Shown one piece after another: positions 1-64,000 of a stretch of DNA of 64,000 nucleotides. The notes beneath the pieces were generated by a model. That model did no database searches, had not been told where the DNA came from, and saw nothing but the letters and a program-made list of their open reading frames with translations. Every line of letters begins with the position of its first letter. Within the stretch, counting starts at the first letter, position 1. The position numbers and the translations under genes are program-made. Location of the stretch: positions 1-64,000 of the forward strand of contig DAOUPZ010000011.1 of NCBI GenBank assembly GCA_030625885.1, read 5' to 3'. Origin of the DNA: Clostridia bacterium. Lineage in GTDB: Bacteria > Bacillota > DAOUPZ01.

Positions 1-6
1 TTTTAA

Positions 7-1890
7 GTGTGCCCAGCATGGGCGTAAACTAGTCGGTGAAAGTCCGATACGGGGGTTGATAGTGCCAACCGTTAGCTTAAGACAAGGGTGTCCATCGTGA
101 GGTGGAATCTGAAGGAAGTCGGCGGCAAAACTCCGGTCTGAGGTACACGAACTACATTTGAGGCTTAACCTTGTGGATGAGATTGCTTAACAAATCGAAG
201 TCCGAAACTATCCGAAACAAGGAAAGTATATGTAGCAGATATATGGAGTGAAAGTTTACGTTCTTACCTGGGGAGGTCTCTTAAATATATCTATTCTAAA
301 TAGATAACCCATATAGTGATATATGATTGAATTAAGAGAAGTCAGCTGAAGCCATATTAGTCACTATGCTAAGTGATGAAGGGCTGAACGTTAAGTCAGT
401 AACTTAACTAATTATTTCGAGTTCTATGTGAAAATCACAGAAAAGTAAAGCTAAGGTGCGAAAGTAAAAGTTGGAAACTTGAGGATAGCATAATAGCGTG
501 TAGTATGGAACCGGCAAAGTTAGAAGGAGGAACTAGGATGGAAACAACACAAATCATGGAAAGTATTTTGAATCGAAACAACTTGAATGCAGCATACATT
601 CAAGTTAAAAGAAACAAGGGAAGTCATGGAGTCGATAATATGTCTATTCATGAAATGCTCCCATACTTAAAAGAAAACGGGCAAAATATTATCCAAAAGA
701 TACTGGAAGGATATTACAAACCTCAACCAGTAAGGCGAGTAGAAATACCTAAACCAAACGGAGGGAAACGACTGCTTGGAATACCAACAGTCATAGACCG
801 TCTAGTCCAACAAGCAATAGCACAGGTAATCAGTCCATATTTTGAAGAAATATTCTCTGAAAATAGTTACGGATTTAGAAAAGGTAAAAGCTGTCATGAT
901 GCCTTGTTAAAAGCGAAATCATATATTGAAGAAGGTTATGAATGGGTAGTAGATATAGACCTAGAGAAATTCTTTGATAGAGTCAATCACGATATGCTGA
1001 TGGCAAGAGTAGCACGAGTTATCAAAGATAAGAGAGTACTGAAACTAATAAGGAAATATCTAAACTCAGGTGTATTAATTAATGGAGTTATCGTAATAAA
1101 TGAAGAGGGTACGCCCCAAGGAGGTCCACTGAGTCCGCTGCTTTCAAATATAATGCTAGATGATTTAGACAAAGAACTAGAGAAACGAAACTTACGATTT
1201 GTCAGATATGCAGATGACTGTCAGATATATGTTAAGTCATCAAGAGCGGCAGAAAGGGTAATGGAAAGTGTATCCAATTTCATTGAGACAAAACTAAAGC
1301 TAAAAGTCAATCGTGAAAAGAGTGAAATAGGGAAACCATTCTGAAGGAAATTTCTTGGATATAGCTTTTACAAAAGAAAAGGCATCAAATTCAGAGTTCA
1401 TCCAAAATCAGTAAAGCGCCTTAAAGATAAAATTCGTAAACTAACAAATAGAAATTGGTCAGTTAGTATGGAATATCGATTACTAAAGATTAAACAACTA
1501 ATCCAAGGATGGATACAATATTTCAAATTAGCTGAAATGAAGCAACTAATGACGGAAATAGATAAATGGACTAGAAGGAGATTACGTGCAGTACGTTGGA
1601 AAGAATGGAAGAAAATATCCACAAAGCACAAGAATCTAGTAAAGTTAGGTATTAACAAATATAAAGCATGGGAATACGCAAATAGTAGAAAGAAATACTG
1701 GCGTATATCTTTATCGTGGATATTAACAATAACCTTGACTAATCAATACTGGACTAATCAAGGTTATTTAGGATTTCTAAATTACTATAATGTTGTTAAA
1801 TCCAGTACTTAACGAACCGCCGTATACCGAACGGTACATACGGTGGTCTGAGAGGTCGGGGAAATTTATAAATTTTCCCTCCTACTCGAT
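7..1890 (+). mobile_element. Group II intron, apparently full length, with damaged maturase
   Basis: A GTGTG 5' end at 7 is followed by the GTGAAAGTCCG-rich structured region typical of group II intron domain I. The maturase ORF sits in the usual domain IV position. A domain V-like hairpin (about 1814-1850, GAACCGCCG pairing with CGGTGGT) and a domain VI-like stem ending ...CTACTCGAT close the element at about 1890. Only six bases of 5' exon are in the window, so the insertion target cannot be judged. The downstream exon begins with a terminator-like hairpin. The intron subclass was not determined; the protein lacks an HNH endonuclease domain. Boundaries are inferred from end consensus and could be off by a few bases. 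Confidence 0.88.
538..1812 (+). pseudogene. ltrA: Group II intron reverse transcriptase/maturase, interrupted by in-frame TGA
   Basis: Reverse transcriptase/maturase of the LtrA family, which helps its intron RNA splice and retrohome. The start is ATG 538, with AGAAGGAGG just upstream; the earlier in-frame ATG at 505 has no such site. The RT core is complete, with VRYADD as the active site (1200-1220) and the GTPQGGPLSP motif. At 1342-1344 a TGA interrupts the frame, exactly before RKFLGY. The same frame then continues to 1812 through the maturase (X) domain, giving about 424 codons in all, a normal length without an endonuclease domain. A single substitution from TGG or CGA would explain it. 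The split protein would lose domain X, so the intron is probably immobile unless complemented or read through. Confidence 0.85.
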
Positions 1891-1913
1891 ACTGTACCCT
1901 AAAAAATAAACAG

Positions 1914-1941
1914 AACTGACACTTCACATAGCGTCAGTTTT
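1914..1941 (+). terminator. Probable intrinsic terminator in the 3' exon of the intron
   Basis: AACTGAC and GTCAGTT form a perfect 7-bp stem around a 12-nt loop, followed by TTTTAT. It lies just after the predicted intron end. Group IIC-type introns often insert beside terminators, but here the hairpin is downstream of the element, so this is only suggestive. From here to 2124 no other feature was recognised. Confidence 0.5.
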
Positions 1942-2124
1942 ATAATATATTTTAGTTGTGATATATCAAAAAATATATATCAAAGGGATGGGGATACCGT
2001 AAGCGGCAAAATAGCTTTTCTGTGACAATGGCTATTAATGTGATGAAGATTGGATCAGGGAGGGCGCTTTCCAGCTATACCATCTCATAAAACTGGGTAG
2101 TAAAAGAAAGGGATGATATTTTAT

Positions 2125-2670
2125 ATGGAAGTCATGTATATGGTGATACCGCTTTTGGTGTTTGCTTCTATGTTTATCACAGGCTGCGAAAAGAATCAAG
2201 AAATGGAATTAGTTGATGATCTTTCTAAATATCATTCATGGGTTGTTGATTACTTTAACTCAACTATGGACGAATGTGGAAATATTAAACTTTTAAACAT
2301 ATCTATCGAAAATAGTAAAAAAAATCGTTCAAAGTATGTAGGGTATTATACAGATACCAATAAATATAAGATTAGAGAAAACAAGATTTTTAGAGAAGAG
2401 AAGATTACAGTTGGAAAAGATACTTTATTATTAAGTAAAGTTTTAGAAATGCATGGTATATGTAACGATTATATGAAAAAACATTTGAATTTTAAACAAT
2501 ACAGCATTAAAAGTATTAGAACCAGTCCAACACATTATACGTTTTTTTCAAATGAGCGTATTTATAAAATAATGGAAGATAAAAAGATAAAGAAATATCA
2601 TTCTAACGAATTTAATGGATATGTGATGGTTGCCTATGCGGAAGATGAAGTATATCATTTTTGTTTTTAA
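2125..2670 (+). CDS. Predicted lipoprotein of unknown function
   Basis: About 181 residues with an N-terminal hydrophobic segment ending in ITGC, a good lipobox, so the protein is probably anchored to the outer face of the membrane. The rest is charged and rich in Lys, Tyr and Asn, with no domain I recognise. ATG 2125 is preferred because AAAGAAAGGG lies about 12 bases upstream; ATG 2113 is in frame but abuts that site. It is followed directly by the first copy of the hairpin repeat family, which could serve as its terminator. The locus contains several other lipoproteins, and a role in surface interaction is possible but unproven. Confidence 0.7.
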   Translation: MEVMYMVIPLLVFASMFITGCEKNQEMELVDDLSKYHSWVVDYFNSTMDECGNIKLLNISIENSKKNRSKYVGYYTDTNKYKIRENKIFREEKITVGKDTLLLSKVLEMHGICNDYMKKHLNFKQYSIKSIRTSPTHYTFFSNERIYKIMEDKKIKKYHSNEFNGYVMVAYAEDEVYHFCF

Positions 2671-2702
2671 AGAGCAAGCTGAGAATCGTCTCGGCTTGCT
2701 TT
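2671..2702 (+). repeat. Hairpin repeat R1 (GCAAGCCGAGAACCGTC family)
   Basis: AGCAAGCTGAGA pairs with TCTCGGCTTGCT around the loop ATCG. It is one of about eleven copies between 2.6 and 23.3 kb. It follows a stop codon and ends in a short T run, so it may terminate transcription. Confidence 0.75.
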
Positions 2703-2758
2703 ATTTATAAATTAAGGAGGTTTTTATCATTATTTGTTTAAATAATTATTAATGAGTA

Positions 2759-2793
2759 AAGCGCAAGTCAAGAACCGTCCTGGCTTGCTTTTT
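2759..2793 (+). repeat. Hairpin repeat R2
   Basis: Same family with some stem mismatches (GCAAGTCAAGAACCGTCCT then GGCTTGC). The conserved GAACCGTC loop is intact and five Ts follow. It lies just before the ribosome binding site of the next lipoprotein gene. Confidence 0.7.
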
Positions 2794-2815
2794 AAAACGA
2801 AGGGGGAATCGTGGG

Positions 2816-3817
2816 ATGAAAAAAGTTTTAGCTTTAGTTTTGATTTTGTTATTAATGACAGCCGCAATGGTGGGTTGTTCCCAAAAAGCAGCGACGCAAA
2901 AGTCGGAAGAAGAACTTAGGGCAGAAGTAAAAGCAGAGTTAGAAGCAGAACAGAAAAATAAAATGACAAACAATGAAATGAATCAAGATGCTTTGATTGA
3001 ATCAAGTTATAACTATTATAAGTTTAAAGCCGATACAAAGGTTTATTTTGATATTGACGGGGATGGGACTAATGAAGAAATAACATATGATACCGGTAAT
3101 GGCTCGTATGATGATGGCAAGCTGATGGTTGCTGGATATCAACCCATAGATATTATGTTAGGTGGAGAAATGGCCTCTGATTCATTTAATATTATTCATT
3201 TTTCTGATAAGTATGGAACCAAAATGAATATGATTGGGATTTTTGATTCGGGACCTAGCGCAGATCCAATGACGACATTTTACAGCATTATTGAAAATGA
3301 AGGCAAAAAATCACTGGCTAATGTCGGAAAAGTGAATGCCATGATTGTCGATGTGTCAGATTATCGTGATCCGTACAATATTTCATTTGATTTTTCAGGC
3401 GATCCTTATAGGTATTTTTCCGAAGGGATGGTTGATGACTTTTATCAAAAAGCATTCTTGAAAGAAGGGGAAGGCATCGAAGCGCCCGTTTTCCTTACTA
3501 CGATTCCGCAAACATGGTTTGGGAGAGGTCTCTTCACCTATGATGTAAACGCTTGTTCATTAATTGATGATAATGAAAAATATGAAGTAGACTATGTGAC
3601 GTATGCGGTCTTGAAGGTTGTAAAAGATGTGAAGGTATATGGTGATAAACAAAGGAATAGTGACCATTATACCCTAAAGGCGGGTCAAAACATCTTATTA
3701 TATGCTGCTGATAATCAAGAATGGATCTTCATTGAAGCAGAGGATGAGACAAGAGGCTGGGTTCATGTTGATGACGTGATACGTGATAATTTTGAAGGAT
3801 TCGTCCTTTTTGGTTAA
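2816..3817 (+). CDS. Predicted lipoprotein with C-terminal SH3-like domain
   Basis: 333 residues. Residues 1-21 form a lipoprotein signal ending MVGC. A Glu/Lys/Ala-rich, probably coiled-coil linker follows (about 24-50), then a segment containing DIDGDGTNEE, which resembles the calcium-binding loops of FG-GAP/EF-hand-like repeats. The last 65 residues (VKVYGDKQ... to GWVHVDDV) look like a bacterial SH3 domain, a fold often used for peptide or cell-wall binding. AAGGGGG lies upstream of the ATG. Hairpin repeats flank the gene on both sides. The exported location is well supported; the function is not known. Confidence 0.8.
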   Translation: MKKVLALVLILLLMTAAMVGCSQKAATQKSEEELRAEVKAELEAEQKNKMTNNEMNQDALIESSYNYYKFKADTKVYFDIDGDGTNEEITYDTGNGSYDDGKLMVAGYQPIDIMLGGEMASDSFNIIHFSDKYGTKMNMIGIFDSGPSADPMTTFYSIIENEGKKSLANVGKVNAMIVDVSDYRDPYNISFDFSGDPYRYFSEGMVDDFYQKAFLKEGEGIEAPVFLTTIPQTWFGRGLFTYDVNACSLIDDNEKYEVDYVTYAVLKVVKDVKVYGDKQRNSDHYTLKAGQNILLYAADNQEWIFIEAEDETRGWVHVDDVIRDNFEGFVLFG

Positions 3818-3823
3818 GAGATG

Positions 3824-3857
3824 AAAAGCAAACTGAGAACCGTCCCGGCTTGCTTAA
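3824..3857 (+). repeat. Hairpin repeat R3
   Basis: AAGCAAACTGAGAACCGTCCC pairs with CGGCTTGCTT. Its right end runs directly into AAAGGAGGTGAG, the ribosome binding site of the short double-glycine peptide at 3875. Confidence 0.75.
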
Positions 3858-3874
3858 AGGAGGTGAGAATCGAT

Positions 3875-4000
3875 ATGACTGAAAAAACTAAAGATGATGC
3901 CTCAACCAAAGCCGAAGAATTAAATGAAGAATTAAATGAAGAAGAATTAGAAAAAGTAGCAGGAGGTAATTACCAAGCTGTTCCTACTGCGCCCTGTTAG
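3875..4000 (+). CDS. Short double-glycine peptide, candidate RiPP precursor
   Basis: A 41-residue ORF with a very strong ribosome binding site (AAAGGAGGTGAG, 8 bases before ATG). The N-terminal 29 residues are highly charged, with a repeated EELNEELNEEEL stretch. They end in LEKVAGG, a double-glycine processing site as in bacteriocin and Nif11 leaders. Cleavage would release NYQAVPTAPC, a 10-residue peptide with one Cys and two Pro. The end of the leader resembles LEQVTGG in the peptide at 12101 and LDAIAGG in the Nif11 precursor at 8469-8726. A radical SAM maturase and an exported protease lie downstream. The ORF and motif are seen directly; modification and export are inferred. Confidence 0.68.
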   Translation: MTEKTKDDASTKAEELNEELNEEELEKVAGGNYQAVPTAPC

Positions 4001-4028
4001 TATCGTTTGTGTTATTACTAATTTTTCT

Positions 4029-4082
4029 GTTAAAAAGGATCAGGTTTTGCTTTTCAAAAAGTAAAGCCTGATTCTTTTTAAC
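4029..4082 (+). terminator. Large terminator hairpin after the short peptide gene
   Basis: GTTAAAAAG...ATCAGG pairs with CCTGAT...CTTTTTAAC in a long, mostly complementary hairpin with T runs in the stem. It is the likely end of the short-peptide transcript. The 4083-4307 stretch is AT-rich; I see no gene in it. Confidence 0.7.
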
Positions 4083-4307
4083 AGGAAATAGGAAAAATAG
4101 GTTGAATTATAAATTAAATATTTCTTTATAGATTTCCAAGCTGATCACTTAAATTATAGATTCCTTAATCTTTTATTTCCAACTAACCAACTGCCCCCCT
4201 GATATTAAACTCTATGAAAAATATTTAATACGTTCTCAATAATAATTTTAATTTTGACATTGGATATCTATATGAATAATTTACAAAATAAGATATGGAG
4301 GGTTACT

Positions 4308-6941
4308 ATGCAAAGAAAGCATTTCATTAAAGTATTACGAGTGCTGTCCATGGTATCGGTATTGATGTTAATCGGCTGTTTTAGTGTGGCATCAGCGGGC
4401 GATCTGCCATTGAAACAAGCACCTTTGAGTTCGACTTTTGTGGATTATATGAAAACAATAGAAGGAAAGTATCAATCATTATCCTTGATGGAAGATGATA
4501 GGTATCAGGAAGGATATATTCCGGCACCCGTTATCATTACACCACGGACTTATCTTGGGAAGGTAAGTGCGCAAGCTGCTTTGCCGGAATACTATGATTT
4601 GCGGGCAGAGAAAAGAGTATCCCCCATTAAAGATCAGCAGAGAAGGGCTTCCTGTTGGGCGTTTAGTGCTTATGCTGCTATTGAATCCGTATTATTGCCG
4701 ACTGAAGCTTTGGATTTTTCCGAATTGAATATGGTTAATAATCATGGGTTTGATCGGAAAGAACGCGGTAATGAATGGATGAGTATGGCTTATCTGACCA
4801 GATGGGAAGGACCTGTTTTAGAAACGGATGATCCTTATAATAACGGTCTGAATTTCTATTCCCCTTTTAATTTAAAAACTCAGAAGCATGTGCAGGATAT
4901 TTTGATTTTACCGGAAAAAAATCAGCAGGCCATAAAAGAAGCCATCATGCAGTATGGTGCTGTTGCAACAGCGATCCATGGGATTGACTATGATTATTAT
5001 AATGAAGATACACATGCCTATTATTATGACGGGGAAGAAATGATTGATCATATGGTTAATATTGTGGGGTGGGATGATCATTTCCCAAAACAGTATTTTA
5101 AACAAGCGCCCGAACGAGATGGGGCTTGGATTTGCCGTAACAGCTGGGGTGATGAATGGGGAGAAGAGGGTTATTTCTATATTTCCTATGAAGATTATTA
5201 TATCAGCGGCAATGGTTTTAATACGATTTATGGCAATAACGTTGTTGCTTACCCTTCTATGGAAAATACGGATAACTATGATCATATTTATCAGTATGAT
5301 CCACTGGGCTGTACGAAAAGGTACGGGTTTGGGGGGGAGACAGCCTGGTTTTCCAATGTTTTTTGTGCAGAGTATGATGATGAAACCTTGGATGCTGTAA
5401 GCTTTTATACACTTGGCTACGATTCGGAATATGAAATTTATGTCAATAGCGACTTTGAAATAGAAGATGAATTTGAACAGATGAAGAAAGTGGCCAGTGG
5501 CACCATAGAGATGGCAGGGTATCATACGGTTCCATTGACCGAACCGATTTCGCTGCTCAAAGGTAATGATTTTGCTGTTACTGTTAAGATTATGACGCCG
5601 GGAACGGCATATCCGGTGGCGTTTGAAGCACCAATCGCCTCCATTGGGGATGAGAATGAAACGTTTTATTCCAGTGCTGCCCGTGCGAACAGCGGGGAAA
5701 GTTATATCAGTTCTGATGGTCGTGCGTGGCAGGATGTGGCGCAATTATTTCCCAATGAAAATGTCTGTTTGAAAGCATTTACCAGCAGTAGTGATATCGC
5801 AGCTAATGACAGCAAAGCAGATGAGTACTATCAACAGGGCAGAACGCTGTACAGTCAAGGGCATTATGATACCGCAATGGCTGCTTTTGACCAGGCGTTG
5901 AACCTGAATCCTGCGGAAGCCATGTATTATTTCTATAAAGGGGAATGTTTGTATCGATTGAGTGATACTGAGGCTGCGTTTACTTGTTATGATCAGGCGA
6001 TTGTCGTTGATGAAGCGCATAGGGAAATGTTTTACCGTATTAAAGGCGATCATTTATATGAATTAAAGCGTTATGAAGAAGCTTTGGCGGATTACAATCA
6101 AGTGCTGACATTGAAAGGGGAAAGTGCAGCCGGTTGGCTGGGTAAAGCAAATTGTTGTTATATGCTGGCGCGTTACGAAGAAGCTGTTACCGCTTATCAG
6201 AAGCTGATTGCAATGCGATATATGGATTATACATGCTTTAAGAAATTAGCGAATGTTTTAAAGCAGTTGGGGCGTTATGAAGAAGCGGCTACATGCTATG
6301 ATAAAGCGCTTGAAATAAATCCCTGGTATGTGAGTTGCTATTTACCTAAAAGTGATTGTCTGTTGCAGCTGGGAAGATATGAAGATGCACTGGCAGCCGT
6401 AGATGAAGGACTTGCAATATGTAAAGAATTGATTGAAGCGGGTTGGGAAGAAGAGATTAAAAAATTTGCTGCTCCTTTATATAGAAGCAAAGGATTGGTG
6501 CTTAGTGAACTGGGGCGTGAAGGCGAGGCTTTACAAGCAGTAAATGAGTCGATCGGTATTGATTCTGATGATGCGGAAACCATAGCTGTTCGTGAGATAA
6601 TAAATGATACGCTGGAGACCAAATATCATTTATTATCTGATCAGGCACCCATAGTGGTTGCATCGGATAAAGAATTTATGATCTGTTTTAATCAAAGGAT
6701 TGATTTCGCAAAGCTGGATCCGGAGGAAATTTTTATAGTTGATGAGAATAACCGACTAGTTGATGTGGAATGTATGTCCTGTGATACAGGGAAAGCGATT
6801 AAAGTCATACCTGTAAGCAATTATGCCAGTGGAAAAGCATATACATTATTTATTAATTGTCATATTCAATCTTTAGATGGAACGAATTTAGAACAAGCGG
6901 TGCGTCAATCATTTGTTGTAGTAGATGAGCCGCTGTCTTGA
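4308..6941 (+). CDS. Exported papain-family (C1A) cysteine protease with TPR and Ig-like C-terminal regions
   Basis: 877 residues from ATG 4308, which has TGGAGGG seven bases upstream; the longer TTG-initiated frame at 4254 lacks a site. An N-terminal signal ends near LIGC/ASA. The C1 catalytic domain (about 90-330) carries the papain residues: Cys116 in ASCWAFSA, His248 in DHMVNIVGW and Asn278 in RNSWGDEWGE, so it should be active. A beta-rich region follows, then at least six TPRs (about 500-760). The last 110 residues look like an SbsA/Big-type Ig-like domain and closely resemble the end of the TPR protein at 10993. Between a double-glycine peptide and a radical SAM maturase, it is a candidate for maturing or releasing exported peptides. 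That role is inferred. Confidence 0.87.
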   Translation: MQRKHFIKVLRVLSMVSVLMLIGCFSVASAGDLPLKQAPLSSTFVDYMKTIEGKYQSLSLMEDDRYQEGYIPAPVIITPRTYLGKVSAQAALPEYYDLRAEKRVSPIKDQQRRASCWAFSAYAAIESVLLPTEALDFSELNMVNNHGFDRKERGNEWMSMAYLTRWEGPVLETDDPYNNGLNFYSPFNLKTQKHVQDILILPEKNQQAIKEAIMQYGAVATAIHGIDYDYYNEDTHAYYYDGEEMIDHMVNIVGWDDHFPKQYFKQAPERDGAWICRNSWGDEWGEEGYFYISYEDYYISGNGFNTIYGNNVVAYPSMENTDNYDHIYQYDPLGCTKRYGFGGETAWFSNVFCAEYDDETLDAVSFYTLGYDSEYEIYVNSDFEIEDEFEQMKKVASGTIEMAGYHTVPLTEPISLLKGNDFAVTVKIMTPGTAYPVAFEAPIASIGDENETFYSSAARANSGESYISSDGRAWQDVAQLFPNENVCLKAFTSSSDIAANDSKADEYYQQGRTLYSQGHYDTAMAAFDQALNLNPAEAMYYFYKGECLYRLSDTEAAFTCYDQAIVVDEAHREMFYRIKGDHLYELKRYEEALADYNQVLTLKGESAAGWLGKANCCYMLARYEEAVTAYQKLIAMRYMDYTCFKKLANVLKQLGRYEEAATCYDKALEINPWYVSCYLPKSDCLLQLGRYEDALAAVDEGLAICKELIEAGWEEEIKKFAAPLYRSKGLVLSELGREGEALQAVNESIGIDSDDAETIAVREIINDTLETKYHLLSDQAPIVVASDKEFMICFNQRIDFAKLDPEEIFIVDENNRLVDVECMSCDTGKAIKVIPVSNYASGKAYTLFINCHIQSLDGTNLEQAVRQSFVVVDEPLS

Positions 6942-6943
6942 AG

Positions 6944-6976
6944 AAAAGCAAGCCGAGAACCGTCCCCGCTTGCTTG
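6944..6976 (+). repeat. Hairpin repeat R4
   Basis: AAGCAAGCCGAGAACCGTC then CCCGCTTGCTT. It sits in the 53-base gap between the protease and the radical SAM gene and is not followed by a T run, so it may act as a processing or attenuation site rather than a full terminator. Confidence 0.72.
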
Positions 6977-6994
6977 AGGAGGATGAAATAGAGT

Positions 6995-8332
6995 ATGGAG
7001 CAAAAAATCATAAAGCCGTATCACCTGTTTAATCATCAAGGCAGCTGGTATGCTATCAATGTTCAAGAGATGTCTGCTGCCATCATAGATGATGCAACGG
7101 CCGGGATGCTTGAAACCATTAACACTGAACAGCCCGTTCGCATAGAGTCCCATACGGAAGAGCAGCTCAAAGAATTCATTCCTGTTGTAAATATGAGCCT
7201 TTTTTTGACCCAGTCGTGCAATCTAAGGTGTGTTTACTGCTATGGAGACGGGGGGAAATATGGCGATGGCGGTAACATGGAAGAGAAAACAGCCTTTCAA
7301 GCTGTTGATTGGTTGGTGGAGCAATCAGGGAAAATCAAAAAGCTGCACATTGGTTTTTTTGGCGGGGAACCTTTTCTGAACTTCTCCCTGATGAAAGCAG
7401 TTGTCGAATACGCCGAAAAAAGAGTTCAAGAGGTGGGGAAGCAAGTTGATTTCAATGTTACCACCAATGGTACGCTGTTGGATGACCACAAAATCGCCTT
7501 TATAAAAGAACACCAGATATCGGTGATGATCAGTTTTGACGGCCCTAAGGAGATACAGGATGCGCAGCGTCCTTATGCAAATGGTGAAGGGACATATGAT
7601 GATACAGTACCTAAAATAAAAAAACTACTTGCCGTATTACCGGAAACGCCTGTTAATGCGGTTATTGTTGGCAATACGGATTGTCAGTTGGTAAAAGTGG
7701 GTTTGCAAGACATTGGTTTTACGCAAATATCCATTGTGCCGGCTTCTGAATCACTGTTTAACGGTGAAATAGATCAGGCAAAGTTATCACGAGATATCCG
7801 GGTTTTACTTCAGGCGTTGGAGCAAGAGGCGGAAGCATGGATCGACCTGATCAAAAGCAGGAATTGTGCGGCTTTAAAGTGCCTTATGGTAAAGAGTGGA
7901 CTCTATGAGGGGCTGATTGCCTTACTTCATAATATCAAAAGATATTATGGTTGTGATGCGGGGCGGGGACTGGTCGGTGTGTCCTGTACGGGTGATGTCT
8001 ATTTGTGTCATCGTTTCGTGGGTCAGGATGCGTATAAATTGGGAAGTGTCTTTGAAAAAGACTTGAATCGGGAAAAGTATCAAGAAAGCCCTGCAACAAC
8101 CACTGGGGTGTGTGCTGCTTGTTTTGCCAGGTATTATTGTGCGGGTGGATGCAAGCACGATAATGTGTGTTCCAGCGGGTCGATAACAACGCCGGCGGAA
8201 GATATGTGCCGGTTGAGATGCCGCCAGCTTGAGCTTGCGGCAACCGTTGTTGGCAGGCTTGGTCCTGATGACCGCGCTTTTCTTGTTGAACAGCAAATCT
8301 TTCCGCCCAAGCCGTGTCCGCTTGATTTTTAG
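6995..8332 (+). CDS. Radical SAM/SPASM peptide maturase
   Basis: 445 residues. The first 65 residues may form a peptide-recognition (PqqD/RRE-like) segment, which I infer from position. The radical SAM cluster motif CNLRCVYC is at Cys75, Cys79 and Cys82, followed by GGEP and the other core strands. The C-terminal third is Cys-rich (YGCDAG, CTGDVYLCH, CAACFARYYCAGGC, MCRLRC), as in SPASM/twitch domains that bind auxiliary Fe-S clusters. Such enzymes install thioether, C-C or epimerised centres on ribosomal peptides. A Nif11 precursor lies convergently just downstream, so this probably belongs to the Nif11-associated maturases. ATG follows TTGAGGAGGATG. The exact chemistry cannot be read from sequence. 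Confidence 0.9.
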   Translation: MEQKIIKPYHLFNHQGSWYAINVQEMSAAIIDDATAGMLETINTEQPVRIESHTEEQLKEFIPVVNMSLFLTQSCNLRCVYCYGDGGKYGDGGNMEEKTAFQAVDWLVEQSGKIKKLHIGFFGGEPFLNFSLMKAVVEYAEKRVQEVGKQVDFNVTTNGTLLDDHKIAFIKEHQISVMISFDGPKEIQDAQRPYANGEGTYDDTVPKIKKLLAVLPETPVNAVIVGNTDCQLVKVGLQDIGFTQISIVPASESLFNGEIDQAKLSRDIRVLLQALEQEAEAWIDLIKSRNCAALKCLMVKSGLYEGLIALLHNIKRYYGCDAGRGLVGVSCTGDVYLCHRFVGQDAYKLGSVFEKDLNREKYQESPATTTGVCAACFARYYCAGGCKHDNVCSSGSITTPAEDMCRLRCRQLELAATVVGRLGPDDRAFLVEQQIFPPKPCPLDF

Positions 8333-8420
8333 TTATCAGTTATCAGCTTAAAGGAAAAGACAAGAAGATTATATTAAAGCTAAAGAAATAAAAAACATTC
8401 ATTACAAATCGTATAGACTA

Positions 8421-8453
8421 TTAACCCAACCATTCTCAGAACGGTTGGGTTAA
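8421..8453. terminator. Bidirectional terminator between convergent maturase and Nif11 genes
   Basis: TTAACCCAACC and GGTTGGGTTAA form a perfect 11-bp stem with an 11-nt loop, and A/T tracts lie on both sides. It is placed to end both convergent transcripts. Confidence 0.8.
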
Positions 8454-8468
8454 ATTTGTACTATTTAT

Positions 8469-8726
8469 TTATCGGGGCTGATATTGTGGATTAAGTATCC
8501 CGCCAACTGTATTGCAGGGTTTGTTAGCGCCGCCTGCAATGGCATCCAGATCCGTGTCGCTCAGTTCCTCATTTACAGTTTTGATCTCCGTGGGTGTAAA
8601 ATCAAAACCTGCTGTTTTCACAAACGTCATGCGTGCTTCTGCATCCTTGCATTCTGTAACGGCTTTAGCAAAATCCTCATCCGTCTTCATTCTTTCGACA
8701 AATAACTTTGCAGATTCAATACTCAT
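8469..8726 (-). CDS. Nif11-like RiPP precursor peptide
   Basis: 85 residues, read on the minus strand from ATG 8726 after a good GGAGG site. The leader is a clear Nif11 domain: MSIESAKLFVERMKTDEDF, then FVKTAGFDFTPTEI, then ELSDTDLDAIAGG. Cleavage after the double glycine would free a 19-residue core starting ANKPC and ending PQYQPR. The core has one Cys, an internal Gly-Gly and two Pro. Nif11 leaders direct precursors to modifying enzymes; the convergent radical SAM/SPASM gene is the obvious partner. No LanM-type enzyme or transporter is in the window. Identification of the leader is firm; the final product is unknown. Confidence 0.9.
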   Translation of the reverse strand: MSIESAKLFVERMKTDEDFAKAVTECKDAEARMTFVKTAGFDFTPTEIKTVNEELSDTDLDAIAGGANKPCNTVGGILNPQYQPR

Positions 8727-8780
8727 AGATAGACCGCCTCCTGCTTTGATTTTAATAAAGAATAATTAAATTATAGCATA

Positions 8781-8816
8781 AAAAAGCAAGCCGAGAACCG
8801 TCCCGGCTTGTTTTTT
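8781..8816 (+). repeat. Hairpin repeat R5
   Basis: AAAAAGCAAGCCGAGA pairs with TCCCGGCTTGTTTTTT. It lies between the Nif11 start and the MarR promoter. T runs occur on both strands, so it may terminate in either direction. Confidence 0.78.
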
Positions 8817-8836
8817 CATATCATAAGTTATATACT
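8809..8836 (+). promoter_or_regulatory. Candidate promoter of the MarR gene
   Basis: TTGTTT (8809-8814), a 16-base spacer, then TATACT (8831-8836). The expected start of transcription falls inside the left arm of the palindrome at 8835-8872. The -35 box overlaps the end of hairpin repeat R5. Confidence 0.5.
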
Positions 8837-8872
8837 CTTTATTAAGTTAACCATAGTTAACTTAATAAAGAG
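8835..8872. promoter_or_regulatory. Perfect 17-bp inverted repeat, probable MarR operator
   Basis: CTCTTTATTAAGTTAAC (8835-8851), spacer CATA, then its exact reverse complement (8856-8872). It begins where the -10 box ends and runs into the ribosome binding site (AAAGAGGTG) of the MarR gene. Such a site fits autorepression by the encoded MarR dimer. If transcription began further upstream, the RNA hairpin would also bury the ribosome binding site. The symmetry is seen directly; the binding partner is inferred. Confidence 0.7.
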
Positions 8873-8882
8873 GTGAACCATT

Positions 8883-9305
8883 ATGAGTGAATATAAAGCG
8901 TTATTGAATCAAATTTTGTTTAGGTATGTTAACAAATTGGTTGAGGGTTTATATTTTAATACACATACTTCAATTTCAATTTCAATGTTGTACTATATGG
9001 ATAAAATCTACATGGCCCAAAAAATAACACCGTCAGTATTAGCGAAAGAAATGAACGTTTCACGCCCGGCTTCAACCAAAATGATAAAAAAACTGATTCA
9101 TTTAGGCTTAGTGGAAAGGCATGAATCAGAACATAAGGGCAATACGTTTACCGTTTCATTGACGGATAAAGGATTAGAAATATATAAAATCAGCAATAGA
9201 ATGGATATAGAGTTGATTGATTTACTTGATAAACACATCAATTTTAAAAATATTGAGGATATTGATGAAAAACTAACGAAGCTGTTACATGAGTATGAAA
9301 GGTAA
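8883..9305 (+). CDS. MarR-family transcriptional regulator
   Basis: 140 residues with the MarR layout: an N-terminal dimerisation helix, then a winged helix-turn-helix (about 40-100) with ITPSVLAKEMNVSRPAST as the recognition region and a wing around HESEHKGNTFTVSLTDKG, then C-terminal helices. Members are usually small-molecule-sensing repressors that regulate themselves and neighbours. The perfect palindrome just upstream supports autoregulation. It stands between the Nif11/maturase genes and the RCC1 gene, so it is a plausible local regulator of the peptide locus, but no second operator copy was found at those genes. Confidence 0.88.
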   Translation: MSEYKALLNQILFRYVNKLVEGLYFNTHTSISISMLYYMDKIYMAQKITPSVLAKEMNVSRPASTKMIKKLIHLGLVERHESEHKGNTFTVSLTDKGLEIYKISNRMDIELIDLLDKHINFKNIEDIDEKLTKLLHEYER

Positions 9306-9383
9306 TAATATACACCAGATAAAATTTAGGAATTTAAGAAAGAATGCTATACATCTATTATAAAAAAATGAGGAGGCGTTAAA

Positions 9384-10958
9384 ATGTTGAGAAAAAGCCG
9401 TAAAGGTGTTATTTCACAGTTGATGGTGTTAGGGCTGATGTTATGTTTGTCTGCACCTCAAGCATGGGCGAGTGAGGTCATGCGTCCGGGGGCAATTTTG
9501 CCCGGTGAGATACTCAATCAAGGACCATATGAGCAGCAGGACATTGCGGGTGATGGACAGGAATCTAAGGTGCCGTTTAGGAGCGCCAGTGTGAGTAGTG
9601 GCTTTAAAACCGTGGTAAAAGCCATTGGTGTAAATGGTGAATATGGGTATGGGGTGGTATTAAAAGGAAATGGCAAGGTCGTAACCTGGGGGGACAACAG
9701 TTGTGGTCAGTGCAATGTGCCAGCCGGCTTGAGCGGGGTAAAGGAGATTATTGCTGGATATTATCATAATTTAGCCTTAAAGGAAGACGGGACGGTTGTG
9801 GCATGGGGATATAACTGTTTTGGTCAGTGCGATGTGCCGGCGGATTTAAGCGGTGTGAAAGCCATTGCTGTTGGATTCTATAGTGATTTAGCCATAAAGG
9901 AAGACGGAACAGTTGTGGTTTGGGGGAGCAACTATTATGGTGAATGCAATGTGCCAGCTGATTTAAGTGGTGTAAAAGCGGTTGCTGCAGGAAATGGTTA
10001 TTATTTAGCGCTAAAGGAGGACGGAACGGTTGTGGCGTGGGGGTCTAATTTTGATGGTGTGTGCAATGTTCCGACAGGGTTAAGTGGTGTAAAAGGGATA
10101 TATTCAGCCCAATCATGTTATTCAGTGGCATTAAAAGAAGATGGGACGGTTGTGGCTTGGGGTGATAATAGTTTTGGTCAGTGCAATGTGCCGACGGATT
10201 TAAGCGGTGTAAAAGAGGTTGCACCTGCGTATAGTTTTTGTGTCGCTTTGAAAGAGGATGGGACGGTTGTGGCGTGGGGAAATAATGAAGTGGGTCAGTG
10301 CGATGTGCCGTCAAATTTAAGCGGCGTAAAAGAAATTGCTTGCAAGTGGGTTCACACGCTGGCGTTAAAAGAAGATGGAATGGTGGTAGCCTGGGGGGAC
10401 AACACTAATGGTCAATGTAATGTGCCAACAGGTTTAAGCGGTGTAAAAGATATTGTTACTTGGGGGGGATCGTTTGCATTGAAAGAAGATGGCACCGTGA
10501 TTGTCTGGGGCAATAGCCACCAGAGCGCACTATCTGATGTACCTAAACTATTACCCTATGATTTTTTACTAGATGGACAGGAGATTGATGAGTTTAAATC
10601 GCATTATATTTTGTATACGGAAGATGATGCGGTAGATATAGAACTTTGCTCGAGTATCAACGTGGCGGTCAATGAAGAAATAAAAAACGGATATGAGACG
10701 GTAAGCGTACCCTTAAACAAGGGCCGCAATGATGTGCACCTGCGTTTTTACGATGATGCGGGAAATGAGGAGACGTACGATGTGTGTGTTATTAGAATCC
10801 CTTCTGAGTTGCCGGGCAATATCAAAACAGCATTCAGATACTTTATTGAGGACTTTAATAATGCAGTAACGGATGCGGCTTCCTACACGAGAGATACCCA
10901 GCTGGTCAGTTCCATGGTTGTAAGATATTTGTCTGAACAAGTTAGCCAGTCCTGGTAA
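9384..10958 (+). CDS. Exported RCC1-repeat (beta-propeller) protein
   Basis: 524 residues with a signal peptide ending near AWA-SEV (about residue 30). From about residue 100 there are seven full and one partial repeats of 39 residues, each of the form VVAWGxNxxGQCxVPxxLS followed by GVKxIA...LALKEDGT. This is the RCC1/alpha-tubulin-suppressor type and should fold as a seven-bladed propeller. Most repeats carry a Cys in GQC or GEC, unusual for an exported protein. The last 150 residues form a separate domain that begins after VPKLLPYDF and that I do not recognise. AGGAGGCG precedes the ATG. RCC1-like propellers often mediate protein contacts or lysin-like inhibition; the role here is unknown. 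Confidence 0.87.
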   Translation: MLRKSRKGVISQLMVLGLMLCLSAPQAWASEVMRPGAILPGEILNQGPYEQQDIAGDGQESKVPFRSASVSSGFKTVVKAIGVNGEYGYGVVLKGNGKVVTWGDNSCGQCNVPAGLSGVKEIIAGYYHNLALKEDGTVVAWGYNCFGQCDVPADLSGVKAIAVGFYSDLAIKEDGTVVVWGSNYYGECNVPADLSGVKAVAAGNGYYLALKEDGTVVAWGSNFDGVCNVPTGLSGVKGIYSAQSCYSVALKEDGTVVAWGDNSFGQCNVPTDLSGVKEVAPAYSFCVALKEDGTVVAWGNNEVGQCDVPSNLSGVKEIACKWVHTLALKEDGMVVAWGDNTNGQCNVPTGLSGVKDIVTWGGSFALKEDGTVIVWGNSHQSALSDVPKLLPYDFLLDGQEIDEFKSHYILYTEDDAVDIELCSSINVAVNEEIKNGYETVSVPLNKGRNDVHLRFYDDAGNEETYDVCVIRIPSELPGNIKTAFRYFIEDFNNAVTDAASYTRDTQLVSSMVVRYLSEQVSQSW

Positions 10959-10992
10959 ACATAACGGTGGATGGATTGTGAGGAGGGAGACT

Positions 10993-12060
10993 ATGAAAAG
11001 AAGGTTGAATATATGCTTTGTGCTGATGACGCTGGTAATTTTAACAATGACATTAACGGCCTATGCCATGACGGAGGAAGAGTGCTTCAATCAGGGTTAT
11101 GCGCTGTATATGGAGGGTCAATACAGTGAAGCACTGGTTTTATTTGAGAGCGCTATCGAGCTGAATCCTGCAGAAGGGGCTTATGATGAATGGAAGGGTG
11201 CCTGTTTGTTTAATATGGCCAAGTTCACGGATGCCTTGGAATCCTTTGAATCGTCTATTGCTAAAGATGCACACCCCAGCCCCTATGAATATAAGGGGAT
11301 CTGTCTTTATATGATGGATCAAATGGAAGAAGCGCTGGAAGCTTTTAACGTGAGCATTACCATGGCGCCTTATAGCAACAACTGTTTGTGGAAAGCGGTG
11401 ACGCTGCTGCGATTGGAACGCTATGATGAAGCAGCAGAAGCGTATCAGGCGGTAACATGCATGAATGGGGTGGCTGGGGAGAAAAAAGCGGTGGCCTGCA
11501 ACAATCAGGGGTATGCCTTTCTGATGGATGAACAATATGAAGCGGCTATGGAAGCGATCAACAAAGGATTGGCGATCAGCTCTAGTCAATCGGCACTTTA
11601 TAAAAACAAAGGATTGATATTAGAGCACGGGGGGCAATATGAAGCGGCTTTGGCTGCATATAAGCAGGCCATTTCAATGGATTCGGACTATGAAAAGGCG
11701 CTTACCGCTTTGGATGATCTGCAGGAGAAGATGCAAGCGGAGCTTGATCCTGATCATTACCGGGTATGGGGAGAAATTGTGAAAGATGTTCGCCTTATCA
11801 AGGTGTGGACCGTCAGATGCAATCAGCCCATTGATTTTCAAAGCATTCAGGGCAATGTCATCATCGTCGATCAGGATGGCAGCAGATTGCCTGTAAATAT
11901 TTTATCCGGTGATGATGATAAGTGTTTTGAGGTTCATCTGGTCAATGGGTTTTACAGGCCGGGTGTACATTACACACTGTATATAAAAAAGGGGATTGAA
12001 AGTAGTCAAGGGAAAGTGCTCAAAAAGGGAATTATGATGCCTTTTATGACTACAGAATAA
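10993..12060 (+). CDS. Exported TPR protein with Ig-like C-terminal domain
   Basis: 355 residues from ATG 10993, which has GAGGAGGGAG upstream; the GTG at 10978 lies before that site. The signal peptide ends near AYA-MTEEE. Six or seven TPRs fill residues 28-245, including NQGYALYMEGQYSEAL and NKGLILEHGGQYEAAL. The C-terminal 90 residues (from VWTVRCNQPIDF to FMTTE) match the C-terminal domain of the papain-like protease at 4308, with similar spacing of NQxIDF, IIVDQ and YTLYI motifs. This is effectively the protease without its catalytic half. It may act as a binding partner or scaffold of that protease, which is inferred from the shared architecture. Confidence 0.83.
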   Translation: MKRRLNICFVLMTLVILTMTLTAYAMTEEECFNQGYALYMEGQYSEALVLFESAIELNPAEGAYDEWKGACLFNMAKFTDALESFESSIAKDAHPSPYEYKGICLYMMDQMEEALEAFNVSITMAPYSNNCLWKAVTLLRLERYDEAAEAYQAVTCMNGVAGEKKAVACNNQGYAFLMDEQYEAAMEAINKGLAISSSQSALYKNKGLILEHGGQYEAALAAYKQAISMDSDYEKALTALDDLQEKMQAELDPDHYRVWGEIVKDVRLIKVWTVRCNQPIDFQSIQGNVIIVDQDGSRLPVNILSGDDDKCFEVHLVNGFYRPGVHYTLYIKKGIESSQGKVLKKGIMMPFMTTE

Positions 12061-12100
12061 TAGATAATAGGCAAACCCATATGGAAAGGAGGTGGCCTTT

Positions 12101-12220
12101 ATGAATAAGGACAAAGAGAGTATGGAACAGGAAACGGAACTTTGTGAAGCGGATTTAGAACAGGTGACAGGAGGAGGGGTGATCCGCCCACCCAAACCGG
12201 ATGCGCCAGGAGGACAATAG
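12101..12220 (+). CDS. Second short double-glycine peptide, candidate RiPP precursor
   Basis: A 39-residue ORF with GGAAAGGAGGTGG 8 bases before ATG. The charged leader (MNKDKESMEQETELCEADLE) ends in LEQVTGG. The released part would be a Pro/Gly-rich peptide starting GVIRPPKPDAPGG. It matches the peptide at 3875 in length, charge, ribosome binding site strength and leader end, but not in core sequence, the usual pattern for RiPP precursors. It sits 40 bases after the TPR gene and is followed by hairpin repeat R6. No Cys, Ser or Thr occurs in the core, so lanthionine chemistry is excluded for this one. Confidence 0.66.
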   Translation: MNKDKESMEQETELCEADLEQVTGGGVIRPPKPDAPGGQ

Positions 12221-12221
12221 T

Positions 12222-12260
12222 AAAAAAGCAAGCCGAGAACCGTCCCGGCTTGCCTTCTTT
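12222..12260 (+). repeat. Hairpin repeat R6
   Basis: AAAAAAGCAAGCCGAGA pairs with TCCCGGCTTGCCTTCTTTT around ACCG. It begins directly after the stop codon of the short peptide and is a likely terminator. Confidence 0.78.
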
Positions 12261-12301
12261 TATGTTATAATGCAATTACTAAACGATTAGGAGGCGAACA
12301 T

Positions 12302-13321
12302 ATGAAAAAACTAATTAGTGTACTACTCGTGAGTATGCTGCTTTTGACAGCATGCTCGGCAAAAACAGAAATTAACCCCGAAACGCAATCCAAAGATCAA
12401 CAAAATGAGACGCCGGCTGCCGATGAACATCTTTATACAGTGGACGATTTAAAGTCGGGTGTTAAAGTATCAGAGCATTTCACACTAAAGGATTTCCAGT
12501 CAGGCAATATGGGACCGGAAAGTATCCAATTTACATTGGAAGGGAATGACTTTGTGAGGGGTACATTATCATCACAGGTTGAGGGTTATTATCATTTTAA
12601 GTTTGATGATTCAATATTTGATAAAAATGTTTTAGTAGAAGACATAAATAATCCTGATGGTTTATCAGAGGTTAATATAAATGAAGGCTGGAACTATTAC
12701 GGTATCGATCCCAGCGAGTTAAGATTGGGTGAAGATATTTTAATATATCTATCCAATGGGGGTGAGTTAAAAGCGCAAGGGCTTGTCAAAGCGGTTTCTT
12801 ATGAAGAAAACCCGATGGAATCAATGAGAATGTCTGTGATTACGGAGTTTAAGATTGATGAAAAAGAGCTGCAAAAAATATATGGTACAAAAAGCAGCGG
12901 CCTTGACTTTGAAAATGAGACATTATATTCTTTAGATGAAGAGGTGTACATAGATTACTCTAAATATGAATTAGTGATTGTTCCGATGCAAAATACGGTC
13001 AATGAGATGGGGACAACGCCTCAGGTGGTTACTTTTAGTGAAGAAAATGCTACCAGATCGCTTGTAACGATATTTGGTGAGCTGAACGATGTGAAAATGA
13101 CCTATACACCCAATGGGCTGGATTCAAGTATTGAACCCGTTGAAAAGTATATTGGAACGCTAAAAGATACCCGGTTATTTGTTGATGCCTATATGGCTAC
13201 TGATTTTGCAATTGTAGCTTTAGAAGGAACATTTTTAGATCACAATAAAAATGTGCACAACATCGTTGTGGGACTGGATGATGCAAGAGATCCTGAGAGT
13301 TATGAAATCATCATGAAGTAA
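12302..13321 (+). CDS. Predicted lipoprotein of unknown function
   Basis: 339 residues with a lipoprotein signal ending LLLTAC. After a Gln/Glu/Asn-rich linker (to about residue 45) comes a long, mostly beta-type extracellular region without a family I recognise. AGGAGGCGAAC precedes the ATG. Hairpin repeats R6 and R7 flank it, making a single-gene unit. It is one of five lipoproteins in the first 24 kb, so the accessory region as a whole is directed at the cell surface. Confidence 0.78.
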   Translation: MKKLISVLLVSMLLLTACSAKTEINPETQSKDQQNETPAADEHLYTVDDLKSGVKVSEHFTLKDFQSGNMGPESIQFTLEGNDFVRGTLSSQVEGYYHFKFDDSIFDKNVLVEDINNPDGLSEVNINEGWNYYGIDPSELRLGEDILIYLSNGGELKAQGLVKAVSYEENPMESMRMSVITEFKIDEKELQKIYGTKSSGLDFENETLYSLDEEVYIDYSKYELVIVPMQNTVNEMGTTPQVVTFSEENATRSLVTIFGELNDVKMTYTPNGLDSSIEPVEKYIGTLKDTRLFVDAYMATDFAIVALEGTFLDHNKNVHNIVVGLDDARDPESYEIIMK

Positions 13322-13338
13322 AGCTAAAGCAAGTGGGG

Positions 13339-13377
13339 AAAAAAGCAAGCCGAGAATCGTCCCGGCTTGCTTTTTTT
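13339..13377 (+). repeat. Hairpin repeat R7
   Basis: AAAAAAGCAAGCCGAGA pairs with TCCCGGCTTGCTTTTTTT around ATCG. It is placed between convergent genes, with T runs on both strands, and probably terminates both. Confidence 0.8.
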
Positions 13378-13379
13378 GA

Positions 13380-13571
13380 TTAATACTGTGTGGCTGTTCT
13401 TGCATTCCAGTAATCCGCCCAAACAACGCTGTTATTCTCATCAACTTGTTCCATATTTACCATCTTGTTATCATGAGAATTGAGTGCTTGTGCTGATTGG
13501 TTGCTGCTAATTTTTAATTGCAGCATGCCTAATACTAAAATCAAAATCAATACGAATGAAAACTTTTTCAT
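13380..13571 (-). CDS. Small protein with N-terminal hydrophobic signal
   Basis: 63 residues from ATG 13571. Residues 1-20 (MKKFSFVLILILVLGMLQLK) form a typical signal or membrane anchor; the remainder is polar, Asn/Ser-rich and ends WNARTATQY. The upstream site is weak (AGGAAT), so expression is less certain than for its neighbours. It may be a small exported peptide or a membrane-anchored immunity-like protein for the peptide genes alongside; neither can be shown from sequence. Confidence 0.45.
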   Translation of the reverse strand: MKKFSFVLILILVLGMLQLKISSNQSAQALNSHDNKMVNMEQVDENNSVVWADYWNARTATQY

Positions 13572-13713
13572 AATTATTCCTGGTTTCTAAAATTTATACA
13601 AACTGGTGTGTTTGCCAAAAACCAGACATTACACCTCCTTACTATGCTTTCTATATATTATTATGTAAATCATAGATATTATTCTATAATTATTTTACAA
13701 ACCCTTTGTTTTT

Positions 13714-13748
13714 AAAAAACAAGTTGCGAACCGTCTCCGCTTTCCTTG
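13714..13748 (+). repeat. Hairpin repeat R8, degenerate
   Basis: AACAAGTTGCGAACCGTCTCCGCTTTCCTT keeps the GAACCGTC loop, but its stem is eroded. It lies immediately before intact copy R9. Confidence 0.55.
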
Positions 13749-13752
13749 AAAT

Positions 13753-13790
13753 AAAAAGGCAAGCCGGGAACCGTCTCGGCTTGCCTTTTT
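13753..13790 (+). repeat. Hairpin repeat R9
   Basis: AAAAAGGCAAGCCGGGA pairs with TCTCGGCTTGCCTTTTT around ACCG. It lies at the 3' end of the minus-strand peptide genes and can act as their terminator. Confidence 0.78.
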
Positions 13791-13798
13791 ATTTCGTA

Positions 13799-14023
13799 TT
13801 AAAATGCTTTTTTATGTAGTACGGCGTATTTTATAAAAGAAGAATAAGCGTTTTCTTTAGGAATAGAACTTAACTGACAAGCAGGATCTATTGATTTTTT
13901 ACAATTGTTGAGTTCAGAATAGAAGTTGTCATACATATACTCAAATTCTTCGTGATATCTGGCAAAAGCATCTATTTTTGAGCCGGAATGTTTTTCAGCA
14001 AATTTCATAATGCTATTTAACAT
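13799..14023 (-). CDS. Small paralogous peptide B1, candidate peptide precursor
   Basis: 74 residues, minus strand. Its start overlaps the stop of the preceding gene as ATGTTAA, so the two are translationally coupled. The N-terminal half (KIDAFARYHEEFEYMYD... to LNNCK) matches the partner peptide encoded at 14017-14220. The C-terminal half (from SIDPACQL to HKKAF) is different. A shared leader-like half with a divergent tail suggests a peptide precursor family. Copy B2 at 15674 differs at only a few residues. There is no signal peptide and no double glycine. I do not recognise the family. Confidence 0.68.
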   Translation of the reverse strand: MLNSIMKFAEKHSGSKIDAFARYHEEFEYMYDNFYSELNNCKKSIDPACQLSSIPKENAYSSFIKYAVLHKKAF

Positions 14024-14220
14024 AGTGCGTCACCTCTTCTTCTTCCACCGTAAGTGAACTTACCTTTTAATGCCTTTTTAGCAGGGGCAGGACTGAGTGT
14101 TTCTTCGCCTTTACAGTTGTTGATGTTGGTATTGAAATCACCATACATCGTGTTTAATTCTTCATGATGCTTTGCAAAAGCGTCAATCTTAGCGGATGTT
14201 CTTTCTTCTAATTTAGTCAT
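14017..14220 (-). CDS. Small paralogous peptide A1, candidate peptide precursor
   Basis: 67 residues from ATG 14220, directly after AAAAGGAGGC; the longer frame upstream has no site. The N-terminal half (AKIDAFAKHHEELNTMYG to NNCK) resembles peptide B1. The tail, from GEETLSPAPAKK to KFTYGGRRRG and DALC, is basic and Gly/Arg-rich and ends in Cys. It is the first gene of a two-gene transcript from the promoter at 14364-14392 and is closely repeated at 15892-16092. With a CPBP membrane protease next door, a bacteriocin-like or signalling peptide is plausible, but no modification enzyme is in the cassette. Confidence 0.7.
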   Translation of the reverse strand: MTKLEERTSAKIDAFAKHHEELNTMYGDFNTNINNCKGEETLSPAPAKKALKGKFTYGGRRRGDALC

Positions 14221-14240
14221 TGTAATGCCTCCTTTTCGAT

Positions 14241-14298
14241 TCCCTAAACAACTCTGCCTAAACGACTCTCCCCAAACGACTCTCTCCAAACAACGTTT
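14241..14298. repeat. 14-bp tandem repeat in the A1 leader
   Basis: Four imperfect 14-base units of the type CCTAAACGACTCTC lie between the ribosome binding site and promoter of peptide A1. Copy B has only one remnant (CCTAAACGACGG). This explains the longer leader of copy A. Confidence 0.75.
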
Positions 14299-14363
14299 AC
14301 ATCCCATTTATATATTTATATTTACCGCTCCATTTATGAACCGTTCATCTATCTTTCGGTTTT

Positions 14364-14392
14364 ATTATATGTTTTTTTGATCGAAAATACAA
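14364..14392 (-). promoter_or_regulatory. Promoter of peptide genes A1-B1
   Basis: On the minus strand, TTGTAT (14392-14387), a 17-base spacer, then TATAAT (14369-14364). The predicted leader to ATG 14220 is about 135 bases. It stands back to back with the plus-strand promoter at 14401. Confidence 0.7.
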
Positions 14393-14400
14393 CACTATTA

Positions 14401-14429
14401 TTGCTATTTTGGTAAAATCGTGTTATAAT
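14401..14429 (+). promoter_or_regulatory. Divergent promoter driving a candidate small RNA
   Basis: TTGCTA (14401-14406), a 17-base spacer, then TATAAT (14424-14429) on the plus strand. It points away from the peptide genes, towards a strong terminator about 105 bases on. No conventional gene lies in between. The arrangement is preserved in copy B. Confidence 0.68.
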
Positions 14430-14435
14430 AGAACA

Positions 14436-14563
14436 CATTTTTTTAATCTCTATGATTTCATGAATGAGTTATCACATTTTTCAATAATATGGAAATATCA
14501 TAAGAAGAATTAACCATTTAAAGATAAGAAAAGACCGCTTGCATGGATGCAAGCGGCCTTTTC
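14436..14563 (+). ncRNA. Candidate small RNA (or 17-residue ORF) of cassette A
   Basis: A transcript from the promoter at 14401-14429 would run about 125 bases to the CCGCTTGCAT/ATGCAAGCGG terminator. Copy B differs in this stretch by only a handful of bases. A 17-codon ORF (MNELSHFSII...) is present, but no ribosome binding site precedes it. It might be a regulatory RNA, an antitoxin-type RNA or a tiny peptide. It has no similarity that I recognise to known RNA families. Confidence 0.42.
14535..14556. terminator. Bidirectional terminator
   Basis: CCGCTTGCAT and ATGCAAGCGG form a perfect 10-bp stem, flanked by AAGAAAAGA and CCTTTTCTT. It can end both the plus-strand small RNA and the minus-strand 63-residue gene. 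Confidence 0.85.
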
Positions 14564-14574
14564 TTATATGAAGC

Positions 14575-14766
14575 TTAATAATTAAGTTCCTTAAAAGAAG
14601 TCCATGAGGATCCTGTATATTTTTTAATTAACTCAGCTTGATCTAAATTATATTTAGCGGCTATTTTGAAAACGGCATCCATTTTTGGTGTGCCGTTCAT
14701 GATTAACTTTGATATTTCTCCGCTGATAATTAACCAGTTTCTAGTGTTTATTTTTGTAAATCGCAT
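14575..14766 (-). CDS. Small protein of unknown function (63 residues)
   Basis: Starts at ATG 14766 after AGGAGGGAAAAAAT, a strong site. The sequence is a compact alpha-helical type with MDAVFKIAAKYNLDQAELIK, which looks like a small helical bundle. It is downstream of the CPBP protease gene on the same strand and may be cotranscribed with it. The second cassette retains only its 3' part. With the protease it may form an immunity or regulatory unit for the peptides, which is inferred from position only. Confidence 0.62.
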   Translation of the reverse strand: MRFTKINTRNWLIISGEISKLIMNGTPKMDAVFKIAAKYNLDQAELIKKYTGSSWTSFKELNY

Positions 14767-14840
14767 ATTTTTTCCCTCCTATTGATTAACAACCTTATTA
14801 TACTTATACCCTCATTTGGAGGTTTAAAAAATAATGTTCA

Positions 14841-15518
14841 CTAATTTATCATCTCAAACATCTTGAGTCCAATCAGGATGATGGCACTGTCGGCCAAAAT
14901 ATGGACAATCCAGGAATTAATGAAGTTTTTGGATTGGGTATCCAGCCAGTTGAATACGAAACCGATACCAATTAGACCCACCAGCGCTAAACTGGTCAGC
15001 CCCATGTTAAACCAGGTTTTAAAGATGGCAATATGGTAGAAGCCAAAAAGCAGGGCGGAGTAGATATAGGCTGTTTTTTTATGATTCAATTCGTAGAGGT
15101 TTAAAAACACAAATCCCCTGAAAAAGAACTCTTCTAAAAATGAATTGCCCAAGGTGATGTATAGTCCGACAAGGATAAAGTTTGCCGGTGTGATCTTGGA
15201 TTTGGTTTGCAGTTCTGAGGCAATACGATCCAGATCAATTACAGGGTGCAGGAAATAATAAACTAAAAGGATGATCGCAAAAGCAGCGATGCCGAATAAA
15301 AAGCCTAATTTTAATCTTCGATGGTTTATTTGCGGGTGATGCAAAGCTTGCTCAACCCTCTGTTTTTTAAAGCGTTTCATATAAACCGTCGGGATCAGGG
15401 TAAAGAGCAACACCTTGGTGATGGTTTTTACTAGGTAATCGGTTATAATGACCTGCTCGATAAAATATAATGCTATACAGGCAAGTAAGGCGCTGATGAT
15501 AATATATTGTCTTTTCAT
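14841..15518 (-). CDS. CPBP-family intramembrane metalloprotease
   Basis: 225 residues from ATG 15518, which directly follows AAGGAGGTCAAA; a longer frame to 15596 runs into hairpin repeat R10. Six or so membrane segments are visible. The CPBP (Abi, Rce1-like) signature is complete: EEFFFRG, then FGFYHIAIF, then WIVHILAD, supplying the Glu and His metal or catalytic residues. Family members in Gram-positive bacteria often sit beside bacteriocin genes as immunity or processing proteases. Here it stands between two copies of a small-peptide cassette, which supports such a role. Confidence 0.88.
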   Translation of the reverse strand: MKRQYIIISALLACIALYFIEQVIITDYLVKTITKVLLFTLIPTVYMKRFKKQRVEQALHHPQINHRRLKLGFLFGIAAFAIILLVYYFLHPVIDLDRIASELQTKSKITPANFILVGLYITLGNSFLEEFFFRGFVFLNLYELNHKKTAYIYSALLFGFYHIAIFKTWFNMGLTSLALVGLIGIGFVFNWLDTQSKNFINSWIVHILADSAIILIGLKMFEMIN

Positions 15519-15555
15519 TTTGACCTCCTTTTTCACCATTATGTCACATTTGCTG

Positions 15556-15590
15556 AAAAAAGCAAGCCGAGAACCGTTCCGCTTCTTTCG
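15556..15590 (+). repeat. Hairpin repeat R10, partly degenerate
   Basis: AAAAAGCAAGCCGAGAACCGTTCCGCTTCTTT keeps the loop and left arm, but the right arm is altered. It lies just upstream of the CPBP gene. Confidence 0.6.
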
Positions 15591-15673
15591 GAACAAGATA
15601 TAAAGAATTGTTATTTGGTTGATAAAAAAACAATCTCCGATTAAAATCGGAGATTGTTTTTTGTCATATCATA

Positions 15674-15898
15674 TTAAAATGCTTTTTTATGCAGTACAGC
15701 GTATTTTATAAAAGAAGAATAAGCGTTTTCTTTAGGTATGGCGCTTAACTGACAAGCGGGATCTATTGATTTTTTACAATTATTGAGTTGGGAATAGAAG
15801 CTGTCATACATATACTCAAATTCTTCATGGTATCTAGCAAAAGCATCTATTTTTGAACCGGAATGTTTTTTAGCAAATTTCATAATGCTGTTTAACAT
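15674..15898 (-). CDS. Small paralogous peptide B2
   Basis: 74 residues, nearly identical to B1 (differences such as AKKHSGS for AEKHSGS and QLSAIP for QLSSIP). The ATGTTAA overlap with the upstream gene is kept. The changes are mostly conservative and the frame is intact, so both copies are probably functional. A terminator-like hairpin (AACAATCTCCGATT/AATCGGAGATTGTT, 15629-15658) follows it. Confidence 0.68.
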   Translation of the reverse strand: MLNSIMKFAKKHSGSKIDAFARYHEEFEYMYDSFYSQLNNCKKSIDPACQLSAIPKENAYSSFIKYAVLHKKAF

Positions 15899-16092
15899 AG
15901 TGCATCACCTCTTCTTCCACCGTAGGTGAATTTACCTTTTAATGCCTTTTTAGCAGGGGCAGGACTGAGTGTTTCTTCCCCTTTACAATCGTTAATGTTG
16001 GTATTGAACTCATCATACATCGTGTTTAATTCTTCATGATACTTTGCAAAAGCGTCAATCTTAGCAGAGGTACTTTTCATTAATTTAGTCAT
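15892..16092 (-). CDS. Small paralogous peptide A2
   Basis: 66 residues from ATG 16092 after AAAAGGAGGCG. It differs from A1 at the start (MTKLMKSTSAK), at a few central positions (YDEF, NDCK) and by one Arg fewer in the GGRRGDALC end. It is driven by the promoter at 16194-16222. The conserved gene pair, overlap and promoter indicate selection on the unit since duplication, or a very recent duplication. Confidence 0.7.
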   Translation of the reverse strand: MTKLMKSTSAKIDAFAKYHEELNTMYDEFNTNINDCKGEETLSPAPAKKALKGKFTYGGRRGDALC

Positions 16093-16193
16093 TGTAACGC
16101 CTCCTTTTCGATTCCCTAAACGACGGCTGCATCCCATTTATATATTTATATTTACCGCTCCATTTATGAACCGTTCATCTATCTTTCGGTTTC

Positions 16194-16222
16194 ATTATAT
16201 GTTTTTTTGATCGAAAAAACAA
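16194..16222 (-). promoter_or_regulatory. Promoter of peptide genes A2-B2
   Basis: Minus strand TTGTTT, 17-base spacer, TATAAT. It is the equivalent of the promoter at 14364-14392. Confidence 0.66.
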
Positions 16223-16230
16223 CACTATTA

Positions 16231-16259
16231 TTGCTATTTTGGCAAAAACGTGTTATAAT
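16231..16259 (+). promoter_or_regulatory. Divergent promoter of the candidate small RNA, copy B
   Basis: TTGCTA (16231-16236), 17-base spacer, TATAAT (16254-16259) on the plus strand. Both boxes are unchanged from copy A, while the spacer differs slightly. Confidence 0.66.
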
Positions 16260-16265
16260 TGAACA

Positions 16266-16392
16266 CATTTTTTAATCTCTATGATTTCATGAATGAGTTA
16301 TCACATTTTTCAATAATATGGCAATATCATAAGAAGAATTAACCATTTAAGGATAAGAAAAGGCCGCTTGCATGGATGCAAGCGGCCTTTTC
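16266..16392 (+). ncRNA. Candidate small RNA of cassette B
   Basis: About 125 bases from the divergent promoter to the terminator at 16358-16391, with few changes from the copy at 14436. The 17-codon ORF differs by one residue (WQYHKKN for WKYHKKN). Confidence 0.42.
16358..16391. terminator. Bidirectional terminator, copy B
   Basis: AAAAGGCCGCTTGCAT pairs with ATGCAAGCGGCCTTTT, a longer perfect stem than in copy A. Confidence 0.85.
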
Positions 16393-16403
16393 TTATATGA
16401 AGC

Positions 16404-16550
16404 TTAATAATTAAGTTCCTTAAAAGAAGTCCATGAGGATCCGGTATATTTTTTAATTAACTCAGCTTGATCTAAATTATATTTAGCGGCTATTCTGAAG
16501 ATCGCATCCATTTTTGGTGTCCTGGTGGTGATTAGGTTTGATATGCGATA
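16404..16550 (-). pseudogene. Truncated copy of the 63-residue gene
   Basis: The 3' part of the gene at 14575-14766 recurs here (ending WTSFKELNY and stop), but the region encoding its N-terminus is replaced by unrelated sequence past about 16530-16550. There is no start codon with a ribosome binding site. It marks the right edge of the duplication. Confidence 0.75.
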
Positions 16551-16669
16551 TATTTTACGATAAACGGTTTAAGTTTTGCGAATTAGAGGTAAGAATATTA
16601 ATAGATATTGTCTAAAAATGATAAATTATTAAAAAAGGATGAATATATTTTTCTATTGAGGGGATTATC

Positions 16670-16702
16670 ATGCCATTACTTAACGGGGAGAAACCATTAT
16701 GA
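16670..16702 (+). CDS. Possible 10-residue leader peptide before the GGDEF-EAL gene
   Basis: MPLLNGEKPL and stop, with GAGGGG nine bases before its ATG. Its TGA overlaps the next ATG as ATGA, the classic arrangement for coupled translation. The body of the ORF contains the GGGGAG site of the next gene. It may tune translation of the c-di-GMP enzyme, or be fortuitous. Confidence 0.33.
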   Translation: MPLLNGEKPL

Positions 16703-19047
16703 AACAGACAAAAAGCATGAATTTTTTTGGGATAAAATGGTTTGTTGTCTATACATTATTGATCATGATTCCACTGGTTGTGGTAGGGATGGCAGCCTAT
16801 CATGAATCCACTGAAACAATTGAAGACAACCTCATCTTTTCAACTCAGCAGCTGCTTGGGGTAATGAAAGATTCCATGAATTGTTATGTGGCAGGTACCG
16901 AAAATTTCTTTTTAGACATTTCAAAAGAAGTGAGTGTTTTAGGAGTTGTTTCTCAGTCGGAGACGGGTCCTGTTTTTAATGATTATGTGAACCGTATGAT
17001 GAATAATTTTAGGAAAGCGCTGGAAACCAATCAGGATATTAAAAATATATATCTGGGTACCGAGGATAAAAAGATCTATATTTACCCGGAAGCGGATTTG
17101 GGTGAAAACTTTGATCCTATGGAACGGAACTGGTACAAACAGGCTGTGAAAGAAAACGGGTTGGTTTGGACACAACCCTATGTCGATCGTGCTTCCGGTG
17201 AAAAGGTTGTAACATTGGCGATACCGTTGTATGCTGAAACCGATGATAAAAGAATTGCTGGTGTGATTGGAATAGACATTACGCTTGCGCAGTTATTTGA
17301 AAAAATGGATTCAACTCGGATAGGGAAAAATGGTTATCTGGTTATTATTGATGAAAGTGATCGGGCTTTGATGCACAAACAGACCGAGCTGATCGAGCAG
17401 AAATTACCGATTGATGAAATTAGTGAGGATATTAAACAAAAAAGTGACGGTTATGTAGAATATGAAAGGATAGAAGACGGTAAAAATTATAATAAATTTG
17501 GGGTGTTTACTAAGAATGACAAATTAGGATTGATATTGTTTTCAGCCATGTATAAAGATGAAATCATGCAAGATGCCCGGGGGATTTTTAGGATTGTTTT
17601 AATAGTAGGGCTGGTATCTTTATTGATGGCGATAGGTATCTCGCTCGTTTTCTCTAATAGCTTAACGCAGATGGTTAAACGACTTCTTTATGATGTTGAG
17701 CAAAAATCATTGGAATTATCACGGAAGAATGAGGAACTGGATTTCAGTGCCAATTATGATGATTTAACCGGGGTGGCAAACAGAAAAATGCTTAATAGGT
17801 GTCTTCAATCTGCTATTGAAAAAGCTAGGGAAAATAATACAAAACTGGCCATTTTATTTATGGATTTAGACCGATTTAAGAATGTCAATGATTTTATGGG
17901 TTATCATGTTGGAGATCAGTTATTGATCTTAATTGTGCAAAGATTAAAAAAATTCTTAGGTGAACGATACGTCATTTCACGCCAGGGCGGTGATGAATTC
18001 ACCATTATTTTAGATGATTTTCGAAACCAAAGAGATGTGGCAGAGCGGGCAACTGAAATTTTAAATTTGATTAAAAAACCATTTGTGATTAATAATGTTG
18101 AAGTTAATATGACATTAAGTATGGGAATTGCGCGATATCCTGATGATGGAGAGAGTGTAGATTCATTAATAAAGTATGCGAATCTGGCTATGTATCATGC
18201 TAAAGAAAAAGGGCGGAATAATTTTCAGATTTATGATTGTAGTTTAAGTGAAAAGCTCCAAGAAGAAGTTATTTTTGAGAATGAATTACATAGAGCGTTG
18301 CGCAACAATGAATTTAAGTTGTATTATCAGCCCATTGTTAATGCGGAAACGAAAGAGATTTGTGGGATGGAAGCATTGATTCGTTGGGAACATCCTAAAC
18401 GGGGAATGGTTTTTCCAGATGAGTTTATTCCTGTGGCAGAAGAGACGGGATTAATTGTTTCTATTGGTCAATGGGTTTTGCAAGAAGCTTGTCAACAGGC
18501 AAAGATATTTTATGATAGGGGATGGCCTTTAAAGGTTGCGGTTAATATTTCGCCGTGGCAATTTTTACAGGAAAATTTGGTTGAGATTATTATAGAAGCT
18601 TTAAAGAAAGCAGATTTGCCGCCGAAACTGCTGGAATTAGAAATTACAGAAGGGGTTGCAATTGCTAATGAACAGTATACGGTTGCTACTTTAAAAACCT
18701 TGAAAACGTTGGGAATTCATATTTCTATCGATGATTTTGGTACAGGTTATTCTTCACTCAGTTTGTTAAGAAAGTTACCGATTCATACTTTGAAAATTGA
18801 CCGGTCGTTTGTTAAAAATATTCCGGTTATAGCGGAGGATGTTTCTATTGTATCTGCTATTATTGGGATGGCCAAAAGTTTAAATCTTAATATGATTGCA
18901 GAAGGTGTTGAATACGATCGGCAATTCGAATTTTTAAAAGAAATCGGTTGTCAGATGATACAGGGATACCTGATTGGGAGACCTGTACCTGCTGATGTTT
19001 TTGTAAAAAATCATTTAGAAAATATACCAGTACGTCGATCCTCTTAA
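16699..19047 (+). CDS. Membrane dCache-GGDEF-EAL protein (c-di-GMP turnover)
   Basis: 782 residues. A membrane helix (about 13-34), an extracellular double-Cache sensor (about 45-290; includes YLGTEDKKIY and GVIGIDITL), and a second membrane helix (about 297-320) precede the GGDEF domain. Its signature GGDEF is intact at 430-434. The EAL domain follows with EAL at 558-560, then DDFGTGYSSL and IAEGVE, so catalytic residues for phosphodiesterase activity are also present. It can therefore be bifunctional, with output set by an external ligand. It is the first of three sensory genes that end at 23280. Confidence 0.93.
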   Translation: MKQTKSMNFFGIKWFVVYTLLIMIPLVVVGMAAYHESTETIEDNLIFSTQQLLGVMKDSMNCYVAGTENFFLDISKEVSVLGVVSQSETGPVFNDYVNRMMNNFRKALETNQDIKNIYLGTEDKKIYIYPEADLGENFDPMERNWYKQAVKENGLVWTQPYVDRASGEKVVTLAIPLYAETDDKRIAGVIGIDITLAQLFEKMDSTRIGKNGYLVIIDESDRALMHKQTELIEQKLPIDEISEDIKQKSDGYVEYERIEDGKNYNKFGVFTKNDKLGLILFSAMYKDEIMQDARGIFRIVLIVGLVSLLMAIGISLVFSNSLTQMVKRLLYDVEQKSLELSRKNEELDFSANYDDLTGVANRKMLNRCLQSAIEKARENNTKLAILFMDLDRFKNVNDFMGYHVGDQLLILIVQRLKKFLGERYVISRQGGDEFTIILDDFRNQRDVAERATEILNLIKKPFVINNVEVNMTLSMGIARYPDDGESVDSLIKYANLAMYHAKEKGRNNFQIYDCSLSEKLQEEVIFENELHRALRNNEFKLYYQPIVNAETKEICGMEALIRWEHPKRGMVFPDEFIPVAEETGLIVSIGQWVLQEACQQAKIFYDRGWPLKVAVNISPWQFLQENLVEIIIEALKKADLPPKLLELEITEGVAIANEQYTVATLKTLKTLGIHISIDDFGTGYSSLSLLRKLPIHTLKIDRSFVKNIPVIAEDVSIVSAIIGMAKSLNLNMIAEGVEYDRQFEFLKEIGCQMIQGYLIGRPVPADVFVKNHLENIPVRRSS

Positions 19048-19109
19048 TATGTTTCTATTATTTAAAATACCATAGGCGTGATTCGATTCAAACGAGCTAA
19101 GGGGGTAGC

Positions 19110-21005
19110 ATGAGACGGAGATATCAAGTGATTAAGATTTTCGGGTTGATTTTGATGTGTCTTTATTTGAGTGGCTGCACTTTAGATGATCCTATCAATT
19201 TAGCTCATGAAGGGGCAAAAGCAGGTTATTTAGACTTGACGGATTATCAGTTTGCAGAAAATGGGATATTAAAGTTAAATGGCGAGTGGGAATTATATTG
19301 GAAGCATTTTGTGGATGCCCGTGATTTTGCAGATCGGCGGGTGGTTGAGGGGCAATATGTACAGGTACCGCAAAACTGGGAAGAATATCAGATTAATAAC
19401 AAACCACTTTCTTTGTATGGGTATGCAACCTATCGTCTGAGAGTGAAGGTGCCGGATGTTGATCAAGTGTATGGATTGAGGCTTCACCGGATTTTCACAT
19501 CCTATAAGCTGTGGATCGATGGTGAATTATATACCACAATAGGAGAAATCAGCACGACAGAGGAAAAGGCAAAAGCAAAAGCAAAGCTCATGCCCATGAG
19601 TGTGTTTTTTAAAGCACAGCAGCCTGAGGTGGAACTCATTTTACAGGTAAGCAACCATCACTATTATCAAGGCGGGATTGTTGATGGTATTGAAATGGGG
19701 ACTCAAGATCAGATTGTTAAGTTGAGCCATAAAAGATGGGTCTTCGATTTGCTTTTAGCAGGAATTATTTTGGGTATTGGTATTTATCATATGATTTTAT
19801 ATTTTGTTGTGCGCAAAGAGGCATCGCCCTTCTGGTTTGGGATGATTTGTCTGACGGTGTTTATACAATTAATTTTTGAAGGACAGATGATTTTTAGTTT
19901 TACCTTTTCATCGATGAGTTTGCAGATGGAAGAAACGTTACAAACCATCGAACATTTTATAATCATTCCATCCCTTTTACGTATGATGTATTTTCTGTTC
20001 AATAAAAAAATGTCTTTAATAATTGTTAAACTGGTTGATACAATTTCAATTGTTGCTGTGATTGCTTTAGTATTGCTGCCTTTTGGTTATTTGTACCCGA
20101 TATGGACAGTCTATTCGTTTGTAATACTTTTTGTGCTGGTATACATTTTCATTTTTATTATTAAAAGCATGTTACGCAAAGAAGAAAATGCTATTCTGGC
20201 TTTTGCTGGATATACCATTTTTGCCTCAACGGGGATATACGATTTATTAATCTCTTTGAAGGTTTTTTCACCCCCCTTTCTTATGCCTTTTGGGTTGCAG
20301 ATCTTTATTTTCTGTCAGTGTTTAATCATTGCCAGGAAGTATTCACGTGCTTTTAAAAAGGTGCAGCTTTTATCGGAAAACCTGAATAGAAGCAATCAAC
20401 ATCTGAAAAAGGCTTATGCGGAAGTGGATCAGCAAGTTCAGGAAAGAACGGAAGAACTGAGAAATGCTAAAGGGAAAATTGAAAAGATGAACCAGCAATT
20501 ATTACAGGACAAGATTTTATTAGAAAAACAAGTGAATATAGATGGGTTGACAGGGCTGTATAATAAAAGTTTTGCACAAAATAAATTGATGGATGAAATC
20601 AACCAGTCTGTAAAAAACAACCGGCCATTGGCTGTTTGTATGTTGGATCTTGATCTTTTTAAACAGGTTAATGATACGTTTGGACATTTGGTTGGAGATG
20701 ACGTATTAAAAGGGGTCAGCCGGATCATGATGGAATGCATTAGAGAAACGGATATGGCTGCGAGATATGGGGGAGAGGAATTTGTGATTGTGATGCCCAA
20801 TACAGATGTGAATGAAGGGTATCAGCTTATGGAGAAAATCAGAAAAACAGTTGAAAAGCTGGATTGGGATATAACAGGATTGAAGGTGACCATCAGCGGC
20901 GGAGTTGTTCAATATGTCATAAACCATGAACAAGATATTTTACAACAAGCAGATTGTTTGCTTTATAAAGCTAAAAATAGGGGACGAAATAGAGTTGAGA
21001 GATAG
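19110..21005 (+). CDS. 7TMR-DISM diguanylate cyclase, probable lipoprotein-type N-terminus
   Basis: 631 residues. The N-terminus ends in LSGC, a lipobox, followed by an extracellular jelly-roll-like region with the GEWELYWKHF and VPQNWEEY motifs of 7TMR-DISM extracellular domains. Seven membrane helices (about 205-405) are followed by a coiled coil (about 420-475) and a GGDEF domain with GGEEF at 554-558, which is an active-type signature. It is thus a membrane receptor that makes c-di-GMP on ligand binding, possibly a sugar given the fold. GGGGGT precedes the ATG. Confidence 0.91.
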   Translation: MRRRYQVIKIFGLILMCLYLSGCTLDDPINLAHEGAKAGYLDLTDYQFAENGILKLNGEWELYWKHFVDARDFADRRVVEGQYVQVPQNWEEYQINNKPLSLYGYATYRLRVKVPDVDQVYGLRLHRIFTSYKLWIDGELYTTIGEISTTEEKAKAKAKLMPMSVFFKAQQPEVELILQVSNHHYYQGGIVDGIEMGTQDQIVKLSHKRWVFDLLLAGIILGIGIYHMILYFVVRKEASPFWFGMICLTVFIQLIFEGQMIFSFTFSSMSLQMEETLQTIEHFIIIPSLLRMMYFLFNKKMSLIIVKLVDTISIVAVIALVLLPFGYLYPIWTVYSFVILFVLVYIFIFIIKSMLRKEENAILAFAGYTIFASTGIYDLLISLKVFSPPFLMPFGLQIFIFCQCLIIARKYSRAFKKVQLLSENLNRSNQHLKKAYAEVDQQVQERTEELRNAKGKIEKMNQQLLQDKILLEKQVNIDGLTGLYNKSFAQNKLMDEINQSVKNNRPLAVCMLDLDLFKQVNDTFGHLVGDDVLKGVSRIMMECIRETDMAARYGGEEFVIVMPNTDVNEGYQLMEKIRKTVEKLDWDITGLKVTISGGVVQYVINHEQDILQQADCLLYKAKNRGRNRVER

Positions 21006-21198
21006 TTTAATATATCAAAGAAAGGGTCTCCTCGGTATATTTATGGAAGGAATTTCTAATATTTTATAGAATTAACCTTATTAATAGTACCTTATCAAAA
21101 TTTTCTATAAAAGTTTTCTTTTTAATTTTTTAGAAGTCAGAGGCTGCTGTCTTTTTTTAATTTATTATTTATCAATTATAACGAATGAGGTATTGAAG

Positions 21199-23280
21199 AT
21201 GATAGCTAAAGAAAAAACACGTGAACAGTTAATCAGTGAATTAGAGATCCTGGAGCAACGGTTGCAAGAATTAGAAAAGGAAAATGTTCGCCTTAAACAA
21301 TTACAGATTGGTGAATTGTATTATCAGGATATTGTGGAAGGGCAAACTGAACTGATATGTCGCTTGTTACCTGATGGAACGCATACCTACGTCAACCGTG
21401 TCTGCTGCGAATACTTTGGTAAGAAATTCGAAGAGTTAATTGGACAAAATATTATGTCATTTATTCCCAAAAGCGAACATCATAAAGTAAAATCTCTTTT
21501 GGAATCATTAAATCAGGAGAATCCCGTGGGAAAAATTGAACACCAGGTTATCATGCCTAATGGAGATATTCGCTGGCAACAGTGGGTAGACCGGGCGATA
21601 TTTGATCATAATGGCCAAATTATTGAGATTCAAACAGTTGGGCGTGATATTACGGATCGTAAGCGGGTAGAAGAGAGGCTGGGGAGAGTCCATCACGATT
21701 TAGAAGTACGTGTTAAGGAAAGAACAAGAGAGTTGGAGAAAGCAAATGAAGACTTGAAAATTGAAATTGCCGAGCGGGTAATGACAGAAGAAAAGTTACG
21801 TAAGCTTACCAACGAATTTCAAATGATTTTTAAAGCGCTTCCAGATCTATATTTTCGTTATGCTGAAGATGGTACTGTTTTAGATTACAAAGCAGGGCGT
21901 TTATGCGATTTGTATGCGCCGGGGGAATCAATTTTGGGAAATAAAGTACAGGAGATACTTCCGATGGATGTAGGGATGCAATACCTGCACGCCATACAAC
22001 GCGTACTAAAGACAAAGGCCTTAGTAAAGATAGATTATTCCCTTGTGTTAAAGATTGGAAAATGTTTTTTTGAAGCAAGGCTTGTACCTCTATCAGAAGA
22101 TCAGGTCATTGCCATTGTTTGCAATATTACCGAGCGTCAGCGAATGGAGGAAGAACTTCTTAAATCCAGACAACTGGAATCATTGGGTATTTTGGCGGGT
22201 GGTATTGCGCATGATTTTAATAATATCTTAATGGGTATTTTAGGTAATATTTTACTGGCAAAAAGATATGTTGATCCAGAAGATAGAGTTTACAAAAAAC
22301 TCCTCAGAGTTGAGAGAATATCTTTGCAGGCAAAAGATTTATCGCATCAATTACTTACCTTTGCTAAGGGGGGAGATCCCGTTAAGCAAGTTCTTTTTAT
22401 TGGAAAAATGATTAAGGATTCAGTTGATCTCGCACTTAGAGGAGCTAATGTACGATGTGAATTTGTCATAAAGGAAGATTTATTACCTGTTGAAATTGAT
22501 GAGGGACAAATAAGCCGTGTGATAAATAACCTGATCATTAATGCTCGTCAGGCTATGCCCAATGGTGGTGTCATTAAAGTTGTTGCTGAGAACATATTTT
22601 CAGAGGTAAAGCATGATTTAGCGTTGGAAGATGGGAAATATATCAAAATAGCTATTGAAGATCAAGGGATGGGAATTGCTAAAACGGATATACAGCATAT
22701 ATTTGACCCTTATTTTACAACGAAACCGGATGGAACTGGTTTGGGGCTCGCTGTTTGCTATTCCATTGTTAAAAAACATAAGGGGCAGATTGCGGTAGAA
22801 TCTAAATTGGGTCAGGGAACAACTTTTTTTGTTTATCTTCCCGCTTGTGAGAAAAGTATTTCTTATCAACAGGATATAGAAATGGATGCGCTGTCTATGG
22901 GCAACGGAAAGATTCTTATCATGGATGATGACGAAATGATCAGAGATATAACAGGTGAGATGCTTAGTCATATGGGTTATCAGTTTGAGGTTGCCAAAGA
23001 GGGTATTGAAGCCATAGAATTATATGTTAGAGCGAAAGAGAATGGATGTCCTTTTGATATTGTTATTATGGATTTAACGATTCCCGGTGGGATGGGAGGG
23101 GAAGAAACCATTAAGAATTTAGCTAAAATTGATCCTAATGTTAAAGCCGTTGTTGCCAGTGGTTATTATAATGACCCGGTGGTTTCTGAGTCTAAAGAAT
23201 ATGGTTTTAAGGGTTTTATTACGAAACCGTTTAGTATGGAAGAATTGAGTAAAACGATAAGAGAAGTCATTTTAAAATAA
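21199..23280 (+). CDS. PAS-PAS hybrid histidine kinase with receiver domain
   Basis: 693 residues from ATG 21199, eight bases after GAGGT. A short coiled coil is followed by PAS 1 (about 40-155), a coiled coil, and PAS 2 (about 205-315). The kinase core has His338 in GGIAHDFNN and the ATP-binding boxes NNLIINARQ, DQGMGI and GTGLGLA. A C-terminal receiver (about 570-693) has the acidic pocket MDDDE and Asp625 in VIMDLT. No membrane segment is present, so it senses cytoplasmic signals. No separate response regulator lies nearby. It is followed by hairpin repeat R11. Confidence 0.93.
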   Translation: MIAKEKTREQLISELEILEQRLQELEKENVRLKQLQIGELYYQDIVEGQTELICRLLPDGTHTYVNRVCCEYFGKKFEELIGQNIMSFIPKSEHHKVKSLLESLNQENPVGKIEHQVIMPNGDIRWQQWVDRAIFDHNGQIIEIQTVGRDITDRKRVEERLGRVHHDLEVRVKERTRELEKANEDLKIEIAERVMTEEKLRKLTNEFQMIFKALPDLYFRYAEDGTVLDYKAGRLCDLYAPGESILGNKVQEILPMDVGMQYLHAIQRVLKTKALVKIDYSLVLKIGKCFFEARLVPLSEDQVIAIVCNITERQRMEEELLKSRQLESLGILAGGIAHDFNNILMGILGNILLAKRYVDPEDRVYKKLLRVERISLQAKDLSHQLLTFAKGGDPVKQVLFIGKMIKDSVDLALRGANVRCEFVIKEDLLPVEIDEGQISRVINNLIINARQAMPNGGVIKVVAENIFSEVKHDLALEDGKYIKIAIEDQGMGIAKTDIQHIFDPYFTTKPDGTGLGLAVCYSIVKKHKGQIAVESKLGQGTTFFVYLPACEKSISYQQDIEMDALSMGNGKILIMDDDEMIRDITGEMLSHMGYQFEVAKEGIEAIELYVRAKENGCPFDIVIMDLTIPGGMGGEETIKNLAKIDPNVKAVVASGYYNDPVVSESKEYGFKGFITKPFSMEELSKTIREVILK

Positions 23281-23312
23281 GGCAAGTCGGGAAGGTTCTC
23301 GACTTGCCTTTC
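23279..23312 (+). repeat. Hairpin repeat R11, loop variant
   Basis: AAGGCAAGTCGGGAA and TTCTCGACTTGCCTT. The stem is well paired, but the loop reads GAAGGTTC instead of GAACCGTC. It is the last copy of the family in the window and lies right after the kinase stop codon. Confidence 0.65.
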
Positions 23313-23400
23313 AATCATCGGGGATAGAAAATGAAAAACCGTCGTAGTATAATAAAGAAAAATGCAGAACCATCTCTGCAATATTGAAAGGAGGAAGGAC

Positions 23401-23937
23401 ATGAAAAGAGCGAGCTTGTTGTTAATGGTTTGCTTGGTTTTGTTTCTTGTTGGTTGTGGTAATAAAGTAGAAGAGCCAGAGGAACCCGTAATAGCTCCTA
23501 AAGAAAATGTGACGCTTACAAATGAAATTTATCAAGTCAATCAAATTGATAATGAAAAATTGGTTTTTACGGTGACTAACGTATATGACAAAGATCTGAT
23601 CTTGAGTTATAGAGATGCCCAAAAGTATGATTTTGTTCTTCTAAAAGGGGATGAGAGGATCTGGAAGTGGAGCGATGAACTGATGTATGCCCAGGTGATA
23701 TCGCAAACCGTATTAAAGCCCGGGGAAACCTTAGACTATGAATTTCATTTTAAAGAAATACCATCAGATATTTTTGGGGAATTTGAATTTGAAGTGTATT
23801 CAGCAGCCGATGAAATGGTTGGAAATTCTCACTATCGGGGCAGGATTTACCTGGATGAAACTATTCCAAACCATAACGATGACCCGATTAACAGCAGAGA
23901 AGTAAAAGTCAGTCCCCTTACCGCTGCTGCATTTTAA
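23401..23937 (+). CDS. Lipoprotein with BsuPI-like proteinase-inhibitor domain
   Basis: 178 residues from ATG 23401, which follows GAAAGGAGGAAGG. The lipoprotein signal ends FLVGC. The body has the BsuPI pattern: LSYRDAQKYDFVLL, then RIWKWSDELMYAQ, then LKPGETLDYEF. BsuPI is an intracellular proteinase inhibitor of B. subtilis, but this domain is widespread in exported proteins of Firmicutes as an Ig-like module. An inhibitory role towards the papain-like protease at 4308 is conceivable but not shown. Confidence 0.8.
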   Translation: MKRASLLLMVCLVLFLVGCGNKVEEPEEPVIAPKENVTLTNEIYQVNQIDNEKLVFTVTNVYDKDLILSYRDAQKYDFVLLKGDERIWKWSDELMYAQVISQTVLKPGETLDYEFHFKEIPSDIFGEFEFEVYSAADEMVGNSHYRGRIYLDETIPNHNDDPINSREVKVSPLTAAAF

Positions 23938-24045
23938 AGATATCAAAAGAGCTCTCTCTGTGAGCTATTTCAAGCAGGTTGTCACCATAATGGAGACTAT
24001 TTCATATATTAATATAACAGGAAATATGTGGAAAAGGTGATGGCG

Positions 24046-24570
24046 ATGCTGGACGATATTTTTATCATTTCTATTTTAACTGAAGCGATCTGGGAAACAA
24101 TTAAAACAGTTGTCAAAAAAAATGGGAGCTGGCATATCAATGTAAACCGTGTGGGGGCTATATGCGTAGGACTCATCTTAGCCGTGGGAGCGGGTGTAGA
24201 TATTATGAAAGCGATTGGATTACCCATAAGGGTTCCTTATGTAGGCATGATCTTAACGGGTGTTTTAATATCACGAGGGGCTAACTTTGTGCATGATATA
24301 ATAAATAACATTACTGTGAGGACCAATGGTATAGAGAAAAAAAGTATTCAACCGAAAGAACAAGAAAGTGATAGAATAAGTATTCAACCGAAAGAACAAG
24401 AAAGTGATAGAATAAGTATTCAACCGAAAGAACAAGAAAGTGATAGAATAAGTACTCAACCGAATGAACAAGAAAGTGATAGAATAAGTACTCAACCGAA
24501 TGAACAAGAAGGTGAGAGAATAAGTACTCAATCGAATGAACAAGAAAGTGAGAGAAGACAAACGAAGTAG
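24046..24570 (+). CDS. Small membrane protein with C-terminal 12-residue tandem repeats
   Basis: 174 residues if translation starts at ATG 24046, eight bases after AAAAGG; GTG 24028 and ATG 24040 are alternatives. Two hydrophobic segments (about 40-57 and 65-82) precede the motif LISRGANFVHDII. That motif and layout recur in the protein encoded at 36614-36928, so they are paralogs. The C-terminal 75 residues are six repeats of SIQPKEQESDRI, hydrophilic and probably cytoplasmic or disordered. The function is unknown. Confidence 0.7.
   Translation: MLDDIFIISILTEAIWETIKTVVKKNGSWHINVNRVGAICVGLILAVGAGVDIMKAIGLPIRVPYVGMILTGVLISRGANFVHDIINNITVRTNGIEKKSIQPKEQESDRISIQPKEQESDRISIQPKEQESDRISTQPNEQESDRISTQPNEQEGERISTQSNEQESERRQTK
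24343..24558 (+). repeat. Six 36-bp tandem repeats inside a gene
   Basis: Units start at 24343 and repeat every 36 bases with no spacers. The first three are nearly identical; the last three carry AAT for AAA and other changes. Each unit codes for 12 residues, so copy number can change without a frameshift. Confidence 0.92.
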
Positions 24571-24749
24571 AGCACTCCGATGGTTTTAAAGAGAAGCGGA
24601 AAAATGAAAGTAAACTTACGAAATACTTTAGTGGCAATAGAATAAGATATGAAATGTCGACAAAGAATATAAAAATAGTAGATTTTGGCTAAAATATATT
24701 GTATAATTAGGCTCATATTATCTTATCTAATGAAAGAAGGAGTGTCAAT

Positions 24750-25292
24750 ATGATAAAAGGGATTAAAGTTAAGTTGGATGTTATTGAAGGTATGGATTAT
24801 TATTGGAAAGCCACGAGCGAGAAAGAAAAAGTAGGCGAAAGCTTTATTAATGACATTGCTAGTATGCCAGAGATGAGCTATACGTATGATGATGAATTTA
24901 CGAGTGAATCGGTAAGAAGGGCGTTGAGTGCTGTTTCAAACCGGGAACGGTTTACGAGTGAAAACAAGAAAGAAGGCCGGTTCTGGAACTATAATATGTG
25001 GGTTATGGAAGACCTGGATTATACGGATATGATGATCAAGCCTGTAAAAGTTTTAAACTTGAGTGCTTTGATTGAGAAATTAAATGGAGAAGAAAATAAA
25101 GGGGATTATGAATATCTGGAGGTTATATTTGTACCCGGTCACTTGGATGAATGCTATATAGTGGATAATAAATTAATTATCAATTTCTTTATGGTGAAAC
25201 CGGATTTATATGATGATGATAAGGTGTTTTTTGGAGAAGCACCGCTTGTAGACTTTATTGAAGGAAAGTTAAAAGAATTATTAACTAAATAA
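24750..25292 (+). CDS. Conserved-looking soluble protein of unknown function
   Basis: 180 residues, acidic, with no signal or membrane segment. AAAGAAGGAGTG lies upstream of ATG 24750. Features include a Tyr/Trp-rich N-terminal part (EGMDYYWKATSEKEKVGE), WNYNMWVMEDLDYTD in the middle, and a C-terminal helix. It forms a single-gene unit closed by a terminator. I do not recognise the family. Confidence 0.65.
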   Translation: MIKGIKVKLDVIEGMDYYWKATSEKEKVGESFINDIASMPEMSYTYDDEFTSESVRRALSAVSNRERFTSENKKEGRFWNYNMWVMEDLDYTDMMIKPVKVLNLSALIEKLNGEENKGDYEYLEVIFVPGHLDECYIVDNKLIINFFMVKPDLYDDDKVFFGEAPLVDFIEGKLKELLTK

Positions 25293-25301
25293 GATAATAT
25301 G

Positions 25302-25337
25302 AAACGATCTGGAGAAAATTCTTCAGATCGTTTTTTA
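25302..25337 (+). terminator. Intrinsic terminator
   Basis: AAACGATCTG and CAGATCGTTT form a 10-bp stem around a 12-base loop, followed by TTTT. The 25338-25586 gap is AT-rich with no gene that I can support. Confidence 0.82.
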
Positions 25338-25586
25338 TTACGAAGTTTAATAAAAGCGATAAGTATTTCATATTATAAAATATTCAGTCATAATAGCAAT
25401 GATTAAAATTATATTACCAATATTACAAAAAATTATCAATAAACAGGATTTTCTTAATAATAAAAGAATATACATATAAAGGCCTTTTGTTAGATTATGA
25501 TACACTTTTTTAGATTAAAAGGAAAAGGTTGATATGTTATTATTTAATTTGCTTTCGGAGTCTTCTGTGGCATGGGGGGATGCAAA

Positions 25587-27389
25587 ATGCTAGAGCAAGG
25601 ATATAAAGTGATCGTTGAAAACGTTCCGGATACGATTGCGCGATTTGATAAAGACTTTTGCTATATTTATATTAATCCCGTTGTAAAGCGTGAACTTGGC
25701 ATAGTGGCGGATGAATTTATTGGAAAAACAACTCGTGAGTTGGGCATGCCGGAGGATTTCATATTGAAGTGGGAGACGACACTCCGGGCTGTTTTTACTG
25801 TCGGACAGGAGAAGACAATCGAATTTGAGTTTTTGGCATTGGGCAAAATAAAATATTATTATACGCGTATGGTACCAGAATTTGCTTCGGATGGCGCTGT
25901 GAGTTCTGTACTCAGTATTACCCGTAATATCACGGCGTATAAGCAAACTGAACAAAAGTTGAAAGAGAGTGAAGAACGATGGAAGTTTGCTATTGAAGGA
26001 AGCGGGGACGGTGCTTGGGATTGGAATATTGAAACCAATGAGGTCTTATTCTCCCCGAGATGGAAGGAAATTATCGGCTTTAGAGCAGATGAGATGAGTG
26101 ACAATTTAAAAGAGTGGCGAGCTCGTGTTCACCCTGAAGATCGTGGTTGGGTATCAGAGGAACTGAAAAAGCATTTAAGAGGAGACGTTCCTATCTATAT
26201 GACTGAACATCGCATTAAGTGTAAAAATGGGCATTATAAATGGATTCTTGACAGAGGGAAAGTATTGAAATGGACGAGCGATGGAAATCCAGCCCGAGTG
26301 GTAGGGACAATAACCGATATTGATGAGCGGAAGCAAACAGAAGAAAAGATTAGATATTTAAGCGTACATGATCAGCTTACCGGTTTATACAATCGTGCTT
26401 TTTTTGAAGAAGAACTAAAACGTTTGGAAGCAGAAGGGCCATTGCCTTTGAGCCTGCTTGTGGGAGATGCTAATGGGCTTAAGTTGGTTAATGATGCGTT
26501 TGGTCATCATCAAGGTGATAAATTGTTAAAGCAAATTGCCAAAATATTTAGGGAAGTATTTAGGAAAGAGGACATTATTGCCCGTATAGGCGGTGATGAA
26601 TTTGCTGTCCTTTTACCTCATGTGGGATCGAAAGAAGTTATTGAGATCATGGCCAGGATTAGAGATAAGTGTTTCAAAGAAATGGGGGATCCCATCAAGC
26701 CCAGTATTGCTTTAGGGACTGCTACTAAAGAATATGATGATCAAGATATGGAAATGATTTATCGAATTGCGGAAGATAGAATGTATAATAACAAATTGCT
26801 GGAGAGTAAAAGCATACGGAGTTCTACCATTACCTCTTTGAGGAAGACGTTGGAAGAGAGGACCCATGAAACGGAAGAACACTGCCTTCGCATAAAAACC
26901 CTTTCTATACAGTTAGCTAAAAGAATGGGGTTGTCGGATGGTCAATTGGATGAATTAGGTCTTTTGTCTTTACTACATGATATTGGGAAAATAGCGGTAC
27001 CAGACGATATTTTGATGAAGCCCGATAAATTAACTCATAAAGAATGGCAAAAAATGAAACAACATAGTGAAATTGGTTATCGAATTGCAGCTGCATCTCC
27101 GGAACTGGTAACCATAGCAGATGGGATCTTAAGTCATCATGAACACTGGGATGGAAGTGGATATCCTCAGGGTTTAAAGGGAACACAAATTCCTTTAATT
27201 GCACGGATTGTTGCTATTGTCGATGCGTATGATGTTATGATCCATGGCAGGTGTTATCAGGAAGCGCTGCCTAAAGAAGAAGTCATTGAAGAACTGATAA
27301 GATTCGGTGGCATTCAATTTGATCCGGATATTGTAGAAAAATTTATCAGAATGGTTACAGAACATCTCAGGCTTATTTCAAGTTATTAA
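25587..27389 (+). CDS. PAS-PAS-GGDEF-HD-GYP c-di-GMP protein
   Basis: 600 residues from ATG 25587, seven bases after GGGGGGA. Two PAS domains (about 5-115 and 125-250; the second has the PAC-like ARVVGTITDIDERK) lead to GGDEF with an intact GGDEF signature at 335-339. HD-GYP follows with HD464-465 in LLHDIGKIAVP, HHEHWDGSGYP and GYP at 525-527. It is soluble. Both synthesis and hydrolysis residues are present, so the PAS input may decide direction. It is a single-gene unit, ended by the terminator at 27417. Confidence 0.93.
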   Translation: MLEQGYKVIVENVPDTIARFDKDFCYIYINPVVKRELGIVADEFIGKTTRELGMPEDFILKWETTLRAVFTVGQEKTIEFEFLALGKIKYYYTRMVPEFASDGAVSSVLSITRNITAYKQTEQKLKESEERWKFAIEGSGDGAWDWNIETNEVLFSPRWKEIIGFRADEMSDNLKEWRARVHPEDRGWVSEELKKHLRGDVPIYMTEHRIKCKNGHYKWILDRGKVLKWTSDGNPARVVGTITDIDERKQTEEKIRYLSVHDQLTGLYNRAFFEEELKRLEAEGPLPLSLLVGDANGLKLVNDAFGHHQGDKLLKQIAKIFREVFRKEDIIARIGGDEFAVLLPHVGSKEVIEIMARIRDKCFKEMGDPIKPSIALGTATKEYDDQDMEMIYRIAEDRMYNNKLLESKSIRSSTITSLRKTLEERTHETEEHCLRIKTLSIQLAKRMGLSDGQLDELGLLSLLHDIGKIAVPDDILMKPDKLTHKEWQKMKQHSEIGYRIAAASPELVTIADGILSHHEHWDGSGYPQGLKGTQIPLIARIVAIVDAYDVMIHGRCYQEALPKEEVIEELIRFGGIQFDPDIVEKFIRMVTEHLRLISSY

Positions 27390-27416
27390 GAAAGCCGAGG
27401 ATTAGAATGCAGAATA

Positions 27417-27456
27417 AAAAATAGCCTGGTTCCATTTGGATCCAGGCTATTTTTTA
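27417..27456. terminator. Bidirectional terminator
   Basis: AAAAATAGCCTGG pairs with CCAGGCTATTTTT, with A and T tracts on both sides. It lies between convergent genes. Confidence 0.85.
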
Positions 27457-27578
27457 TTCCATCTCTGATACAAAGATTTTGTGTAAATCCTCCGTCAGTT
27501 TAATATCATACTTTCTAAACACTTGATTCAAAGCCTTTAAGGTGATATATAATTTCTCTTCGTAACAATTTTCACCTA

Positions 27579-28100
27579 TTAATTGGTTTGTTTATTTAAT
27601 ATATTTACTTTTATTGTTCCTGTTTTGCTTAAAGCGATTCCTAATATAACAGCTGTAATCGCGCCTAGACCACCCTGTACTAAGTTTCCGGGAATTTCAG
27701 ATGCTGCGGGAGCCATTCCCACCATAAATATTTCCACCATGAAATATCCCATAGCCATCCATATGCCGCCGGTGATGGTGGCAAGCAATGGATATTTTTG
27801 GCCTAAACGTTTCTCTAGAATCCATCCTGCGATAAAACCTTCGAGTCCTTTAACAATCAAGGTGAAGGGAGCGAAGTATCCATAGCCTAGGATCACGTCG
27901 GCTAGAGCGGAACCTAATCCCCCTACGATGAAGCCGCCTTTTTTACCAAAAATCATAGCCGCTAAAAATACGACCATATCGCCTAAATTAAGATAACCTT
28001 TTGTTGCCGGGTTAGGAATACTGATCAGCATGGTCATAACAGTTGTAAGTGCCATCATCAAGGCGTAGCGAACCATCAATTTTATTTTTTTGCTTTCCAT
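27579..28100 (-). CDS. ECF transporter S component, probably for a vitamin B6 compound
   Basis: 173 residues with about five or six membrane helices and no ATPase domain. It has the hydrophobic, Gly/Ala-rich style of energy-coupling-factor substrate-binding (S) subunits: YLNLGDMVVFLAAMIFGKK, GGLGSALADVILGY, and a C-terminal lysine-rich tail. Such subunits use a shared EcfAAT module, not found in this window. The gene is divergent from a MocR/PdxR-type regulator that binds pyridoxal phosphate through Lys303, and the intergenic region carries repeated ATACAA boxes. This suggests pyridoxine or pyridoxal uptake. Substrate assignment is inferred from context. Confidence 0.82.
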   Translation of the reverse strand: MESKKIKLMVRYALMMALTTVMTMLISIPNPATKGYLNLGDMVVFLAAMIFGKKGGFIVGGLGSALADVILGYGYFAPFTLIVKGLEGFIAGWILEKRLGQKYPLLATITGGIWMAMGYFMVEIFMVGMAPAASEIPGNLVQGGLGAITAVILGIALSKTGTIKVNILNKQTN

Positions 28101-28239
28101 TTAAGTCATCTCCTTATTGGTTATAAAAAGGGTTAGAAATTTGAACAACAAGTCATACTAATGTATGTGGGTCATTGTTAAGGATTCATTTTTGCTTTCC
28201 CCCCTTTTAATATTTGATTAAATCTGATATAATTGAACC

Positions 28240-28320
28240 GATACAAAATATGATCGATACAATAAATTTTATTTGTTCTACTATTATAATAATATAAGAC
28301 AGATTGTATTGTCAATACAA
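28240..28320. promoter_or_regulatory. Repeated ATACAA boxes between ECF and MocR genes
   Basis: GATACAA occurs at 28240-28246 and 28256-28262 (16 bases apart). TTGTATTG and CAATACAA form a near-adjacent inverted repeat at 28304-28320, just before the ribosome binding site of the MocR gene. MocR/PdxR proteins are known to bind direct and inverted repeats of this general kind, so this is the likely regulatory site for both genes. Confidence 0.6.
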
Positions 28321-28335
28321 AGGAGAAAAAACTTT

Positions 28336-29781
28336 ATGACTAAAATTGAATCCATACAATTAGACAGAGATGACTCAACGTCTCTTTATATACAATTGTA
28401 TAAAATTATACATCAATACATTATTGAAGGCGTGCTGCAACATGGGGATAAATTGCCGCCCATACGTAAATTGGCTGAGCAGCTAGGGGTTAATAATGTG
28501 ACGGTTGTCAATGCTTATCGTATGTTGGAAGAACATCATATTGTTCACAAAATTGTCGGCAGCGGTACGTTTGTATCGATGCCTGCTGCCGGATTTACAG
28601 AAGATCATTATGAGTATTCAGAGAATGAGACAGCATATATTGACTTTGCCAGTGCGACATTATCACCGGGATTATTTCCAGTGGATGATTATAAGAAGAT
28701 CATGAATGAGGTCATCGATCATGAAAGAGGTCATGCCTTTAGTTCAAATGAGAGCCAGGGGCTTCTGAAGTTAAGGCGGGAGATTGCTGTATTGTCACAG
28801 AATTATCACTTGAATACGAAGCCGCATCAGATTCAAGTCATTTCAGGGGCGCAGCAGGGAATTGATATCTTAGCAAAATCACTACTTAACCATGGAGATT
28901 ATGTTATTGTGGAAAAACCAACTTATACAGGGGCTTTTCTCGTCTTTCAGGGAAAGGGTGCCAAAATAAGTGAAGTGCCTTTGACAGCAGATGGTATGAA
29001 TATGGATGTGCTTGTGGAGCAAATTGAAAAATATCATCCTAAATTGGTCTATGTTATGCCTGATTTTCAAAACCCGACCGGATATCAGTATGCTGAGGAA
29101 AAGAGAAGAAAATTACTCCAATTAGCAGAAGAAAATGATTTTTATATTATTGAAGATGATCAATTGAGTGAATTACAATTTTCGGGTGAGAAAGTACCTC
29201 TGCTCAAATCAATGGATACCGGGGAACGGGTTATTTATATTAAAAGCTTTTCTAAACTTTTAATGCCGGGGGTTCGTTTGGGATTTCTGGTCCTGCCCGA
29301 AAAAATATGTGACCGAGTGCTTAAGGCAAAACAGTTCACGGATATTGCTACTTCTGGTTTTGCACAGCGCGTTTTTGCGCAATATTTACAGCAAGGGCAT
29401 TGGCAAAAGCAGATTGAGCGGGTTAGAATGCTTTGTAAAGATCGCTACAATAAGATGATTTATGCCTTAAAGACATATATGCCTGATGATGTGACTTATA
29501 CAACGCCCATCGGCGGGCTTCATGTATGGGTTTGTTTGCCTGAAGGATATTCCGTTCAAGAATTATTTAATATGGCTTCTCAGCGTCAGCTTACCTTTAT
29601 ACCAGGACATGTTTTTTTCCCTACGGATCACATGGACCAGTTTTTTCGTTTGAGTTTTGCAGATGTATCTGAAAAAAATATTGATAAAGGTATAAAACTA
29701 CTTGCAGATATGATTAAAAATGAGATGCAGCCGCGATCTGATGGTGTAGAAGCGCGTCATTCGTACATGTCTCTACTATGA
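28336..29781 (+). CDS. MocR/PdxR-family regulator (GntR HTH plus aminotransferase-like domain)
   Basis: 481 residues from ATG 28336 after AAAGGAG; the longer frame at 28273 lacks a site. A GntR winged helix (about 10-75; ADQLGVNNVTVVNAYRML-like as AEQLGVNNVTVVNAYRML) is joined by a linker to a fold type I aminotransferase domain (about 100-470) with Lys303 in YIKSFSKLLMPGVRLGF as the pyridoxal phosphate anchor. Proteins of this family act as PLP-sensing regulators, not enzymes. Being divergent from an ECF S component, it probably controls B6 uptake. A strong terminator (29791-29818) follows. Confidence 0.91.
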   Translation: MTKIESIQLDRDDSTSLYIQLYKIIHQYIIEGVLQHGDKLPPIRKLAEQLGVNNVTVVNAYRMLEEHHIVHKIVGSGTFVSMPAAGFTEDHYEYSENETAYIDFASATLSPGLFPVDDYKKIMNEVIDHERGHAFSSNESQGLLKLRREIAVLSQNYHLNTKPHQIQVISGAQQGIDILAKSLLNHGDYVIVEKPTYTGAFLVFQGKGAKISEVPLTADGMNMDVLVEQIEKYHPKLVYVMPDFQNPTGYQYAEEKRRKLLQLAEENDFYIIEDDQLSELQFSGEKVPLLKSMDTGERVIYIKSFSKLLMPGVRLGFLVLPEKICDRVLKAKQFTDIATSGFAQRVFAQYLQQGHWQKQIERVRMLCKDRYNKMIYALKTYMPDDVTYTTPIGGLHVWVCLPEGYSVQELFNMASQRQLTFIPGHVFFPTDHMDQFFRLSFADVSEKNIDKGIKLLADMIKNEMQPRSDGVEARHSYMSLL

Positions 29782-29790
29782 TTCGCTTAC

Positions 29791-29818
29791 TAAAAAACAG
29801 CTTAAGCTGTTTTTTTAT
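29791..29818 (+). terminator. Intrinsic terminator
   Basis: AAAAAACAGCTT and AAGCTGTTTTTTT form a near-perfect palindrome 10 bases after the regulator stop codon. Confidence 0.85.
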
Positions 29819-29915
29819 TGCAGGAAAAGTTGTTAAAGAGAAGAATAATTTTATATGTAGTTTTTAATAAAGCGGCAAAGATATCCCTAAAATATGCTAA
29901 AGGAAGTGAATTAAT

Positions 29916-30491
29916 ATGAAGTTTGGGGTTGTGGAAAGAAAAGCACCGGGTCAAAAAGTAAGCGGGGATAGTTATTTGATAGAAGAATTTGATGATCAGG
30001 TTTTTATTGGTGTGTTGGATGGACAGGGATTAGGGGAAGAAGCAAGAGCATCTGTGGAAAAAGCGAAAAAATATATTAAAGATAATGTGAGAAATTATGG
30101 GGTTGGTTTTGCAGACCTAGTACAAGGATGCCACCAATTACTTCGTCATGCTCGCGGCATCGATTTAGGTATGATATGGATCGATACGAAACAAAAGAGA
30201 CTTTTTTATACAGGGATTGGCGGGACGGAAATAAGGATATTTGGGCCTCGTCGTGTCGATTTTCCCTCTCAATCAGGTGTTGTAGGACTTCAAATCAATG
30301 GGATTCAAATTCATGACTATAATTATTTTGCGGAAGATATTTTTGTATTATTTACTGATGGGATTTCATCTAAGTTTTCTTTCGTCGATTCACGTATTAA
30401 TGTTTCGCTGCCGCCTCAGGCATTAGCTGAACAGATTGCTGAATTATTTGGTAAAGAAGATGATGATTATGTGATCGTAGTGGGGGTTTAA
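29916..30491 (+). CDS. PP2C-type phosphatase resembling RsbX
   Basis: 191 residues. The PP2C/SpoIIE-like features are SGDSYLIEEF, VFIGVLDGQGLGEEA (metal-binding Asp/Gly), LGMIWID, LFYTGIGGTEIRI, VLFTDGISSKF and a final DDYVIVVGV. The length matches RsbX, the short phosphatase that resets stressosome proteins, rather than the longer RsbU or SpoIIE. No stressosome gene is nearby. AAGGAAGTG precedes ATG 29916. Substrate is unknown. Confidence 0.85.
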   Translation: MKFGVVERKAPGQKVSGDSYLIEEFDDQVFIGVLDGQGLGEEARASVEKAKKYIKDNVRNYGVGFADLVQGCHQLLRHARGIDLGMIWIDTKQKRLFYTGIGGTEIRIFGPRRVDFPSQSGVVGLQINGIQIHDYNYFAEDIFVLFTDGISSKFSFVDSRINVSLPPQALAEQIAELFGKEDDDYVIVVGV

Positions 30492-30507
30492 AAATAACCC
30501 CCACCCC

Positions 30508-31317
30508 CTATTCTTTTCTTTGATAAAAAAAGTGTCGTATGGAAGAAAAACCGATTTCGTGAGCTCGGAAAATTTGTTCTGTACTTCCGGTAAATAGAAC
30601 CCCATCAGGTTTTAAAGATTGGTAAAAACGCTTGTAAAGTTCAAATTTAGTTTCTTCAGTAAAATAAATGACGACATTACGGCAAAGAATAAGATCAAAG
30701 CCTGTTTCAAAACGGTCTAAAAGTAAATTGTGATGCTTAAAGGTGATATGCTTTTTAAGATGGGGATCAATTTGACAGGTATCTGCATTGTTTTTGGTAA
30801 AGTGTTTTTGGAATATAGGCCGAGGTACATTTACAGTATTTTTTATAGGATAGATCCTTTTTTGAGATTTAGAAAGTACATTTTTGTCGATATCCGTTGC
30901 TAAAATGGTGTAATGGCACCTTGGAAAATATTCTTCCATGATCATGGCTATTGTGTAGGGTTCTTCTCCCGTAGAAGATCCAGCACACCAAAATTTCAAC
31001 GTATTATTTTTCGTGTTTTCTAGAAGTAGAGGAATAATTTCCTTTTGTAAAACATTGAATTGTTCGGGGTTACGAAAAAATTCAGAAACATTAATGGTAA
31101 TATGGTTAATGAGTTTTTCATAAAGTATTGCATCCTTATCAACAATATTAAAGTATTCGCAAAAGGTATGTGCGCCTGCGCCTTGTACAAGCATGTTAAT
31201 ACGACGCATCATTTGTTTGCTTTTGTAGTTTGATAGATTAATACCCGATTTTTTATAGAGTTTTTCTTTGAATTTCTCATAATCTGGGTCAATCACATTA
31301 TTTTCTCCTATAGGCAT
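30508..31317 (-). CDS. cheR: CheR-type protein glutamate methyltransferase
   Basis: 269 residues from ATG 31317, 11 bases after AAGGA; a GTG at 31326 is in frame but too close to that site. The N-terminal helical CheR domain (about 10-65) is followed by a SAM-binding Rossmann domain with FWCAGSSTGEEPYTIAM, ILATDID, DLILCRNVVIYF and LKPDGVLFTGSTE. It methylates glutamates of chemoreceptors using S-adenosylmethionine. No chemoreceptor or CheB gene lies in the window, so it may serve a distant chemotaxis or signalling system. It converges with the phosphatase gene with only 16 bases between stops. Confidence 0.92.
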   Translation of the reverse strand: MPIGENNVIDPDYEKFKEKLYKKSGINLSNYKSKQMMRRINMLVQGAGAHTFCEYFNIVDKDAILYEKLINHITINVSEFFRNPEQFNVLQKEIIPLLLENTKNNTLKFWCAGSSTGEEPYTIAMIMEEYFPRCHYTILATDIDKNVLSKSQKRIYPIKNTVNVPRPIFQKHFTKNNADTCQIDPHLKKHITFKHHNLLLDRFETGFDLILCRNVVIYFTEETKFELYKRFYQSLKPDGVLFTGSTEQIFRAHEIGFSSIRHFFYQRKE

Positions 31318-31641
31318 GCTAAACACCGTCCTTATACGTAATCATTACTTAATTCTCTGTTTTAGGTTATTTACCTTTAACTTTTAATCTTTAATATATC
31401 GTTTTTTATATAGTATCAGAATTTATAAATCTTAGTATGAAATTTTGTAATTTTTAGTTGGAAAGTTGGAAGTAAAAGATTAATGAATTTAATTACAGAA
31501 TGTTTCACTATTCCTTATCTCTAGTCTTTAGTTTTTTAACTTTCAGCGAACGCAGTGAGCGATCTTTCCACTTTCTACTTTCCGCTGAAAAACGGCGCAG
31601 CCGTTTTTCTAATATATACACTTCTAAAGGAGTTATAAGAC
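31318..31641. other. Intergenic region with repeat fragments and a small hairpin
   Basis: Holds a GTTGGAAAGTTGGAAG segment, a CAGCGAACGCAGTGAGCGAT palindrome-like repeat (31543-31563) that recurs at 48754, and AAAAACGGCgcaGCCGTTTTT (31587-31607), a terminator-like hairpin. No gene is supported. Confidence 0.6.
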
Positions 31642-33132
31642 ATGGCACAATCATTTTCTATACAAGGAAATATAATAAAATATATGCCTAACGTAGAAGA
31701 GATTATACATCTTTTTTTCCCTCAAGCAAACATTGTGGCAGATGGCTGCGCGGATTACCATCTGGAATTTAATTTGTTATTAGAGGATCCGGGGAATGTA
31801 CGGGTAAAGCTTCACGAGCAAAGGTTTGGTAAGGCGTGGCACCATCTTGAACAGCGACAGTTTCAAATAGATTTAGGAATGAAGGATGAAACGATGAGAA
31901 TGTTAAAAGTTGCTGTTTTTCGGTTGTTACAAAACGTATTTCCTCATTTGGCCAGTCCATGGGGGATTCTAAGAGGTATCAGGCCGACAAAGTTAGTACA
32001 TCAATTTTTAGATCGCGGGCTTAATGAACGCGAAATAATTGAGATGTTTCAAGTGGGTTATGGATTGCAAGAGGAGAAGGTACGGTTATTATTACAGATT
32101 GCGATACAACAGCGGCCGTTTTTGCTTTCGAGGGAGGAAATGTTACGTAAGATAAGCATTTATATTGGGATTCCTTTTTGCCCGACACGATGTGTGTATT
32201 GTTCTTTTATTTCCTGTACTTTAAAGCAAGGGGAAAAATGGTTGGAAGATTATATGAAGGCATTGCATCACGAAATTAATGAAATTGGCCAATGGATGCA
32301 TAAGGAAGGCTTGATCGCTGATAATATATATATTGGCGGGGGAACACCCACCGTTTTATCTTTAGAGAAATTGGATTTGTTGCTAGATACGATTAAACGG
32401 GATATTCCTAAAGCCAGTCAGATAGAATATACCATGGAGGCGGGGCGTCCTGATAGTATCACGCTGGAAAATCTGCGTATGATCAAGGCGGCAGGGATTA
32501 ATCGCCTTTGTATTAATCCCCAGACTTTAAATGATAAAACGCTAGATATTATTGGACGCAAGCATTCTGTGGCAGAGTTTATGCAAGCATTTAATTGGGC
32601 GCGGCAAGTCGGTTTTAGTAATATTAATTCGGATTTAATTATTGGGCTGCCGGGAGAAAAAGCAGCAGATGTACAAAGAAGTCTGGAATATTTATTGCCT
32701 TTAGGACCGGAAAATGTGACGGTGCATACGATGGCGATAAAACGGGGGTCGCGTCTGATGGAAGAATTAGAAGAGACCGTACTCCCTCAAGCAAAAGAAG
32801 TAGAAAAAATGCTTCGCATATCTCAAGAAATGCTTCTTAAAGCAGGTTATAAGCCTTATTATTTATACAGGCAGCAAAAGATACTAGCGCATTTGGAAAA
32901 TACCGGGTATACGCTTTCGGGACATGTTTGTTCCTATAATATTCAGATGATAGAGGAAAGACAAAATATTCTTGGGTTGGGGGCGGGTGCTTCTTCGAAG
33001 TTTGTAAGCCCGGATTTGAAGATCATTAAGGCCGTACATCATCCCAAAGATCCTAAAACATATATAGACAAAGTTGAGGGCCTCATTCAGGAAAAAATAG
33101 TGAAGATGAGGACTATATTGACAAGGGTGTAA
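31642..33132 (+). CDS. hemZ: HemZ-type radical SAM coproporphyrinogen III dehydrogenase family protein
   Basis: 496 residues. An N-terminal region of about 155 residues is typical of the HemZ branch and absent from classical HemN. The radical SAM core begins near residue 170 with CPTRCVYCSF (CxxxCxxC), then YIGGGTPT and INSDLIIGLPGE. The C-terminal HemN-like part ends near residue 480. The family is linked to anaerobic porphyrin metabolism, although many HemN relatives have other roles such as haem handling. AAAGGAG lies just upstream of ATG 31642. In the Clostridia this gene often precedes hisS, as here. Confidence 0.9.
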   Translation: MAQSFSIQGNIIKYMPNVEEIIHLFFPQANIVADGCADYHLEFNLLLEDPGNVRVKLHEQRFGKAWHHLEQRQFQIDLGMKDETMRMLKVAVFRLLQNVFPHLASPWGILRGIRPTKLVHQFLDRGLNEREIIEMFQVGYGLQEEKVRLLLQIAIQQRPFLLSREEMLRKISIYIGIPFCPTRCVYCSFISCTLKQGEKWLEDYMKALHHEINEIGQWMHKEGLIADNIYIGGGTPTVLSLEKLDLLLDTIKRDIPKASQIEYTMEAGRPDSITLENLRMIKAAGINRLCINPQTLNDKTLDIIGRKHSVAEFMQAFNWARQVGFSNINSDLIIGLPGEKAADVQRSLEYLLPLGPENVTVHTMAIKRGSRLMEELEETVLPQAKEVEKMLRISQEMLLKAGYKPYYLYRQQKILAHLENTGYTLSGHVCSYNIQMIEERQNILGLGAGASSKFVSPDLKIIKAVHHPKDPKTYIDKVEGLIQEKIVKMRTILTRV

Positions 33133-33408
33133 GGATGCTATAACATAGAAAAGAAATTGAAAATTTAAAATGTAAAATTAAAATTATAGCAGGTAGCGAA
33201 CAGCAGGTAGCAGGTAGGGAAAGATAAAATACGAGGAATGAGGAAAGATCGCAGCCTATGGCTGCTGAACGAGCAACGAAAAAGATAAGGAAACGAGCTA
33301 CCTGCCTAGTTTACTTTTAATCTTAAAGTTTACATGATTAAATAGAATTATGATAATGAAGGAAAATAAATTGTCAATTGTAAAAATATTACTGGAGGTG
33401 GAGCTGCC
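33133..33408. repeat. CAGGTAG repeat cluster before hisS
   Basis: GCAGGTAGCGAACAGCAGGTAGCAGGTAGGG-type sequence (33189-33219) is matched by GAGCTACCTGCC at 33295-33306, giving inverted ends around about 80 bases that include GCAGCCTATGGCTGC. The family recurs at 45.8, 45.9, 47.6, 47.75 and 56.6 kb. No T-box motif (GGGTGGNACC) for hisS was seen. Confidence 0.7.
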
Positions 33409-34662
33409 ATGTTAACCAATGGGCCTCGGGGGACAAATGATATTTTACCTCAAGAAGTGGGAAAGTGGCATATATTAGAAGGGAAAATTCGCGCCTGGTG
33501 TGAGCGATATCGTTTTGGTGAAATTCGCACGCCCATCTTTGAGCATACGGAATTGTTTTTAAGAGGGGTTGGCGAAACAACGGATATTGTTGAAAAAGAA
33601 ATGTATACATTTACAGATAGAGGTGACCGTAGTATTACGCTGCGGCCGGAGGGGACAGCCTCGACGGTTCGTGCTTTTTTGCAGCATAAATTAGCAGGAC
33701 AGGCGCCGCTGCAAAAAATGTATTATATGGGTCCCATGTTCCGATATGATCGGCCTCAAGCAGGACGGTACCGCCAGTTTCATCAATTTGGTGTTGAAAT
33801 GCTCGGGAGTAGTGAAGCGATAGCGGATGCGGAGACGATTGTGATCGCGCTTGATATATTGAAAGAATTGGGTCTTAATGATCTTGAGGTTCATATCAAT
33901 AGTATCGGTTGCCCTCAGTGTCGTCAGGTTCACAAGGAAAAATTGATGGAATTTTTAGGGGATCGGTTATCAGAATTATGTCCTGATTGCGTATCCCGGT
34001 TTGAACGTAATCCGCTGCGTATTTTAGATTGTAAAAACAAAAAATGCCAGGCGATTGTGTCAGATGCACCTGCAGTCATGACATGTTTGTGTGATGAATG
34101 TCGCACGCATTTTGAAAAGTTGCAATCTTACTTACAAAAGCTCAATGTTAAATATGAAGTGGATACCAATCTGGTTCGTGGATTGGACTATTATACTAAA
34201 ACGGTATTTGAAATTATGTATAGCGGTCTGGGTGCCCAAAGTACGGTTTGCGGCGGGGGGCGATATGATGGTTTAGTAGAGGAATGTGGCGGTCCGTCCA
34301 CCCCGGCAGTAGGATTTGCTATGGGTTTGGAACGGGTATTATTGACTTTGGAAAAAATGGATATTCAATTAGCCGTTCCTCAGGGGATTGATCTCTTTAT
34401 TGCTTCTATGGGTGAAGAAGCCCAGGTAGAAGCGTTTTCACTGCTGCACCAGTGTCGTGCGCATGGCTTGAAGGCAGAGATGGACTATCGAAAACGCAGT
34501 TTAAAGGCACAAATGAAGCAAGCGAATAAACTGGGTGCCGAAAAAGTCGTGATTTTAGGAGAAGAAGAATTAAATAAGGGACAGGCTATTATTCGTTTAA
34601 TGGAAACCGGTGAGCAGTTAGAAGTCGAATTGAGCCAATTAACTGAGAAATTAAAAGGATAG
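33409..34662 (+). CDS. hisS: Histidyl-tRNA synthetase
   Basis: 417 residues, normal length for bacterial HisRS. Class II features are present: motif 2 around MYYMGPMFRYDRPQAGRYRQ cut as MFRYDRPQAGRYRQFHQFG, the HisA signatures LVRGLDYYTKTVFE and GGGRYDGL, motif 3 GFAMGLERV, and the anticodon-binding domain in the last 90 residues. It charges tRNA-His in the cytoplasm. GGAGGTGG precedes ATG 33409. With aspS it forms the hisS-aspS pair typical of Firmicutes. Confidence 0.97.
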   Translation: MLTNGPRGTNDILPQEVGKWHILEGKIRAWCERYRFGEIRTPIFEHTELFLRGVGETTDIVEKEMYTFTDRGDRSITLRPEGTASTVRAFLQHKLAGQAPLQKMYYMGPMFRYDRPQAGRYRQFHQFGVEMLGSSEAIADAETIVIALDILKELGLNDLEVHINSIGCPQCRQVHKEKLMEFLGDRLSELCPDCVSRFERNPLRILDCKNKKCQAIVSDAPAVMTCLCDECRTHFEKLQSYLQKLNVKYEVDTNLVRGLDYYTKTVFEIMYSGLGAQSTVCGGGRYDGLVEECGGPSTPAVGFAMGLERVLLTLEKMDIQLAVPQGIDLFIASMGEEAQVEAFSLLHQCRAHGLKAEMDYRKRSLKAQMKQANKLGAEKVVILGEEELNKGQAIIRLMETGEQLEVELSQLTEKLKG

Positions 34663-34769
34663 CCAGCTAAAAGCAACTGCGAATATATATGTTTTTATTC
34701 TTTTGTCTTTTAATTATGAATTATAAATTATGAATTATTAATTGCCGCAGGCAACAAGGGGGAGCAAAA

Positions 34770-36560
34770 ATGGATCTAATGCAAGAATTGGAGCGTACGC
34801 ATCATTGTGCGCAGTTAACTAAAGAAGATGTTGGCAAAGAAGTCATACTCACGGGTTGGGTACAAAAAAGAAGAGATCATGGGGGACTTATTTTTGCTGA
34901 TTTGCGAGATCGTTCGGGATTAGTTCAGGTTGTTTTTAGTCCGGAAGTGGATCAAGCTGCTTTTGAAAAAGCAGAAAGTGTACGCAGTGAGTTCGTTTTA
35001 GGAATTGTTGGAAAAGTTGACTTAAGGCCCGAAGGTACGGTTAATCCTAATTTAGCGAGTGGAGAGATTGAAGTTTATGCTCATGAACTACGGATATTGA
35101 ATAAATCTAAGACACCGCCTTTCTATATTACGGACGATGTTGATGTGGATGAGATGCTGCGTTTGAAATATCGGTATTTAGATTTACGCCGTCCTGTTAT
35201 GCAGCAAAATATGATTTTGCGTCATCGCGTTACCAAGATTGTACGTGACTTTTTAGATGGAAGAGACTTTTTGGAAATCGAAACACCGATGCTTACAAAG
35301 AGTACACCGGAAGGCGCAAGAGATTATTTGGTACCGAGCCGAGTTAATGCCGGAAAGTTTTTTGCCTTGCCACAGTCACCACAGATTTTTAAACAGTTGC
35401 TGATGGTTGCAGGTATGGAACGGTACTTCCAAATTGTTCGTTGTTTCCGTGATGAGGATTTACGTGCTGATCGTCAGCCTGAATTTACGCAAATTGACTT
35501 GGAAATGTCTTTTGTCAATCAAGATCAAATTCTTTCCATGATGGAAGAAATGATGGCTAAGATATTTAAAGAAACCATTGGGGTGGAGGTTCCATTGCCA
35601 CTGCCACGTTTGACTTATAAAGAAGCGATGGATCGCTTTGGTTCTGATCGGCCAGATTTGCGTTTTGGATTGGAACTTATTGATGTAGCTGATGTCATAG
35701 AAAATGTTGAATTTAAGGTCTTTAGTTCTGTTTTAAAATCAGGGGGTCAAGTCAAAGGGATTAATGCCAAAGGCTGTGGTGAAAAATTCAGTCGGCGTGA
35801 AATTGATGCCCTAACCAAATATGTGAATACGTATAGAGCAAAAGGGTTGGCCTGGATTGTGGTGGCGGAAGATGAAGTGAAATCACCTATTGCTAAATTC
35901 TTCAAACCTGAAGAAATGGAAGCCCTTAAAGAACGGATGGGTGCAGAGCCGGGCGATTTATTGTTATTTGTAGCGGATAAGCCTGCCGTTGTAGCAGATG
36001 CTTTAGGCCATCTGCGGTGCCATATTGCAGAAAAACTCGAATTAATTGATGATCAAGTATTTAATTTTCTTTGGGTTATCGATTTCCCGATGTTTGAATA
36101 TGATGAGGAAGCACAGCGTTATAACGCGATACATCATCCTTTTACAATGCCCAAGGAAGAAGATATTCATATGCTGGATTCAGAGCCGGGTCAGGTTCGC
36201 GCCAATGCGTATGATATGGTGTTAAATGGGGTAGAATTGGGTGGCGGTAGTCTTCGTATTTATCGTCGTGATATTCAGCAAAAAGTTTTTGAGACGTTAG
36301 GTTTATCACCGGAGGAAACAGAAGAGAAGTTTGGATTTATGTTAGAAGCATTTGAATATGGGGCGCCGCCGCATGGTGGATTAGCTTTTGGCTTAGATCG
36401 TGTGATTATGCTTTTGGCGGGCAAGGATTCTATTCGTGACGTCATTGCTTTTCCGAAAACCCAGAGTGCTTCTTGCATGATGACAGAAGCACCATCAGAA
36501 GTAGCCCCCGTGCAATTGAAAGATCTGCATATTAAATTAGACATTACAGAAGATAAGTAA
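34770..36560 (+). CDS. aspS: Aspartyl-tRNA synthetase
   Basis: 596 residues, the length of the bacterial-type enzyme with a GAD insertion. An N-terminal OB-fold anticodon-binding domain (about 15-110; [19 protein letters not shown]) is followed by the class II catalytic core with motif 2 ([18 protein letters not shown]), the GAD domain (about 290-420) and motif 3 ([14 protein letters not shown]). It attaches Asp to tRNA-Asp; whether it also charges tRNA-Asn cannot be read from sequence. GGGGGAG precedes the ATG. A hairpin GAGAATCC/GGGATTC with a T run (36570-36598) ends the unit. Confidence 0.97.
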
Positions 36561-36569
36561 AGAAATACA

Positions 36570-36598
36570 GAGAATCCTCGTACAGGGGATTCTTTTTC
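36570..36598 (+). terminator. Terminator of hisS-aspS
   Basis: AGAGAATCCtcgtacaGGGGATTCTTTTTCT: a stem followed by Ts, 10 bases after the aspS stop. Confidence 0.8.
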
Positions 36599-36613
36599 TC
36601 TTTTCTCTGTTTT

Positions 36614-36928
36614 CTATAATGATCTCTTATTATTCTGTCTCTTTATGTGTTTGGTAATATTGGCCTGCTCAATTAAATCATGAAGGAAATTTGAACCGCG
36701 CGATATGATGACACCTGTTGCTATAAAATCAATAAGGGGATAAGTAATATTAAAGCCTAAAGTAGAAAGTAATCCTGCTTTGGTAGAAATGGCAAGCAGT
36801 ATTCCAACTAGAATGGCGACCAGGCTTTTTCTGGAACGGGTAACGATTTTGGGGAAAGAACTTTTGAAAATATTGGTGATTTCTTCCGTCAGTAAAGTCA
36901 AGATTGCCAGCGATGAAAAACTAATCAT
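36614..36928 (-). CDS. Small two-helix membrane protein, paralog of 24046-24570
   Basis: 104 residues from ATG 36928, after AAGGAAGGTGAT. An amphipathic start (EEITNIFKSSFPKIVTRSRK) leads to two hydrophobic segments (about 35-52 and 62-80) and the motif ISRGSNFLHDLIEQ. Order and motif match the N-terminal 95 residues of the protein at 24046, but without the tandem-repeat tail. The function is unknown. In other Firmicutes similar small proteins occur near 6S RNA and aspS only by chance, so context does not help. Confidence 0.72.
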   Translation of the reverse strand: MISFSSLAILTLLTEEITNIFKSSFPKIVTRSRKSLVAILVGILLAISTKAGLLSTLGFNITYPLIDFIATGVIISRGSNFLHDLIEQANITKHIKRQNNKRSL

Positions 36929-37155
36929 GCTATCACCTTCCTTTTAGTTATAGAAGTATAGGCCTAACTAGGATATAGATATGCTTTCAGTAAATTTCCT
37001 TTTTCAACATAATGATACCCAAGTGGTTTTAATCTTTTTCTACCTGCTACCTGCTGATTGCTACCTGACGAAAGACAGCATCGCTGGCTTTCTTATTATC
37101 TTATTTCATAAATCCAAAAAAGGTGACAGCACGGTGTGAGAGTAAATTTTCCCAC
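36929..37155. other. Intergenic region with CTACCTGCTACCTG repeats
   Basis: CTACCTGCTACCTGCTGATTGCTACCTG (37040-37067, read here in two parts) belongs to the CAGGTAG family in reverse orientation. It is followed by AAGACAGCATCGCTGGCTTTCTT, a small hairpin. No gene is supported. Confidence 0.6.
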
Positions 37156-37184
37156 TTGAAAACCATTACGGAATATGCTATGAT
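37156..37184 (+). promoter_or_regulatory. Promoter of 6S RNA
   Basis: TTGAAA (37156-37161), a 17-base spacer, then TATGAT (37179-37184). It is close to the housekeeping sigma-factor consensus, as expected for a 6S RNA gene. Confidence 0.75.
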
Positions 37185-37190
37185 TTTTAC

Positions 37191-37387
37191 AGAAAGAGGA
37201 ATAAATCCCTACTTTGTTCGTGCAAAGTCGATATCGTTTTGAGCTAACACTTTTACATGGGAGCCTGGACTCTGTTTGTGTCGTATAAGCCCTTTATGAG
37301 GGGACATACATAGCTGGCAGGAGGGCGCCAATCTGCTCGTTGAGCAGTTCAAAACGCTCGACCTACGGCAATAGTGGGGCTTTTTTT
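37191..37387 (+). ncRNA. ssrS: 6S RNA
   Basis: About 197 bases from a strong promoter to a T run. The ends pair (ATCCCTACT with AGTGGGGC), closing a long, bulged hairpin. Inner helices surround GGGAGCCTGGACTC and CGTTGAGCAG. The position between aspS and rarA is that of bsrA (6S-1 RNA) in B. subtilis. 6S RNA binds the sigma-A RNA polymerase holoenzyme by mimicking an open promoter and is released by short product-RNA synthesis. The exact ends are estimates. The assignment rests on synteny, size, promoter and fold; a covariance-model search would settle it. Confidence 0.82.
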
Positions 37388-38041
37388 AATTCATAATTCA
37401 CAATTATTAATTCATAATTAAAAGGGCTCAACACCAAACTCTGTTGTTGACAAGTCAGTTTTAATATAATCGAGCCTCATAGGGTTTTATTACGGCTATT
37501 TTATTGTCTATATGTACGATTTTAGATTCTGAATTCATGTCAACAACATGTTTTGCTGAAGAGCCATTAAAAGATTGAAGAAACTTTATATATGTAACGC
37601 AATAAAGAACTTACATTGCAATTTTGCACGAAAAGCGAAGGAAAGATGGGGACATTCCACGAGGCACGAGTGGTGTGTCCCCATGTTGCCAGAGCCATTG
37701 TAAATGTAAAAACTTTAATGTGATTTATAGGAGGATGCATTAAATATTTTTCATTGATTTTATTATCAGGGGAAAGTTGGAAGTAAAAGATTAAGGAATT
37801 ATATTATAGAATGTCTTACTATTCCTTTCATATATTTAATGCGCTTCATATAGGTTAATTGACAAGTATAAATAGGTATGATATCATCAATCTGTAATAA
37901 TTTCCGATAATATTGGTTGGGATTTACTGTTATTGCAGAATATAAAACCAGTATATTTTTTTAATTTGCTTTACGCAGTAAAGCTACAATAATTAATAAT
38001 TGTGAATTATGAATTGTGAATTGAAAAAGGGGGGGAAGTAT
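37388..38041. other. Repeat-rich intergenic region
   Basis: Contains ATTCATAATTCACAATT-type repeats at 37391-37425 and 37990-38025, a GGGGACA hairpin (37646-37684), and a GGAAAGTTGGAAGTAAAAGAT segment (37772-37794) like that at 31458. No ORF with a ribosome binding site was found. Confidence 0.6.
37646..37684. repeat. REP-like hairpin (GGGGACA ... TGTCCCC)
   Basis: ATGGGGACATTCCAC pairs with GTGGTGTGTCCCCAT around GAGGCACGA. The GGGGACA/TGTCCCC arms resemble REP-type elements that in some bacteria are mobilised by TnpA-REP (RAYT) transposases. The right arm has a partial relative at 45847-45866 (ACGAGTGGTGTGTCCTCAT). No such transposase is in the window. Confidence 0.6.
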
Positions 38042-38488
38042 ATGGAGCAATACGGAAAAGTCATTGAAGTAAAGGATCACTCAGCGCGGGTTGAATTTAT
38101 TCGCCATTCTGCTTGAGCGCATTGCGGCGCTTGTGGTATGGGACATACCCACGAAGATCAGATGATAGAAGTAGATGCGCGAAATTTAGTTAATGCAGAA
38201 TCAGGAGACAGGGTGAAACTGGAAATATCTGCAAGAAGTGTGCTTATGGCTTCATTTATTGTATACGTTGTGCCCTTGATTGGTTTGTTTTTAGGTTATT
38301 ATGTATTTAGCGGGATGGCCAAAATAATAGGCTACGCGGCGCGGGCTGATGCCATAGGGGGCGTTGCAGGGGTAACTATATTGGTACTTTCCTTTTTAAT
38401 TGCGCGGTGGTATGATCGTAAATTAACTAATGAGCAACGATTTCATTTAGAAATAACGAGAATAGTCGATCCAGCTGATATTTATTAA
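38042..38488 (+). CDS. RseC/MucC-family membrane protein with in-frame TGA, candidate selenoprotein
   Basis: 148 codons from ATG 38042, which follows GGGGGGAAG. The N-terminal 24 residues (MEQYGKVIEVKDHSARVEF to RHSA) are typical of RseC-like proteins, whose next residues are a Cys cluster. Here codon 25 is TGA (38114-38116), followed in frame by AHCGACGMGH, so TGA replaces the first Cys. Two membrane helices (about 65-90 and 97-118) follow. A hairpin suited to a bacterial SECIS lies 14 bases after the TGA. Reading the TGA as selenocysteine gives a UxxC motif and a full-length protein. RseC relatives act in redox-linked membrane signalling or SoxR reduction. The alternative is a nonsense mutation, leaving a 24-residue stub. 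Confidence 0.7.
38131..38154 (+). promoter_or_regulatory. Candidate SECIS-like hairpin after the TGA
   Basis: TTGTGGTAT (38131-38139), loop GGGAC, then ATACCCACGA with one bulged C gives about nine base pairs. The apical loop starts 23 bases after the TGA and begins with G, within the pattern described for bacterial SECIS elements. The bases also code for conserved residues, so the pairing could be coincidental. Confidence 0.45.
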
Positions 38489-38510
38489 GACGAGGCCTGC
38501 CTCGTCTTTT
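38487..38510 (+). terminator. Intrinsic terminator overlapping the RseC-family stop
   Basis: AAGACGAGGC and GCCTCGTCTT form a perfect 10-bp stem with a two-base loop, followed by TT. It begins within the stop codon. Confidence 0.8.
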
Positions 38511-38548
38511 GTATATAACAAGTAAAAATACATAATGGAGGCTGTTTT

Positions 38549-39823
38549 ATGAAACCTTTAGCAGAGCGAATTAGACCGAAACAATTAGAAGATGTCGTGG
38601 GTCAAACACACCTATTGGGTGAGAATAAAATTTTAAATCGAATGATTACATCCGGAAGGATTTCTAATATGATTTTTTATGGTCCGCCGGGAACCGGAAA
38701 GACCACAGCGGCTAACATTATAGCACAAAAGACAGATAAGAAATTTTATAAACTGAATGCAACAAATGCTTCGGTGCACGACATTCAATCCATTATAAAA
38801 GATTTGGATAGTTTGCTTGCAGTCAATGGGGTATTGTTATATTTAGATGAGATGCAAAACTTTAATAAAAAGCAGCAGCAATCGTTGTTGGAGTTTACGG
38901 AAAACGGAAAAATCACTTTGATTGCCAGCACCACTGAGAATCCTTATCATTATATTTACAAGGCGATATTAAGCCGCTCCACGATATTTGAATTTAAGCT
39001 GCTCCAAAAGAGTGAGATCAGAGTTGGATTAGAACGAGCCATTCAGATGGCGCAGGAAGACTTTCCGGATTCGAAGATAAGATATGATGGTCAGGTGCTT
39101 GACTATATTGCTGAGGTGAGCAATGGGGATTTGCGAAAAGCCATTAATGCGCTTGAACTTGCAATCTATTCAACGAATCTGGATATAAATGGCGATTTAT
39201 TGATCACACTGGAGACGGCGCAGGAATGTACCCAGAAGAAAGTATTAAATTATGATCAATCAGGGGACAGCCATTACGATATTTTAAGTGCATTTCAAAA
39301 ATCCATCAGAGGCAGTGATCCCGATGCAGCGCTGCATTATTTGGCGCGCCTTATTAAGGCCGATGATTTAATTTCCATTTGCCGGCGCTTATTGGTCATG
39401 GCTTCAGAAGATATCGGAATGGCCTATCCGAATGCCATATCTATTGTAAAAAGCTGCGTGGATGCGGCGATGCAGCTGGGGTTTCCGGAAGCCCGAATAC
39501 CGCTGGCACAAGCGGTTATTACACTGGCTACCGCACCAAAATCCAATTCGGCGATGACGGCCATTGATGCGGCTTTGAGAGATATAGAGACAAAAAACAT
39601 CGGCGATATTCCGGTGCATCTGAAGGATGCGCATTATGCGGGTGCTAAAAAGATGGGACGGGGTGTGACCTATAAATACCCGCACGCTTATCAAAATAAT
39701 TATGTTAAGCAGCAATATTTGCCGGATACGATCAAAGATGCAACTTATTATGTAGCAGGGAAAAATACGATGGAAGATAAGATAGAGAAGTTTATGGATA
39801 TACTGAAAAATGAGAGAAGTTGA
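38549..39823 (+). CDS. rarA: Replication-associated AAA+ ATPase RarA (MgsA)
   Basis: 424 residues. The N-terminus starts PLAERIRPKQLEDVVGQTHL, the standard RarA opening. Walker A is GPPGTGKTT (about 45-53), the Walker B-like site is LYLDEMQNF, and sensor 1 is LIASTTENP. The C-terminal half (from about residue 235) is the tetramerisation region with the DPDAALHYLARL, AMQLGFPEARIPLAQA and YKYPHAY signatures. RarA acts at stalled replication forks in the nucleoid. Position after 6S RNA is as for yrvN in B. subtilis. ATG follows TGGAGGC. It is a single gene with its own terminator. Confidence 0.96.
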   Translation: MKPLAERIRPKQLEDVVGQTHLLGENKILNRMITSGRISNMIFYGPPGTGKTTAANIIAQKTDKKFYKLNATNASVHDIQSIIKDLDSLLAVNGVLLYLDEMQNFNKKQQQSLLEFTENGKITLIASTTENPYHYIYKAILSRSTIFEFKLLQKSEIRVGLERAIQMAQEDFPDSKIRYDGQVLDYIAEVSNGDLRKAINALELAIYSTNLDINGDLLITLETAQECTQKKVLNYDQSGDSHYDILSAFQKSIRGSDPDAALHYLARLIKADDLISICRRLLVMASEDIGMAYPNAISIVKSCVDAAMQLGFPEARIPLAQAVITLATAPKSNSAMTAIDAALRDIETKNIGDIPVHLKDAHYAGAKKMGRGVTYKYPHAYQNNYVKQQYLPDTIKDATYYVAGKNTMEDKIEKFMDILKNERS

Positions 39824-39828
39824 TCATT

Positions 39829-39865
39829 TTAAAATCCCTACCTCCTAATGGAGGTAGGGATTTTA
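39829..39865. terminator. Bidirectional terminator
   Basis: AAAATCCCTACCTCC and GGAGGTAGGGATTTT form a perfect 15-bp stem with loop TAAT, between the convergent rarA and CuAO-domain genes. Confidence 0.92.
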
Positions 39866-41335
39866 TTATTTTGTAACAATAACTTTTGCTGCGTGACTGA
39901 TGGGTGGAATACTCATTGTAACTGCCGGTCCATAATAACCTTTAACTTTTGTGCTTTCTTTTATATCTTCAATGGATAATTCTGAACCATCTGCTTCGTT
40001 TATTATTTGAGTTTTATCATTAATCGTAAGTTTTATCTTATCATAGACCGTATTATTTGATTCTTGTCCTTCGATAAGAATCATAACACCATCTTTAATA
40101 TCTGTAATATTTGTAACTGTTCCTTCAATAACACTTAAATCTATTTTCCCTTCTGCGTCATTTTTTTCTAAAACAACGGTCTGGTTATTTTTGTCCCAAT
40201 CAACATAATACCCTAAAGCTTCTGTTATAAATCTTATAGGAACATAAGCTCTATTATTTATCAATTTTGCAGATGAATCAAATGTTATTTTTTCTCCATT
40301 AACAGTAGCATAGTTATGGTTTATAACAAATTTTATTTCTTTATCATTCAAATTAATAGTTACCATTTGGTTCTCTTGATCCCAATCAACAGCAGCTCCT
40401 AATTGTTCAACAATAAATCTCACAGGTGTTATGGTTCTGCTTTCAGATGTAATTAAGAGAGGCTTTGCGTCAGGGAACGCAACATCTTTTCCATTAATTT
40501 TTACCTTGACAACGATATTATGATCATCTAAGTCGTTAGTTTCATCCATTACAATAATTTTTTTTGCATTTGTTATAGGGGGGATGCTTGCTGTCATGAT
40601 TGGACCATAATATACTTTTACTTTTGAATCATCTTTTATATCATCAATAGATAGTTTTGCTCCGGTTTCATTTACGATTTGTGTTTTTTCACTAACAACA
40701 AATTTAATTCTATCATACATATCTTTGCCAATAAAAATCATCTTACCTTCTTTGATCTCTTGTATATTTGCAATTTTTCCTTCCATGCAATAAGCATCTT
40801 TTACTATTATTTTTTCAGCGGTTCCTATCGGTGGTATGCTTTTAGTAACGGCTGGTCCATAATAAGCGATCACTTTTGAATCTTGTTTAATATCATCAAT
40901 AGACAGTTTTATGCCATATTCATCTTCTATTTGTGTTTTATCACTTACATTAAGTTTTATTTGACCATATAATCCATCTCCTTCGACAAGGAGCATTTTA
41001 CCATTCTTTATATCTTGAATATCTTTAACGACACCATCATTTTTGTATAACCCTGTAACCTCATCAAAATATTTACTTCCTCCTGTATAAACTTCTTCTT
41101 TAGAAGTAGGTTTTTTAGTGTCATATAAAACCGGTTCAGCATCATATAAAGTTGGAATTGCTCGGGTTTGACCGATTACTTCGCCCTCATCATTTTTCAC
41201 TTCCTGCATGACATGTTGTACGTAATATTCAGTACGATTGATGTTTTCATTTGCCATCGCGACGCCGGAAAGTGTTGGCGCAATTAATGCAGCGCTTAAT
41301 AAAGGGATAATAATCGTTTTCTTTGGTTTTAACAT
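39866..41335 (-). CDS. Exported protein with three beta repeats and two copper-amine-oxidase-N-like domains
   Basis: 489 residues from ATG 41335, 12 bases after AAAGGA; upstream starts (41365, 41347) are closer to or before that site. The signal peptide ends near GVAMA-NEN. Three copies of a roughly 77-residue repeat occur (about 100-175, 178-255 and 415-489), each with GKM(L/I)(L/F), DKTQI, LSIDDIK, and YYGPxxTxSIPPI. Between copies two and three lies a Cu_amine_oxidN1-type pair (about 275-385; ITPVRFIVEQLGAAVDWD and YVPIRFITEALGYYVDWD). Such domains are common in clostridial surface proteins and carry no oxidase activity by themselves. Probably cell-surface located. Confidence 0.85.
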   Translation of the reverse strand: MLKPKKTIIIPLLSAALIAPTLSGVAMANENINRTEYYVQHVMQEVKNDEGEVIGQTRAIPTLYDAEPVLYDTKKPTSKEEVYTGGSKYFDEVTGLYKNDGVVKDIQDIKNGKMLLVEGDGLYGQIKLNVSDKTQIEDEYGIKLSIDDIKQDSKVIAYYGPAVTKSIPPIGTAEKIIVKDAYCMEGKIANIQEIKEGKMIFIGKDMYDRIKFVVSEKTQIVNETGAKLSIDDIKDDSKVKVYYGPIMTASIPPITNAKKIIVMDETNDLDDHNIVVKVKINGKDVAFPDAKPLLITSESRTITPVRFIVEQLGAAVDWDQENQMVTINLNDKEIKFVINHNYATVNGEKITFDSSAKLINNRAYVPIRFITEALGYYVDWDKNNQTVVLEKNDAEGKIDLSVIEGTVTNITDIKDGVMILIEGQESNNTVYDKIKLTINDKTQIINEADGSELSIEDIKESTKVKGYYGPAVTMSIPPISHAAKVIVTK

Positions 41336-41577
41336 GGTTGTATCCATCCTTTCATTTTTCACCAATTTTTAATATTGTTTAATTGATTTCATACATAAAA
41401 ACGAAAGTATGCCAAAAATGTTTCTATAATTTAAAAAATGGTTAATGTTATATGTAAACATTAAATATAAATGAGAAATAGTGTTTGTTATGTAACACGC
41501 TTTACTGAATTGGGTATATTATTAAAAGGTTTTTGACATCATTATGATACGTGCTAACAATGAAAAATATTTGGTAA

Positions 41578-41606
41578 TTGACAGCATCCTTATTAAATGA
41601 TATATT
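41578..41606 (+). promoter_or_regulatory. Promoter of iscS1-nifU1
   Basis: TTGACA (41578-41583), a 17-base spacer, then TATATT (41601-41606). It lies about 90 bases upstream of the first iscS. Confidence 0.72.
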
Positions 41607-41616
41607 ATTCTCAATA

Positions 41617-41630
41617 ATTCCTATGGGAAT
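41617..41630. promoter_or_regulatory. Candidate Rrf2-family operator at iscS1
   Basis: ATTCC-TATG-GGAAT, a short inverted repeat starting 10 bases after the -10 box. A 10-of-14 match, ATTCCGATGAAAAT, lies at the same distance from the -10 box of the Rrf2 gene (46004-46017). Confidence 0.5.
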
Positions 41631-41697
41631 AGTATGTATTAAAGTGGTTTAATATATGTTTTTAAAAATATAAAAATTAGGGATAGGAGGAATTAAA

Positions 41698-42885
41698 ATG
41701 AAGCGGATTTATTTAGACCATAATGCCACAACACCATTAGATCCAGAAGCATTAAAAGTGATGATGCCGTATCTGACAGAAGAATTTGGCAATGCTTCTT
41801 CGATTTACGAAAAAGGACGGGTGACCAAAAAGGCAATTGCTGAAGCCCGTGAAAAAGTGGCGCGGTTGATTGGCGCGCAAAGTGATGAAGTGTTTTTTAC
41901 CGGCGGGGGAACGGAAGCGGATAACTGGGCGATTAAAGGCGCAGCAGAATCCTTGCGTGATAAAGGGAACCATATTATTACGACCGTTATTGAGCATCAT
42001 GCTGTTTTGCATACCTGTGAATATCTGAAGGAGCATGGATTTGAAGTGACCTATCTGCCGGTTGATGAATATGGGTTGGTAGATCCCGAAGCAGTCAAAC
42101 AAGCGATAACCGATCAGACCATTCTCGTTTCGGTGATGTATGCCAATAATGAGATTGGCACGATTGAGCCGGTGGCGGAAATCGGCAAAATTGTGAAAGA
42201 AAAAAACATTCTTTATCATATTGATGCGGTACAAGCTGTTGGTAAAATTCCGGTCGATGTGAATGCGATTGGTGTTGATTTATTATCCATGTCAGCCCAT
42301 AAATTATACGGACCCAAAGGAGTCGGCGCGCTATACATCCGCAAGGGAACCCAGATTAAGAATCTGATACATGGTGGGGCACAGGAGAGAATGCGCCGTG
42401 CTGGGACAGAAAATGTGGCGGGTATTGTAGGATTTGGAAAAGCCGCAGAATTAGCATTTGATCATTTATCAGAAACGGAAGAGCGGTTAACCCAATTGCG
42501 GGATAAGCTCCTTAACGGGATGATGGAAAAAATGGATCATGTGCGTCTTAATGGTCATCCGATTCATCGTTTACCGGGAAATGTGAATGTCAGTATTGAA
42601 TTCATTGAAGGTGAATCACTTTTGATTAGTTTGGATATGAAGGGGATTTCCGCTTCCAGTGGTTCTGCTTGTACATCGGGTTCATTAGATCCTTCTCACG
42701 TCCTTCTGGCAATCGGCTTGCCGCATGAAATTGCGCATGGCTCTTTAAGAGTCACACTGGGAAAAGAAAATACAGAAGCAGATGTGGATTATTTATTGGA
42801 CATATTGCCGGAGATTGTACAGAAATTACGTGCCATGTCACCGCTTTATGAAGCCTATTTAAAAGGAGAGGGTAATCGTGTATAG
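41698..42885 (+). CDS. iscS: Cysteine desulfurase IscS/NifS, copy 1
   Basis: 395 residues. A fold type I PLP enzyme with the family opening RIYLDHNATTPLD, HHAVLHT, the cofactor Lys202 in SAHKLYGPKG, and catalytic Cys325 in SSGSACTSGS. It takes sulfur from cysteine as a persulfide and hands it to scaffold or tRNA thiolation proteins. GGAGGAATTAAA precedes the ATG. nifU1 overlaps its end by 8 bases. It is about 80 percent identical by eye to copy 2 at 43397. In B. subtilis the equivalent gene (yrvO) supplies MnmA, which is encoded a little downstream here too. Confidence 0.96.
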   Translation: MKRIYLDHNATTPLDPEALKVMMPYLTEEFGNASSIYEKGRVTKKAIAEAREKVARLIGAQSDEVFFTGGGTEADNWAIKGAAESLRDKGNHIITTVIEHHAVLHTCEYLKEHGFEVTYLPVDEYGLVDPEAVKQAITDQTILVSVMYANNEIGTIEPVAEIGKIVKEKNILYHIDAVQAVGKIPVDVNAIGVDLLSMSAHKLYGPKGVGALYIRKGTQIKNLIHGGAQERMRRAGTENVAGIVGFGKAAELAFDHLSETEERLTQLRDKLLNGMMEKMDHVRLNGHPIHRLPGNVNVSIEFIEGESLLISLDMKGISASSGSACTSGSLDPSHVLLAIGLPHEIAHGSLRVTLGKENTEADVDYLLDILPEIVQKLRAMSPLYEAYLKGEGNRV

Positions 42886-43249
42886 TGAGAAAGTAATGGA
42901 TCATTTCAGTCATCCGCGTAATGTCGGGCAAATTGAAAACGCTGACGGGACAGGCCAGGTAGGGAATGCCAAATGCGGGGATATTATGAAAATTGATTTA
43001 AAAATAGAGGATGATCATATTGTCGATGTTAAATTTAAAACATTTGGTTGTGGCGCAGCGGTAGCGACAAGCAGCATGGTTACGGAAATGGTAAAAGGAA
43101 AAACGATCGAAGCAGCATTAGCAATTTCCAATAAAGCGGTCGCTGAAGCATTGGGTGGATTGCCGCCGCAAAAAATGCATTGTTCAAATTTAGCCGCTGA
43201 TGCATTACATGAAGCGATTAAGGATTATCAGAAAAAGCAGGCGCAATAA
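42878..43249 (+). CDS. nifU: IscU/NifU-type Fe-S scaffold, copy 1
   Basis: 123 residues from GTG 42878 with AAAGGAGAGGG upstream; the start overlaps iscS1 (GTGTATAG). It is the short IscU-like NifU N-terminal domain only. The three cluster-ligand Cys are visible: NAKCGD, TFGCGAA and KMHCSN. An Asp follows the first Cys as in IscU. It receives sulfur from IscS and builds [2Fe-2S] or [4Fe-4S] clusters. The last 90 bases are nearly identical to nifU2. A strong hairpin follows. Confidence 0.94.
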   Translation: MYSEKVMDHFSHPRNVGQIENADGTGQVGNAKCGDIMKIDLKIEDDHIVDVKFKTFGCGAAVATSSMVTEMVKGKTIEAALAISNKAVAEALGGLPPQKMHCSNLAADALHEAIKDYQKKQAQ

Positions 43250-43258
43250 GAAGATGAA

Positions 43259-43300
43259 ATAAAGAAAACTTTAGATTGTACAATCTAAGGTTTTCTTTAT
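43259..43300 (+). terminator. Terminator between the two iscS-nifU units
   Basis: ATAAAGAAAAC-TTAGATT pairs with AATCTAA-GTTTTCTTTAT around GTAC. This separates the two units transcriptionally. Confidence 0.88.
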
Positions 43301-43307
43301 TTATTGA

Positions 43308-43336
43308 TTGACATTTAGCGTAATTAATAGTATGTT
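43308..43336 (+). promoter_or_regulatory. Promoter of iscS2-nifU2-fdhD
   Basis: TTGACA (43308-43313), a 17-base spacer, then TATGTT (43331-43336). The ATTCC inverted repeat found at iscS1 is absent from the matching position. Confidence 0.66.
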
Positions 43337-43396
43337 AAGCCTATAAAAACACTCGGAAATGAAATTATTTACATATATCAATAGGGAGGAATCAAT

Positions 43397-44554
43397 ATGA
43401 AACGGATTTATTTAGATCATAATGCGACGACGTCATTAGATCCAGAGGTTTTAAAAGCGATGATGCCGTATCTGACAGGGGAATTTGGTAATGCTTCTTC
43501 AATTTATGAATGTGGGCGTATGGCCCAAAAGGCGGTTGTCGAAGCCCGTGAAAAAGTGGCGCGGTTGATTGGCGCGCAAAGTGATGAGCTGTTTTTTACC
43601 AGCGGGGGAACGGAAGCGGATAACTGGGCGCTTAAAGGCGCTGCAGAGGCTCTACGCGATAAGGGAAATCATATCATTACAACCGTTATTGAGCATCATG
43701 CTGTTTTGCATACCTGTGAATATTTGGAGGAACAGGGGTTTGAAGTAACCTACTTGCCGGTTGATGAATATGGCCTGGTAGATCCCGCAGCAGTAGAGCA
43801 AGCGATAACGGATCAGACCATTATTGTTTCCGTGATGTATGCTAATAATGAGATTGGCACGATTGAGCCTGTAGAGGAAATCGGCAAGATTGTCAAGGAG
43901 AAAGGTATCCTTTATCACATTGATGCGGTACAGGCTGTCGGGAAAATACCAGTCGATGTGAATGCGATCGGGGTTGATTTATTATCCATGTCAGCCCATA
44001 AATTATACGGACCCAAAGGGGTCGGGGCTTTATACATTCGTAAGGGAGTGAAAATTAATAACCTACTGCATGGTGGGGCCCAAGAGAGAAATCAGCGCGC
44101 CGGGACAGAAAACGTGGCCGGTATTGTGGGTTTTGGTAAAGCAGCGGAATTATCATGTGATAATTTGATAGAAACGGCGGAAAGATTAACCCGGTTGGGG
44201 GACAGGCTTGCTAAAGGGATTACGGAAAAAATGGATCATGTACGATTTAATGGCTATCCGCTTCATCGGCTGCCAGGTCATGTGAATGTCAGTATTGAAT
44301 TTGTGGAAGGGGAAGCGCTTGTAATGAGCCTGGATATGCAAGGAATTTCTGTTTCCAGTGGTTCAGCTTGTGCCGCCGGTTCAGCGGATCCTTCTCATGT
44401 ACTGCTGGCGATCGGTTTACCGCATGAGATTGCGCATGGTTCTCTGAGGATGACTTTGGGAAAAGATAGTACAGAAGCAGATGTGGATGAGGTACTGACT
44501 ATCTTACCCCGTATTGTGGAGAAATTACGGGCTATGTCACCACTTTATCAATAA
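43397..44554 (+). CDS. iscS: Cysteine desulfurase IscS/NifS, copy 2
   Basis: 385 residues, a close paralog of copy 1 with Lys202 and Cys325 in the same positions (SSGSACAAGS). It lacks about 10 residues of the C-terminal tail of copy 1. GGGAGGAATC precedes the ATG. It leads a unit with nifU2 and fdhD. In E. coli IscS passes sulfur to FdhD for formate dehydrogenase activation, so this copy may be devoted to formate dehydrogenase maturation. That specialisation is inferred from operon structure. Confidence 0.95.
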   Translation: MKRIYLDHNATTSLDPEVLKAMMPYLTGEFGNASSIYECGRMAQKAVVEAREKVARLIGAQSDELFFTSGGTEADNWALKGAAEALRDKGNHIITTVIEHHAVLHTCEYLEEQGFEVTYLPVDEYGLVDPAAVEQAITDQTIIVSVMYANNEIGTIEPVEEIGKIVKEKGILYHIDAVQAVGKIPVDVNAIGVDLLSMSAHKLYGPKGVGALYIRKGVKINNLLHGGAQERNQRAGTENVAGIVGFGKAAELSCDNLIETAERLTRLGDRLAKGITEKMDHVRFNGYPLHRLPGHVNVSIEFVEGEALVMSLDMQGISVSSGSACAAGSADPSHVLLAIGLPHEIAHGSLRMTLGKDSTEADVDEVLTILPRIVEKLRAMSPLYQ

Positions 44555-44577
44555 AATCAAGAAGGAGTTGTATAACT

Positions 44578-44949
44578 ATGTATGAAGATAAAGTAATGGA
44601 TTATTTTAACAATCCACGCAATGTGGGTGATATTGAAAATGCGGATGGAACAGGGAGAATAGGCGATGCGGGTTGTGGAGATATTATAAAGATTGATATA
44701 AAAGTTGCGGATCGTCATATCGTTGATGTTAAATTTAAGGCATTTGGTTGTTGTGCGGCCATCGCTACAAGCAGTATGGCTACAGAAATGGCAAAAGGGA
44801 AAACCATTAAAGAAGGGTTGGCAATTTCCAATGAAGCGGTAGCGAAAGCACTGGGGGGATTGCCGCCGCAAAAAATGCATTGTTCTAATTTAGCGGCTGA
44901 TGCATTACATGAAGCGATTAAGGATTATCAGAAAAAGCAGGCGCAATAA
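44578..44949 (+). CDS. nifU: IscU/NifU-type Fe-S scaffold, copy 2
   Basis: 123 residues. Ligand Cys are in DAGCGD, AFGCCAA and KMHCSN; the extra Cys in FGCC is not in copy 1. AAGGAGTTG lies upstream of ATG 44578. It sits 23 bases after iscS2 and 4 bases before fdhD. The 3' end matches nifU1 at all but two or three of about 95 bases, more than the rest of the gene, which suggests gene conversion. Confidence 0.94.
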   Translation: MYEDKVMDYFNNPRNVGDIENADGTGRIGDAGCGDIIKIDIKVADRHIVDVKFKAFGCCAAIATSSMATEMAKGKTIKEGLAISNEAVAKALGGLPPQKMHCSNLAADALHEAIKDYQKKQAQ

Positions 44950-44953
44950 GGAG

Positions 44954-45745
44954 ATGAGATTGGTGGATGTCACCCGTACCATTAATATTGAAAAAATAGC
45001 AGGAAAGATGAGAGGCGTTGAGGCGGATGTTGTCATTGCCGAATATCCGTTTACGATTCATATCAATGACAAAGAATTGGTTACGTTATTATGTTCACCC
45101 ACTCATTTAGAGTATCTTGCTTTAGGATTTTTGCAATCCGAAGGTTTTATTCAGGATGATTCATCGATTAAAAATATTGAATTTGATGAGGAAAAAGGGT
45201 ATATCAATGTCCATATTTATAATGGAGAACGTATTCTTAACGAAAAAGCATTTGGGAAGCGAACGCTGACCACGGGATGTGGCAAAGGGACTACGTTCCA
45301 TGATGTGGCGCAAAGTTTGGCATCTGATCCCATTCATTCTAAAATGATGATCTCTACTGAGAAAGTATTCGAGTTTGTGAATCAATTGCATGAAAGCGCA
45401 CAAATTTTTCGGAAAACAGGAGGGGCTCATATCTCGACACTTGCTTCTGAACAAGAGATGATGTTTGTTCATGAAGATATCGGACGGCATAACGCACTGG
45501 ATAAACTGTTTGGGGAATGTATTATGAAAGATGTTGGTTTTGAAGATAAAATCATTATTACCAGTGGACGCATATCCTCAGAGATGCTCATTAAGAGTGC
45601 AAAAAGGAAAATACCCATTCTGATTTCGCGCAGTGCGGCTACCCAATTATCTGTAGAATTAGCGGAAAAAGCAGGGATTACCTTAATTGGATTTGTCAGA
45701 AATGACAAAATGAATATCTATACTAATGGGTGGAGAATTGTATAA
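44954..45745 (+). CDS. fdhD: Formate dehydrogenase accessory sulfurtransferase FdhD
   Basis: 263 residues if begun at ATG 44954; TTG 44960 or GTG 44963 fit the AAGGAG site (44948-44953) better. Family motifs are present: LLCSPTHLEYLALGFLQSEG, TTGCGKGTTF with the sulfur-carrying Cys, RKTGGAHISTL, HEDIGRHNALDKL and TSGRISSEM. FdhD moves persulfide sulfur from IscS to the bis-MGD molybdenum or tungsten cofactor of formate dehydrogenase. The enzyme itself is outside the window. Cotranscription with iscS2 fits this relay. Confidence 0.93.
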   Translation: MRLVDVTRTINIEKIAGKMRGVEADVVIAEYPFTIHINDKELVTLLCSPTHLEYLALGFLQSEGFIQDDSSIKNIEFDEEKGYINVHIYNGERILNEKAFGKRTLTTGCGKGTTFHDVAQSLASDPIHSKMMISTEKVFEFVNQLHESAQIFRKTGGAHISTLASEQEMMFVHEDIGRHNALDKLFGECIMKDVGFEDKIIITSGRISSEMLIKSAKRKIPILISRSAATQLSVELAEKAGITLIGFVRNDKMNIYTNGWRIV

Positions 45746-45960
45746 AAGGCAGCAGGTAGCGAACAGCAGGTAGGAGGTAGGGAAAGATAAAAGATTTTTT
45801 CTTCTTTGTTTTTATCTTTAGCTTTCAGCCTTAAGCCTATTTTTAAGTACGAGTGGTGTGTCCTCATTCTTGCATGAAGCAAAAAGCAGGAAATATCAAA
45901 ATAAGACCTACCTGCTACCTGCTACAAGCGACCTTCGGGAGCGTCCTACCTGCTTAAACG
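45746..45960. repeat. CAGGTAG inverted repeat cluster
   Basis: GCAGCAGGTAGCGAACAGCAGGTAGG (45751-45776, two parts) faces CTACCTGCTACCTGCTACAAG and CCTACCTGCTT (45912-45957). A 36-base stretch around AAATATCAAAATAAGACC (45890) is repeated at 47735. It also holds GTGGTGTGTCCTC, a relative of the hairpin at 37646. No gene. Confidence 0.72.
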
Positions 45961-45964
45961 TTTA

Positions 45965-45993
45965 TTGACATTAAAAAAACGGTATGATAGCAT
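45965..45993 (+). promoter_or_regulatory. Promoter of the Rrf2 regulator
   Basis: TTGACA (45965-45970), a 17-base spacer, then TAGCAT (45988-45993). A better-looking TATGAT at 45983 is too close to the -35 box. Confidence 0.5.
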
Positions 45994-46003
45994 AAAATAC
46001 ACC

Positions 46004-46017
46004 ATTCCGATGAAAAT
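46004..46017. promoter_or_regulatory. Candidate Rrf2-family operator at its own gene
   Basis: ATTCCGATGAAAAT, matching ATTCCTATGGGAAT of iscS1 at 10 of 14 bases and lying at the same 10-base distance from the -10 box. It suggests autoregulation. Confidence 0.45.
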
Positions 46018-46044
46018 ACTGTTATATATTGAGAGGGATTAATT

Positions 46045-46503
46045 ATGATGAAAGTTTCAACAAAAGGTAGATATGGGGTACGGGCGATGTTTTATTTGGC
46101 GACACAATATGATAAAGGTCCCATAGCGCTTAGAACCATTGCCGAGCATCAAGAAATTTCCGAACATTATCTAGAACAACTCATTGCAATTTTACGTAAA
46201 AATGGTCTGGTAAAAAGTATTCGTGGGGCGCAGGGCGGATATTTACTTGCCAGAGCGCCTGAAGCGATTACAGCAGGTGATATCATCAGAACATTGGAAG
46301 GACCGATCGCGCCTGTTGATTGTGTTGTGGAAGATGACAGTCAGGACTGTAATCGTGTTGATATTTGTATGAGTCGTATGATATGGCAACGGGTAAGGAA
46401 TAGTATGATTGAAGTGCTTGATGGGATTACTTTAGCCGATATGTGTCAGCAGTCTGAAGCGTTAGGTAAAGAAGGCTTTGTGATTGGAAAACAGGGAGAA
46501 TAA
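46045..46503 (+). CDS. Rrf2-family regulator, IscR-like with three Cys
   Basis: 152 residues. The winged helix (VSTKGRYGVRAMFYLA, then SEHYLEQLIAILRKNGLV) and wing (SIRGAQGGYLLAR) are typical of Rrf2 proteins. Three Cys in DCVVEDDSQDCNRVDIC have spacing Cx8Cx5C, close to the Cx5Cx5C Fe-S ligand set of IscR and unlike cluster-free CymR, so it probably senses Fe-S status. It sits at the CymR position of B. subtilis, just before mnmA. Matching operator-like sites at its own and the iscS1 promoter support control of Fe-S assembly. ATG 46048 is an alternative start. Confidence 0.9.
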   Translation: MMKVSTKGRYGVRAMFYLATQYDKGPIALRTIAEHQEISEHYLEQLIAILRKNGLVKSIRGAQGGYLLARAPEAITAGDIIRTLEGPIAPVDCVVEDDSQDCNRVDICMSRMIWQRVRNSMIEVLDGITLADMCQQSEALGKEGFVIGKQGE

Positions 46504-46515
46504 GGGGTGAAAGAT

Positions 46516-47571
46516 TTGCAACAGAAAGGGAAAGTAGCGGTTGCTATGAGTGGTGGTGTGGACAGTTCAGTGGCAGCTGCTTTGCTTATGAAGTTAGGTT
46601 TTGAAGTTTTTGGTATTACATTTGATTTATCAGTTCTCTCCGCAGGGGCGATTGAAGATGCTAAAGCCGTGGCGGAGAAATTAAATATAGCACATTACGT
46701 TGTTAATGTGCGGGATACTTTTGAAAAGAATGTAATCGATCATTTTTGCCATGAATATGGTTGTGGCAGAACGCCGAATCCTTGTGTACAGTGTAATCGC
46801 AAGATTAAATTTGGTGTTTTGCTGCATGAAGCTTTAGCTTTAGGCGCAGATTTTCTGGCAACCGGTCACTATGTACGTAAAGTGTTTAATGAAGAAAAGC
46901 AGAGATATTTGCTTACAAGAGCAGCAGACTTGCATAAAGATCAAACCTATATGCTTTATGGGCTTAGTCAGCGGCAATTAAAGCATGCTTTGTTTCCGTT
47001 GGGGGATTTTGAAAAACGAGATATTCGCAAATTAGCCACAGAACTGGATTTGATTGTTGCGGATAAACCGGAGAGTCAGGAAATTTGTTTTATTGAAGAT
47101 GATGATTATGGCCGGTTTTTAAAAGAGCGAATGCCCAAGTTAGTACAGCCGGGATATTTTAAGGATACCCAAGGAAATATTGTTGGAAAGCATGAAGGGG
47201 TTGCGTTTTATACCATCGGGCAGCGTAAAGGGTTAGGTTTAGCGTTAGGCAGTCCCGTATATGTTGTCGATATTTTACCTCGGGAAAAGGTTGTTGTGGT
47301 GGGTAAAAACGAAGAAACGTTTTCTTCTGGATTGATAGCGGAAGACTTGAATTTCCTTCCGTTTGACTGGCCTCAGGAGTCACTTGAAGTGGGCGCAAAA
47401 ATTCGCTATTCTGCTTCGCCTACCAAGGCCATCATTATGCCTCTTGACGGGAATCGGGTAAAATGTACTTTTGCCGAGCCGCAGCGTGCCATTACCCCTG
47501 GACAGGCGGTTGTATTTTATGAAGGTGATGTGCTGATTGGCGGGGGGACGATTGTAAAGGCTGAAGGATAG
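46516..47571 (+). CDS. mnmA: tRNA 2-thiouridine synthase MnmA
   Basis: About 351 residues from TTG 46516, six bases after AAGGGGTG; the GTG at 46507 overlaps that site. The PP-loop is AMSGGVDSSVAA. The nucleophile Cys is in NPCVQCNRKIKFG and the second in SQEICFI, with SQEICFIEDDDYGRF typical. The region after the PP-loop (TFDLSVLSAGAIEDAK) is shorter than in many homologs, which have CCS there. MnmA adds sulfur to U34 of tRNA-Lys, -Glu and -Gln using sulfur from IscS. It follows the Rrf2 gene by only 12 bases. Confidence 0.95.
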   Translation: MQQKGKVAVAMSGGVDSSVAAALLMKLGFEVFGITFDLSVLSAGAIEDAKAVAEKLNIAHYVVNVRDTFEKNVIDHFCHEYGCGRTPNPCVQCNRKIKFGVLLHEALALGADFLATGHYVRKVFNEEKQRYLLTRAADLHKDQTYMLYGLSQRQLKHALFPLGDFEKRDIRKLATELDLIVADKPESQEICFIEDDDYGRFLKERMPKLVQPGYFKDTQGNIVGKHEGVAFYTIGQRKGLGLALGSPVYVVDILPREKVVVVGKNEETFSSGLIAEDLNFLPFDWPQESLEVGAKIRYSASPTKAIIMPLDGNRVKCTFAEPQRAITPGQAVVFYEGDVLIGGGTIVKAEG

Positions 47572-47915
47572 AGAAGCAAGTAGCACGCTCGCACTGCTCG
47601 CTGTAGCAGGTAGGAGGTAGGGGAAAGATAAAAGATTAATTGACAATGGACAATTGTGCATTGTGAATTGTCAATTATATTGAAAGTAATAGGTACTATC
47701 GGTGTGTCTCTCTTCGGGCATGAAAGGGAAAAGTAGGAAATATCAAAATAAGACCTACCTGCTACCTGCTGTTTGCTACCTGCTTTAAAAAACGGTTATG
47801 CCGTTTTTTTTTGTTTTTTTTTCCTTTATACGAATCAACTGCCTAAATGATTTTTCAAACTTTTGGTCATAATAAAATAAGTAAAAAATTAAATATCATA
47901 ATGGGAGGAAAATGT
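47572..47915. repeat. CAGGTAG and GTGAATTGTCAATT repeat cluster
   Basis: AGCAGGTAGGAGGTAGGGGA (47602-47621) faces CTACCTGCTACCTGCTG and CTACCTGCTT (47756-47785). GACAATGGACAATTGTGCATTG (47641-47662, two parts) is a further palindromic repeat. AAAAAACGGttatgCCGTTTTTTT (47788-47810) is terminator-like. No gene. Confidence 0.7.
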
Positions 47916-48467
47916 ATGCGTAAAGCGAATGCGCTGCATGGGATGGACATTATGGATCGTTATACAGGAGAAAAAATAGGTGAAGTTGTGGATGTCGTTT
48001 TTTCTTCTGTAGAAGGCAGATTAGTCGGATTTGTTATTCATAACGGCAAATGGATTAATGGGAAAAAATTTCTCCCTTTTTCTGATGCTACGCGAATTGG
48101 TCAGGATGCCATCATGATTTCCGATCAATCTCTCATTCTTAAAAAAGAAGAAATGAAAAAATGGTCAGATGAATACAGTTTCTTGGAAGCAAAAGTCATG
48201 ACTGAAAGCGGCAAAGAATTAGGCATGATTGAAGATTATATGTTTGATGAAGAAATCGGCATGATAGAAGGATATGAGATTTCAGGCGGTTTAATTCAGG
48301 ATATTATGGAAGGTCGTAACATGATCAACAAAAATGATCTATTAGTAACAGGAAAAGATACAATACTTGTTCCCGATTATATGGAAGAAAAATTACAGCA
48401 ATCTATTACACAAGAGGAAACAGTCAAACGTACTAAAGGAGGTGAATCTGATGATGCGCAACAATAA
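47916..48467 (+). CDS. PRC-barrel domain protein
   Basis: 183 residues from ATG 47916, with ATGGGAGGAAAA upstream. Two PRC-barrel units are visible: MDIMDRYTGEKIGEVVDVVF (about 8-75) and EAKVMTESGKELGMIEDYMF (about 88-150). PRC barrels bind RNA, as in RimM, or proteins; in Firmicutes such short double-PRC proteins resemble YlmC/YrrD. yrrD lies in this same neighbourhood in B. subtilis. No membrane segment. The last 17 bases overlap the next gene. Confidence 0.88.
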   Translation: MRKANALHGMDIMDRYTGEKIGEVVDVVFSSVEGRLVGFVIHNGKWINGKKFLPFSDATRIGQDAIMISDQSLILKKEEMKKWSDEYSFLEAKVMTESGKELGMIEDYMFDEEIGMIEGYEISGGLIQDIMEGRNMINKNDLLVTGKDTILVPDYMEEKLQQSITQEETVKRTKGGESDDAQQ

Positions 48468-48609
48468 AATAATGGGCGGCTTGCTCATGGGGAGTATGGC
48501 GGCATGGGGGATCAGTAGAATGGTAAAGTCCCGCCGCCCCTGGTATCGCACAATAGGAAAAAGTTTTTCCAATGCGGGAAAAATGGTGGAGAAGATGGCG
48601 AAGAGATAA
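48451..48609 (+). CDS. Small basic protein, YtxH/YrzR-like in style
   Basis: 52 residues from ATG 48451. Its ribosome binding site AAAGGAGGTG lies inside the preceding gene, which it overlaps by 17 bases. A short hydrophobic Gly/Met-rich segment (IMGGLLMGSMAAWGISRM) is followed by a basic tail (KSRRPWYRTIGKSF). It is likely membrane-associated and cotranscribed with the PRC-barrel protein. The family was not identified. Confidence 0.68.
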   Translation: MMRNNKIMGGLLMGSMAAWGISRMVKSRRPWYRTIGKSFSNAGKMVEKMAKR

Positions 48610-48854
48610 AGGAAGTTGGTTAGTTGGAAAGTTGGAAGATTAAAGATAAAAAATTAATTATTATCTCGGTTCTCAACTCTAAGATAGAAATGTAATGGAG
48701 TCTGGGAATCGAGATTTTATCTTTCAGCGACCAAAGGGAGCGGTCGTTCCTCTTTCAGCGAACGCAGAGAGCGATCTTCCTTCTAAAAACATATAAAATG
48801 ATCATTTTGGGAAACCTATATAGAACTTGATAGACAGGAATGAGGCATGTACGG
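48610..48854. other. Intergenic region with CAGCGAACGCAG-type repeats
   Basis: TTTCAGCGAACGCAGAGAGC (48752-48771) matches 31541 closely. TTTCAGCGACCAAAGGGAGC lies beside it. GTTGGAAAGTTGGAAGATTA is a further family shared with 31458 and 37772. No gene is supported. Confidence 0.6.
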
Positions 48855-49886
48855 ATGGACGGATTAGCGAAAAAGAGAATGAAAATCATCATTTTAATAG
48901 CATTCACTATCATTGTCTTACTGTTTTTTTACAAAGTGCGTACCCTTTTAATTCCATTCTTATTAGCGTTTATCATTACCTATCTTTTTGATCCAGCGGT
49001 TAATTATTTTGAAAAGAAAGAAGTTCCCCGTTGGCTATCAATATTAGGTATTTATGTGGTTATTGGAGGGGTTATTTTTATTTTTTGTTATTATTTGTTT
49101 CCTGTTATGTATCAAGAAATGCAAAATCTTGCAGATGATTTGCCACACTATTTTAAAGTGGTACAAAACTATTCTGATTACTTTGCTGAAAAATACAATG
49201 ATACACCTATCCCTGCTGAAGTGAAGGACTCATTGGAAGCATCTTTTGTGGAAATTCAAAATAAATTTTTAAATATAATCAGAGGAATAGGAAACCGTAT
49301 TTTTTCCTTATTTGGTTACATGGTTCATCTCGTTTTGGCGCCTATCCTCGCTTTTTACTTCCTCAAGGATAGTGATAGAATTAAAAAAAACATGCGCAAA
49401 GTGATACCGGTTGATTACCGAGCAGAGATCATAGGTGTTATTGAAGAAATCAATAAAGGGGTACATGGTTTCATCAGAGGGCAAGTGCTGGATAATGTCA
49501 TTGATGGTGCCCTTGTAGCGGGTGGTTTATATTTTTTAGGAATGGATTATGCTTTATTGATTGGTATTATGGTGGCGATTATTAATATGATCCCTTTTTT
49601 GGGGCCTATTGTTGGGGGTATTATAGCGAGTTTACTTTCGCTTCTTGAATCACCGGTGCTAACGTTAAAAGTGATCATCTTATTTCTGATTGTTGAGCAA
49701 TTAGATAATTCGATTATTAATCCTAAGCTGGTAGGTGATCAGACGGACTTACATCCCGTATTCATTATCTTTGCGCTCTTGGTGGGTGCGGATATAGCAG
49801 GTATTTTGGGAATGCTTTTGGCCGTTCCGGTTGTGATTGTGGTTAAAGTGTTATTGAAGTATGGTTTTCAAAAATTAACATCTTAA
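48855..49886 (+). CDS. AI-2E family (PerM-like) membrane transporter
   Basis: 343 residues from ATG 48855, nine bases after GAGG; ATG 48840 is an alternative. Two N-terminal membrane helices, a soluble segment (about 90-150), and five or six further helices show the AI-2E/PerM pattern. The motif GPIVGGIIASLLSL follows NMIPFL, and DLHPVFIIFALLVGADIAGILG, written here as DLHPVFIIFALLVGADIAG, is near the end. B. subtilis YrrI, in the same position before alaS, is a homolog. Members export small molecules or act as Na+/H+ exchangers; the substrate is unknown. Confidence 0.93.
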   Translation: MDGLAKKRMKIIILIAFTIIVLLFFYKVRTLLIPFLLAFIITYLFDPAVNYFEKKEVPRWLSILGIYVVIGGVIFIFCYYLFPVMYQEMQNLADDLPHYFKVVQNYSDYFAEKYNDTPIPAEVKDSLEASFVEIQNKFLNIIRGIGNRIFSLFGYMVHLVLAPILAFYFLKDSDRIKKNMRKVIPVDYRAEIIGVIEEINKGVHGFIRGQVLDNVIDGALVAGGLYFLGMDYALLIGIMVAIINMIPFLGPIVGGIIASLLSLLESPVLTLKVIILFLIVEQLDNSIINPKLVGDQTDLHPVFIIFALLVGADIAGILGMLLAVPVVIVVKVLLKYGFQKLTS

Positions 49887-49894
49887 TGCGTTCG

Positions 49895-49924
49895 TTGACA
49901 AGGTAATTAAATTTAATATATAAT
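49895..49924 (+). promoter_or_regulatory. Promoter of alaS
   Basis: TTGACA (49895-49900), an 18-base spacer, then TATAAT (49919-49924). It gives a leader of about 95 bases before alaS. Confidence 0.75.
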
Positions 49925-49948
49925 GAAATAATAAGGCAAGCAGCGGAG

Positions 49949-49998
49949 AACTTCTCGTCCCTGACCGGGGGTTTAGGCAGGGTGTGGGAAGTTTTTTA
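49949..49998 (+). terminator. Leader terminator or attenuator upstream of alaS
   Basis: AACTTC pairs with GAAGTT and CCCTG with CAGGG, around ACCGGGGGTTTAGG, followed by TTTTTT. It lies between the alaS promoter and its ribosome binding site, so alaS can be made only by read-through or antitermination. The T-box signature (GGGTGGNACC) is absent. The regulator is unknown. Confidence 0.65.
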
Positions 49999-50026
49999 TA
50001 ACCTGTTTTAAGGAGGCGCTTTAGCG

Positions 50027-52654
50027 ATGAAAGGAACGGATATTCGTCAAAAATATGTAGAGTTTTTTGAAGGGAAAAATCATAAAGTTTTGCCCAGTGC
50101 TTCTCTTATTCCTGATGATCCCACGATTTTGATTACCATAGCAGGTATGGTACCCTTTAAACCGATATTTATGGGGAAAGAAAAACCGACCTATCCACGG
50201 GTCACTTCGTGTCAAAAATGTGTTCGTACGAATGACATTGATAATGTAGGAAGAACGGCTCGGCACCATACTTTCTTTGAAATGTTAGGGAATTTTTCCT
50301 TTGGTGATTATTTTAAAGAAGATGCTATAAAATGGGCTTGGGAGTTTGTAACAAAAGAATTAAAGCTGGATAAAGATCGACTATGGATTTCTGTCTATAA
50401 AGAGGATGAGGAATCCCTTCGTATTTGGCATGAAAAAGCAGGTGTGCCTAAGGAACGCATTGTAAAAATGGGGGAAGAAGATAACTTCTGGTCCGCAGGA
50501 CCAACCGGTTCTTGTGGTCCATGTTCCGAAATTTACTATGATCTAGGTGAAGAAATAGGATGCGGGTCCCCTGATTGTGCGGTTGGTTGTGAGTGTGACC
50601 GTTATCTTGAAATCTGGAACCTGGTATTTACCGAATATGATCGAGATGAAAATGGCAAACTTCATCCTTTGCCTCAAAAGAATATTGATACCGGGATGGG
50701 TTTGGAACGAATTGCATCTGTTATGCAAGGGATGACGTCTAATTTTGATGCCGATCTCATACGTCCTTTAATAGATAAAATGGCAGCGATAGCCGGTGTA
50801 TCCTATAAAGAGAATGAGAAAACGGATTTGTCTTTGAAGGTCATAGCGGATCATATACGTGCCATTAATCATTTGATTTCTGATGGTGTATTACCTTCTA
50901 ATGAAGGGCGTGGATATATACTGCGCCGTATTTTACGCCGTGCCGTACGGCATGGTAAACTGCTGGGTGTGAAAGAATCATTTTTAGATAAAATGGCTGC
51001 GTTAGCTATTGAAATGGGTCAGGATGTTTATCCGGCGCTTCGTGAGAAACAGGCATACATTATACGGATTATTCGAACGGAAGAAGCGCGTTTTCAAGAA
51101 ACATTGGATCAAGGCTTAGAAATATTAAAAGAAATGGTGGAAAAGATAAAAGAAGCAGGGACAAATCAGCTTACTGGTGAAGATGCTTTCAAGCTGTATG
51201 ATACCTATGGTTTCCCATATGAATTAACCGAAGAAATTTTGGAGGAAAATGAGCTTTGTATTGACCGTCAAGGGTTTGAACAAGCTTTGGAAGCCCAAAG
51301 AGAAAGGGCGCGTTCTGCACGTACCGATGAACAAGGCGGATTATCCGCGCAGGCGTATGATGAACTGAAGAAGATATCGCCAACACAATTTGTTGGGTAT
51401 GATACTTTAAAGGATGAGGTTCGTGTAGAAGCAATTATTGCTAACGACCAATTGATCAACGAAGCGTCTGCAGGAGAAAAAGTGGGTATTATTTTAAATA
51501 AGACACCTTTTTATGCAGAAAGCGGGGGTCAGGTTGGTGATAGGGGTGTTATAGAAAGTAATTCAACACAGGTTGTTGTGGAGGATACGAAAAAGTTTGC
51601 CGGGGATAAATTCATTCATCATAGTGAAATCAAGAGTGGCAAATTATCCGTAGGTGATGTACTTTGTGGTGCAGTTGATGAAGAACGACGCTTAAATACC
51701 AGTCGGAATCATACCGTAACACATCTTCTGCAGCAAGCATTGCGTGATGTGGTAGGAGATCATGTCAACCAGGCGGGTTCTATGGTAGGCCCGGAACGAT
51801 TACGATTTGATTTTACCCACTTTGAAGCCTTAACACCTCAGGAAATTGAAAAGGTAGAGAACCGTGTAAATGAGAAAATTTTTGCCAACCTTGCCATTGA
51901 TATTTCTGAAGGAAGTATCGAGGAAGCTAAAGCTAAAGGGGCAACGGCTCTGTTTGGTGAGAAGTATGGCGAAATCGTGCGAATGGTTAATATTGATGGG
52001 TATAGTCTGGAGCTATGTGGTGGGTGTCATCTGCAAGTTTCCAGCGAGGGCGGATTATTCAAGATTATTGCGGAAGAAGGTATTGGTTCCGGGTTAAGGC
52101 GTATTGAAGGGGTAACGGGACCTAAAGCGCTGGCATTCTATCATCATGAGGAAAAGTTGCTTCAAGAAGCAGCTGCTCTTCTGAAAACGCGTACGGAGGA
52201 ATTGCCTGCTCGTATTGAGCAGATGATGCAAGGCGTAAAAGAAAAAGAACGGGAAATTGAGCAATTAAAAGCGAAGTTGATTCAAGGCGAAACCAGTGGC
52301 GTAATGAGTGATGCAGTAGATGTAGAAGGTATTCAAGTGGTTGCTCATTTGGCAGAAGGTTTAGATATGGAAGGGTTACGGCAGATGGGAGATAATCTCC
52401 GTGACCAAATTGGCTCTGGTGTGATCGTGCTGGGTGCAGTACAAAAAGGGAAAGTTAATCTTATGGTTGTTGTTACCAAAGATATGATTCCCAAAGGCAT
52501 CCATGCCGGTAAACTCATTAAAGAATTGGCTGCCGTTGTTGGCGGCGGGGGTGGCGGCCGCCCCGATATGGCTCAAGCCGGCGGTAAATTACCCGAAAAA
52601 TTACCGGAAGCCTTGCAAAAAGTACCCGAGCTTGTTAAAAAACAATTGCTTTAA
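50027..52654 (+). CDS. alaS: Alanyl-tRNA synthetase
   Basis: 875 residues, normal length. The class IIc catalytic domain has VTSCQKCVRTNDIDNVGRT and HHTFFEMLGNFSFGDYFKE, and GSCGPCSEIYYD. The tRNA-recognition helices follow. The editing domain has HTVTHLLQQALR and, further on, CGGCHL, the zinc-binding HxxxH and CxxxH sites. The C-terminal C-Ala domain has the DHHA1 GGGGGGRPDMAQAGG. It charges tRNA-Ala and clears Ser- and Gly-tRNA-Ala. AAGGAGGCG precedes the ATG. The leader hairpin at 49949 suggests attenuation. alaS-ireB-ruvX-DUF1292 is the usual Firmicutes order. Confidence 0.97.
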   Translation: MKGTDIRQKYVEFFEGKNHKVLPSASLIPDDPTILITIAGMVPFKPIFMGKEKPTYPRVTSCQKCVRTNDIDNVGRTARHHTFFEMLGNFSFGDYFKEDAIKWAWEFVTKELKLDKDRLWISVYKEDEESLRIWHEKAGVPKERIVKMGEEDNFWSAGPTGSCGPCSEIYYDLGEEIGCGSPDCAVGCECDRYLEIWNLVFTEYDRDENGKLHPLPQKNIDTGMGLERIASVMQGMTSNFDADLIRPLIDKMAAIAGVSYKENEKTDLSLKVIADHIRAINHLISDGVLPSNEGRGYILRRILRRAVRHGKLLGVKESFLDKMAALAIEMGQDVYPALREKQAYIIRIIRTEEARFQETLDQGLEILKEMVEKIKEAGTNQLTGEDAFKLYDTYGFPYELTEEILEENELCIDRQGFEQALEAQRERARSARTDEQGGLSAQAYDELKKISPTQFVGYDTLKDEVRVEAIIANDQLINEASAGEKVGIILNKTPFYAESGGQVGDRGVIESNSTQVVVEDTKKFAGDKFIHHSEIKSGKLSVGDVLCGAVDEERRLNTSRNHTVTHLLQQALRDVVGDHVNQAGSMVGPERLRFDFTHFEALTPQEIEKVENRVNEKIFANLAIDISEGSIEEAKAKGATALFGEKYGEIVRMVNIDGYSLELCGGCHLQVSSEGGLFKIIAEEGIGSGLRRIEGVTGPKALAFYHHEEKLLQEAAALLKTRTEELPARIEQMMQGVKEKEREIEQLKAKLIQGETSGVMSDAVDVEGIQVVAHLAEGLDMEGLRQMGDNLRDQIGSGVIVLGAVQKGKVNLMVVVTKDMIPKGIHAGKLIKELAAVVGGGGGGRPDMAQAGGKLPEKLPEALQKVPELVKKQLL

Positions 52655-52730
52655 TAGCAGGAAAAATTTATATATCATAGAATATACTGGTAATATATTT
52701 TAATTTATATGAAGGTCAGAGGTGTTATAA

Positions 52731-53000
52731 ATGACAAATCGATTAGATGATACAGTATATTTCAGCAAGGAAGAAAAAGAAGAAGAGAATCAAGCCCGAC
52801 GTATCTTAGAAAACGTTTATCAAGCGTTAACCGAGAAGGGATATGATCCCATTAATCAAATGGTTGGATACTTATTGTCAGGAGAACCTGCTTATATTAC
52901 AGGTCATAATAATGCGCGTTCTATTATCAGAAGATTAGAACGAGATGAATTGTTGGAAGAGTTGGTGCGTTATTATGTGCAGAATGCAGGTAGCAAATAG
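52731..53000 (+). CDS. ireB: IreB family regulatory protein (UPF0297)
   Basis: 89 residues. Family features: the N-terminal [16 protein letters not shown] with conserved Thr, [19 protein letters not shown], and [19 protein letters not shown]. IreB is a substrate of the PASTA-domain kinase IreK in Enterococcus and affects cephalosporin resistance; in other Firmicutes it may have a wider signalling role. It follows alaS as yrzL does in B. subtilis. AGAGGTG precedes the ATG. Confidence 0.95.
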
Positions 53001-53014
53001 AGGAGCTGAAGATC

Positions 53015-53962
53015 ATGGAATATCGCCGATTGGGGGATACCGATCTGATGGTATCGCGCTTGTGTTTTGGTGCATTAACCATAGGGCCGCTTCAAGCTCA
53101 TCTATCTATACGCGATGGGGCACGTGTTATTCGTGAAGCTTTGGAAAGTGGGGTAAACTTTATTGATACGGCAGATCTGTATGAGACGTATCCCTACATT
53201 CGAGAAGCGTTAAAAGGCTATTCTAATGAAGTCATTATTGCTTCTAAATCCTATGATTATACCCGTGAAGGAATGGAAAATTCTCTTGATAAAGCATTGA
53301 AGCAATTAAATCGAGATGTGATCGATCTGTTTTTGTTGCATGAACAAGAATCACGTTTGACTTTAAAAGGGCATTGGCCTGCATATGAATATCTAATGGA
53401 AATGAAGGAAAAAGGATATGTTCGTGCCGTTGGTATTTCGTCTCATACCGTAGAAGCAGTGGATGCGGCTGGGGATATGAAGGAAATAGATGTGATTCAT
53501 CCGCTCTATAATATGACGGGTATTGGCATTCAAAACGGAACGCGGGAGACAATGGAAAAAGCTATTATTAAGGCGCATGATCAGGGTAAAGGCATTTATG
53601 GCATGAAGCCTCTTGGGGGCGGAAACTTGTTAAAACATTATAGTGATTGTCTTTCTTTTGTGCTGGAAAAACCTTTTTTGGATGCGGTGGCTGTGGGTAT
53701 GAAAACCCCCGAGGAAGTTGAAATGAATATTCAATTTTTTAATGGGGAACCTATATCAAAGGAATTGAAGGAGAAGGTCGCACGTCAACCCAAACATTTG
53801 CATATTGATGAGTGGTGTGAGGGCTGTGGGGAATGTATTAAACATTGTCAAAGCCAAGCGCTGTTTATCCAAGCGGGTAAGGCGTGTGTGGATGAAGATA
53901 AATGTTTGTTGTGTGGATATTGTGGTGCCTATTGTCCCCAGTTTTACATTAAGATTGTATGA
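53015..53962 (+). CDS. Aldo/keto reductase with C-terminal ferredoxin domain
   Basis: 315 residues. The AKR barrel (about 1-255) has [22 protein letters not shown] with the catalytic Asp and Tyr, and IDLFLLHEQ. The last 50 residues hold two 4Fe-4S motifs, [11 protein letters not shown] and [11 protein letters not shown], so electrons may flow between ferredoxin-type clusters and a carbonyl or flavin-linked substrate. Such AKR-ferredoxin fusions are common in anaerobes, with unknown substrates. AGGAGCTG precedes the ATG. It overlaps or abuts ruvX, in an otherwise fixed alaS-ireB-ruvX order. Confidence 0.92.
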
Positions 53963-53970
53963 GGAGTGAA

Positions 53971-54399
53971 ATGATGCGCATAATAGGACTGGATGTCGGT
54001 GATCGTCGCATCGGTGTTGCTTTGAGCGATGCTTTTGGTTGGACGGCTCAAGGATTAGAAGTGATTCATCGAAAAGATATTGATAAAGATATTGAGAGAA
54101 TAAAGTATCTTTGCAAGGAAAATGATGTGCAAAAATTGGTTGTAGGTTTACCCAAAAATATGAATGCTTCAATCGGGCCTCAAGGGGAAAAGGTACTTGA
54201 ATTTGTTGAAATTCTGAAGGAAAATGTTCTAGAGGATATCGTTATGTGGGATGAACGTCTTACGACGGTGGCAGCGGAAAAAACGCTTTTAGAGGCTGAT
54301 ACCAGTCGGAAGAAACGCAAGAAAGTCATTGATAAGGTAGCAGCTGTTTTTATCTTGCAAGGTTATCTTGATCATTGCAGCAGGCAACAACTAAAATAA
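53971..54399 (+). CDS. ruvX: YqgF/RuvX-family putative Holliday junction resolvase
   Basis: 142 residues from ATG 53971, four bases after GAGGAGTG; ATG 53959 overlaps the preceding stop. It has an RNase H-like fold with [15 protein letters not shown] as the first acidic strand, [15 protein letters not shown], and [14 protein letters not shown] near the end. Homologs process 16S rRNA 5' ends (YqgF in E. coli) and cut Holliday junction analogues; which applies here is open. B. subtilis YrrK is the equivalent. Confidence 0.93.
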
Positions 54400-54429
54400 C
54401 TGCTATAAGCAGGAAGGAGATAATATAAT

Positions 54430-54702
54430 ATGAATGATGAAGAATTACAAACGATTACTTTAACAGATGAAGAAGGGAAAGAACACGAATTTGTAGTAGT
54501 TGATATTCTTAATGTAGAAGATAAGGACTATGTCATTCTTCAACCTAATACAGACGAACCGGAGGAAGGCATTATTTTACGGATAGACCAGGATGATGAT
54601 GGAAATGATGTGTTAGTAGAAATCGAATCAGATGACGAATTCCAAAAAGTCGTTGATGTGTGGGAAGACTTAACTTATCAAGCAGAAGAGGAAGACGAAT
54701 AA
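54430..54702 (+). CDS. DUF1292 family protein (YrzB-like)
   Basis: 90 residues, strongly acidic. The core TLTDEEGKEHEFVVVDILN, then YVILQP and EEGIILRIDQDDDG, are DUF1292 hallmarks. The function of the family is unknown, but it almost always follows ireB-ruvX, as here. AGGAAGGAG precedes the ATG and a perfect terminator hairpin ends the unit. Confidence 0.92.
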   Translation: MNDEELQTITLTDEEGKEHEFVVVDILNVEDKDYVILQPNTDEPEEGIILRIDQDDDGNDVLVEIESDDEFQKVVDVWEDLTYQAEEEDE

Positions 54703-54726
54703 AAACAGCCATTGGCTGTTTTTTTT
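54703..54726 (+). terminator. Terminator of the alaS-ireB-ruvX region
   Basis: AAAACAGCC and GGCTGTTTT around ATT, followed by TTTT, directly after the stop codon. Confidence 0.88.
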
Positions 54727-54913
54727 ATGCGATTTTTTGAGAAACTGCGATAAAAATGTGCTTGAATTATTGTATATACTGTATATACAGTACCCATAAT
54801 AAAAAGTATCTATTGTAAATCATAGAGTAATATAGTTGAGGATAAAAAAGGAAGAAATTTGAAGTTCACATTCTAATATGCTATAATGAAAAAATAGAGG
54901 AGCGTGAAATAAT

Positions 54914-55249
54914 ATGGAAGACACGTTAAAGCAAATTTTAGAAGGTCAAAAACGAATGGAACAACGTCTGGATGGAATGGATAAGCGTTTAGATGGAATG
55001 GATCAACGGATGACTTCGTTGGAAGCGGGTCAGGCAGACTTAAAGTCTGAGGTTTCAGATATTAAGGTTACCGTAGATCGAATTGAGACCAGACAAAACG
55101 GGATCTTGGAGCAGACTGCGGGTCTCATTGAATTTAAAGGGGAAGTCAGCGAAAAGCTGGATGAAATCATTCAAACACAGAAATCGACAGCCGGGATGTT
55201 AGGGGAACATGAAATACAGATTAGAAACTTACAGAGACGACCAGTTTAA
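54914..55249 (+). CDS. Coiled-coil protein of unknown function
   Basis: 111 residues, nearly all heptad-like coiled coil: repeated RLDGMDKRLDGMDQRM, then SLEAGQADLKSEVSDIKVT. It has no signal or membrane segment. AGAGGAGCG lies upstream of ATG 54914. A second coiled-coil gene follows 30 bases on. The repeated RLDGMDxR units (21 bases each) could change in copy number. Similar small coiled-coil proteins are common in Firmicutes; the partner is unknown. Confidence 0.75.
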   Translation: MEDTLKQILEGQKRMEQRLDGMDKRLDGMDQRMTSLEAGQADLKSEVSDIKVTVDRIETRQNGILEQTAGLIEFKGEVSEKLDEIIQTQKSTAGMLGEHEIQIRNLQRRPV

Positions 55250-55279
55250 TAATGAATCAATTTTAAGGGGTTGAGTTTT

Positions 55280-55576
55280 ATGGCCGATAAGATATTAGAA
55301 TTAGTAGAGAAAATGTATATTGAATTTAGCCAAAAATTTGAAGCAATAGACGATAGATTTGATGAAATGGGAAAAGAGATTAAGCGTAACCGTGACGAGA
55401 TTAAGAAAGTTGGGGCGACGATTGATGACGAGGTTACGCCTAAAATAGATGCGTTATTTGATGGGTATAAACAGAATCATGATCAGATCACAGAAATTAA
55501 GCATGATGTTAAAGAATTGAGCTGTAAGGTTGATAAGCAAGAAGTTGAGATAAAAGTGATTAAAAATGTTCAATAA
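55280..55576 (+). CDS. Second coiled-coil protein of unknown function
   Basis: 98 residues from ATG 55280, with AAGGGG about 10 bases upstream; TTG 55271 is in frame. Its FEAIDDRFDEMGKEIKRN and DQITEIKHDVKELSCKVD heptads resemble those of the preceding protein. The two may form a heteromeric coiled coil. A hairpin terminator follows. Confidence 0.7.
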   Translation: MADKILELVEKMYIEFSQKFEAIDDRFDEMGKEIKRNRDEIKKVGATIDDEVTPKIDALFDGYKQNHDQITEIKHDVKELSCKVDKQEVEIKVIKNVQ

Positions 55577-55603
55577 TGAAAATGCAATTGATAGTTGAGA
55601 TTA

Positions 55604-55637
55604 GAGGCTTCATTCTAAAAAGGATGAAGCCTTTCCT
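55604..55637 (+). terminator. Intrinsic terminator
   Basis: AGGCTTCAT and ATGAAGCCT form a 9-bp stem around TCTAAAAAGG, followed by TTCCT. A second small hairpin, GACATCCgaaaGGATGTC (55645-55662), lies just beyond. Confidence 0.75.
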
Positions 55638-55845
55638 ATATAGTGACATCCGAAAGGATGTCTTTCTTTTGTATACCCTCTTGTGTTCATGTCAATACTG
55701 AAAATATGAGGACATGTTTTTGACACAGGGAGGGAGCTTGATGAAGATTACAGATAAAGTGGTAAAAAATAGATTTCATGATTAGGGTGTGCTTTGCATA
55801 AAATTGATTTTAGAGAAAAGAAAATTGTGAAAGGGGGTACAAAGT

Positions 55846-56592
55846 ATGCAGAAAATTGTTGTTGTCGGCCGGAATGATGCTGGAAAATCAACCCTCCTTG
55901 GCGAGATTTATCGTGGCTTGACAGCCAAAGGATATCAACCTATGGTCATTGGTTCTGGTATTCAAGATGAAAAGCCTTTTTTGGAAAAGGGAATCCCTTC
56001 AGCGTATATTACCATTGAAACGCCGGAAACTAGGCGAGATTTAGCAGATAATATGGAACGGGTGATGCGGAATTCTCTCAATAAAATTGAAGAAAACAAT
56101 AAGCTCATTCAACATGCAAAGCATGCTTTAAGTGAATTAAATAAAGTGCGGTCTGTCTTGGAGCTAGGGCAAATTTTTCAAAATGATTTACCTTATCCAT
56201 CAAAATTGCCCGATACCTTTTTGTTAGAAGCGGTGGGGATTGGCGATGGATACAAATCTTTGGATGGGAAGCAGGTTGCGGACATACTGGTAACGGTCGT
56301 TCCTGCAGGGATTAAATCAGAATTATTAATGGAAAACGATAATATTCTTTTAGATAAAGCCGATGTGATTGCGGTCACTAAAATTGATGTCACGTCAAAA
56401 ACGGTTGCCAATTCGAATGTCAAGCTGCTCCAAAGGATTTATCGTAACAAGCCCATTATTCCTATTGTGGCTTCAGAAGGGATCCATACGGATTTAGTGG
56501 TGAAAGAAATTATTAATAAGATGGGTGACCCGGTAGAATTATTGAATAAAGCAACGTATAATCGTAAGGCAAAACCAATTCCAGCGCATTAA
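55846..56592 (+). CDS. P-loop GTPase of the SIMIBI (CobW/HypB/UreG-like) type
   Basis: 248 residues. Walker A is VVVGRNDAGKSTLLGE (residues 5-20). A Glu/Lys-rich helix occupies about 75-110. DILVTVVPAGIKSELLMEND precedes VIAVTKIDV, the guanine-specificity motif (TKID for NKxD). No His-rich metal-storage stretch and no Cys motif are seen, so metal handling as in HypB is not evident. AAAGGGGGTAC precedes the ATG. The gene lies alone between coiled-coil genes and mltG. The role is unknown; a chaperone-type GTPase for a metalloenzyme is one possibility. Confidence 0.75.
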   Translation: MQKIVVVGRNDAGKSTLLGEIYRGLTAKGYQPMVIGSGIQDEKPFLEKGIPSAYITIETPETRRDLADNMERVMRNSLNKIEENNKLIQHAKHALSELNKVRSVLELGQIFQNDLPYPSKLPDTFLLEAVGIGDGYKSLDGKQVADILVTVVPAGIKSELLMENDNILLDKADVIAVTKIDVTSKTVANSNVKLLQRIYRNKPIIPIVASEGIHTDLVVKEIINKMGDPVELLNKATYNRKAKPIPAH

Positions 56593-56682
56593 AAGCAGCT
56601 TTGCTGCTTTTGGCAGGTAGGAGGTAGCAGGTAGCAGGTAGGAAAAGACAGGGAAAAGCAGCCTTCGGCTGTTTTTCTTGTC
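56591..56682. repeat. Terminator hairpins and CAGGTAG repeats
   Basis: AAAAGCAGCtttGCTGCTTTT (56591-56611) follows the stop codon. GCAGGTAGGAGGTAGCAGGT is the fifth forward CAGGTAG cluster. AAAAGCAGCCttcGGCTGTTTTT is a second hairpin. Confidence 0.75.
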
Positions 56683-56739
56683 TATACATACAAAACAAGT
56701 TATAATATGAATATAAAATAAGTAGAGGATGGTTCAATT

Positions 56740-57765
56740 ATGGGCGTTATTGTACAGCAAAAACAAAAGCGCAAGATCATTGGGCGTTTTACAGGAATCC
56801 TGCTGCTGGTTATTATAATAGGTGGATTTTTTTTAATGAACCGGTTTTCCGCTATGACTTCTTCTAAAGGAGAGTATGAGGAAAATACCATATGTATCGT
56901 CGATCGCGGGGCTACAACTGAGGAGATTGCTAATCAATTAAAGCAAGCCAATGTAATTAAATATCCCCTGGTATTTCGTCTCCTTACAAAAATGGACGGG
57001 AAAGAAGGCCAGCTAAAGGCAGGAACTTATCAATTTCCGGCGGGTTTAACGTTAGAACAAATTTTGCAAAAGGTATACGAAGGGAATACAGCTTACGTTT
57101 GGATCACGATTCCGGAAGGGTTTAAAACGAAGCAAATTGTTGAACTGCTTGACACGAAGGGATTGATCGATAAAGAACAGTTTATGCAGGAAGTGCAAGA
57201 AGGGCAGTTTAAATATTCATTTTTAAACGAACGGGTCCCTTCAGAAAAACGGTTAGAAGGATTTTTGTTTCCGGATACCTATCAAGTTGCAGATGGCATG
57301 ACGGAACATGCTCTTATTAAGATGATGTTGCAGCGGTTTGAAGACGTTTTTGTAAAAGAATGGGACAAGCGGTCCGATGAAATAGAACTATCTTTTAATG
57401 AGGCGGTTATACTGGCATCCATTATTGAACGAGAAGCAGCAGTCGATCAAGAACGTCCAATCATTGCTTCTGTTTTTTATAATCGGCTTCAAAAAAACTG
57501 GAGATTGCAATCTTGTGCAACGGTGCAATATCTTTTTGATAAGCCTAAACCACGGTTGCTTACAAAAGATACGAAAATTGAATCGCCATATAACACTTAT
57601 CTTCATCAGGGATTACCGCCAGGTCCCATTTCTAATCCTGGGGAAGCTTCTTTGAAAGCGGTATTGAGTCCTGCTGATACGGATTATATGTTTTTTGTTG
57701 CGCAAGCGGATGGAACGCATCATTTTAGTAAAAAATATAGTGAGCATTTAGATAATAAACAATAG
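56740..57765 (+). CDS. mltG: Endolytic transglycosylase MltG (YceG-like)
   Basis: 341 residues. A single membrane helix (about 17-36) leads to a LysM-like region (about 40-110) and the YceG catalytic domain, with ASIIEREAAVDQERPIIASV carrying the catalytic Glu, and SPYNTYLHQGLPPGPISNPG near the C-terminus. MltG cuts nascent glycan strands at the membrane and helps end their growth. AGAGGATGG precedes the ATG. mltG-methyltransferase-U32 is conserved in B. subtilis as yrrL-yrrM-yrrN/O. Confidence 0.95.
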   Translation: MGVIVQQKQKRKIIGRFTGILLLVIIIGGFFLMNRFSAMTSSKGEYEENTICIVDRGATTEEIANQLKQANVIKYPLVFRLLTKMDGKEGQLKAGTYQFPAGLTLEQILQKVYEGNTAYVWITIPEGFKTKQIVELLDTKGLIDKEQFMQEVQEGQFKYSFLNERVPSEKRLEGFLFPDTYQVADGMTEHALIKMMLQRFEDVFVKEWDKRSDEIELSFNEAVILASIIEREAAVDQERPIIASVFYNRLQKNWRLQSCATVQYLFDKPKPRLLTKDTKIESPYNTYLHQGLPPGPISNPGEASLKAVLSPADTDYMFFVAQADGTHHFSKKYSEHLDNKQ

Positions 57766-57787
57766 AGGGAAGAAAGGAACTTTTACC

Positions 57788-58453
57788 ATGCCCTTAGATA
57801 TTACGAACTTGGAAGTGGAAAAATATATTAGAGGTTTTGTGCCGCCTCGGGATGCTTTGATGACGGAACTGGAGCAACAGGCGGAAAAGGAAACCATCCC
57901 GATTATCCGGCCGGAGGTTGGAGAACTGCTTTATCTGCTGACCTGTCTGAAAAAGCCGCAGCGTGTATTGGAAATTGTGACAGCTATTGGTTATTCAACG
58001 TTATGGCTGGTAAAAGGAATGGCATCCACTGGCGAAATTGTCACCATTGAGATTGATGAAACAAGAGCAGCGCAGGCCCGGGAAAATTTTGTGCGTGCCG
58101 GGGTTTCAGAGAAAGTTAAACTTAAAGTAGGGGATGCCCGCGATATTTTGCCTGCTTTAACGGGGGCGTTCGATCTCGTATTTATGGATGCGGCTAAAGG
58201 TCAGTATCCTTTTTTTCTGGAGAATGTGTTGCCCCTTCTTAAGGAAGGGAGCGTGTTGATTACAGATAACATTTTAATATATGGGATGGTGGTCGAAGAA
58301 CGTCCACCCAGGCGTCATCGTACCATGGTCAAACGAATGCATGATTATTTAAACCAGGTGTCTGATCCGGAGCAATGGGAAACAGTGATGCTTCCTGTTG
58401 GGGATGGATTGGCGATTAGTATGAAGAAAGGAAGTCAACCGCATGAATCATAA
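57788..58453 (+). CDS. Class I SAM-dependent O-methyltransferase (YrrM-like)
   Basis: 221 residues of the catechol/caffeoyl-CoA O-methyltransferase type: VLEIVTAIGYSTLWLVKGM, VTIEIDE, DLVFMDAAKGQYPFFLE and ITDNILIYGMV. Homologs at this position include the tRNA hydroxyuridine methyltransferase TrmR (YrrM), which makes mo5U34 to mcmo5 or mo5U. With the adjacent U32 protein (TrhP-like), the pair probably modifies tRNA U34. AAAGGAAC precedes the ATG. The end overlaps the next gene by 11 bases. Confidence 0.9.
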   Translation: MPLDITNLEVEKYIRGFVPPRDALMTELEQQAEKETIPIIRPEVGELLYLLTCLKKPQRVLEIVTAIGYSTLWLVKGMASTGEIVTIEIDETRAAQARENFVRAGVSEKVKLKVGDARDILPALTGAFDLVFMDAAKGQYPFFLENVLPLLKEGSVLITDNILIYGMVVEERPPRRHRTMVKRMHDYLNQVSDPEQWETVMLPVGDGLAISMKKGSQPHES

Positions 58454-59666
58454 ACCGGAACTTTTAGCACCCGCAGGCGATTTAGAGAAACTAAAATTTG
58501 CAGTGATATTTGGTGCAGACGCAGTATATATTGGCGGCAATGAATTTGGACTGAGAGCGACTGCGCGAAACTTTACAATAGAACACATGCAGGAAGGTAT
58601 TCAATTTGCACATCAACACGGCGCCAAAGTCTATTTAACCGTTAATATTTATGCGCATAATGAGGACATTGCAAAATTACCGGACTATCTATCAAGTTTA
58701 AGCGGATTGGATTTGGACGGACTGATTGTTTCCGATCTCGGTATATTATCATTGATTAAGGCGGAATTACCTCATATGCCGCTTCATCTGAGTACACAGG
58801 CCAATACAACCAATTGGTGCAGTGCCCAATTCTGGCAGCAGCAAGGTTTAGAGCGGATTATAGGTGCGCGTGAGCTTAGCTTAAAGGAAATTAAGGAGAT
58901 TACCCAAAAAGTTGATATTGAAATGGAAGGGTTTGTGCACGGTGCCATGTGTATTTCTTATTCCGGCCGTTGTTTGCTGAGTAATTTTATGGCTGGAAGG
59001 GATGCGAATCGGGGTTTATGTACACATCCTTGCCGTTGGGAGTATGCTGTAGTAGAACCCAAAAGGCCCGGTCAGTATTTTCCTGTCATTGAAGACGAAA
59101 GGGGAACTTATATTTTCAATTCTAAAGATATGTGTATGATTGAAAACATTCCCGAACTAATTGAGAGCGGCCTTGGCAGCTTGAAGATTGAGGGAAGGAT
59201 GAAAAGTGTTTATTATGTTGCGACGGTGACGCATGTTTACCGTCAGGCGCTAGATGCATATTTTAATGATCCGGATGGATATCAATTTGATCCGCAGTGG
59301 TTAGAAGAACTCCAAAAGGTCAGCCATCGTCCATTTACAACAGGATTTTATTTTAACAATCCAGGCAAAGAGGGGCAGAATTATGAAGATTCGGGATATA
59401 TTAGAGATTATTCTTTTGTTGGGGTTGTTTTGGATTATGATCAGCAAAAAAAGGAAGCCGTGATTCAGCAGCGTAATCATTTTGCTGTTGGGCAGGAAGT
59501 TGAGCTATTTGGTCCCCACACGCCTTTATTTACTCAAACAATAACCTCGCTTATAGATGAGGAAGGCCAGTCTGTAGAGGTGGCGCCGCATCCCCAGCAA
59601 ACCTTGCGCATGCCGGTTGATTATCCTGTTGAACCCTATACAATTCTTAGGCGAAAGGATAACTAA
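58443..59666 (+). CDS. U32 peptidase-family protein, probably TrhP-like tRNA hydroxylation factor
   Basis: 407 residues. The U32 signature EMEGFVHGAMCISYSGRCLL, shown in part as FVHGAMCISYSGRCLLSN, is present with the Fe-S-ligand-like Cys of GLCTHPCRWEY. The opening is PELLAPAGDLEKLKFAVIFG. In B. subtilis YrrN and YrrO (TrhP1/2) prepare ho5U34 in tRNA, which YrrM methylates. Here there is one U32 gene rather than two, coupled to the methyltransferase by overlap. Despite the name, peptidase activity is doubtful for this branch. AAAGGAAG precedes the ATG. Confidence 0.91.
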   Translation: MNHKPELLAPAGDLEKLKFAVIFGADAVYIGGNEFGLRATARNFTIEHMQEGIQFAHQHGAKVYLTVNIYAHNEDIAKLPDYLSSLSGLDLDGLIVSDLGILSLIKAELPHMPLHLSTQANTTNWCSAQFWQQQGLERIIGARELSLKEIKEITQKVDIEMEGFVHGAMCISYSGRCLLSNFMAGRDANRGLCTHPCRWEYAVVEPKRPGQYFPVIEDERGTYIFNSKDMCMIENIPELIESGLGSLKIEGRMKSVYYVATVTHVYRQALDAYFNDPDGYQFDPQWLEELQKVSHRPFTTGFYFNNPGKEGQNYEDSGYIRDYSFVGVVLDYDQQKKEAVIQQRNHFAVGQEVELFGPHTPLFTQTITSLIDEEGQSVEVAPHPQQTLRMPVDYPVEPYTILRRKDN

Positions 59667-59765
59667 ACCTGCTTATATTAGAGTGTTTTTTCATGTATAA
59701 ATAAGTGCTAACTCGAAAAAAATAATCCTAGGTTCGTCCAATAAATGAGAGAAAGGATGAAGCCC

Positions 59766-61454
59766 ATGGATGATATGAAACAATCGAATGGGTTAATTAA
59801 GCGAACCATCATTTTAGGGTTCGTTTTTTTAATGATATTCAGTTTTTTAGGGCTGCAATTATATCGAATACAAATGATTCATGGTAAACGTTTGGCGGAA
59901 GTGGCTTTTTCCCAACGCGCGCAAAAATTACCTTTAAAGGTGCCCCGTGGGGATATTTTAGATCGACACCTTGAACCGTTTACCAATCAAATGAAAGCAT
60001 TAAGTTGTTGCGCTTTCCCTGTGATTATTCCACCACAGCAACGTAGAGATATAGCGGTCAAACTTGCCCGGATTCTGCCGCTTGAGCAGGAAACGATTTT
60101 AAAAAAGTTAGAAGCACCTGTTTCTCCGCATGCTATATACGAACCATTGACGCTTGAAATGCAAGAAGAAATTTCATCTTTAGATATGCCTGGGATTATC
60201 GTTATTGATAAAAGAATGCGGTATGGAATTCCAGGTATCGCCCATCATGTTTTAGGTTACCTGAAGGAATGGAATAGTCAAGGGGATGCAGGTGTGGAGA
60301 AAAGTGCAAACTCGATATTACAACATCAGGAAAGAGAAAATGTTGTTGCTATGGTCGATGCGAGACGGGGAATGATTAGCGGTTTAGGTGTACGGCGGCA
60401 GCCTCCTAATAAAAAGAAAGAGCGGCATGTGGTATTAACATTAGATAAAAAGGTCCAGCAGTGTGTGGAAGATACCATGAATCGTTATATATCCAGCGGT
60501 GCGGTCATTGTTTTAAAGCCGCAAACAGGAGAAATTCTGGCTATGGCCAGTCGCCCGGACTTCCAACCTGAGGCACCAAACTTTCAAGAGGAAGATACGG
60601 AAGAGAACGGGAAGCTATTAAATCGGGGTATACGATCTTTTCCACCGGGTTCTGTATTTAAGGTGGTTGTAGCGGCAGCTGCATTAGAAGAGAAGTTGGT
60701 AGATCAGCAAGAAAAATTTTTGTGCCCGGGATATATTGAAGTGGGTCAACGTATGATTAAATGTCACCAATATAAGTCAGGGGGTCACGGAGAGATTACG
60801 TTTTCTGAGGGTATGGTGCATTCTTGTAATGTTGTTTTCATAGAGCTTGCAAACCGTTTGGGAAAAGAAATACTTATCAAGTATGCACAAAAATTTGGGT
60901 TTGGTGAAAAAACAGGAATCGGTTTACCGGGAGAGAAGGACGGACCGCTTCCCAATCTTTCTCAAATGTATTGTGGTGATCTGGCAAATGCAGCAATTGG
61001 GCAAGGGGAAATTAAAGTGACACCGTTGCAGGTGGCTCAGATGATGGCGGTCGTTGCTAATAATGGGGTTAGCGTACCGTTAATGCTCTTGAAAGAGGTG
61101 CGAGATGGAGAAGGTACATTGATTGAACGGTTTTCTAAGCGTCAGTCAACACGAGTTATTTCGCCTGATACGGCGTATGCACTGCAAAGGATGCTGGTAG
61201 ATGTGACCCTGAAAGGAACAGGATACCGTGCGCAAGTCAAGGGAACCGTAGTGGCCGGAAAGACGGGAACGGCTCAAACCGGGCAATACAATGAGGATGG
61301 CGATGAAATGACGCATGCCTGGTTTGCAGGTTATGCGCCGTCGGTTCAACCCCAATATGTTGTGGTGGTATTTGCAGAGAATGGTGGTTCCGGCGGCAGT
61401 GAAGCAGCCCCTGTGTTTAGAGAAATAGTGGAAAGTCTGCTAAAAGTTAATTAA
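59766..61454 (+). CDS. Class B penicillin-binding protein (transpeptidase)
   Basis: 562 residues from ATG 59766, nine bases after AAAGGA; 59745 and 59757 are in-frame alternatives. A single N-terminal membrane helix (about 13-33) is followed by the dimerisation region (PRGDILDRHLEP) and the transpeptidase domain with Ser296 in GSVFK, SCN near residue 358, and Lys499 in AGKTGTAQTG. Unlike SpoVD there is no PASTA domain. It cross-links peptidoglycan outside the membrane. Placement just before sigK suggests a sporulation role, such as cortex or septum synthesis; this is inferred. Confidence 0.92.
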   Translation: MDDMKQSNGLIKRTIILGFVFLMIFSFLGLQLYRIQMIHGKRLAEVAFSQRAQKLPLKVPRGDILDRHLEPFTNQMKALSCCAFPVIIPPQQRRDIAVKLARILPLEQETILKKLEAPVSPHAIYEPLTLEMQEEISSLDMPGIIVIDKRMRYGIPGIAHHVLGYLKEWNSQGDAGVEKSANSILQHQERENVVAMVDARRGMISGLGVRRQPPNKKKERHVVLTLDKKVQQCVEDTMNRYISSGAVIVLKPQTGEILAMASRPDFQPEAPNFQEEDTEENGKLLNRGIRSFPPGSVFKVVVAAAALEEKLVDQQEKFLCPGYIEVGQRMIKCHQYKSGGHGEITFSEGMVHSCNVVFIELANRLGKEILIKYAQKFGFGEKTGIGLPGEKDGPLPNLSQMYCGDLANAAIGQGEIKVTPLQVAQMMAVVANNGVSVPLMLLKEVRDGEGTLIERFSKRQSTRVISPDTAYALQRMLVDVTLKGTGYRAQVKGTVVAGKTGTAQTGQYNEDGDEMTHAWFAGYAPSVQPQYVVVVFAENGGSGGSEAAPVFREIVESLLKVN

Positions 61455-61475
61455 GTAAAAAAGGGCTTTGACAGG

Positions 61476-61504
61476 CACTAATATCATTAAACCTCCATAT
61501 GATA
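61476..61504 (+). promoter_or_regulatory. Candidate sigma-K/sigma-E-type promoter of sigK
   Basis: CACT (61476-61479), a 16-base spacer, then CATATGATA (61496-61504), which fits the sigma-K -10 consensus CATAnnnTA. sigK in B. subtilis is transcribed by sigma-E and sigma-K in the mother cell. Proximity to the gene is good (about 30 bases before the ribosome binding site). Confidence 0.5.
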
Positions 61505-61537
61505 GTTTTAAAACCTAATGGGTGGAGGTGAAAGTAC

Positions 61538-62242
61538 GTGCTGTCAGCCATCGTTGGCTTAGCTCTTTCATTATTAAAAGGCACATTATTGCTTGTATCT
61601 TTTGTTGCGAATAATACATTTCCTCAGCCTTTAACAAAAGAAGAAGAGGAAGAACAGTTAAAACGTTGGAAAGAAGGGTGCGATGAAGCAAGAGATATTT
61701 TGGTGGAAAGAAATTTGCGTTTAGTAGCCCATATTGTAAAAAAGTTTCCTTGTGTGGAAGTTGAGCAAGAAGATCTTATATCAATTGGAACCATCGGATT
61801 GATTAAGGGTATTAATACATTTGATATGGATAAAGGCGTTCGCTTAGCAACTTATGCTGCTCGATGTATTGAAAATGAAATTTTAATGCATCTGCGCGCC
61901 ACCAAAAAGAATCGGCTGGAAGTTTCTTTACAGGATTCCATTGGTACGGATAAAGAGGGGAATGAAATTTCTCTTATCGATATTCTTGGGACAGATCCGG
62001 ATGTTGTATTGGATATCGTGGAAACCAAGCTTGAATACCGGCATTTGTATAAAATCATTAAAGAATTAGATGAACGGGAAATGCAGGTACTTCATATGCG
62101 TTTTGGGTTAATGGATGGGATACGGAAAACACAAAAAGAGATTGCCAAACAATTAGGGATTTCTCGCTCTTATGTCTCGCGGATCGAGAAGAAGGCGATT
62201 TCTAAAATATTAAAAGAGTTAAAAGTAGAAAACTGCCAGTAG
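61538..62242 (+). CDS. sigK: RNA polymerase sporulation sigma factor SigK
   Basis: 234 residues from GTG 61538, eight bases after TGGAGGTG. The N-terminal pro-sequence (LSAIVGLALSLLKGTLLLVS) is hydrophobic, as in pro-sigma-K, which must be cut at a membrane. Region 2 (RNLRLVAHIVKKF, EDLISIGTIGLIKGINTFD, YAARCIENEILMHLR) and region 4 (REMQVLHMRFGLMDG to KEIAKQLGISRSYVSRIEKK) are complete. The gene is continuous, not split by a skin-like element. It directs late mother-cell genes for coat and cortex. It marks the organism as spore-forming or recently so. Confidence 0.96.
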   Translation: MLSAIVGLALSLLKGTLLLVSFVANNTFPQPLTKEEEEEQLKRWKEGCDEARDILVERNLRLVAHIVKKFPCVEVEQEDLISIGTIGLIKGINTFDMDKGVRLATYAARCIENEILMHLRATKKNRLEVSLQDSIGTDKEGNEISLIDILGTDPDVVLDIVETKLEYRHLYKIIKELDEREMQVLHMRFGLMDGIRKTQKEIAKQLGISRSYVSRIEKKAISKILKELKVENCQ

Positions 62243-62254
62243 CTGGCAGTTTTT
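62228..62254 (+). terminator. Terminator overlapping the sigK stop
   Basis: AAAACTGCCAG and CTGGCAGTTTT around TAG, followed by TT. The stop codon lies in the loop. Confidence 0.88.
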
Positions 62255-62444
62255 TCTGTGTAGTCGGGCAGTGTGGCTAAGATAGCGGCTAACGAAGATC
62301 GTTAGGGATCGTTACTAAGTAAAGATATGAATAAAAAGTGGTTAGTGCTAAAGGGCTGTTAAATATTCTATTAATCAAAAGTACCATAATGAAACAAAAA
62401 AATATAAAAAAGATACAAATAATGCAGGATTTTGTAAAAAAAAG

Positions 62445-62472
62445 TATAATATAACTTTAATACTAAAGTTAT
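62445..62472. promoter_or_regulatory. -10 box and inverted repeat before the last gene, probable operator
   Basis: TATAAT (62445-62450) is followed at once by ATAACTTTA-ATAC-TAAAGTTAT, a perfect 9-bp inverted repeat (62451-62472) with the same 4-base spacer as the MarR operator at 8835. GAGGAGGG follows. No good -35 box was found. It fits autorepression through the MarR-like C-terminal domain of the encoded protein. Confidence 0.55.
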
Positions 62473-62486
62473 GAGGAGGGAAACAA

Positions 62487-64000
62487 ATGGTTAACAACTT
62501 AAGTTCTAAACATAGTAAGCTGGTTGTTGACTTTTTATTGGAGACGATCGGCATAGAAACAGATGATTTTTATTGGTTATCAAAGGAAGTATCCGATTTT
62601 TATTCGGATAGCATTAAAGAGTTAGGGATTATAGAACAGATAACAGAATTATTTCCATTAGCAATTATACTTATTGATTGTAATTACAATATTATTTTTG
62701 CTAATTCAGCCTATAAAAAGCATTTTTGTTCTGATAAATCAGAATTGAAAAATAAAAACTACTTGCAAACCATTTTTGACAATAAGAAGTATGATCATCA
62801 GGGACGTTACTGCAGCCCAGTACTTTATAGTCTGGACACAGAACGGGAATTAAGACGTCAATACGCACGTATTAAACTGAGCTTAAGGCAGGAGCCTTAT
62901 CGTTATGAGATTTCAACTAAATTAATCCGTGATGACAATCTAGAAGTAAAAGGTGTTTGTGGCGTTTTCTTTGGCTTAGACGTTCATAATGATATCAATA
63001 AAACCATTGTCGATTTTAACTCGAGTCTTTTTTCGCATAACCCTAACCTCTTTTTTCTTATAAATGAGAAGATCGATACATTAATTCCTCAATATGGCCA
63101 ACATTTTAGTCATGTTGTTGAAAATTCAGAACTTTTGGGAAAAGCTTACGGTTTAAATGAACAGGACTTAGATTTATTGAAGAAAGCGGCAACCTTGCAT
63201 GAGTTTGGCAAGATTGCGATTCCGTCTGAAGTTTTACAGAAGGAGAAAGATTTTACAAAAGAGGAATTGGATATGCTTATGAAGCATTCTGAAACGGCCT
63301 ATCACCTATTTAAGAATGTAACAGGTTATGAAAAAGTGGCTTTGATTATTCGGCATCAATATGAACGATATGATGGGAAGGGCGAACCTTTTGGTTTAAA
63401 AGGGGAACAGATTCCGTTAGAATCTAGAATGATTGGTTTGGTTGATCACTTTGAACATATGCTAAGTGAGAATTTATATCTCAAAAACCTATCCATTAAA
63501 GAGGTATTGCACAAAATCAAAAATCAAAGCGGCAAGAACTTTGATCCTAAGTTGGTCAGTTTATGGGAAAGTATTATCAGTGATAAGCGCTTAAAAATAG
63601 AAAAACACCAAGAACTGAAGAAAACGCAAAACAGGTCGTTGCTCTACGAGAGTTATTCAATATGCAGAATTTTAGAAAAAGTAATTGCTGAAGAGATTGG
63701 AAATCATGCTAAAATTTCAGGGATTACTTTTCCTCAATATCATGTTCTGACAATCCTTCGTTTGCAAAATGATTTAATGATTTCCGAAATAGCGCGTTTA
63801 GGCTATTGGAGTATTGCTGGTGTTATGAGTTTGGTTGATGGTTTGAAGAAAAAAGGGCTGGTAAAAACCGAACCGGTTGAAAAGGGGAGAGGTTCTAAAG
63901 TTTTAATAACGGCCAGGGGTGAAGGTATTGTTGTAAATCAAATGGAGAATATGATGTCAAACCTCGATGAGGTTTTTGAAGATACTGAACTTGAAAATAT
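62487..64000 (+). CDS. PAS-like, degenerate HD-GYP and MarR-like fusion protein (runs off the window)
   Basis: At least 504 codons, open at the right end. ATG 62487 follows GAGGAGGGAAAC. Residues about 45-165 resemble a PAS sensor (LFPLAIILIDCNYNIIFANS). An HD-GYP-like domain (about 195-375) has TLHEFGKIAIPS (HE at 238-239 in place of HD), RHQYERYDGKGEP and GEP at 299-301 in place of GYP, so phosphodiesterase activity is doubtful. From about residue 405 a MarR-type winged helix follows (ITFPQYHVLTILRLQND, ISEIARLGYWSIAGVMSLVD, and the wing EKGRGSKVLITARGEG). I know of no standard family with this order. It may couple a c-di-GMP-like or other signal to DNA binding. Confidence 0.8.
   Translation, partial: MVNNLSSKHSKLVVDFLLETIGIETDDFYWLSKEVSDFYSDSIKELGIIEQITELFPLAIILIDCNYNIIFANSAYKKHFCSDKSELKNKNYLQTIFDNKKYDHQGRYCSPVLYSLDTERELRRQYARIKLSLRQEPYRYEISTKLIRDDNLEVKGVCGVFFGLDVHNDINKTIVDFNSSLFSHNPNLFFLINEKIDTLIPQYGQHFSHVVENSELLGKAYGLNEQDLDLLKKAATLHEFGKIAIPSEVLQKEKDFTKEELDMLMKHSETAYHLFKNVTGYEKVALIIRHQYERYDGKGEPFGLKGEQIPLESRMIGLVDHFEHMLSENLYLKNLSIKEVLHKIKNQSGKNFDPKLVSLWESIISDKRLKIEKHQELKKTQNRSLLYESYSICRILEKVIAEEIGNHAKISGITFPQYHVLTILRLQNDLMISEIARLGYWSIAGVMSLVDGLKKKGLVKTEPVEKGRGSKVLITARGEGIVVNQMENMMSNLDEVFEDTELEN

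Follow-up and report, generated by a model that had tools for sequence, protein, structure and literature searches.

Is the TGA codon inside the rseC gene of this Clostridia bacterium a stop, or is it read as selenocysteine (Sec)? RseC, a small membrane protein about which little is understood, is linked to the Rnf respiratory complex and to SoxR reduction; it is often labelled a transcriptional regulator, although an Fe-S cluster has recently been reported for it. In the 64,000-nucleotide stretch of DNA that was analysed (the window), translation from the ATG at 38042 to the TAA at 38486-38488 yields a single rseC frame, with the TGA at 38114-38116 as its sole interruption and RHSA-TGA-AHCGACGMGHTH as the sequence around codon 25. 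In a profile search, the product with the TGA counted as a residue matched PF04246 (RseC_MucC) at 109.1 bits (cut-off 24.4), the alignment covering residues 7-140 and profile positions 1-130 of 130 and spanning the TGA on both sides. These data bear out the continuous RseC-family frame across RHSA-TGA that an earlier note on this DNA had described; as for the strong ribosome binding site also claimed there, a run of seven G does precede the ATG and is plausible, but it falls short of a textbook site. The protein has two hydrophobic stretches, and C28 and C31 are present, the TGA replacing the first of three conserved N-terminal Cys. rseC is the only PF04246 match found by profile search in the 3.1 Mb genome, so that no Cys paralog could serve as a fallback.

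Gene callers that terminate at TGA would report at rseC merely a truncated ORF of 116 residues, which begins at the internal ATG 38138. Its existence is what a recent nonsense mutation would need if the gene still made a product, namely this short protein; otherwise, rseC would be a young pseudogene. However, a ribosome binding site is not evident before 38138, rseC carries neither a frameshift nor a further stop, the other conserved positions are all intact, C28 and C31 included, and the gene retains its promoter-like site and its terminator (Table 1). The promoter-like site is the best of the region, as judged by consensus match only. Since the terminator directly follows the stop codon, rseC is probably transcribed alone. 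Downstream lies an AAA ATPase ORF, which by inspection we take to be RarA-like.

Table 1. Positions of rseC, its signals and other features of the window
Feature	Positions	Strand	Basis or remark
6S RNA gene, upstream neighbour of rseC	37203-37384	+	Rfam RF00013, 81.7 bits (gathering 46.4)
Promoter-like site of rseC, TTGACA-17-TATCAT, extended -10 TG	37859-37887	+	11/12 consensus matches
G-run ribosome binding site, seven G, 6 nt before ATG	38029-38035	+	sequence
rseC, 148 codons + TAA, in-frame TGA as codon 25	38042-38488	+	translation, PF04246
TGA codon, predicted selenocysteine U25 of U25-x2-C28-x2-C31	38114-38116	+	Cys in 71/71 aligned homologs
Predicted bacterial SECIS hairpin UUGUGGUAUGGGACAUACCCACGA, loop GGGAC 38140-38144	38131-38154	+	within published bSECIS constraints
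Intrinsic terminator directly after rseC stop	38487-38508	+	9-pair stem, then T-rich tail
fdhD	44900-45745		named from sequence alone

Several other features of the window were recorded. The 6S RNA gene sits downstream of aspS. A tandem duplication at 41698-44949 comprises a gene pair for a cysteine desulfurase (IscS/NifS-like) and a NifU-like scaffold, the copies being close and non-identical, and fdhD comes after these duplicated pairs. Pieces of a group II intron (RF02001 and RF01998) lie at the window start, at 91-384.

We then compared codon 25 with its counterparts in other genomes. Among 399 genomes of the phylum searched, 169 were RseC-positive, and positions 25, 28 and 31 are Cys in all of the 71 homologs that we extracted from this phylum, the best of which is 40% identical to the window RseC. 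Their codon 25 is TGT in 46 cases and TGC in 25, so that UxxCxxC in the window protein is paired with CxxCxxC in the homologs. The Cys cluster that the earlier note had expected at this site is therefore invariant. Of the combination that it took as telling against Sec, Cys in all close relatives together with a decayed frame, the first part was found (71/71) and the second was not, the frame being intact. Among the matches listed from the 169 RseC-positive genomes, a stop inside the gene occurs in the window gene only and no second TGA-bearing RseC was seen; the Sec reading thus rests on one genome. The genus, order and class of the window genome are each represented in the search set by that single genome; the class of genome G027 is likewise a single genome, and the order of G055 consists of five genomes already in the sample. 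A wider contig search returned one distant Cys-type homolog, and neither RseC homologs in viral contigs nor a solved structure of an RseC homolog was found.

These same data give a sequencing or assembly error its footing: the TGA is known from one assembly, it lies one base away from TGC or TGT, and all 71 homologs have Cys, so that the true codon could be either of these and RseC an ordinary Cys protein. By contrast, the rseC frame is otherwise undamaged, and an error that creates a stop would place a TGA at an invariant Cys in only about 3 of 62 cases. This explanation must also accommodate a genome with complete Sec machinery.

Indeed, selA, selB, selC and selD, which the earlier note had proposed to look for and among which it held a lack of selB and selC to be fatal, are all present. 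The tRNA-Sec gene (selC) scored 68.1 bits (gathering 47) on contig C15 and was also called by ARAGORN as tRNA-SeC with anticodon tca; it lies less than 0.4 kb from selB (385.9 bits, cut-off 242) on the same contig. Contig C20 carries selA (631.8 bits), selD (396.6 bits) and, beside them, fdhA, a 901-residue formate dehydrogenase ORF. Both selD and fdhA contain a TGA in frame where Sec is known in their families: selD has one, and fdhA reads VDHCARL-U-HSATVAG across its own. The inference of an anaerobe that uses formate dehydrogenase, which had been drawn from fdhD in the window, holds: fdhD is there, and fdhA has its Sec codon. Taken together, the four sel genes and the TGA-bearing fdhA and selD indicate that the organism very probably decodes Sec.

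The arrangement of these genes deserves description. The sel genes are split, selC and selB on one contig and selA and selD on another. At the first locus (L049, 12135-14814), selC and selB are followed by a thioredoxin gene; at the second (L055, 8950-13566), NuoE-like, NuoF-like and Sec-containing FdhA genes adjoin selA and selD and precede a formate/nitrite-transporter-like gene, which points to a probable formate dehydrogenase complex linked to NAD or ferredoxin. In the ORF at L055 8950, whose GTG start was assigned mechanically, a further TGA stands two codons in. We discounted it as a stop ahead of the gene proper, which begins further downstream, and it has no hairpin after it.

The presence of SelB and tRNA-Sec also bears on two other readings of UGA, namely a reassignment of the codon to a different amino acid and low-level readthrough by a near-cognate tRNA. 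TGA is the least used stop, as might be expected in such a case, but it still terminates 5 of the 40 large ORFs of the window, and the two further internal TGAs that were found fall on the Sec positions established for SelD and FdhA. We regard reassignment or readthrough as very improbable.

A Sec codon should be followed by a SECIS element, and the hairpin downstream of the rseC TGA lies exactly where the earlier note had placed it, at 38131-38154, its stem beginning 14 nt past the TGA and its GGGAC loop 23 nt from it; in an alternative reading, the loop is GGA at 24 nt. The stem has 9-10 bp with one bulge. Folded alone, the hairpin reaches -8.1 kcal/mol (z = -1.97), whereas folding the whole stretch of 60-81 nt downstream of the TGA gave nothing notable (z about -1.3), the apical hairpin being the only informative part. 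The published bSECIS model asks for a loop of 3-9 nt with a G in its first two positions, a stem of 4-16 bp, a distance of 16-37 nt from the UGA and an MFE <= -7.5; a stricter form takes the majority loop, N1-G-[G/U]-N-N2 (PMC13188914). The rseC hairpin falls within this model and resembles those of fdhA (loop GGUCU, 18 nt from the TGA, -9.0 kcal/mol) and selD (loop AGUUU, 32 nt, -8.2 kcal/mol), all three having an N1-G-[G/U]-N-N2 loop within 16-37 nt of the TGA.

How often would such a hairpin occur by chance? Under the loose model, an equally good hairpin follows 2.6% of ordinary Cys codons (n = 379) and 90 of 4,628 TGA triplets (1.9%) of the same genome, and it is found at the same site in 3 of the 71 Cys homologs. 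With the strict loop, the counts fall to 0/379, 5/4,628 and 1/71, respectively; this loop was chosen as a test after RseC, FdhA and SelD had been seen to fit it, so the loose-model rates are the more independent of the two. Of the 4,628 triplets, 51 lie inside open frames (at least 20 codons before the TGA and 60 after), and a SECIS-like hairpin follows only those of RseC and FdhA, SelD not being among the passing cases because it has too few upstream codons and an energy on the threshold. When rseC was redrawn with synonymous codons, 24% of the redraws under the loose model and 8.7% with the strict loop reached the observed hairpin energy. The hairpin is thus explained in part by the choice of residues and provides moderate, not conclusive, evidence for Sec.

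The position of the stop and the hairpin can be considered jointly. Sixty-two single substitutions would create a stop in rseC, 3 of which give a TGA at an invariant Cys; multiplied by the hairpin rate of about 2%, a random stop would resemble the rseC case roughly once in 1000, a rough likelihood in which neither mutation bias nor the residue-driven share of the hairpin is taken into account. Likewise, a SECIS-like hairpin would come after an erroneous stop in only about 2% of cases, and we consider a sequencing or assembly error improbable. A nonsense mutation, too, would have to have produced a TGA at an invariant Cys that happens to precede such a hairpin. In its favor, RseC usually goes with Rnf and RnfC was undetected in this genome, so that RseC could be dispensable here; weighed against the intact gene described above, this origin appears improbable to the same degree. 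We conclude that rseC in all likelihood specifies a full-length membrane protein of the RseC family, with Sec inserted at the UGA of codon 25. The earlier proposal to that effect is supported, in one genome, by the Sec machinery, the Cys pairing in 71/71 homologs and the SECIS-like hairpin.

According to this Sec reading, SelB and tRNA-Sec would decode the UGA at codon 25 under the direction of the hairpin that starts 14 nt after it, and Sec would take the place of the first of three invariant Cys (UxxCxxC) in the N-terminal domain. In Escherichia coli RseC, this domain is cytoplasmic and precedes two transmembrane helices, and when isolated, it carries three conserved Cys and a reconstituted oxygen-sensitive [4Fe-4S] cluster; SoxR reduction requires at least two of the three Cys, while single Cys-to-Ser changes leave function (PMC11729352). 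By homology, the UxxCxxC domain may hold such a cluster on the cytoplasmic side of the membrane, before two transmembrane helices. U25 would then most likely provide the cluster with a selenolate ligand or form the reactive half of a UxxC selenenylsulfide, thereby tuning electron transfer or redox sensing. Given the oxygen-sensitive [4Fe-4S] cluster on the three conserved Cys of E. coli RseC, the residue that Sec replaces is most likely a ligand of the cluster or a redox ligand, although we put this chemical role forward less firmly than Sec insertion itself. The tolerance of E. coli RseC to single Cys-to-Ser changes implies that Sec need not be essential.

Whether this protein works with Rnf is a separate question. 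Clostridium ljungdahlii requires rseC both to grow autotrophically and to express rnf (PMC9124969). Within the phylum sample, RnfC was found in 160 of the 169 RseC-positive genomes and in 37 of the 230 RseC-negative ones (odds ratio about 93, uncorrected for relatedness), and rseC adjoins rnfC in several genomes, e.g. in G029 (contig C11, 58706-59083 and 59153-60442). In the window genome (G000), no RnfC was detected at E <= 1e-50, with 4 of 36 candidates scored; given this scoring and a genome that is 98% complete, its absence is likely, not proven. RseC therefore appears to be an orphan in this genome, an exception to the RseC-Rnf association, and the part that U25 would play in redox sensing or electron transfer may not depend on Rnf. 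The fuller reading, that Sec naturally serves as a ligand to an oxygen-sensitive [4Fe-4S] cluster while RseC, kept without Rnf, has an Rnf-independent role of this kind, is a tentative idea that we think rather unlikely.

No RseC/PF04246 entry occurs among the 119 prokaryotic selenoprotein families and subfamilies tabulated in a 2026 review, nor does one appear in the deep-Sep paper, in which some new families were accepted without TGA-bearing homologs. We found no relevant paper in the open-licence literature that links RseC with selenoproteins or selenocysteine; apparent hits in selenium-chemistry papers are the chemical notation RSeC, not the gene. The window RseC is thus very probably a selenoprotein family outside the published catalogue, in other words a known family in a Sec version, produced by established Sec machinery. 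If true, it would add one family to the known prokaryotic selenoproteome, and the natural exchange of Cys for Sec at an invariant ligand would argue that the RseC motif is redox-active and not structural.

How does this RseC compare with known systems? Like RseC, SelD and FdhA of the same genome have an in-frame TGA followed by the same type of hairpin; unlike RseC, both are long-established Sec families. The likeness to GrdB, to which a selenoprotein review ascribes a UxxCxxC motif, and to other UxxC/UxxCxxC selenoproteins is confined to the motif, their folds and functions being unrelated to RseC. With E. coli RseC, the window protein shares PF04246, a three-residue N-terminal motif and two hydrophobic stretches, but the motif is CX2CX5C in E. 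coli and UX2CX2C here. Moreover, the equivalog model for SoxR-reducing RseC (NF008115) gave 47.2 bits against a cut-off of 184, indicating that the window RseC is not of the E. coli orthologue type. C. ljungdahlii RseC is likewise a PF04246 protein of an anaerobe, and its gene is transcribed separately from its neighbours (PMC9124969). It differs in its setting: rseC lies directly upstream of rnfC in C. ljungdahlii, whereas the window rseC has a 6S RNA gene on one side and an AAA ATPase gene on the other.
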